34,026 nucleotides of DNA, taken from positions 1-34,026 of the forward strand of contig JAAYQX010000013.1 of the NCBI GenBank assembly GCA_012519085.1, given 5' to 3'. This DNA comes from Clostridiaceae bacterium. Lineage in GTDB: Bacteria > Bacillota > Clostridia > Saccharofermentanales > DTU023. Positions 1 to 34,026 of this stretch are shown here, piece by piece (within the stretch, counting starts at the first letter, position 1; every line of letters begins with the position of its first letter). Both the position numbers and the translations under genes were made by a program. The notes under the pieces are model-generated. The model ran no database searches and was not told where the DNA came from. It saw only the letters and a program-made list of their open reading frames with translations.

Positions 1-1064
1 CAGGTCGACATACGCTTATCCTGGCCATTCTCCTTGAGTTTGGCGGCGATAGAATCCAGCATATATTGGACATCGCCCTCATGTCCTTCGACTTCGATAG
101 ACAAAGCGGCGGGATAGCCGTGATAGGGGCTGGGGCAGCACTGCTGCGGGAAGATGGCACCCTGCTCGTAGACGGAGCGGATCAGAGGTTCCTGCATGGC
201 GCAGTTGGTAGAGAAGAAAGCGGTATCTTTACCATACTGGGCAATCTGACGCGGCACATCTTCAATAATGAATTGCTGTGCGCCTGATACACCCTGGTCG
301 CCGGTGGGATCCGGTGCATTGACTTCAACCAACTCCATACCCAGCTCTTTACAGGTCTCTTTCATGATATTGAGACGATTGGCAATAGTGGCATAACCGA
401 GGTGGCGCGGGAAAGAGTAGTGAATAAAGGTCTTGGCTCCCATTCTATGTGCCTCTGTCGGTATGGTCTTGCCCATTGAGATTTCATCGACGAGGGTACA
501 GATATCGGATTTCTCAGACATAACACCCGGGTCTTCGGCAACAACGCCGCAGATGAACATCATATCAGGATTGGTTTCCCTGACTTTGTCAATCGATGCA
601 GCTGTGCCGGGAACGGCCTGACCGACTACGATCGCCTTGACCAGAGGATCAGAGGCCAGATTGACGAACTGTGAAATCGTGGTTTCAGTCTCAGTTGAGA
701 AGTTGTCAGGATAGGTGGTGTGAACGATCTTGTCAGCACCATGTTTAGCGATCTGAGCCATAGCTTCCTGGAATTCTTCTTCACCCTGAGAAACCGTACC
801 GGTAACGATACCGATCTTATAGGGTTCGACTTCAACTGCAGGTTCTTCTCCCCCTTCATCTGCCTCTGCAGTTGTTTCTTCAGCAGGCTCCTCCTGCTCA
901 TCAGGTGCCTCTGTCTCTTCTGCGTCGTCCGGTTCAACGGCAGCATCAGTTGCAGGGGCTTCTTCTGCTTCTGTCTTCTCAGCATCTTTGCCGCGGCAAG
1001 CTATCAAGGGCATGACGAGTGCAAAGATAACGAGAAGAATTAGGATTTTCTTCAGTCCTTTCAT
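1..1064 (-). CDS. DUF3798-family periplasmic-binding-like lipoprotein (partial, runs off left edge)
   Basis: Open frame on - strand from ATG at 1064 to window start. N-term MKGLKKILILLVIFALVMPLIAC (lipobox), acidic Thr/Glu/Ala linker, then ...YKIGIVTGTVSQGEEEFQEAMAQIAKHGADKIVHTTYPDNF...MSEKSDICTLVDEISMGKTIPTEAHRMGAKTFIHYSFPRHLGYATIANRLNIMKETCKELGMELVEVNAPDPTGDQGVSGAQQF..., recalled as DUF3798 (PF12683)-like. SD AAAGGAGG upstream. Not in the ORF track because no stop lies in the window. Confidence 0.85.
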   Translation of the reverse strand, partial: MKGLKKILILLVIFALVMPLIACRGKDAEKTEAEEAPATDAAVEPDDAEETEAPDEQEEPAEETTAEADEGGEEPAVEVEPYKIGIVTGTVSQGEEEFQEAMAQIAKHGADKIVHTTYPDNFSTETETTISQFVNLASDPLVKAIVVGQAVPGTAASIDKVRETNPDMMFICGVVAEDPGVMSEKSDICTLVDEISMGKTIPTEAHRMGAKTFIHYSFPRHLGYATIANRLNIMKETCKELGMELVEVNAPDPTGDQGVSGAQQFIIEDVPRQIAQYGKDTAFFSTNCAMQEPLIRSVYEQGAIFPQQCCPSPYHGYPAALSIEVEGHEGDVQYMLDSIAAKLKENGQDKRMST

Positions 1065-1198
1065 TATTTTCCTCCTTTTAAAATATCCGTTACAACAACT
1101 GAATCACTTAATTAAGGCTTAATCCATTGCTAACGGTATCATTACAATAGTCTATCATGATCAATTAGGGTATAGCAAATGAAAAGGAATGTGAGCTC

Positions 1199-2407
1199 TT
1201 AGTTGTTTTGACGAAAAAAACGTCTGCTTGAAGTAGCATTTTGACTTTCCAGTGACAGTTCTGACTCTATTTTCTCATTTAAAGCTTGGCCTAGACTGAG
1301 ATCCGGGTAGATAGCATATTTGGTGCAGTAGGAAATATAATCAAGTCCTGAATCAAGATAGTGTATCGCAAGATCTTTGATAAAATGGCGACTGTTGGGA
1401 TGAGCAATGCTGGTAATGATTGGCACCTGACTCCAGATAATTTCCGGTGTGGGATTGATATTCTTGCTCCGGTGCAGATGTCGAGTACCATAGTTAGTAT
1501 CGGAGAAATAATACTTATCTTCCAGATCAAGACATAATTTGGTCAGAGTAGTGGCAACTACGGAGCGCGGGTAGGCAAATTGCAGAGTAAGCCAGCCATG
1601 AATGTATTGAGATCTGCTGCTTAGATAGAGGATAACTTTTTCCAGCTTGTCGATCTCCTGTTTCTTTTTCAAAGTAGCCAGTACCGGAAATAGCAAAGCC
1701 TGATCTTTCCTGGAGAGTCCTACCGCAAAATCCCGCAACTCAGATTTATTGTTCAGACGGTCAAGTTTAGCCAGGAGCCAGGTGCGGGAGCTCTTTTGTT
1801 GTTCTAACTGAATTTCGCGCGGTAAACGAAAGTTCTCACGCATAAAGTCCAAAGCATTTTGGAAACCTGGGTACAACAGCTGAGCCCGTGGCACTTTCGG
1901 TATAGGATATACTTTTGTACCGGGGTCTACGTCGGGTTCAGGGAATACTTCAATTACAGCTTCACTTTCCGGATCAGGATCGGATTCAGGTGTGAAAGCG
2001 ATATCACTCTGCAGGTCCGGGGTAAATTCCTGTCCGGTGTTAAGATCAGTTTCACTATCAGCCTGAACATGAAATTCAGCAGTTGCCGGGTCTACAAATT
2101 GAGCTGACTTGCGTGACTGCTCAGGCTCAGTTTCTACGGTAAAATCACTCTTTTCCGGTTCAGAGGTAGCCGGCACTATAGGAGAAGTATCGGGCAGGGG
2201 AGAAGATAATTGAGTAGTTGGAGTGCCTGATGTCTTTATCTCCTGCAAATTAAGTACACTTCTTCTAATGCCTTTGCCGTCGGGTTCAGATGTTTCAATT
2301 GTCGACAGGGGCAACTCCTGAGGCAATTCCGGCACAGCGGAATCCTCCGGAGAACGTCCTGAGTCGGGGACGAAATTGCCGGGCATATTTGCGGGCAAAC
2401 GTCTCAT
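1199..2407 (-). CDS. Uncharacterised soluble protein: acidic/Pro-rich N-terminal half, helical C-terminal domain; partner of the upstream MotA/ExbB-like gene
   Basis: 402-aa ORF whose ATG overlaps the stop of 2404..3957 (4-nt overlap); no signal peptide or TM segment; C-terminal ~220 aa look like a folded helical domain; family not recognised. Confidence 0.8.
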   Translation of the reverse strand: MRRLPANMPGNFVPDSGRSPEDSAVPELPQELPLSTIETSEPDGKGIRRSVLNLQEIKTSGTPTTQLSSPLPDTSPIVPATSEPEKSDFTVETEPEQSRKSAQFVDPATAEFHVQADSETDLNTGQEFTPDLQSDIAFTPESDPDPESEAVIEVFPEPDVDPGTKVYPIPKVPRAQLLYPGFQNALDFMRENFRLPREIQLEQQKSSRTWLLAKLDRLNNKSELRDFAVGLSRKDQALLFPVLATLKKKQEIDKLEKVILYLSSRSQYIHGWLTLQFAYPRSVVATTLTKLCLDLEDKYYFSDTNYGTRHLHRSKNINPTPEIIWSQVPIITSIAHPNSRHFIKDLAIHYLDSGLDYISYCTKYAIYPDLSLGQALNEKIESELSLESQNATSSRRFFRQNN

Positions 2408-3957
2408 CTATTCTGTGTTCCTTCTCCTCTTAAGCGTAGAGCGACCGGTAAACCATCGATCGCATCGCGGATCTCAGCTACGACAAAGCTCAGACGCTCA
2501 ATGACTTCACCTAGACCGGCATCGTACTCGGATAGTGTCTGGTGGACAAACTGGGCAGATTCGGTTGTGAAATGTGTGGTATTGTCTTGAATGGTCCGGT
2601 TAATTTCAGACAACTGCTGTACTTGACGGTCGAGATGAGCCAGTAGTCCTGTACCGTACTCCTCTTGTTTCTTGGTCATTTCTGCCGCCTGTTCCAGTGC
2701 AGAAGCCGATTCGGTGATGGAGGCATTCAACCTGTCGCTGAAGACGCTGATCTGGTTGGCCAGATTACTAATATGCAGTGACAGTGAGCGATCCTCACCC
2801 TGATAAAGTCTGGCCAGCCGGTTAGTACTATCACCGATCTTCTCCAGATAGTCACGGATGTCCAACATCTCATTGGCCAGGTCATTTTTAGCCAGCGTCA
2901 TAAGACGCAGAGCTTCGGAGATCTCTTGATTGAGAGCGATATTCTGCTCGCGGGAGGTCTCCAATGTTTGTACGGAAACACCTACATAAGCTTCGGTCTC
3001 GGCGATCAGTTCATTGAGTTTGCCGAGATGGGTATTGAGCGGTCTGAGATGATCTTCCAAGTAGCCGGTGACAACGGCAGAGAATTGTGCAGCCAGATCG
3101 GCCATGCCTTTTTCCTGTCGTTCGGTCAAATCAGTAGCCAGCAGGCTAAGGGTGTCGGCTGCCTTTATTATAGGCGGCGATACTTCTTCAGACATGATCT
3201 GACGTACACTGTGATTGATACCTTGAGCGAATTCGCCTTCAACCAGTTTTCTGGCTGTTTGCTCAAATTCGGTGAGATTGTCTTTGATGGTCTGTTCATA
3301 TTCAAACATGCGGCCGGAGAGTTTGGCCAGACCGATTTGTTCAGTAAAAACGGGATAATTGTCAAGCAACGCCCGGTTCATTTGCATGATTCTGTTGTTT
3401 ATCTTGTCCCGCACGGACTGGGTGATCAACTTCAACAAATAAGAAAGAGTCGCAGCTGTAACCAGAGAAGACAACAGCAGGGAAACTACGGTATTGAAGT
3501 TTTCCTTAGGTATGAGGAACAAAGAAAAGGCAGCTGCTGCAGTTGACAGTAGACCAAGCAACAGAATGATCTTGCTGTACAAACCCTTGATAATATGATT
3601 CTCGTGAGTTGTGAGCAGATCGTTCTCATTAAGTCTGCTGGCAGGATCATATAGCCAACAATTGTTGTGATAATCTTGACTGCGGTGTACAAGATCTGTC
3701 AGAGCAGAACATAGCAGCGGATCTTTGACTTCAGTTTGTTCCAGATAGTCAATCCTGGCGCTGATTTTATCTGTATCCTTAGCTTGGGGATGGGGTGCAT
3801 GTTCAATTATATCTTCCAGCTCCAACAGTTGTTCAGCACTGCGGTGGCCGGCTTTTACTGTCTGCCCGATGGCAAATAAGCAAAAAGCCAGTAAAAACAA
3901 CGGCATGGCCAGGATAAAAATTGAATTGATAATCGTTGAGATGTCATTGGGGTTCAT
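2404..3957 (-). CDS. MotA/TolQ/ExbB-like membrane protein with long cytoplasmic coiled-coil tail
   Basis: 517 aa: TM near residues 10-30, ~100-aa loop, two TMs (KIILLLGLLSTAAAAFSLFL and FNTVVSLLLSSLVTAATLSYLLKLI), then ~320 aa of heptad-like helical sequence. Topology resembles TolQ/ExbB/ZorA; identity is inference. Confidence 0.6.
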   Translation of the reverse strand: MNPNDISTIINSIFILAMPLFLLAFCLFAIGQTVKAGHRSAEQLLELEDIIEHAPHPQAKDTDKISARIDYLEQTEVKDPLLCSALTDLVHRSQDYHNNCWLYDPASRLNENDLLTTHENHIIKGLYSKIILLLGLLSTAAAAFSLFLIPKENFNTVVSLLLSSLVTAATLSYLLKLITQSVRDKINNRIMQMNRALLDNYPVFTEQIGLAKLSGRMFEYEQTIKDNLTEFEQTARKLVEGEFAQGINHSVRQIMSEEVSPPIIKAADTLSLLATDLTERQEKGMADLAAQFSAVVTGYLEDHLRPLNTHLGKLNELIAETEAYVGVSVQTLETSREQNIALNQEISEALRLMTLAKNDLANEMLDIRDYLEKIGDSTNRLARLYQGEDRSLSLHISNLANQISVFSDRLNASITESASALEQAAEMTKKQEEYGTGLLAHLDRQVQQLSEINRTIQDNTTHFTTESAQFVHQTLSEYDAGLGEVIERLSFVVAEIRDAIDGLPVALRLRGEGTQNR

Positions 3958-4168
3958 ACCTGTTTTATAACCTCCGCATACATATAGTAATGGCTCACTA
4001 GCGTTAAAAAATTTATAATGTGGTAATTATAGCATTATCAGGCTAAAATCAATAATCAGAGCCGGAATCGGAGTTAGTACTTGACCGCAGAAGGAAAGAA
4101 ATAAGAGTTTTTAGGGCATCTGTGGTAATCTGTCTTTTGATAATGTCGTTATAAAAATGAGGTGTTAG

Positions 4169-5827
4169 ATGTCAACAAAGTATATTTTCGTTACCGGCGG
4201 TGTGGTATCGGGCCTAGGCAAAGGCATTACAGCGGCAGCACTAGGCAGACTGTTGATCGCCCGCGGACTCACCGTCAGAATTCAGAAATTCGATCCCTAT
4301 ATTAATGTCAACCCCGCCTTAATGAACCCCACACAACATGGGGAGATTTTTATCACAGAGGATGGCGCTGAAACCGATCTCGATATCGGTCATTATGAGC
4401 GCTTTACCGATGTCAATCTCTCCCGAGAAAGCGATATCACTTCCGGCAAAGTCTATCTTGACATTCTTACCAGAGAAAGAGCCGGCGGTTACCACGGTGG
4501 AACCGTACAGGTTGTTCCCCATGTCATCAACGAGATTAAAGAGCATGTCTTCCAAGTTTCACGTGAGGGCAATCCGGACGTGGTTATTGCCGAAATTGGC
4601 GGCACGGTCGGAGATATGGAGGGTCAGCCTTTTATTGAGGCGATAAGACAAGTCAGCTACCAAGTGGGGAGAGAAAATGTCTTGTTTATTCATGTTACTT
4701 TATTACCATATTTAACTAAAACCCACGAACTAAAAACCAAACCTACCCAGCACAGCGTACAGAAATTGCTGTCTTTCGGAGTTCAACCGGATATTTTGGT
4801 CTGTCGTACAGAAGTGCCCTTTGATCAGGGGCTGAAACAGAAATTGGCCCTTTACTGCAATGTCAAAGAAGAGGCGGTGATTCAAAATCTGGATTGTGAC
4901 TCTGTCTATGAGTTACCGTTGCTGTTGGAGCAAGAGGGACTGGCCAGAGTGGTATGCAATCATCTCGGTATTGCACAATATGTCGAACCTGATCTATCCG
5001 GTTGGAAAGATCTGGTAGCACGGATCAGAGCGGCTAGAAAGCCTCTAAATATTTCGTTGGTAGGGAAATATACGGAATTATTTGATGCCTATTATTCAGT
5101 GACGGAAGCCCTGGATCATGCCAGTATTACACATGGCGCAATTCCGAATATTGACTGGGTTGCGGCTGAAGAGCTGGAAGGTTTGACTACGGCTGAAGTG
5201 GAAGAAAGATTTAGGGAATCTGATGCGATCTTGGTTCCCGGCGGTTTCGGTCCCAGAGGTATGGAGGGTATGATTGCAGCTGCAAAGGCAGCACGTACCA
5301 AGAAGATACCGTATCTGGGTTTGGGTTTAGGTATGCAGATGGCCGTTGTGGAGGTCGCCCGCAATGTAGCAGGTATTCGCGACGCTCATACGGACGAGTG
5401 TGAAATGCCTTGCAGCGATATTTTTTATTATGCCGGGCTAACTGATGAGATGGCGAATAATCTGGCTGATATTCCCTATGCCGATCAGCCAATGCGTATT
5501 GGGTCATATCCGATGAAGCTGGAGGAGGGGAGTGCTCTGGCAACTATTTATAAGACACTGGAAACAACGGAGAGACATCACCACAGACGTGAGCTAAATC
5601 CAGCCTTTCAGGCTACACTATCTGCTGCCGGTCTTAAATTCAGCGGTACTTCACCTGATGGCCTGCTGGTTGAAGCTTTTGAATATCCGGAACATCCCTT
5701 TTTTGTGGGGATTATCTCCCATCCCGAATTTAAGTCCAGGCCATACCGTCCGCATCCTCTCTTCGATGAGTTGATCCGGAAAGCCTTAATGCACCGTAAG
5801 ATCAGGGAAGATGTCAAAGTAAAGTGA
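4169..5827 (+). CDS. pyrG: CTP synthase (divergent; glutaminase nucleophile Cys replaced by Gly)
   Basis: 552 aa: YIFVTGGVVSGLGKGITAAALGRLL, IQKFDPYINVNPALMNPTQHGE, EIGGTVGDMEGQPFIEAIRQ, KTKPTQHSVQKLLSFGVQPDILVCR, VPGGFGPRGMEGMI, ISHPEFKSRPYRPHPLF. Confidence 0.95.
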   Translation: MSTKYIFVTGGVVSGLGKGITAAALGRLLIARGLTVRIQKFDPYINVNPALMNPTQHGEIFITEDGAETDLDIGHYERFTDVNLSRESDITSGKVYLDILTRERAGGYHGGTVQVVPHVINEIKEHVFQVSREGNPDVVIAEIGGTVGDMEGQPFIEAIRQVSYQVGRENVLFIHVTLLPYLTKTHELKTKPTQHSVQKLLSFGVQPDILVCRTEVPFDQGLKQKLALYCNVKEEAVIQNLDCDSVYELPLLLEQEGLARVVCNHLGIAQYVEPDLSGWKDLVARIRAARKPLNISLVGKYTELFDAYYSVTEALDHASITHGAIPNIDWVAAEELEGLTTAEVEERFRESDAILVPGGFGPRGMEGMIAAAKAARTKKIPYLGLGLGMQMAVVEVARNVAGIRDAHTDECEMPCSDIFYYAGLTDEMANNLADIPYADQPMRIGSYPMKLEEGSALATIYKTLETTERHHHRRELNPAFQATLSAAGLKFSGTSPDGLLVEAFEYPEHPFFVGIISHPEFKSRPYRPHPLFDELIRKALMHRKIREDVKVK

Positions 5828-5930
5828 GAGCTAGAGCCGGCCGACAGCTCGCTGCTTGTGACTTTGCTCTGTGGTGCTCAGCATTATGTGAACGATATTA
5901 TTTGGAGGAAAGTATATTAAGGAGAAAAAT

Positions 5931-7436
5931 ATGGCTACGATCATCCCGGAACTGTCGCGTACTTTTAGTGAGTATCTGCTGCTTCCCAATTTGACAACTG
6001 AAGAATGCACACCGGACAGTGTCGACCTGTCTACACCGCTTGTGCGTTTCCGCAAAGGTGAACAGCCACGCTATCGCTTGAACCTGCCCTTGGTCTCCGC
6101 GATTATGCAGTCTGTTTCCGATGACGGCATGGCAATTGCTCTGGCACGTGAGGGGGGACTGTCTTTTATCTTTGGCTCACAGGCAATTGCTGATCAGGCC
6201 GCTATGGTGCGGCGAGTTAAGAAATATAAAGCCGGTTTTGTTTCTAGCGACAGCAATATCCGGCCGGATCAGACTCTACGAGATATCTTGGACATTAAAG
6301 AGCGGACGGGTCACTCAACGGTACCTGTGACCCATGACGGATCACCCCAGGGTAAGCTGTTAGGTATCGTAACTTCTCGCGATTATCGAGTGAGCAGGCT
6401 CGATCCTGATACACCGGTGCGGGACTTTATGACGACGATGCCTGATTTGATCACAGGCCGGGAAGGAATCACTCTGTCCGAAGCCAATGATATTATCTGG
6501 GACAATAAGCTGAACCAGTTACCTATCGTAGATAAAGAGGGCAATCTGGTTTCTCTGGTTTTCCGTAAGGACTATGACCAACACAAAGAAAATCCATATG
6601 AGCTGCTGGATAAAAGGAAGAGTTTGCTGTGTGGAGCTGGTATCAATACCAGGGATTATGAGGAAAGAGTTCCGGCTTTGCTGGAAGCCGGGGCGGATGT
6701 GCTATGTCTTGACTCGTCGGACGGCTTTACGGAGTGGCAGCGCAAGGCGCTGGCCTGGGCCAGAGAGAAGTACGGAGATGAAGTTCCGGTCGGTGCCGGC
6801 AATGTGGTAGATGCCGAGGGCTTCCGTTTCCTGGCCGAAGCAGGCGCAGCCTTTATCAAAGTAGGTATCGGCGGCGGTTCTATCTGCATTACCAGAGAGC
6901 AAAAGGGCATCGGCCGCGGCCAGGCTTCTGCCGTTATCGAAGTTGCCAAAGCCCGGGATGAGTATTTCGCAGAGACCGGGATCTATGTGCCGATCTGTTC
7001 TGACGGCGGCATCGTCTACGATTATCATATGGTGCTGGCCTTGGCCATGGGTTCGGATTTCCTGATGCTTGGCCGTTATTTTGCTCGCTTTGATGAGAGC
7101 CCGACTCGCAGACTGATGGTCAAAGGCAATTATGTGAAAGAATACTGGGGCGAAGGTTCCAATCGTGCCCGTAACTGGCAGCGCTATGATGACGGCGGTT
7201 CGGGCGGGCATATGAACTTTGAAGAGGGCGTCGATTCCTATGTGCCTTATGCCGGCAAACTAAAAGACAACCTGAAAGTGACAATGGCGAAAATCAAGTC
7301 AACTATGTGTGCTTGCGGCGCAATCACCATTCCTGAGCTGCAGGAAAAAGCCAGGCTGGTCAAAGTATCCCCGACCAGCATTGTCGAGGGCGGAGCCCAT
7401 AATGTTATTCGGAAAGAGAGTGACAGTAGTAATTAG
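5931..7436 (+). CDS. guaB: IMP dehydrogenase with CBS domains
   Basis: 501 aa; CBS region ([38 protein letters not shown]), [16 protein letters not shown], catalytic loop [61 protein letters not shown] upstream. Confidence 0.95.
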
Positions 7437-7591
7437 ACGATCTGCTTGCTTAATTTTTGGATTTATATCGGTAAATAGTAACTAGAAAGCTATGCTCAAC
7501 CAATATATGCTATAATCGTCCCGTGTATTCGTAAGATTATAGTTCCGACAGGTGCACTTGCGAAATGATCAATCCACTAGGAGGGAAGCAG

Positions 7592-8074
7592 ATGTCAGAT
7601 AAAACTTATGGCTTGACTTACCAGGGAATTAAAGAATTTCAGCAGGAGCTGGAAGAGCGAAAGACGGTTATTGCCGCTGAGATTGCGGAACGGCTGAAAG
7701 ATGCCCGTGCACTGGGCGATCTGACTGAGAATTCAGAATATGATGAAGCCAAGACGGCGCAGGCGGAAAATGAAATGCGCATTCTGGAGATTGAAAATAT
7801 CCTCAAACATGCCAAAGTAATCGGAGATGAGGAAATCAGTCAGGATGTAGTGACCCTGGGCGGCCAGGTCACTATTCGTGATTTGGAAACCGGAGAAGAT
7901 ATGGAATATGTAGTTGTCAGCTTCCAAGAAGAAGATATTTTCGGTAATCGCATTTCCAGCGAATCACCTGTCGGCAGTGCCATTTTAGGCAAGAAAAAAG
8001 GCAATACGGTAACAGTCAAAACTCCTGCCGGTATGTTAGAGTATAAAATCATGAAAATCAGTAAACCATCCTGA
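7592..8074 (+). CDS. greA: Transcription elongation factor GreA
   Basis: LKDARALGDLTENSEYDEAKTAQAENEMRI is the GreA coiled-coil signature; ATG at 7592 follows AGGAGGG, preferred over the track start at 7565. Confidence 0.95.
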   Translation: MSDKTYGLTYQGIKEFQQELEERKTVIAAEIAERLKDARALGDLTENSEYDEAKTAQAENEMRILEIENILKHAKVIGDEEISQDVVTLGGQVTIRDLETGEDMEYVVVSFQEEDIFGNRISSESPVGSAILGKKKGNTVTVKTPAGMLEYKIMKISKPS

Positions 8075-8161
8075 ATTTCGATTTAGTCGGGTGACAATTA
8101 CGGTTTAAACCAAGCGGCCATCCGACGGGATAGGTCGCTTTATAAATGAAAAGAGAAGAGT

Positions 8162-10138
8162 ATGACAAAAGAACAAGAAATCAATCTTAATCCGAATCCG
8201 AACGATTCGGAGGAAAAAGTCAGTGACCAGATCCAAATCCGTCTTGACAAATTGAAAGCTCTGCAGGATGCAGGTGCGGATCCATTTCTGGAAACTTCCT
8301 ACGAAGTAACAGAGCATACAGCAGAGATTGTTGAAGATTTTGACCGGATGGCCGGAAAGATCGTAAAAGTCGCCGGCAGAATCATGAGCAAGAGAGGTAT
8401 GGGCAAAGTCAGTTTCTGCGATCTGCAGGACCGCTCGGGTAAAATACAGATCTTCACTCGAGTCAATGATATCGGCGAAGAAAGTTATGCCAAATGGCAG
8501 GAGTTCGACATTGGCGATATTGTCGGTGTTGAAGGTGAGGTCTTTCGCACCAAGCGCGGTGAAATATCAATCCGCAATTCTAAATTCACACTGCTGGCGA
8601 AATCCCTGCGCCCTTTACCGGAAAAATTCCATGGGCTAAGGGATACCGACACCCGCTATCGCAAACGTTATCTCGACCTGATTGTCAATCCGGAAGTGAA
8701 AGAAACCTTTGAGAAACGCAGCTTGATTATCCGCGCGATCCGCAATGAGCTGGAAGACAGGAATTTCCTGGAAGTCGAAACCCCCTTGCTGAATCTAATT
8801 CCCGGCGGCGCCGCGGCCAGACCATTCATCACTCATCACAATACACTTGACTTGGATCTATATATGCGCGTATCGCCAGAATTGTATCTTAAGCGACTGA
8901 TTGTCGGTGGCCTGGAACGAGTTTTCGAGATCGGGCGCAATTTCCGCAACGAAGGCATGAGTGTAAAGCACAATCCGGAATTTACCATGATGGAGGTCTA
9001 TCAGGCCTATACTGACTATCACGGCATGATGGAACTGGCTGAGGCCCTTGTCGTCCGTGCCTGCAAAGCAGTCAACAAAGGCAGCACAATCATAAACTTC
9101 CAGGGTGTCGAGATTGATCTGACCCCGCCCTTCGCCAGAATAACTATGAGCGATGCCGTGCGCGAGCATTCCGGACTGGATTTTTCTGTAATCGAAGACG
9201 CTCAACAAGCAAAACAGCTTGCTAGAGAAAAGGGTGTCGAGGGCATAGAGGAGCATATGGGTGTGGGCGATATATTGGAGCTCTGCTTTGAAACTTTTGC
9301 CGAGCCCAAGCTGATTCAACCAACCTTTGTCCTGGACTATCCGATTGAGATTTCACCTCTGACCAAGAAAAAGCCGGGTCAGCCGCATCTGACCGAGCGC
9401 TTTGAGCTGTTCATCTATGGCAGTGAATTCGGCAATGCCTATTCCGAATTGAACGATCCTCTGGACCAGGAAGAACGCTTCCGGGCCCAGATGGCCAAAC
9501 GCCAAGCCGGTGATGATGAAGCCCATCTGCAGGATGATGATTTTGTCGAGGCCTTATCTCACGGTATGCCACCCACCGGCGGTCTGGGGATCGGGATCGA
9601 CCGTCTGGTCATGCTCTTGACAGACAATCCCTCGATCAGAGATGTGCTGCTGTTTCCCACTATGAAGCCACTAGGCGGTCAGGCGGCTGACAATCAAACT
9701 CCCAGTTCTAGCGCGGAAGATGATAAAACTTCCGGCCAATTTCCAACCGGTTCTCAGAAATTAGATCTGTCTAAAGTAAAAGTAGAACCCTTATTTGCAG
9801 ATATGGTTGACTTTGAAACTTTTTCGCAATCAGACTTTAGAGTGGTGAAGGTATTAAACTGCGAAGAGGTTCCGAAGAGTGATAAACTTCTGAAATTCAC
9901 CTTGAACGATGGCTCGGGAACGGATCGGATAATCTTAAGCGGAATCAAAGAACACTACAAGGCTGAAGATCTAATAGGAAAAACCCTGGTAGCTATAACA
10001 AATTTACCGGTCAGAAAGATGATGGGTATACCGTCACAAGGCATGGTTATCTCGGCAGTGTATGAACACGATGGCAAGGAAGGGCTGAATCTTCTAATTC
10101 TGGACGACAATATACCTGCAGGAGCAAAGTTATATTAA
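8162..10138 (+). CDS. lysS: Lysyl-tRNA synthetase (class II) with C-terminal EMAPII/Trbp111-type tRNA-binding domain
   Basis: 658 aa; OB domain, RYRKRYLDLIVNPEVKETFEKRSLIIRAIR, FEIGRNFRNEGMSVKHNPEFTMMEVYQAYTDY, GLGIGIDRLVMLLTDNPSIRDVLLFPTMKP; then linker and MVDFETFSQSDFRVVKVLNCEEVPKSDKLLKFTLNDGSGTDRIILSGIKEHYKAEDLIGKTLVAITNLPVRKMMGIPSQGMVISA. Confidence 0.95.
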   Translation: MTKEQEINLNPNPNDSEEKVSDQIQIRLDKLKALQDAGADPFLETSYEVTEHTAEIVEDFDRMAGKIVKVAGRIMSKRGMGKVSFCDLQDRSGKIQIFTRVNDIGEESYAKWQEFDIGDIVGVEGEVFRTKRGEISIRNSKFTLLAKSLRPLPEKFHGLRDTDTRYRKRYLDLIVNPEVKETFEKRSLIIRAIRNELEDRNFLEVETPLLNLIPGGAAARPFITHHNTLDLDLYMRVSPELYLKRLIVGGLERVFEIGRNFRNEGMSVKHNPEFTMMEVYQAYTDYHGMMELAEALVVRACKAVNKGSTIINFQGVEIDLTPPFARITMSDAVREHSGLDFSVIEDAQQAKQLAREKGVEGIEEHMGVGDILELCFETFAEPKLIQPTFVLDYPIEISPLTKKKPGQPHLTERFELFIYGSEFGNAYSELNDPLDQEERFRAQMAKRQAGDDEAHLQDDDFVEALSHGMPPTGGLGIGIDRLVMLLTDNPSIRDVLLFPTMKPLGGQAADNQTPSSSAEDDKTSGQFPTGSQKLDLSKVKVEPLFADMVDFETFSQSDFRVVKVLNCEEVPKSDKLLKFTLNDGSGTDRIILSGIKEHYKAEDLIGKTLVAITNLPVRKMMGIPSQGMVISAVYEHDGKEGLNLLILDDNIPAGAKLY

Positions 10139-10163
10139 GTTAAATAGAAACATATTGATACGG

Positions 10164-10198
10164 ACTGAGGTTGACACTAGATTCAACCTCAGTTTTTT
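10164..10198 (+). terminator. Rho-independent terminator after lysS (possibly bidirectional with 10197..10619)
   Basis: Perfect 11-bp stem ACTGAGGTTGA / TCAACCTCAGT, 8-nt loop, then T6. Confidence 0.85.
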
Positions 10199-10619
10199 AT
10201 TGCTTACGACTTCTTTTCCACAGACTTATCGAAACAGTCACCATCATCGCCGCCAAAGCGACCGATCCGATAAGTTGCCCGATAGCTGCCGCGGGGATAG
10301 GCTCCAGTGGCCAAGGTTCTATGAAAGCGGCCAGGCAAGCTCTGAAAACCCAGACCACAGTCAAAAACGTATAGAATACAATGGTCTCACGATTTAATGA
10401 CAGTGCACTTTTACCCAATAAAATCAAAACAAAGCTAATACCGAACAACAAAGCGGAAAAACAATAGTTCGTATAATCAATTCCTACGATAAGGTTTTCA
10501 TACTGCATTGGCAGATAGTCATACCAATTAAATAGATTCGGAACGAAGAAGTGCCAAAGCCCAACGAGCATACTTATAGCTAAAGATACATAGTATAGAG
10601 TTTTTTCTGCTCTTTTCAT
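10197..10619 (-). CDS. Small multi-pass (about 4 TM) membrane protein of unknown function
   Basis: 140-aa ORF with four hydrophobic segments (e.g. LAISMLVGLWHFFV, YCFSALLFGISFVLILL, IVFYTFLTVVWVFRACLAAF, IGSVALAAMMVTVSISLW). Confidence 0.65.
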   Translation of the reverse strand: MKRAEKTLYYVSLAISMLVGLWHFFVPNLFNWYDYLPMQYENLIVGIDYTNYCFSALLFGISFVLILLGKSALSLNRETIVFYTFLTVVWVFRACLAAFIEPWPLEPIPAAAIGQLIGSVALAAMMVTVSISLWKRSRKQ

Positions 10620-10659
10620 AAAGATACCTTTTTCTTGAACGTTTCGGTCCTCATACGGA

Positions 10660-11685
10660 TCAAAGTTTAATTTTCCCGGCCAGAATTTCTCGGTAGTCCT
10701 TGAGATTAATTTTGAGCAAGCTGGGAACGTCCAACTCGTACGGGCACTTGCCTATACACTGTCCGCACTCGATACAGTTTTCGATATTGTTCATCATCAT
10801 CTGAACAGAGGGAGTAAGCAATTTGGCGGATGGAGAACGCCTTATAAGCTGAGCCATCCTGGCAGCATTGCTGATCTGAATTCCAACCGGACAGGGCATG
10901 CAGTATCCGCAAGCTCTACAAAAGTTACCCGTAAGCTCTTGTCTTTCTTTTTCTATGAGGGCAAACATCTCTTCGGTTAGCACCGGCGGATTCTCAAAAT
11001 ACTGCAAAAACTCTTCCAGCTCACTCTTATGCTGGATTCCCCAGATGGGCAAGACATCCTTGTATTGAGTCATAAAAGCGTATGCTGCAGCTGAATTGGT
11101 TATCAAACCGCCGGAAAGTCCTTTCATCGCAATAAAGCCTATATTTGCTCTCTCACATTTTTCTACAAGTTCGATATCTTCTTGCGACGCCAGATAACAA
11201 AACGGAAACTGCAGAGTATCGTAAAGGCCGGATTCCACGCTTTCGTTAGCCACATTCGGCCGATGATTTGTTATGCCGATAAATCTTATCTTCCCCTGTT
11301 TCTTGGCTTCCAACATACATTCGTACATATCCGTACCGTCCCCCGGTTTATAACATACGGCCGGATTGTGGAACTGGTAAATGTCTATGTAATCGGTTTT
11401 AAGGAGAGAAAGTGATTTGTCCAGATCCGCCCAAAAGGCTTCGGGAGTATCGGCGGCCGTCTTCGTTGCAATAAAAATCTTGTCCCTGATTTTTTCGAAG
11501 GCTTGGCCCAGCTTTTCCTCACTATCACTATAGGAACGTGCTGTATCGAAAAAAATGAAGCCTCCTTCGTAGGCCATTCTTAAAATTTTGACGGCGGTTT
11601 CCATATCGCGCCTCTGAATCGGAAGCGCACCGAACCCGTTGCGATCGGTAATGATTCCCGTTCTGCCCAAAGTTATTTCTGCCAT
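10660..11685 (-). CDS. Aldo/keto reductase with C-terminal 4Fe-4S ferredoxin-like region
   Basis: 341 aa; GRTGIITDRNGFGALPIQRRD, FFDTARSYSDSEEKLGQAF, DYIDIYQFHNP, and Cys clusters FCRACGYCMPCPVGIQI / NCIECGQCIGKCPYELDVP. Confidence 0.9.
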   Translation of the reverse strand: MAEITLGRTGIITDRNGFGALPIQRRDMETAVKILRMAYEGGFIFFDTARSYSDSEEKLGQAFEKIRDKIFIATKTAADTPEAFWADLDKSLSLLKTDYIDIYQFHNPAVCYKPGDGTDMYECMLEAKKQGKIRFIGITNHRPNVANESVESGLYDTLQFPFCYLASQEDIELVEKCERANIGFIAMKGLSGGLITNSAAAYAFMTQYKDVLPIWGIQHKSELEEFLQYFENPPVLTEEMFALIEKERQELTGNFCRACGYCMPCPVGIQISNAARMAQLIRRSPSAKLLTPSVQMMMNNIENCIECGQCIGKCPYELDVPSLLKINLKDYREILAGKIKL

Positions 11686-11897
11686 TATTTCTTCTCCTCA
11701 ACAGTTCCTCAACAGTAAAATCATGTTCACAAATATACTATTATATTATTTTACAATTCGATCTATAATGATTGATAAATATTTGTAAAAAGAAATTAAA
11801 CATATCGATTATATCAAGCTATAGAGAATTATCGACGTTTGGGTGTCAATTGGAGCTGATTTTCCAACCATTTGCACTCTATAGGTAGAAAGCAAAA

Positions 11898-12653
11898 ATG
11901 GCAGAGTCAACCAGATTAAGACTAGATCGTGCCCTAGCCAGACTGGGGTTGGGGACACGCAAGGAAGTGCGGCGCCTGATCAAGCAGGGACGGGTTGAAG
12001 TTGACGGTGAGGTGATCACCGATCACGGCTTTATCATATCTGATCCTGCTGCTGCAAGGGTGGTTTTGGATGACGAGATGCTGACCTTAAGAAAGCACAC
12101 CCATCTGATGCTGAACAAGCCGGAGGGCTTTGTGACGGCGCATAAGGACAACAGATACCCGGTCATAATGGATCTAATCCCTCCTGAATTTCAGGCAGGA
12201 GGCCTGACCAGTGTCGGTCGACTGGATATTGATACAACCGGGTTGATTTTCCTTACCACGGATGGCGAACTGGCGCACCGCTTGATGTCCCCCAAATATC
12301 AAGTTGAGAAAACATACCATTTGCTCTATCAGGGCCAGCCCTTTACGGACATCGATAAAGAACAATTCCGTCTGGGCATCAGATTAGAAGACCACACTGT
12401 CTGTTTGCCTGCCGAGCTTAAAATCCTGACGGGAAATGCCGTGCAGTTAAAGATCACCGAAGGTAAATACCATCAGGTCAAAAGAATGCTCCAAGCTACC
12501 GGTAGAGAAGTCACTTATTTGAGCCGTGTGAGCATTGGCAGTCTAATGCTGGACCCTGATTTGACAGAGGGGGACTTCCGTCTCCTAACCCGGCAGGAAA
12601 TTTTGGATTTATATCATTTGGTCAGGCTTGAGGTCGATTCTAATTATCTCTAG
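11898..12653 (+). CDS. RsuA/RluB-family rRNA pseudouridine synthase
   Basis: S4-like N-term (LRLDRALARLGLGTRKEVRRLIKQGRVEVDGEVI), catalytic SVGRLDIDTTGLIFLTTDGELAHRLMSPKYQVEKTYHL, EGKYHQVKRMLQATGREV. Confidence 0.92.
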   Translation: MAESTRLRLDRALARLGLGTRKEVRRLIKQGRVEVDGEVITDHGFIISDPAAARVVLDDEMLTLRKHTHLMLNKPEGFVTAHKDNRYPVIMDLIPPEFQAGGLTSVGRLDIDTTGLIFLTTDGELAHRLMSPKYQVEKTYHLLYQGQPFTDIDKEQFRLGIRLEDHTVCLPAELKILTGNAVQLKITEGKYHQVKRMLQATGREVTYLSRVSIGSLMLDPDLTEGDFRLLTRQEILDLYHLVRLEVDSNYL

Positions 12654-12698
12654 ACTATAAATGAATTAGTGCTATACTCTGCTAGTTGCTGACTTTAG

Positions 12699-13988
12699 AT
12701 GCAGCCTAAATTTGTTCAGAGGTATAGATGCGCAGACATGGCGATTGACAATAAATTACGCAAAATTCCCCATATGCACTGGATTACTGTGCTGGCACTA
12801 TTTTTGGCCCTGGCAGCACTCTGGGGCTCTACAGCCAATTCTTCCGGCATATTTATCACACCGATACAGGAATCATTGAATGCCACCAGACCGCAGATGG
12901 TTATCGCAACGACTCTCAAGGGAGTGGGCAATATCGGCGGAGCATTTCTCTGTGCCTTTCTTCTGAAACGAGTACCCGTGATACAGGTCATCAGACTGGC
13001 GGCAATATTGCTGAGCGCAAGTGTCTTTGCCATGAGTTATATACAAAATCTGTTTCACTACTATCTGATAGTGATGATACAGACCGTTTTAACCTGTATC
13101 GGTACCTATATCCCAATGTCGATTGTGATTCAAAATTGGTTCGAGAAAAATACGTCAATGGCGATAGGTGTTGCTTTTATGGGATCAGGCCTGGGGGGAA
13201 TAGTATACAATTATCTGGGTGGGATCTGGATACCTACGGTTGGTTGGCGGCGAACACTCTTTCTATTTGGTATCATCACTCTGGTCAGTCTATTTCTAAC
13301 CCTATTTGTGATCACCAGAGCTACTCCCTATCATCTGAACTTGCGTCCCTTTGGGGCTTCGGACAATTTAGAGTCCGAGCAGCTGCAAAAAGAGCTGACA
13401 GGGATGGAGGTTAAAGATGCTTTACGGAATGTCCGGTTTTGGTTCTTCATAACTGCCATTTTTTTGGTTACTTTGTCTACGAATGCTCTGTTCAACAATA
13501 TGTCGCCGCATCTGATTGATCTGGGTTATAGTCTGCAGCAGGCAGCACAGGTTTCAGCAGCCTTTATGCTATTTCTAATGTTTGGAAAACCTGTACTTGG
13601 TTATGTTTTTGAATTTATGGGCCTGAAAATAGCCTCGGTGATAAGTACTCTGGCGGTTACCCTGGCCTTGTTAAGCTCTATCTTTGCCGGCAATGCTTAC
13701 TTTCTCTGGCCGCTGGCAATAGGTTCAGGGGTGGGACTTTCATTTAGTTCGATTGCCTTTCCGGCATTTTCCAAACACCTCTTCGGCCAAAAGAACTATG
13801 CCAGTTTTGCCTCTATACTGCAGATCAGTGCCGGTTTGGCCACTTTGCTTGGTCCGATCATAACCAGCTTACTCTACAATTATAGCAAGAGCTATATCAG
13901 CACCTATGTGCTGGCTCTGATTTACACTGTCCTGACGATTCTGATTTGGCTATTTGTGCTGCCAAAGCGCGGCCATGAGCCGTTTTAA
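12699..13988 (+). CDS. Major facilitator superfamily transporter
   Basis: 429 aa with ~12 hydrophobic segments; NWFEKNTSMAIGVAFMGSGLGGIVYNYLGG...VGWRRTLFLFGII is MFS-like. True start may be 12738 (MAIDNKLR...). Confidence 0.88.
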   Translation: MQPKFVQRYRCADMAIDNKLRKIPHMHWITVLALFLALAALWGSTANSSGIFITPIQESLNATRPQMVIATTLKGVGNIGGAFLCAFLLKRVPVIQVIRLAAILLSASVFAMSYIQNLFHYYLIVMIQTVLTCIGTYIPMSIVIQNWFEKNTSMAIGVAFMGSGLGGIVYNYLGGIWIPTVGWRRTLFLFGIITLVSLFLTLFVITRATPYHLNLRPFGASDNLESEQLQKELTGMEVKDALRNVRFWFFITAIFLVTLSTNALFNNMSPHLIDLGYSLQQAAQVSAAFMLFLMFGKPVLGYVFEFMGLKIASVISTLAVTLALLSSIFAGNAYFLWPLAIGSGVGLSFSSIAFPAFSKHLFGQKNYASFASILQISAGLATLLGPIITSLLYNYSKSYISTYVLALIYTVLTILIWLFVLPKRGHEPF

Positions 13989-14865
13989 GCGGAGAGAAGT
14001 CCGTTAGCTCCGAACTGTCCAGTCTAAAAACAGGATCTGGCACTTGGCCCAGTAGAATGGTTCCCGAGTCTACGAATTGCTTGATATCTCCCGTTGTTAT
14101 TAATAGGGAATTTCCCTTGCTGCCTGCAGCAAGCAGATTCTGTCGAGTCAAATCACTGTAGATGATCTCGGCAAATACAGCGGCCGGATCGAGTATAGCA
14201 ATCCGATCGGGCAGATATTTGCGCAGCAGGGGAGTCAGAGCAGGATAATGTGTGCAGCCTAGCAGTACGGTATCCATCTCTTGGTCAGTAAAACGTGAGC
14301 AGATTTCCGCCACTGAAAGTTCTGCCTCAGGCCCGGATACCTTATTGTCCTCCACCAGCGGTACGAATGTCGGGCAGGAAACGCCTGTGATCTTAGCTGC
14401 AGGCAGATGAGACAAAATACCGGTTTCAAATGATCTGCTGTTGGTTGTAGTAACTGTCGCTAATACGCCGATGTTTTGAGATTTACTGGTTTTGGCAGCA
14501 CCGGTGACACCTGCTTCCAGCACCGAGTAAATAGTTAACGGGGCAACCAAAGCTCTCAGTTCAGAAATTATAGTCGAGGATGCGGTATTGCAGGCAGCGA
14601 CGATGGCCTTGGCCCCTCTGGCTTTGAACCAAAGGCAAATGCGCCCGGTCAACTCGAACAGATCATTTGGTAAACGGTCACCATATGGTGCATGAACCGA
14701 GTCGCCCAGATAAAGAAAAGACTCATTCGGCAACTTCTGAGTTAATTGAGCCAGAACACTTAACCCACCAACCCCCGAATCAAAAACACCAATAAATGGC
14801 TCAGAAGGCAGTTGTGATTCAATTATATCCTTGCTGTGATTGGGTTCAGTCATGACCAAAATCAT
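13897..14865 (-). CDS. murI: Glutamate racemase
   Basis: IGVFDSGVGGLSVLAQL, YLGDSVHAPYGDR, VAACNTASS, VLLGCTHYPAL: both catalytic Cys motifs present. Confidence 0.95.
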   Translation of the reverse strand: MILVMTEPNHSKDIIESQLPSEPFIGVFDSGVGGLSVLAQLTQKLPNESFLYLGDSVHAPYGDRLPNDLFELTGRICLWFKARGAKAIVAACNTASSTIISELRALVAPLTIYSVLEAGVTGAAKTSKSQNIGVLATVTTTNSRSFETGILSHLPAAKITGVSCPTFVPLVEDNKVSGPEAELSVAEICSRFTDQEMDTVLLGCTHYPALTPLLRKYLPDRIAILDPAAVFAEIIYSDLTRQNLLAAGSKGNSLLITTGDIKQFVDSGTILLGQVPDPVFRLDSSELTDFSPLKTAHGRALAAQIAKSESSGQCKSEPAHRC

Positions 14866-14931
14866 ATCATAGATCAGCGTATAATAGAGTACAAAAGCAA
14901 ATATTTTCTGTCACCGGATTAGGAGTTATTA

Positions 14932-14960
14932 TTGTCATTGCTGACAGAGATTGATATAAT
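14932..14960 (+). promoter_or_regulatory. Putative sigma-A-type promoter for the ltaS-like gene
   Basis: TTGTCA - 17 nt - TATAAT ending 6 nt before the ATG at 14967. Confidence 0.6.
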
Positions 14961-14966
14961 GCCGTC

Positions 14967-17570
14967 ATGAAAAAAAATCATAATTTTTCAGCCGAAGAGC
15001 AGCGGCTGATTAACGAGTACTTAAGACAAAAAGGCTACACTGCTGACATCCCGGACTGGGATGACAATGCTCAAAACTATGAGGATTCAGAGCCGGATAG
15101 CACAGAAGAATCCTTTATCCACGACTACGGTGATCACCGCCAGCCATCTCATTTCGATGCTCAATATGAATATGAAACAACTGCCGACAACTACTATCCA
15201 TCTGAGGAGGATATAGACCGTAATCACCTGTGGGAAGAATATGAAGGCGAAAACTACTACTCGTCCGAGGAATATATAGACGGATCTGATCAAGCTGAGA
15301 GTGAATACTCTCATTATAATGAGCCGCATACAGTTTCCGCTCCGACAAAGCCGAAACAGCCTACAGCACCGTCTCGGAAGCGACAACCTTTCCTGACCAA
15401 AGCTGAAGCTTCGGCCGAAAAAGGCTCAATGAGCAGAAGAGCTGTCTTTATCTTTTTGATATCTTCCTTGCTCTGGTGGGATCTCTGGTTCAGAATCTTT
15501 GTTCATAAAAGCATTGACTTTAAAGGATTATTAATTAATCTCCTATTCAGTCTAAGCTTGGCTTTCGCATTGACATTCATTATCACTTTATTCCCGAAAC
15601 GATGGTGGCGCCGCCTGCTGGCTGTACCTCTTCTGGTGATAATGATTTTCTTCTGTGCTCAATATATCTATCATGCTTTTTTCCGCACTCTATTTACTTG
15701 GTTTTCAATGGTGCGTGCACAGCAGGTTGCCGAGTTTGCAGGCGATGTCTTTTGGAAAATACTGATCAATATTCCTGTTCTGTTTCTGGCCTTTCTACCT
15801 CTAATAATCTTTTTTATCGGACGACCGATTGTAAGATTCTTAAAAAACAGAGGGAAAATTCCGGAGCATTGGCTGGCGGGACCGAAAATTAAGGAGAGGG
15901 CCCAAGTCAATAAACATGATCTGGTGCTGAGAAGTCTGTTCAGCCTAACCGCTGCGATAGTATCTTTCACCTTTGGAATTTTATTTATCCATGTTGGTGA
16001 TCGCGATGTCAATTCCGCTTACGATCTGTACTTTGAAACCAATGATCCTTTTGTTGCTTCTAGCAAAGTCGGTCTGATCTCGGCGATGAGCATTGATCTC
16101 AGGCACTTTTTATTTGATAGCAGTGACCCTATTGCTGTAGAAGACACTTTGCCTGAGGATATTCTGATTAAAGACCCTGAAGACGATCCGAACCATTCCG
16201 AGTCGGAATCGGCGGATCAGCCGGCCGAAAGCGGCACTCCCGATCAGAGTCAGACAGAACCGACATCAGAAATCGTTGAACCTGTGGAACAGGTCTTCCC
16301 GATCGACTTTGAGCAGATTATTGCCAATGAGAGCAATGACGGTCTGCGCGCGATGGCACAATATTTCCATGAGGTTGAACCAAGTAAAACTAACAGTCAT
16401 ACAGGTATGTTCAAGGGCTATAATCTGATTTTCTTAACTGTCGAAGCCCATTCCCCCTATTCTGCCGATCCGGAACTTACACCGACCCTGTGGAAAATGC
16501 AGGAGCAGGGCATTAAGTTTAAGAATTTTTATAATCCTACCTGGGGCGTCTCAACTTCGGACGGGGAATACACAGGCGTTACCGGCTTGGCTCCCAAACC
16601 GGGGGTTTGGAGTATGGTCGAATCCTCTAAAAACGATATGGCACTGGTACCCGGTAATATGCTCAGACGCCTCGGATACTATACAACCGCTTGGCATAAT
16701 CATACTTATACCTACTACGGTCGGGACAAATCGCATCCTAATCTGGGTTATACTTACAAGGGACTTGGCAATGGTCTGGAAGTCAAAAAATCCTGGCCCG
16801 AATCGGATCTGGAGATGATGGAGAAAATCTTTGACGAAATGACTGCCAAAGAACCTTTTCATGCTTATATTATGACTGTCAGCGGTCATGCTAACTACAC
16901 TTTCCGCGGCAACTATATAGCAACTAAAAACCGTGATGCAGTTAAGGATCTGCCCTATAACGAAGGCGGACGGGCCTATATGGCTACGCAGATTGAAGTT
17001 GATAAAGCGATGGAGTACCTGCTGGAGCGTCTGCGGGAGAAAGGCATGGCCGAACGAACCTTGATCGTGATGAATGCTGACCACTATCCTTATCAAATGG
17101 ACAAAGAGGATTATGATCAGTTGGCAGGTACGAAGCTGGAAGAGAATTTTGAAATTTTCCGCAACTCTCTAATCATGTATGTGGACGGCATGGAACCGGA
17201 AGTAGTTGACAGAGTATGCTTTACATTAGATATCTTACCGACAGTCTATAATCTGATGGGCGTACCCTATGATTCCAGACTGTTGATGGGCAGTGATGTT
17301 TTTTCGGAGCGCAGACCTTTGGCATTTTTTGTCAATCGCAGCTGGATTACAGATAAAGGGCGTTATAATGCTGTGACCAAGGAATTTACTCCGGCACCGG
17401 GTGTAACCTTGTCAGATGAGCAGGACTATATTGATGCCATAACACATATAGTGAAGAATAAGTTAAAATACTCAGCCAAGATTCTGGAATATGATTATTA
17501 CAAGCGCATCCTGCCGGACTCAATCTGGGATATTGTCAATAAGGACAGCGGTTATTTGACTGATAGTTAG
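14967..17570 (+). CDS. LtaS-like membrane sulfatase/phosphoglycerol transferase with long acidic cytoplasmic N-terminus
   Basis: 867 aa; ~155-aa hydrophilic N-term, TM cluster, extracellular domain LIFLTVEAHSPYSADPELTPTLWKMQEQGIKFKNFYNPTWGVSTSDGEYTGVTG...VMNADHYPYQM, consistent with LTA synthase-family sulfatases. Confidence 0.9.
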   Translation: MKKNHNFSAEEQRLINEYLRQKGYTADIPDWDDNAQNYEDSEPDSTEESFIHDYGDHRQPSHFDAQYEYETTADNYYPSEEDIDRNHLWEEYEGENYYSSEEYIDGSDQAESEYSHYNEPHTVSAPTKPKQPTAPSRKRQPFLTKAEASAEKGSMSRRAVFIFLISSLLWWDLWFRIFVHKSIDFKGLLINLLFSLSLAFALTFIITLFPKRWWRRLLAVPLLVIMIFFCAQYIYHAFFRTLFTWFSMVRAQQVAEFAGDVFWKILINIPVLFLAFLPLIIFFIGRPIVRFLKNRGKIPEHWLAGPKIKERAQVNKHDLVLRSLFSLTAAIVSFTFGILFIHVGDRDVNSAYDLYFETNDPFVASSKVGLISAMSIDLRHFLFDSSDPIAVEDTLPEDILIKDPEDDPNHSESESADQPAESGTPDQSQTEPTSEIVEPVEQVFPIDFEQIIANESNDGLRAMAQYFHEVEPSKTNSHTGMFKGYNLIFLTVEAHSPYSADPELTPTLWKMQEQGIKFKNFYNPTWGVSTSDGEYTGVTGLAPKPGVWSMVESSKNDMALVPGNMLRRLGYYTTAWHNHTYTYYGRDKSHPNLGYTYKGLGNGLEVKKSWPESDLEMMEKIFDEMTAKEPFHAYIMTVSGHANYTFRGNYIATKNRDAVKDLPYNEGGRAYMATQIEVDKAMEYLLERLREKGMAERTLIVMNADHYPYQMDKEDYDQLAGTKLEENFEIFRNSLIMYVDGMEPEVVDRVCFTLDILPTVYNLMGVPYDSRLLMGSDVFSERRPLAFFVNRSWITDKGRYNAVTKEFTPAPGVTLSDEQDYIDAITHIVKNKLKYSAKILEYDYYKRILPDSIWDIVNKDSGYLTDS

Positions 17571-17579
17571 TTAGGTTCT

Positions 17580-18515
17580 TTAGTCGGATTTCTCCCTAGC
17601 CTCCCTAGCTTCTCTGGTCTCTTTTCTCTGACGGATTTCTGCCATCAGCTGCTTATATTCCTGTTCATGAAAGAGGGGAGAATGCTCGAGATCTGCCGGA
17701 TTTTGCATGAATTTATCGAAGACTTTGAGACTTTTGATTAAATAAAAACCATCACAGATTCTTTCATCAATGGAAAACTTTAAGTCGACGGTTTGCCGCC
17801 ATTCGACCTGATTATCTTTACCTTTGTAGGGTGCATCATAGACGCGGCCGATGGTAATAAAGATAGAAGTTGTACCAAATTCATATAGATGATGGAAAGG
17901 AGCATCAGCTCCGACGCTGCCCAGATGAGAAATGTACATGGATGAGTAGAGTGGAGTTGCTTCCATCAGGGCTTTAGGCATAATCCCGTAAAAGTCCATC
18001 AGACGTACGATCCAGAGCGCGAATTGCAGGAATGAACGAGGGAGCTTCACGACAAAGCGGATTAATTTGTCGTCAGTTTTCAGCTGGTCGTCCTTGATCA
18101 TATTGATATTATTTTGCATGCGTTCAGCAACATCATAGATAGTATCGGAGGGATTGAGCTTGACTTTAGCGATTGATTCCAGGGCATCATCAGTCATCCT
18201 GGTTTTGACAGCATACAGGATAGAGATGTCGTTATGCTCATAGAGACGCCGTCCGGCAACAAAACGATTAATTTTGGGACGCCTGTATATAGTTTGCAGC
18301 ATTGCCGCTACAATTATATTGAACAGCGTAATTCTTTTACCTTCAGCACGTTTATCCCGGATGAATTCCTGGATAGCCTCGACATTATAAGAGCGGGCAA
18401 AATAAATAACAGATTCATTACGTCCGCGCATAATATAGGGCATAATCCTGATTAAGGAATCTTCATCTTTGACCAGTTTCCCGTCGTTTCTCTTCTTAGC
18501 AAATAATAGTCCCAT
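17580..18515 (-). CDS. Orphan 2-oxoacid dehydrogenase E2 acyltransferase-like (CAT-fold) protein, no lipoyl domain
   Basis: 311 aa; TLFNIIVAAMLQTIYRRPKINRFVAGRR, YISHLGSVG, FSIDERICDGFY corresponding to the DHRxxDG region of E2/CAT. Confidence 0.75.
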   Translation of the reverse strand: MGLLFAKKRNDGKLVKDEDSLIRIMPYIMRGRNESVIYFARSYNVEAIQEFIRDKRAEGKRITLFNIIVAAMLQTIYRRPKINRFVAGRRLYEHNDISILYAVKTRMTDDALESIAKVKLNPSDTIYDVAERMQNNINMIKDDQLKTDDKLIRFVVKLPRSFLQFALWIVRLMDFYGIMPKALMEATPLYSSMYISHLGSVGADAPFHHLYEFGTTSIFITIGRVYDAPYKGKDNQVEWRQTVDLKFSIDERICDGFYLIKSLKVFDKFMQNPADLEHSPLFHEQEYKQLMAEIRQRKETREAREAREKSD

Positions 18516-18680
18516 TTACACCTTCATACACAACCGGGATGTTTTCAGCCAACCACTGCTTTCTTCATCCGCCGGCTATTTCCTGACTATCATAGCGGAA
18601 TTGACAGAATGACTCAAGCAGAGAGCAGGCCTAATTGCTTAAAACTGTGTAATTATTGTGTAACTACTGTCAGCCGGAAT

Positions 18681-19202
18681 TTAGTTAGTTTGATACTTTT
18701 CCAGCTCCTGCTGTTTTAACCTCATGAACAGATCGACTATACCGGCATCGCGATAACGTTTGACTGTTGATAGGGATTTCCCCATCAATACGGCTGTTTC
18801 ACGCAGGGTGTTTTGCTCAAAATACAAGGAAATTAAAGTCTCACGATAAGCGGCATGTAATCTGGCGATATGATAGACTACCCCGGTCAATAGCTCTTTC
18901 CGTGCAGTCAGATGATCGATAGTATCCTGATGATTATGCTGCAAAGCAGATGATTTGTCTTCGGCCGGCTGATAGACGGATTCATTGTCAGAAACTACAA
19001 AGGACTGTGGGTTTTGCCCCGTCTCAGTCAACCAATTCGCAAGTTTTTGCAGGCTGCTGCGTTCATCCGGCAGGAAAGCCAGATAGCGACGAAGATCTTC
19101 AACATCAGAAAAAATAGCTGTGTCGCAATTTGTCCCGAGCCAATTCCGATCGCAACTCCTAGCAGGGACTGTGCCGGCAACTGCACCTTGATAATTATGC
19201 AT
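18681..19202 (-). CDS. Sigma-70 region 4-like / HTH protein
   Basis: 173 aa; C-term YRETLISLYFEQNTLRETAVLMGKSLSTVKRYRDAGI resembles a sigma region 4 HTH; SD GGAGAT upstream of ATG at 19202. Confidence 0.65.
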   Translation of the reverse strand: MHNYQGAVAGTVPARSCDRNWLGTNCDTAIFSDVEDLRRYLAFLPDERSSLQKLANWLTETGQNPQSFVVSDNESVYQPAEDKSSALQHNHQDTIDHLTARKELLTGVVYHIARLHAAYRETLISLYFEQNTLRETAVLMGKSLSTVKRYRDAGIVDLFMRLKQQELEKYQTN

Positions 19203-19236
19203 TTGGATCTCCTTTCAACTTGAACAAGACGGTGCA

Positions 19237-19257
19237 AACATATTAAAGCAATATGTT
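19237..19257. repeat. Perfect 8-bp inverted repeat AACATATT-AAAGC-AATATGTT in the divergent intergenic region
   Basis: Direct reading; 35 bp upstream of the sigma-like gene start. Confidence 0.5.
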
Positions 19258-19409
19258 ACGTTAAGATTTGGCCATGATCACACAATAAGAAATAAACTGC
19301 GACAATAGGGTACAAAGCTGTGAAAAATGTTCTATTGTATATTTGAGCTGAAGATAACTGAAAAATTAATTATGTCTCTGCCCGAGATAGTTAATATAAT
19401 AAGTAACAC

Positions 19410-19437
19410 TTGTGTCAAAAATTTGATTTACTATAAT
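19410..19437 (+). promoter_or_regulatory. Possible sigma-A promoter upstream of the L,D-transpeptidase
   Basis: TTGTGT - 16 nt - TATAAT, ~75 bp upstream of ATG 19511. Confidence 0.35.
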
Positions 19438-19510
19438 TGATATTTAGATTAGAATGATGTAATCTCCATAATGATCTAAATATTGTTGGGTAAATTGACT
19501 TGGGGGAACT

Positions 19511-21064
19511 ATGAGAAAAGAAAAAGGCAGGGTAACTACTCGAGTTGGGCTTATCAGTTTTGTTCTGGTGCTCATTATGCTGATCAGTGTGCTACCGTCT
19601 TGCAGTCTGCTTGAAGAAAAACCGTCCAGAGCTTTCGAAAATCTGGACGCCGAAACTGATGCGCCACTGATTAAGGAAACTGAGGAAAATATCTCATCCG
19701 ATTCCGCAGAGCTGGCTGAAACGGCGAGACTAAATATTCAACATGACAGGCCAGTGATCTCCAAGGGTACTGTACCGGTATTTACCGCGAAAAATAATCC
19801 TCCTGATGTCAAGAGCGATTCCACTGCTGATAAGGCTACTTCGACCGGGCCGACTAAGGCCGTAACTCCCACTCCAACTCCGACCCCAACCCCCCAAGCA
19901 GCTAGACTAAGCAGCAATGTGGGAGCTGTACATGCCGGCCCGCCCTATACGATCAGGATTTTCATTGCCGAGCAGCGGGTAGTTGTTTATGGTACTACAG
20001 CTAGTGGGGTCGAGGTGCCGATCAGGAAAATGCTTACCTCTACCGGTGTCAGGCGTCATCCCACACCGCTCACAGGCGAGAACCGATATTATTTTCTAGG
20101 CGGGGGTATACCTTGGGTTAAGTTCAAGCTTTATGGTATAACTTACCATCAGTATGCAACCCGCTTCTATGGCAAAGGCCTAGGTCCTAATTTTTTCTTC
20201 CATTCTACAGCTTACAATCAGCGTGATCCGTCCTCACTTCAAGTTAGTGCATTCAATCTGTTGGGGCGCAGAGCTTCCCACGGTTGTATTCGCCTCAACA
20301 CTGCCGATGCCAAGTTCATCTATTCCCTACGTGGTACCAGAGCCAAGGTCAAAGTCTTGGCCAATGCTGATGGATATAATATAGGCAGTGTGCCGGGTCT
20401 GCCGAAATTCACAATCAAGGTTAAGCGTGGTGACCCGCGCTATGGCTGGGATCCCTATGATCCCAATCCCAATAATCCTTGGAAGAACCATATTGATGCA
20501 CCGCCCCGTATAGTTGGTGCGGCGCAGACAATCACGGCCGGCGAAGCTTTCGATTATCTGAAGGGTGTCAAAGCCTATGACTTTACTAATGCCGAAGTGG
20601 CGGTGACCTATACCGGCATTGTGGATGTGAATACAGCCGGAACCTATCCGGTCGTCTATACGGCAAAGGATGATACGGGCAATACGAGTACTCTGACGCT
20701 GCAACATGTTGTCAACCCTGCTCCAACATCAACACCAACGCCGACAGCGGTGCCGACTACCGCACCGCCGACGTCAACACCGACGCCAAAGCCGACGTCA
20801 CCGCCGACGCCAACACCGACGCCAAAACCGACGTTAACGCCGACGCCAACACCGACGCCAACACCGACGCCAACACCGACGTCAACGCCGACGCCAACGC
20901 CGACGCCAACACCGACGCCAACACCGACGCCAACGCCAGGTGAGGAGCCACCAGGTGAGGAGCCACCAGGTGAGGAACCACCAGGTGAGGAACCACCAGG
21001 TGAGGAGCCACCGGGTGAGGAACCACCAGGTGAGGAGCCACCGGGTGATGATCCAAGCCCCTAG
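19511..21064 (+). CDS. Lipoprotein L,D-transpeptidase (YkuD) with Ig-like (DUF5011-like) domain and Pro-rich repeat tail
   Basis: Lipobox-like LPSCS; YkuD motif [46 protein letters not shown]...[19 protein letters not shown]; then (PT)n and (GEEPP)n. Confidence 0.9.
20721..20938 (+). repeat. Short tandem repeat encoding PTPTPT (6/12-bp units, CCGACGCCAACA-like)
   Basis: Direct reading within the L,D-transpeptidase 3' end. Confidence 0.9.
20939..21058 (+). repeat. 15-bp tandem repeat GGTGAGGAGCCACCA encoding GEEPP (7 units plus a degenerate GDDPS unit)
   Basis: Direct reading; units differ only at third-base positions such as GAG/GAA and CCA/CCG until the final unit. Confidence 0.92.
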
Positions 21065-21103
21065 TGTAGGGATGATTGAAGAATTGGTGGGATATGCACT
21101 CTG

Positions 21104-21535
21104 ATGAACAAAATGCAGGATAATAGTGCCAGCAAACAAGTTAAACGCATCTTTATGAGGCCGACTGATCTGTTGATTGTCGGCCTCTTATTGCTTGTCT
21201 TTCTGGCTTTGTACTGGTGGGGCAGACAACAAGATGATACGGCAGTAAAAAAGGCGGAGATCTATTGCGATAATAAGCTGATTGCGGTCATTGTCCTGAC
21301 GGAAGGTGAGGAGCGTACTTTTAATTTTCCGGAATGCCCGGAAGTATTCTTCCATCTGTCTGAGAGAGGCACCATTGCTTTCCGAGAATCGAGCTGTCCT
21401 GATAAAGTCTGTATCAAAAGCGGCGAGCTGTCGCGGGTTAATGACTGGGCCGCCTGTCTGCCCAATCGTGTACTGCTGAAAATTGTCGCTTCTGCAGATG
21501 ATGCTGATCCCGACCAATTGGATCTGATCGGATGA
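21104..21535 (+). CDS. NusG domain II-containing membrane-anchored protein
   Basis: 143 aa, single N-term TM, then AEIYCDNKLIAVIVLTEGEERTFNFPE...ESSCPDKVCIKSGELSRVNDWAACLPNRVLLKI, typical of NusG_II proteins. Confidence 0.85.
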   Translation: MNKMQDNSASKQVKRIFMRPTDLLIVGLLLLVFLALYWWGRQQDDTAVKKAEIYCDNKLIAVIVLTEGEERTFNFPECPEVFFHLSERGTIAFRESSCPDKVCIKSGELSRVNDWAACLPNRVLLKIVASADDADPDQLDLIG

Positions 21536-22092
21536 ATAAGGACTATAATGACAAAGCAAGTCCGCCGCCAGCCGGATATTCAGTTCAAAAGCTGGTTGTT
21601 TTGGCCCTGCTCTTTGCGATGGCGATCGCCTTAGGTATGTTCGAAAATGTCCTGCCGCCGCTGCCGGCGCCGGTCCCTCTGCGCTACGGTCTTTCTAATA
21701 TTGCTGTAATGTACACACTGTTTTTTCTGGGTGTGCCGTCAGCCTATACCATTGCTATACTGAAAAGCCTGTTTGCCCTCATGACCAGAGGTCTGATCGC
21801 CGGTTTGACCAGTTTGGCCGGCGGCCTGATATCTGTGACCTGCATGTATATGATAAATCGCCTGACCAAAGGCCGTGCCAGTTATTCGATCCTGGGCGTA
21901 AGCGGTGCCGTCAGCCATAATCTGGGTCAGTATTTGCTGATTGTCCTGCTGGATTATTTGCGCATACCGGCATTGGCCTTTCTGCCGCCATTGCTATTCA
22001 CGGGAATAGTGACTGGTTTACTATCTTCGGCACTGCTATGCGCGGCTCTGCCGGTCCTAAAACGCTGGCGTCATTTCTCGGGCAGAATCTGA
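21532..22092 (+). CDS. Gx transporter family protein (heptaprenyl diphosphate synthase component I-like)
   Basis: 186 aa polytopic; LALLFAMAIALGMFENVLPPLPAPVPLRYGLSNIAVMYTLFFLG; 4-nt overlap with upstream gene. Confidence 0.85.
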   Translation: MNKDYNDKASPPPAGYSVQKLVVLALLFAMAIALGMFENVLPPLPAPVPLRYGLSNIAVMYTLFFLGVPSAYTIAILKSLFALMTRGLIAGLTSLAGGLISVTCMYMINRLTKGRASYSILGVSGAVSHNLGQYLLIVLLDYLRIPALAFLPPLLFTGIVTGLLSSALLCAALPVLKRWRHFSGRI

Positions 22093-22132
22093 TACAATGA
22101 CATATCTGAATTGAGTGCGAAAGAGCGGAAGT

Positions 22133-23224
22133 ATGAGTAAGGATCGCTGGAGATTTAATAAGGTAAATGCTGTTTTGCTGATCTGCACCATTTTGTTGGC
22201 ATTTGCCGCCGCTTCCTGTGCACAGGTTGAGGGGCAGAGTACAACCGGCGAGCGCCTTCGTTTTGAAGAATCTATCATCGGTCCCTTTGATACAGTCACA
22301 ACACTGATAGCCTATACGAAAGATCAAGCCGATTTCGATCAGTTTGTAGCGCTGGTGAGACAGGATCTGGACCATTATCATAAATTGTTCGATTTTTATA
22401 ATACTTATCCCGGCATTAACAATATTAGTACTATCAATGAGCAGGCGGGCAAGCAGCCGGTACCGGTAGAGCCGGTAATTATTGATTTTCTCGAGCAATG
22501 CTTATGGGCGAATGAGATTTCCGGCGGCCGGGTCAATATGGCCTTGGGTGCAGTATTGTCGATCTGGCATGATTTGCGTCTGCAGGGGATAAATGATCCG
22601 GCCGCAGCCGCACTGCCTGATCCTGATGCCTTGAAACTGGCCAATCAACATACCGATATCCGTCAGGTTAAGCTTGATAAAGAAGCCGCTACGGTTTTTC
22701 TGGCCGATCCGGCTATGAGCCTGGATGTGGGTTCGGGTGCCAAAGGATATGCCTGTGAACTGGTGACTCGGCACGCAATCGAGGCCGGCTATGATTCCTT
22801 TGTGATTTCTCTCGGCGGCAATATCCGGACGGTTGGGGTTAAGGCGGATTCCGGCGGGAAATGGCGGATTGGCGTTAAAAATCCCGATGTGGAGGCGCCG
22901 GAAGAGATTATTGATGTGTTGTCGGTGTCAGATCTGGCGATTGTTACTTCGGGAATTTATGAAAGATATTATACTGTGAACGGTGTCAAATACCATCATA
23001 TAATTGATCCGGATACGCTGATGCCTTCACAATACTTTGATTCAGTGACAGTAGTTGCCCCCAGCTCGGCTACTGCTGATGCCATCACCACGGCCCTGTT
23101 GAATATGTCCTGCCAAGATGGCAAAGAGATGCTGGCACAGCTGGAAAACTGCGAGGCCTTGTGGTTGAAAGGAACTGAGCGCTACTCAACTCAGGGTTAT
23201 GATGAATTGCTGGGCGGACAATAG
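22133..23224 (+). CDS. apbE: FAD:protein FMN transferase (ApbE family), lipoprotein
   Basis: Lipobox AAASCAQ; MSLDVGSGAKGYACELVTRHAIEAGYDSFVISLGGNIRTVG; VNGVKYHHIIDPDTLMPSQYFDSVTVVAPSSATADAITTALL. ATG 22133 preferred to GTG 22115. Confidence 0.92.
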   Translation: MSKDRWRFNKVNAVLLICTILLAFAAASCAQVEGQSTTGERLRFEESIIGPFDTVTTLIAYTKDQADFDQFVALVRQDLDHYHKLFDFYNTYPGINNISTINEQAGKQPVPVEPVIIDFLEQCLWANEISGGRVNMALGAVLSIWHDLRLQGINDPAAAALPDPDALKLANQHTDIRQVKLDKEAATVFLADPAMSLDVGSGAKGYACELVTRHAIEAGYDSFVISLGGNIRTVGVKADSGGKWRIGVKNPDVEAPEEIIDVLSVSDLAIVTSGIYERYYTVNGVKYHHIIDPDTLMPSQYFDSVTVVAPSSATADAITTALLNMSCQDGKEMLAQLENCEALWLKGTERYSTQGYDELLGGQ

Positions 23225-23257
23225 AGCCGGTCAGATCAGATACTGTTAAAGGAGAAA

Positions 23258-23992
23258 ATGATGTCTTTGCTTTTGACAACTTTTTTAGGAGATTTCGATA
23301 TCAGGGGACTTTTAATGTCCATACTGGTGTTGAGTCTATCGCTGTCCTTGCATGAATTCTCTCATGCTTGGATGGCCTACAAAATGGGTGACAGTACAGC
23401 GGCTGACCTCGGCCGACTGACGCTAAACCCATTGAAGCATCTGGATCCTATAGGATCGCTGGTATTTCTGCTTACGAGGAGAATCGGCTGGGCCAAGCCG
23501 GTGCCGATCAATCCTGCCCGCTTCAGTCGCAAGCGCAGCATGCGCTTTGGCATCATGATGGTGAGCCTGGCCGGCCCGCTCTCGAATATTCTCTTGGCGC
23601 TTGTCAGCTATCTGTCATTCCTGATTGTGCAAACGATATATCTGCTGGCCCATCAAGGCAGCATGGTTACTTTTAATACCATGAGCTTTGTAGGTGTGAT
23701 CTTGGAATTGCTGTTTTTGATGTTCTGGGCCAATCTGGGGCTGGCGGTCTTTAATTTGCTGCCGGTGCCGCCTCTCGATGGCTACAAAGTGTTTGGCGCA
23801 GTGCTTCCGCCCAACATCTATTATAAGGTCATGCAGTATGAACGCTATATCGGGATGGCGTTTTTAATCTTGGTGTTCTTTGGCAGAGGGATTATTTCCA
23901 AGGTGATGGGATGGATCTTGTATCCTTTGGCCTGGATTATTCAAACGCCTTTGGATGCCCTCTTTAAAGTGATTTGGGAGGCCTTATTCTAA
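23258..23992 (+). CDS. Site-2 protease (M50) family metalloprotease
   Basis: HEFSHAWMAYKMGDSTAADLGRLTLNPLKHLDPIGS and NLLPVPPLDGYKV. Confidence 0.92.
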   Translation: MMSLLLTTFLGDFDIRGLLMSILVLSLSLSLHEFSHAWMAYKMGDSTAADLGRLTLNPLKHLDPIGSLVFLLTRRIGWAKPVPINPARFSRKRSMRFGIMMVSLAGPLSNILLALVSYLSFLIVQTIYLLAHQGSMVTFNTMSFVGVILELLFLMFWANLGLAVFNLLPVPPLDGYKVFGAVLPPNIYYKVMQYERYIGMAFLILVFFGRGIISKVMGWILYPLAWIIQTPLDALFKVIWEALF

Positions 23993-24001
23993 CGATCGCT
24001 T

Positions 24002-24805
24002 ATGACGGGATTGACAGCACAGATTGATATTCGCGCCTATGACAGTCCACTCGAGCTGCTATCTGATCTGCTGGAGAAAAACCGGATTGATATCTATGAG
24101 ATTCCGATTGCAGAAATTACCGATCAGTATCTCACTGTTTTAGAGGAGCTTGAAACTTTGAATATGGACCTGGCCAGTGAATTTCTGGTCATGGCGGCTA
24201 CTCTGTTGCAGCTTAAATCATATAGTTTGTTGCCGTCTCAAAAAATTGAACCGGAAGCTGAAGACGATTCGCGAGATGAACTGGTCTTAAAATTATTGCG
24301 CTACCGACAATGCCGTTTGCTGGCGGCAGAGCTCAACCGGCTGCATCAGATTTATGCTGACTCTGTGCTCAGGCTGCCGGAGCCGCCTGCCAGATTGGGC
24401 ATTACGCAAGAATATGTTGAAGACAGTCTGGATTTTGCTAAATTCCAAGCAGCGGTGCTGGCGCTGGAAACCAGAAATCGCAATAAATACCATGATTTGC
24501 GTCAAAATGTACGCTACTTGCTCCGACGGGAAAGGGTATCAATCAAGGACAAAGTCAAAGAGATTCTGAAGCAAGTCTGGCGCAAGAAAAAAATCTGGTT
24601 TCATGAGCTTTATCCTCCTACTTCCTCCAGTAAGATGGAACAGGCCACAGGTTTCCTGGCCATGCTGGAGCTGATGCGGCAAAATAGGATCACAGTAATT
24701 CAAAAGATTCCTTATGGAGCTATGCGGATTGAGAAAGGTCTGCTGTTACAGGAGGAAGATATTGTAAGCGGTGTAGAAATAGTTGATGAAGACTTACTGC
24801 TGTGA
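24002..24805 (+). CDS. scpA: Segregation and condensation protein A
   Basis: DSPLELLSDLLEKNRIDIYEIPIAEITDQYLTVLEE...LASEFLVMAATLLQLKSYSLLP; adjacent to scpB. Confidence 0.93.
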   Translation: MTGLTAQIDIRAYDSPLELLSDLLEKNRIDIYEIPIAEITDQYLTVLEELETLNMDLASEFLVMAATLLQLKSYSLLPSQKIEPEAEDDSRDELVLKLLRYRQCRLLAAELNRLHQIYADSVLRLPEPPARLGITQEYVEDSLDFAKFQAAVLALETRNRNKYHDLRQNVRYLLRRERVSIKDKVKEILKQVWRKKKIWFHELYPPTSSSKMEQATGFLAMLELMRQNRITVIQKIPYGAMRIEKGLLLQEEDIVSGVEIVDEDLLL

Positions 24806-24881
24806 ACCGGCAGCAAACCGTAACTAAGAGACATTGTATAATACCGATATTGCAATGGATGCAAGGGGAATGTATAAGTAG

Positions 24882-25478
24882 ATGGATACAGATGAACTGA
24901 GATCGGATAGTGATTTGATGGCGGCCGCCGAGGCTGTATTATTTGCTGCCGGGGATCCTATCGCTGTGGATGTTTTGGCCAAAATATTGGAGCTTTCCGT
25001 GGCCGAGACATTTTTGTTGCTGGAGCAACTGCAACGAAAATATCAGCGGGATGTTCAGACGGGCTTGATGTTAAGGATAATCGATAGTAAAGCTTTCCTA
25101 ACAGCCAAGCCGAAGCTGAAAGAAATAGTGTCGCGTCTATATCGGCCGCAAAACAGACCTGCCTTATCTCAAGCCAGTTATGAGACGCTGGCTGCCATAG
25201 CTTATAATCAGCCTTGCACTAGGGCTCAGGTGGAAGAGATCAGAGGTGTTAACAGCGACGGCATCATTAGCAGATTGCTGGAAAGAAATCTGATTCAGGA
25301 AGTGGGTACTTTGGATTTGCCGGGGAAACCTGCGATTTTTACCGTCACGGATCATTTTCTGATTGAATTTGGACTCAAATCGGCTCAGGATCTACCGGCT
25401 GCTGATTTTGTTATGTATAAGACATTGGATGCGCTGGACAAGCAATTCCAGTACCAAAAATATGAGGTGGAGGATTAA
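24882..25478 (+). CDS. scpB: Segregation and condensation protein B
   Basis: AEAVLFAAGDPIAVDVLAKIL; LSQASYETLAAIAYNQPCTRAQVEEIRGVNSDGIISRLLERNLIQEVG. Confidence 0.93.
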   Translation: MDTDELRSDSDLMAAAEAVLFAAGDPIAVDVLAKILELSVAETFLLLEQLQRKYQRDVQTGLMLRIIDSKAFLTAKPKLKEIVSRLYRPQNRPALSQASYETLAAIAYNQPCTRAQVEEIRGVNSDGIISRLLERNLIQEVGTLDLPGKPAIFTVTDHFLIEFGLKSAQDLPAADFVMYKTLDALDKQFQYQKYEVED

Positions 25479-26233
25479 TGACACGGGCAATTGCGCTTGA
25501 TGGTCTCTCCGGAGCAGGAAAAAGTACAATCGCCAAGGCGCTTGCCAATACTCTCGGCATCAATTATCTCGATACGGGTGCAATGTATCGGGCCTTGGCT
25601 TATGCTGCCAAGCAAGAAAAGATCTCCTTGGACGAAGAAGATCTGGTAGCATCCTGGCTGGATCATAGCGGCCTGGAGCTTGTGCTGGCCCGGACAGGAC
25701 AAAAGACTCTGCTTCATGGTGTGGACGTGAGTACGCAGATACGTTCGCCGGAGATGTCAAGGCTATCATCGGCTATCAGCGCCTTGCCGTCGGTGCGCCA
25801 TTACTGTGTTGAAATGCAAAGGCAGTTGGCGGATCAGCAGATGCCGCTGGTGCTGGATGGCAGAGACATCGGCAGCTATGTTTTGCCTCGAGCGGATTTC
25901 AAGTTTTACCTTGAGGCGACTGCGGCTGAAAGGGCGAGAAGACGCTGGCAGCAGATGCAGGATGGCTCGCAAGGGGCGGCGGCACAAAGTTACGACCAGG
26001 TGCTGGCAGAGATTATTAAGCGTGATCTGAATGACAGCAGCAGAGAGCTGGCTCCGGCAATTGCTGCTCCCGATGCAATTGTTATCGACACAACAGAATT
26101 AAGTGCCGCGGAGGTTCTGCAGCGGATTTTGCAATTGATGCGAGTCAGAGCGGCGGAGAATCCGGCCTTAGGTGATTTTTGGCGGCAGTATTTAGTTTTG
26201 GATCCGGTATGTGGTGCCGAGGATAAAGGGTAG
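25478..26233 (+). CDS. cmk: Cytidylate kinase
   Basis: AIALDGLSGAGKSTIAKALANTLGINYLDTGAMYRALAY; VLDGRDIGSYVLPRADFKFYLEATAAERARRR. Confidence 0.95.
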   Translation: MTRAIALDGLSGAGKSTIAKALANTLGINYLDTGAMYRALAYAAKQEKISLDEEDLVASWLDHSGLELVLARTGQKTLLHGVDVSTQIRSPEMSRLSSAISALPSVRHYCVEMQRQLADQQMPLVLDGRDIGSYVLPRADFKFYLEATAAERARRRWQQMQDGSQGAAAQSYDQVLAEIIKRDLNDSSRELAPAIAAPDAIVIDTTELSAAEVLQRILQLMRVRAAENPALGDFWRQYLVLDPVCGAEDKG

Positions 26234-26241
26234 ATCGGATT

Positions 26242-26937
26242 ATGCAGCAAGGCAGGGATCAAAATCGCAAAGATAAGAAGCAAGAGATAGTGCGCAGTAG
26301 CCGCATGCGATGGCCACTGGCTTATTTGCTGGGAGTTCCTACTGCTCTTTTATTTAGAGTCCGCTATGAAGGACTGGAAAATATCCCGCCGGAACCGTTT
26401 TTTGTGATTGCCAATCACCGCAGTTTATTGGACCTGATCGCCTTACAGTTTAAAATGCCGCGCTGGGTGCACTGGATCGCCAAGCAGTCCTTATTTTCGA
26501 TTCCCGTGATCGGTTGGTTTGTGCGCAAATTAGGCGCAATACATCTGACCAGGGATCGCAGAGATTCCCGAGCGGTCAGAACTGTTTTGCAATTGGCCAA
26601 AGAGGGTTGCTCCATCGGCATCTTCCCCCAAGGCACGAGGGTAAAAGAAGCGGATCTGAACAAAGTGCTGCCCAGTGGCAATGCTGCCAATCTGATAAGC
26701 CATTCCGGCCTTACAGTCCTGCCGGTAGCCTTTGCCAGGGAATGGAAATTGTTCAGAAAACAGCGGATTATTTTTGGCAAACCCTTCAAAATCGATCGGC
26801 CAACCGACAAATCTCGACAAAAAGAGGAGTTTTCTCGGATCATGATGGATATAATGCGTAAAATATTTGCTCTGGCTGATTTGGAGTGGCAGCCTGAAAG
26901 AGAGAGTAAATACGGAACAGAGGGGCAACTGGATTGA
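26242..26937 (+). CDS. plsC: 1-acyl-sn-glycerol-3-phosphate acyltransferase
   Basis: FFVIANHRSLLDLIAL (HX4D variant NHRSLLD), IGIFPQGTRVKEADL. Confidence 0.92.
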   Translation: MQQGRDQNRKDKKQEIVRSSRMRWPLAYLLGVPTALLFRVRYEGLENIPPEPFFVIANHRSLLDLIALQFKMPRWVHWIAKQSLFSIPVIGWFVRKLGAIHLTRDRRDSRAVRTVLQLAKEGCSIGIFPQGTRVKEADLNKVLPSGNAANLISHSGLTVLPVAFAREWKLFRKQRIIFGKPFKIDRPTDKSRQKEEFSRIMMDIMRKIFALADLEWQPERESKYGTEGQLD

Positions 26938-29705
26938 TGCGGATAGAACTGGCTAAATATGCAGGTTTTTGTCCCGGGGTACGTCGGGCTGTCGAGACCG
27001 CCTATCGCAATTGTCATGATGAAAACAGCACCTGGATGTTGGGTGAAATAGTCCACAATAAGCATGTCGTTCAGGAGCTGCTGAACAAAGGCCTTAAATT
27101 GGCCCGGACATTAGACGAGATACCGGATAATGCACGGGTCATTATCAGAGCTCACGGTGTCGCTCCGGAGATCATTGAAAGATTACAAGCCAAGCATTGC
27201 GAAATAATTGATCAGACCTGTCCCTTCGTTACAAAAGTGCAAAAACTGGCGGCAGAGGCGGCGCAAAGCGGCGCAGGGCTGATTATAACAGGCAATCCCG
27301 ATCATCCGGAAGTGAGAGGTTTGGTGGGTCATTATGGTGCTGACCCGATTATAATTAACAATACAACTGAGGCCGAAACAGCTGATTTTGGGGGTGGCGA
27401 CTGGATGCTGGTGTCACAGACAACCTTTTCTGCTGCCCAGTTTGAGCAAATTTCTAAAATATTAAATAAGAAAATTGCAAAATTACGTATATTTGATACA
27501 ATATGTGTTACGGCTGAACAAAGGCAGGCGGAAGCGGCAGAACTGGCTGCCGGATCCGATCTGATACTTGTTCTGGGTAGTTCAACCAGTTCCAATACCA
27601 TGAAATTGGTAGAGGTTTGTACTAGCCGTAATTCCAATGTGCACCTGATAGAAGATCCCGAACAGATTGCAGATTTGTTCGGACGGAATATTCCGGTACA
27701 CAAAAATATTAATATTGGTATAACTGCCGGGGCGTCCACGCCTCAAGGCATGATCAGGGAGGTTATCCAGAAGATGAAAGAACAGGAAGGTCTCGTAGCT
27801 CAGGAAGAGAAGGAGACAGCTCTTACGCATCAGCCAGAAAAAGAGCAAGCGTCGTTGGTAGAAACAGCAGAAGAGTTTGTTGCAGCTGAACCTGAGGTGC
27901 AGGCAAAAACGGAAGATTTGCCGGAAGCAACTGTTGAAGAAGAAGTTGCGGAGCCTGAGGAGACAGCTGAACCGGTGACAGAAGATGCCGAGGCAGCTGA
28001 AGTGCCTACCGAAGCTACAGAAACAGCAAATGAAGCACTAACAGCCGAAACCGAGGCGGAAACTGCAGAGGTGCCGGAAGATGCAGCAACGGCAGAACCT
28101 GAGGCGGCAGAAGCTACAGAACCCGCAGAAGAAGCGGCAACAACCGAAGCTGAGGCAGAAGTTGCAGAACCTGCAGAAGAAGTTGCAGAAGAAGCAGCAA
28201 CGGTCGCAGCGGAGGAGGAAACCGCAGAATCCTCAGGCGAGGAGCCAACGACAGAAGCCGAGACAGAAGCTACAGAGTCCGCAGAAACGGATGCAGTGGC
28301 TGAAAAGGCAGAGGCAGAGCAAGAAGACCATGCTGAGGTCAGCTTTTCAGATTTTATAGACAGTATTCCTCAGTTGAAGCGCGGCAGTATCGTAACGGGT
28401 ATTGTAGTACGCAAGGACGACAACTATGTCTATGTCGATGTTAAAGATAAATCTGAAGGCAGGATACCCCTGAAAGAATTTGAAAACGATCCGGAGTATG
28501 ATTTAGAGGCAGCTGTCAAGAATCATGCCGAGATGGAAGTCTATGTGCGCCATATTCGCAATACAGATATGGGCAAAGAGATTACACTTTCCAAAGCCAG
28601 GGTAGATTTTTCCAAGCACAAGGCTCAAATCGAAAAAGCATTTAAGGAGAAAACACCGGTTCAGGTAAAAGTAGTCAATGTCGTTAAAGACGGTGTTATC
28701 TGTGCCTATGGCAGTGTGGATATTTATGTCCATCGCACTCAGCTGGAACTCCATATGGTCGATGATCTTGAGCCATATCGTGGCGAATCCTTTGAAATCC
28801 TGGTCACGCAATTTGATGCCAACCGCAAGCGCCCCAAAGTCGCCGGGTCCAGACGTTCTCTGTTGCAACGCGAACGTCGCAAAATGGCGGAAGATTTCTG
28901 GAATAATATCAGCATTGATAAGTTTTACACAGGCACAGTCAGGAATCTCACCGATTTCGGTGCTTTCGTAGATGTCGGCGGTGTGGACGGACTGGTTCAC
29001 ATCAGCGAGCTGTCCTGGAATCGTATTAAGCATCCGAGCGAAGTCGTCAATGTAGGTGATAAGATCGAAGTTTTCGTCAAGGACTTTGACCGCGCTGCCA
29101 AGAAAATATCCCTTGGCTATCGCCTGCCCGAGAATGATCCTTATAGAAATATCGAGGAGAAATTCCCGGTTGGTTCTATCGTCCGCGGTATTGTAGTGCG
29201 TATGTTCCAGTTTGGCGCTTTCGTCGAGATTGCTCCGGGCGTAGATGCACTATGCCATATTTCACAAATTTCTGATTATAGATTGAATCGTCCTAATGAT
29301 GTTTTGGCCATCGGCATGGAGATTGATGCCAGGGTGCTGGAAGTCTCCAATGAAAGCAGACGCATCAGCATCAGTATCCGCGAAGTTGAGCCCATAAATC
29401 CGTCTGAAGAACTCCGGGCTGAGATTGAGGCTAAGCAGCAGCGTCGCCGCGAACAGCGTGAAAGTAAGCAGCCGAAGCGCGAAAGACGCGAGCGCCGCAG
29501 CAAACGTGAGCCCAGAGAAGAGGCGATGCCAACCAGCTATGTTGACAGTCATACTCCGACCTCAATGGCTGAACTTGCCAATATTTCTGCCGTTACAGAT
29601 GGGGGCGCCGAATTATTGGATAGGCTGATGGGCGATAAAGCAAAACCACTGAAGAGAAAGTTACAGAAGAAGTTGAAGAAGAGAAAGTCACAGAAGAAGT
29701 TGTAG
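26934..29705 (+). CDS. Fused IspH (HMBPP reductase) - ribosomal protein S1 with long acidic linker; 3' end apparently frameshifted (acidic tail continues to 29854 in the -1 frame)
   Basis: IspH: GFCPGVRRAVETA, DQTCPFVTKVQ, FDTICVTAEQRQAE; four S1 repeats beginning RGSIVTGIVVRKDDNYVYVDV, KTPVQVKVVNVVKDGVICAY, TGTVRNLTDFGAFVDVGGVDGLVHISELSW, GSIVRGIVVRMFQFGAFVEIAPGVDALCHISQI. Confidence 0.93.
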   Translation: MMRIELAKYAGFCPGVRRAVETAYRNCHDENSTWMLGEIVHNKHVVQELLNKGLKLARTLDEIPDNARVIIRAHGVAPEIIERLQAKHCEIIDQTCPFVTKVQKLAAEAAQSGAGLIITGNPDHPEVRGLVGHYGADPIIINNTTEAETADFGGGDWMLVSQTTFSAAQFEQISKILNKKIAKLRIFDTICVTAEQRQAEAAELAAGSDLILVLGSSTSSNTMKLVEVCTSRNSNVHLIEDPEQIADLFGRNIPVHKNINIGITAGASTPQGMIREVIQKMKEQEGLVAQEEKETALTHQPEKEQASLVETAEEFVAAEPEVQAKTEDLPEATVEEEVAEPEETAEPVTEDAEAAEVPTEATETANEALTAETEAETAEVPEDAATAEPEAAEATEPAEEAATTEAEAEVAEPAEEVAEEAATVAAEEETAESSGEEPTTEAETEATESAETDAVAEKAEAEQEDHAEVSFSDFIDSIPQLKRGSIVTGIVVRKDDNYVYVDVKDKSEGRIPLKEFENDPEYDLEAAVKNHAEMEVYVRHIRNTDMGKEITLSKARVDFSKHKAQIEKAFKEKTPVQVKVVNVVKDGVICAYGSVDIYVHRTQLELHMVDDLEPYRGESFEILVTQFDANRKRPKVAGSRRSLLQRERRKMAEDFWNNISIDKFYTGTVRNLTDFGAFVDVGGVDGLVHISELSWNRIKHPSEVVNVGDKIEVFVKDFDRAAKKISLGYRLPENDPYRNIEEKFPVGSIVRGIVVRMFQFGAFVEIAPGVDALCHISQISDYRLNRPNDVLAIGMEIDARVLEVSNESRRISISIREVEPINPSEELRAEIEAKQQRRREQRESKQPKRERRERRSKREPREEAMPTSYVDSHTPTSMAELANISAVTDGGAELLDRLMGDKAKPLKRKLQKKLKKRKSQKKL

Positions 29706-29954
29706 AGAATATCAAAGAAGAAGTCGAAGAAGAAGTCGTAGAGGATGCCAAAGAAGAACATCCTGATGATACGGAAGTAGTGGCTGAAGAAGCTGAACCG
29801 GATGCAGAGACGGCAGAAGCCTGCTGTGAAACAGAGGTGCCTGCGGAAGAGTAGCACTGCAGCTGTTTCCTGAATCCTAAAAGAATAACTAAAATAAACC
29901 AAGAGATTATCTAAAAAAGCCGGAGCTATAAGAAAGTAATTACATATTTGCAAG

Positions 29955-29990
29955 ATGGCATAATTGGAAACTATGCCATTTTGCTTTTTT
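29955..29990 (+). terminator. Rho-independent terminator of the ispH::rpsA operon
   Basis: ATGGCATA / TATGCCAT 8-bp stem, 9-nt loop, then TTTGCTTTTTT. Confidence 0.75.
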
Positions 29991-30274
29991 GCCGTTCAAT
30001 TGTCTGCGTGTTCTCACGGCTATTATGCTGTAATACAAATGATACCGTACGGAACGGAAAAATTATCATTGTCAGAAAGATTTTCAGTACTGTCAAATCA
30101 TGTTCGCAACTTTGGACTCCTATGTGGAATGCAAGTGTGGATAAATTAGGTTAAAGACAAGTGATTTGGTATACTTTAATTGAGACCTGAATTGTCCTTT
30201 TATTTTTATTACTAGAGACATTTCAGATCCTTTTTATAATTAACGGAACTATTTTCATTCTAAGGGAGGTGGCT

Positions 30275-32760
30275 ATGTTTAAGAAATCCCGGCATCTTCT
30301 GTTTTTGTTTCTCTGTATTATCTTAGTTTTTAGTGTTAACACGAAAGTCTATGCAGAAGAGACCATCACAGAAGAAGGAGACTAGTAGAGACAACAGTAG
30401 AGTCATCAACTGTTGATGGAACGGCAGCAGAAGAACCGACTACAGAAGAAGCTACTGTAGAAGACGAGAACGAAGAAACGAAACCTGAAGAAGAGCCGGA
30501 AGCAGTTGGTGATGAAGTGCTAGTAGAGATAACAGTAGAGTCATCAACTGTTGAAGAAACGACAGCAGAAGAACCGACTACAGAAGAAGCTACTGTAGCA
30601 GACGACAACGAAGAAGAAATACCTACAGAAGAGACAGAAACAGAAGCAGTTGCAGAGGAAGCACTTGCGACAGAAGTAATCCCGGAAGAGACGCAAGTAG
30701 AAACAGCAACAGAAGCCAAGTCTGAAAAAAGGCTTATAGAAGAAAATCCTGAGCAAACCGAAGAGACCGTTCCAAAGGTTGGTTTGAGGGGAGGCTCCAG
30801 GCCGCCCGGCTGGTCTAAGGATGAAGATGGCAATTGGTACTATTACGAGGATTATGGAATACCCTATCATGGCTGGTTACTCTACGATGGTCATTGGTAT
30901 TACATTTTTTACGGTTTAATGTGCACAGGCCCAACTTGGGCAGAGGATTCGCTTGGCGAAATGTATTATTGGCGCTTAAATGATGATGGCCGCTTGGAAG
31001 CGAAAGCCGGTTGGGTCGGTCGGCATGGTCTTTGGTATTATTTTAATTCTAACGGTAAGGGTCATGATGGCTGGTTAAAATATAACAACAAATGGTATTA
31101 CTTTAAGAGAGGCTCCATGTGCATAGGCCCAACTTTGGTAGAGGATACTAGTGGCGAAGAATATTATTGGCGCTTAAATAACGACAATGGCCACTTGGAA
31201 GAGAAAGCCGGTTGGGTTGAGGATTTTTATGGTCTTTGGCATTATTTTGACACTAATGGCAGGGGTTACACTGGCTGGTTGTCCTACAACGGCTATTGGT
31301 ATTACTTCTTTAGAGGCTCCATGTTCACGACAGGGAGATACCTTATATATGATGAGAGTACCAACGAATATGACTATTGGCATTTCGACGAAGAAGGACG
31401 ATTGATCACTACTACAGAGTGGTATCAAGCTTCAGATGGTAATTGGTTCTATAGATCTGGTGGGAAAGACCATGATGGCTGGTTAAGATATAACAATAAA
31501 TGGTATTTTATACACGTATACCATGGCATGTATTCTGACGGCATGAGATGGGTAGGTGATGTTCAATATAATTTTGCCGCAGACGGACAAGTGATTGAAG
31601 AAGGCGGTTGGGTTAAAATCGATGGTGCTTGGTACTATTATGATCAAGATGGTTCATTCCATCATGGCTGGCTACCCTACAATGGAAAATGGTATTACCT
31701 TGAAAATGGTTACATGTGTACCGGGATAAGAAACATTGACGGATATTACTGGTGGCGATTTAATGATGAAGGACACCTAGTAGCCAAAGCCGGTTGGGTT
31801 GAGGAATATGGTTTTAAGTATTATTTTGACCATAACGGTAAGGGGCTCAATGACTGGTTATTATATGATGGAAAATGGTATTACATTTCTTATGGTGAAA
31901 TGTGCACAGGCCCAACTCCAACTTGGGCAGAAGATTCGCTTGGCGAAATGTATTACTGGCGATTAAACAACGCCGGCCAATTGGAAACCAAAGCCGGCTG
32001 GTTTGAGGATAAAGACGGTGGTGAGTGGTATTATTTTGACCATAGCGGCAAGGGTTTTAAAGGCTGGTTACCCTACAATAGGCAATGGTATTACTTTGAT
32101 GCCGGGAAAATGTGTAGAGGGCCAGCCTATGTATCTGAAGACGGATATTACTGGCGATTCAATGACAGTGGAGAATTGGAAGCGAAAGCCGGTTGGGTTG
32201 AGGATAAATACTGGAATGATTGGTATTATTTTAATTCTAACGGTCAGGGTTATGATGGCTGGCTACTTCATAATGGGAAATATTATTACCTTAAGAAAGG
32301 CTATATGTTAAAAGATGGTTTTGGAAATGCAGGTGGTAAATTATGTGAATTTAGTAAGGATGGTGTCTGGATCAGAAATCTTAAGGGCTGGGTAAAAAAC
32401 AAAAATGGCTACTATTATTACGCCAATCAAGATAGTACAATTCCTGCCGGCTGGTTAAAATATAACAACAAATGGTATTATATCTACGAAAATGGCCAAA
32501 TGGCGATAGATTATGCTTTTGCAGATGATAATATCTATGTTTTTGAAAGCTCGGGAGCATTAGCCAGCGGTTGGTTCAGAAACATCTATGGAAATCTATG
32601 CTATGCCAGTAGTAATGGCACCGTCTATCATGGTTGGTTACAACAAGGCAGCAAGTGGTACTATATCTATGGAAGCATTAAAGTAATAGATGCTGCACGG
32701 AGAATCAATGGCAAGGCTCACAAATTCGACAGGTATGGCGTTTGGCTCTCAGAGAAATGA
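30275..32760 (+). CDS. Secreted repeat protein: signal peptide, acidic Thr/Glu stalk, multiple choline/glucan-binding-type (CW-binding) repeats; frameshifted after the signal peptide
   Basis: SD GGGAGG then MFKKSRHLLFLFLCIILVFSVNTKVYAEETITEEGD*; the remainder is open in the -1 frame up to 32760 (track ORF 30517..32760). Repeats such as GWLLYDGHWYYIFYGLMCTGPTWAEDSLGEMYYWRLNDDGRLEAKAGWV. No catalytic domain seen. Confidence 0.8.
30382..30612 (+). repeat. Direct duplication (period 138 bp, ~95 bp near-identical) in the acidic stalk
   Basis: CTAGTAGAGACAACAGTAGAGTCATCAACTGTTGATGGAACGGCAGCAGAAGAACCGACTACAGAAGAAGCTACTGTAG at 30382 recurs at 30520 with a few substitutions. Confidence 0.85.
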
Positions 32761-32818
32761 TGCGGATTGATTTCTGATTTGTTAACTAAGGCTTCGGTAT
32801 AATCAGTTGAATAAGTGT

Positions 32819-32940
32819 CAATCTAACTTTAATTCAAGATTGTACATATCGAAACAACTATTCCAAACCGAACCAAACAAACTTATAATATGAGAAGGGG
32901 TTTCCTTGATTAAGTTAATCAAAGGAAACTCCTTTTTCTA
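32819..32940 (+). repeat. Copy 1 of ~120-bp repeat containing a terminator
   Basis: CAATCTAACTTTAATTCAAG...CTATTCCAAACCGAACCAAACAAACTTATAATATGAGAAGGGGTTTCC... shared with 33587..33710. Confidence 0.85.
32896..32939 (+). terminator. Rho-independent terminator of the repeat protein gene
   Basis: AAGGGGTTTCCTTGATT ... AATCAAAGGAAACTCCTTTTT hairpin plus T-run. Confidence 0.75.
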
Positions 32941-33287
32941 AAAAATAGTGCAATGTTTTTCCTTGTAATACTTTAAAAATTTATATGGTCATAATGCCCG
33001 ACATAATTCTGACGAGATGAAGAATAAGCGGTCGGCGATGATTTCCTGCAAAGACGACTTTCGTCCTGTTAGTTTCTTGTTGGAAGCTTTGGACGAAGAC
33101 GCTGTAAAATGAGTATCGTTTGAATTAAATTTGTTTTCCGAAGGCGCTATGCAATCAATTCCGGCGCTTTGGCGATTTCCTACGTTTTGAGTGGCTGTTA
33201 CTGGTCTCGGGGCAGCCGGACCTGTTTTTAGTGCCTTCGAATAAGATATTGATGTGAGCGTCAACCCTAGACGTGTTTCTATCGTAA

Positions 33288-33560
33288 CTAGGTGAGGTTT
33301 TTGAAATATGTCGGCGTCAGATCGGAAATTTTCTTTTGTTCGCTGGCATTTCGTAACATTGCCGCCTCTGTCAGGATATAAATAAAGTAGTTGTAGGGAT
33401 CAACTCCCGTTTCTTTGGCAGTCTCAACGAGAGAGTCGAGAACCGCGCTGGCAGCAGCTCCTCTGGGCGTGTTGGCAAAGAGCAAGATCAACAGTTTGTT
33501 GAAGCTCAGATTGTAAGGCTCGACCGAGAGATTGAAGAGATTTTCATATTCACTTATTAA
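33288..33560 (-). pseudogene. IS66-family transposase C-terminal remnant
   Basis: - strand frame ...LLILLFANTPRGAAASAVLDSLVETAKETGVDPYNYFIYILTE... resembles the IS66 transposase C-terminus (W-LF-S/N-TP-KGA-ASA-xx-YS-xVETAKxNGLxPYxYLxYLL). No full transposase present. Confidence 0.65.
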
Positions 33561-33586
33561 ATTAATATCGCCAATAGAATAGAAGG

Positions 33587-33710
33587 CAATCTAACTTGAA
33601 TTCAAGTTCTGCTATATTGAAATACTATTCCAAACCGAACCAAATAAATTTATAATATAAGAAGGGGTTTTCATTTGATTAGCTAAATCAAGGAAGCCCC
33701 TTATTTTTCC
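33587..33710 (+). repeat. Copy 2 of ~120-bp repeat, with CTTGAATTCAAG palindrome and terminator-like hairpin
   Basis: Aligned by eye with 32819..32940; hairpin AAGGGGTTTTCATTTGATT...AATCAAGGAAGCCCCTTATTTTT. Confidence 0.85.
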
Positions 33711-33743
33711 TTAAAATGAGCATTCATTTGGAAGGAGGTATCT

Positions 33744-34026
33744 ATGTTCAAGAAGTATCGGCATCTTCTGTTCTTGTTTCTCTGTTTAATTATAGTTTTT
33801 AGTGTTGGCACGAAAGTCTATGCAGCAGAGACAATTACAGAAGAAAGACCAGCAGAGACGACAGCAACAGTAGAAACGATATCGGAAGAAACAACTACCG
33901 AAGAAACAACTTCGGAAGAAGTAACCGCAGAAGAAAGTGCAGAAACGATATCTACAGAAGAGCCGGAAGCAGTTAGAGACGAAACATTAGTAGAGACGAC
34001 ATCGGCAGAAGAAACGACAGCAGAAG
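33744..34026 (+). CDS. Paralogous secreted protein (signal peptide plus acidic Thr/Glu stalk), partial at right edge
   Basis: SD GGAAGGAGG then MFKKYRHLLFLFLCLIIVFSVGTKVYAAETITEERPAETTATVETISEETTTEETTSEEVTAEE..., open to window end; signal peptide nearly identical to that at 30275. Not in ORF track (no stop in window). Confidence 0.88.
   Translation, partial: MFKKYRHLLFLFLCLIIVFSVGTKVYAAETITEERPAETTATVETISEETTTEETTSEEVTAEESAETISTEEPEAVRDETLVETTSAEETTAE

Follow-up and report, generated by a model that had tools for sequence, protein, structure and literature searches.

The 3' end of the ispH-rpsA fusion gene in the window, the whole 34,026-nucleotide stretch of DNA analyzed here (contig C49 of a source genome that consists of 62 contigs, amounts to 1.58 Mb and is 92% complete), can be read in two frames that yield termini of opposite charge, which raises the question of which of the two encodes the genuine C-terminus. 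The gene itself is an ordinary, already known IspH-S1 fusion. A single open reading frame (ORF) of 923 amino acids, with a TTG start and shortened by the frame shift, holds both domains: the matches to IspH models span residues 2-284 and those to S1 models about 444-840, the S1 repeats being taken together. The whole protein scores 639.4 bits against NF000907 (bifunctional IspH/30S ribosomal protein S1), above the curated cut-off of 624. The argument turns on the following features.

26934..29705, + strand: fused ispH-rpsA ORF in its assembled form (from the ORF list and NCBIfam NF000907)
29639..29647, + strand: one-base deletion site relative to the related genomes (from the alignment with G002 and G001)
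29642..29854, + strand: ancestral acidic tail at the C-terminus of the S1 part, now in the -1 frame, stop codon TAG (in-frame homolog in G002)
29646..29705, + strand: out-of-frame Lys-rich end PLKRKLQKKLKKRKSQKKL, followed by the stop codon (missing from the 3' ends of the relatives examined)

In frame 0, the ORF terminates in the Lys-rich sequence GDKAKPLKRKLQKKLKKRKSQKKL. The -1 frame is closed by TAA at 29636-29638, open from 29639 and, starting at 29642, reads (S)KTTEEKVTEEVEEEKVTEEVVENIKEEVEEEVVEDAKEEHPDDTEVVAEEAEPDAETAEACCETEVPAEE, a 70-residue acidic tail that ends with the stop codon at 29852-29854 and contains, for example, the acidic peptide EHPDDTEVVAEEAEPDAETAEACCETEVPAEE. At the point where the frames part lies a CAAAAC run (29641-29646), with the A-run itself at 29642-29645. 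The hidden tail carries a net charge of -27, compared to +11 for the 19-residue Lys-rich end, which arises when GAA/GAG repeats are read, one base out of register, as AAG. Taken alone, the open -1 frame is weak evidence for coding: GAA-rich DNA is often open in several frames, and an opening of 70 codons occurs in about 3% of sequences drawn from a second-order Markov model with the same composition. Whether the tail is real is decided not by openness but by homology: the closest relative has a matching tail in frame.

The close relatives of the source genome are metagenome-assembled Clostridiales/Clostridiaceae. In the closest one (G002; loci L003/L032), the S1 part shows 93% amino-acid identity, and the gene runs unshifted through GDKAKTTEEKVKEEVETEEKV to EEAEPDAEMAEACCETEMPAEE and its stop codon, with an in-frame tail that reads GDKAKTTEEKV...AEACCETEMPAEE. 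The -1-frame tail of the window aligns with this in-frame tail end to end, stop codon included. On the strength of this homology, the hidden acidic tail is genuine ancestral coding sequence. In those relatives from the family and the order whose 3' end is readable, the gene closes in frame, in almost every case with an acidic tail and in none with the Lys-rich terminus; G002 also contains a Lys-rich out-of-frame reading, which is unused there. The sequence-only reading, which had given the coordinates of both frames, the A-run, the TAA at 29636 and the acidic frame to 29854 correctly, had also proposed that a frameshift hides an acidic tail and had suggested a comparison with relatives, and this comparison bears the proposal out. 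A normal, functional Lys-rich terminus, with the acidic frame opened by chance, is the least credible of all explanations; a chance opening is compositionally not very improbable, yet it is ruled out by the end-to-end homology with the tails of relatives and by the lack of a Lys-rich end in any relative examined.

The acidic tails vary widely among the relatives, with lengths between about 10 and more than 200 residues, and are also highly variable in sequence. The motif EPxAE(M/T)AxxCC occurs once in the window tail (29795-29827, -1 frame), once in that of G002 and twice in that of G001. In another relative (G003), the S1 gene is interrupted by stretches of N whose flanks are repeated (L131, 10487-10644 and 10968-11080), and the breaks apparent in this gene were rejected as frameshifts, being scaffold gaps.

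Nucleotide alignment of the tail with G002 reveals two 3-base gaps and one 1-base gap. The latter, between GC and AAAAC, is private to the window assembly and is the sole frame-breaking difference from G002, so that the assembly is one base short relative to its relatives, with the tail otherwise intact. At this site, G002 has GCG AAA ACA ACT and G001 has GTA AAA ACC GCG; therefore, the lost base is not necessarily an A of the run. A loss of the third position from a GCG Ala codon is just as parsimonious as a loss of one A from a run of five, such that the original proposal of one A lost from the CAAAAC run stands as a possibility but not as the sole option.

The tail has been evolving much faster than the S1 core, with pN of 0.13 vs 0.022 in the comparison with G002 (pS, 0.41 and 0.27, respectively). 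Within the tail, pN is nevertheless low relative to pS (Fisher p = 0.0004), and the hidden frame has therefore been maintained by selection during much of the period after the two species separated. The same comparison is compatible with a deletion that may have occurred late on the branch of the window. The indel is private to one assembly and the frame is otherwise constrained, a pattern that a recent real deletion would produce as well.

Could both frames be used? Two forms of S1 would result if the ribosome were programmed to shift to the -1 frame or if transcriptional slippage occurred on the A-run, and some local features are suggestive: the AAA at 29643-29645 has another AAA one base back, at 29642-29644, on which to re-pair, and the -1 frame is open right after the TAA at 29636. 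The codon phase is wrong, however, and an in-frame X XXY YYZ heptamer is absent (the frame-0 codons are GCA AAA CCA), and no stimulatory RNA structure is found downstream, the segment 29640-29730 folding worse than its shuffled versions (MFE, -2.9 kcal/mol; z, +1.69). The two-frame arrangement is not conserved either, given that the tail lies in frame 0 in the relatives. A literature search found no report of S1 frameshifting. Codon phase, folding and the absence of conservation lead us to reject programmed frameshifting, and we consider production of two forms by either route highly improbable. The A4 run is far shorter than the runs known to give efficient transcriptional slippage, which counts against that mechanism. 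The narrower scenario, in which the base is really absent and slippage on the A-run generates Lys-rich and acidic forms of S1, switching the C-terminal charge, is less probable still.

A real one-base deletion in this lineage is a more serious contender, possible although not the explanation we favor. Under this scenario, the 19-residue Lys-rich end would have replaced an acidic tail that is dispensable, or else the shifted gene would be a passing population variant. The fast evolution of the tail implies that its loss may cost little, and the great differences in tail length and sequence among the relatives suggest that such a loss could be tolerated. The hidden frame, on the other hand, is undecayed, with 70 codons free of stops, a selection-like pattern of substitutions and an intact stop codon, and a real deletion could only be a recent one. 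Another probable shift, at a distance of 740 bp, also weighs against a real deletion, as it points to a local problem with the quality of the sequence.

This second apparent one-base loss is located at about 30380, between a signal-peptide ORF (30275-30385) and cell-wall-binding repeats. The signal-peptide ORF, MFKKSRHLLFLFLCIILVFSVNTKVYAEETITEEGD, consists of 36 codons, is preceded by a good ribosome-binding site and stops at TAG TAG, and the -1 frame from 30379 to 32760 continues with acidic repeats and many repeats of the cell-wall/choline-binding type. No ortholog of the 30275-32760 region was found in four same-genus genomes. A third case is an oppF-like ABC ATPase gene (G000:C2, around 4400; L110, 3900-5050), in which the region encoding the Walker B motif is broken at GATGAGGCTTTTCAG, in a T4 run, as if one T were missing. 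Both of these apparent losses go in the same direction as the one in the S1 tail.

Frameshifts were sought with an automated scan that covered selected stretches of the source genome. In about 380 kb of source-genome coding DNA aligned to same-genus genomes, the oppF-like gene was the one other clear internal frameshift, a rate that is a lower bound because the sensitivity of the scan is limited; in the direction from the relatives to the source genome, the S1 tail itself was left unflagged, the match downstream of the shift being short. The remaining hits were shadow ORFs or upstream ORF extensions and were rejected as frameshifts. No internal frameshift was detected in G003, across about 360 kb of aligned coding DNA. 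The assembly, accordingly, is not generally poor, and we rejected poor overall quality as an explanation. Two losses 740 bp apart, with few elsewhere, rather point to a local sequence-quality problem, provided that the loss at 30380 is real. Elsewhere in the window, an ORF at 19511-21064, the product of which we take to be a putative L,D-transpeptidase-like protein, ends in long TPTPTP and GEEPP repeats encoded in low-complexity DNA, and the assembly could be unreliable there too.

Taken together, these observations favor a sequencing or assembly consensus error, with one base missing at about 29639-29647, to which we assign a probability of roughly 0.63. We lean to an error because of the second probable loss 740 bp downstream and the third one in the oppF-like gene, with none detected in about 360 kb of G003. 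The low frameshift rate in the genome and the shortness of the A4 run count against an error, the former also speaking for a real deletion. In the assembled sequence, one base short within a purine-rich stretch of a draft genome, the last 70 codons are out of frame and an early stop follows a meaningless Lys-rich stretch. If an error it is, the gene encodes an ordinary IspH-S1 fusion product with an acidic low-complexity tail at its end, and the protein in the cell probably ends ...GDKAKTTEEK...VPAEE. Among the alternatives raised originally, slippage on the A-run is thus very unlikely, whereas an indel error and a real deletion both remain, with the error favored.

The biology of this locus, then, is ordinary, and the frame break most likely arose in sequencing or assembly; it may also stem from a recent mutation, but not from a programmed mechanism. 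Its significance is mainly one of annotation hygiene, in that a gene caller assigns a false basic C-terminus and the conserved acidic tail is hidden. Should the deletion prove real, it would demonstrate that loss of the acidic tail from the fused S1 is possible.

Compared to known systems, the site shares with dnaX-type programmed -1 frameshifting the overlapping open frames offset by -1 and an A-run at the switch, but differs in having neither a slippery heptamer nor a stimulatory structure nor conservation. With the one-base consensus errors of draft and metagenome-assembled genomes, it shares a private loss that falls in purine-rich, low-complexity DNA flanked on either side by conserved coding sequence; here, the error is inferred from sequence comparison. 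The gene product resembles the IspH-RPS1 "Rosetta stone" proteins, a fusion described in many anaerobes (PMC4746011) and represented by NF000907, in that it carries an IspH domain and, after it, S1 repeats within a single chain and is encoded in a genome of the Clostridia type. It differs from them in the long acidic segment that links the IspH and S1 parts and in the acidic C-terminal tail, common to the relatives, that is out of frame in the window assembly.
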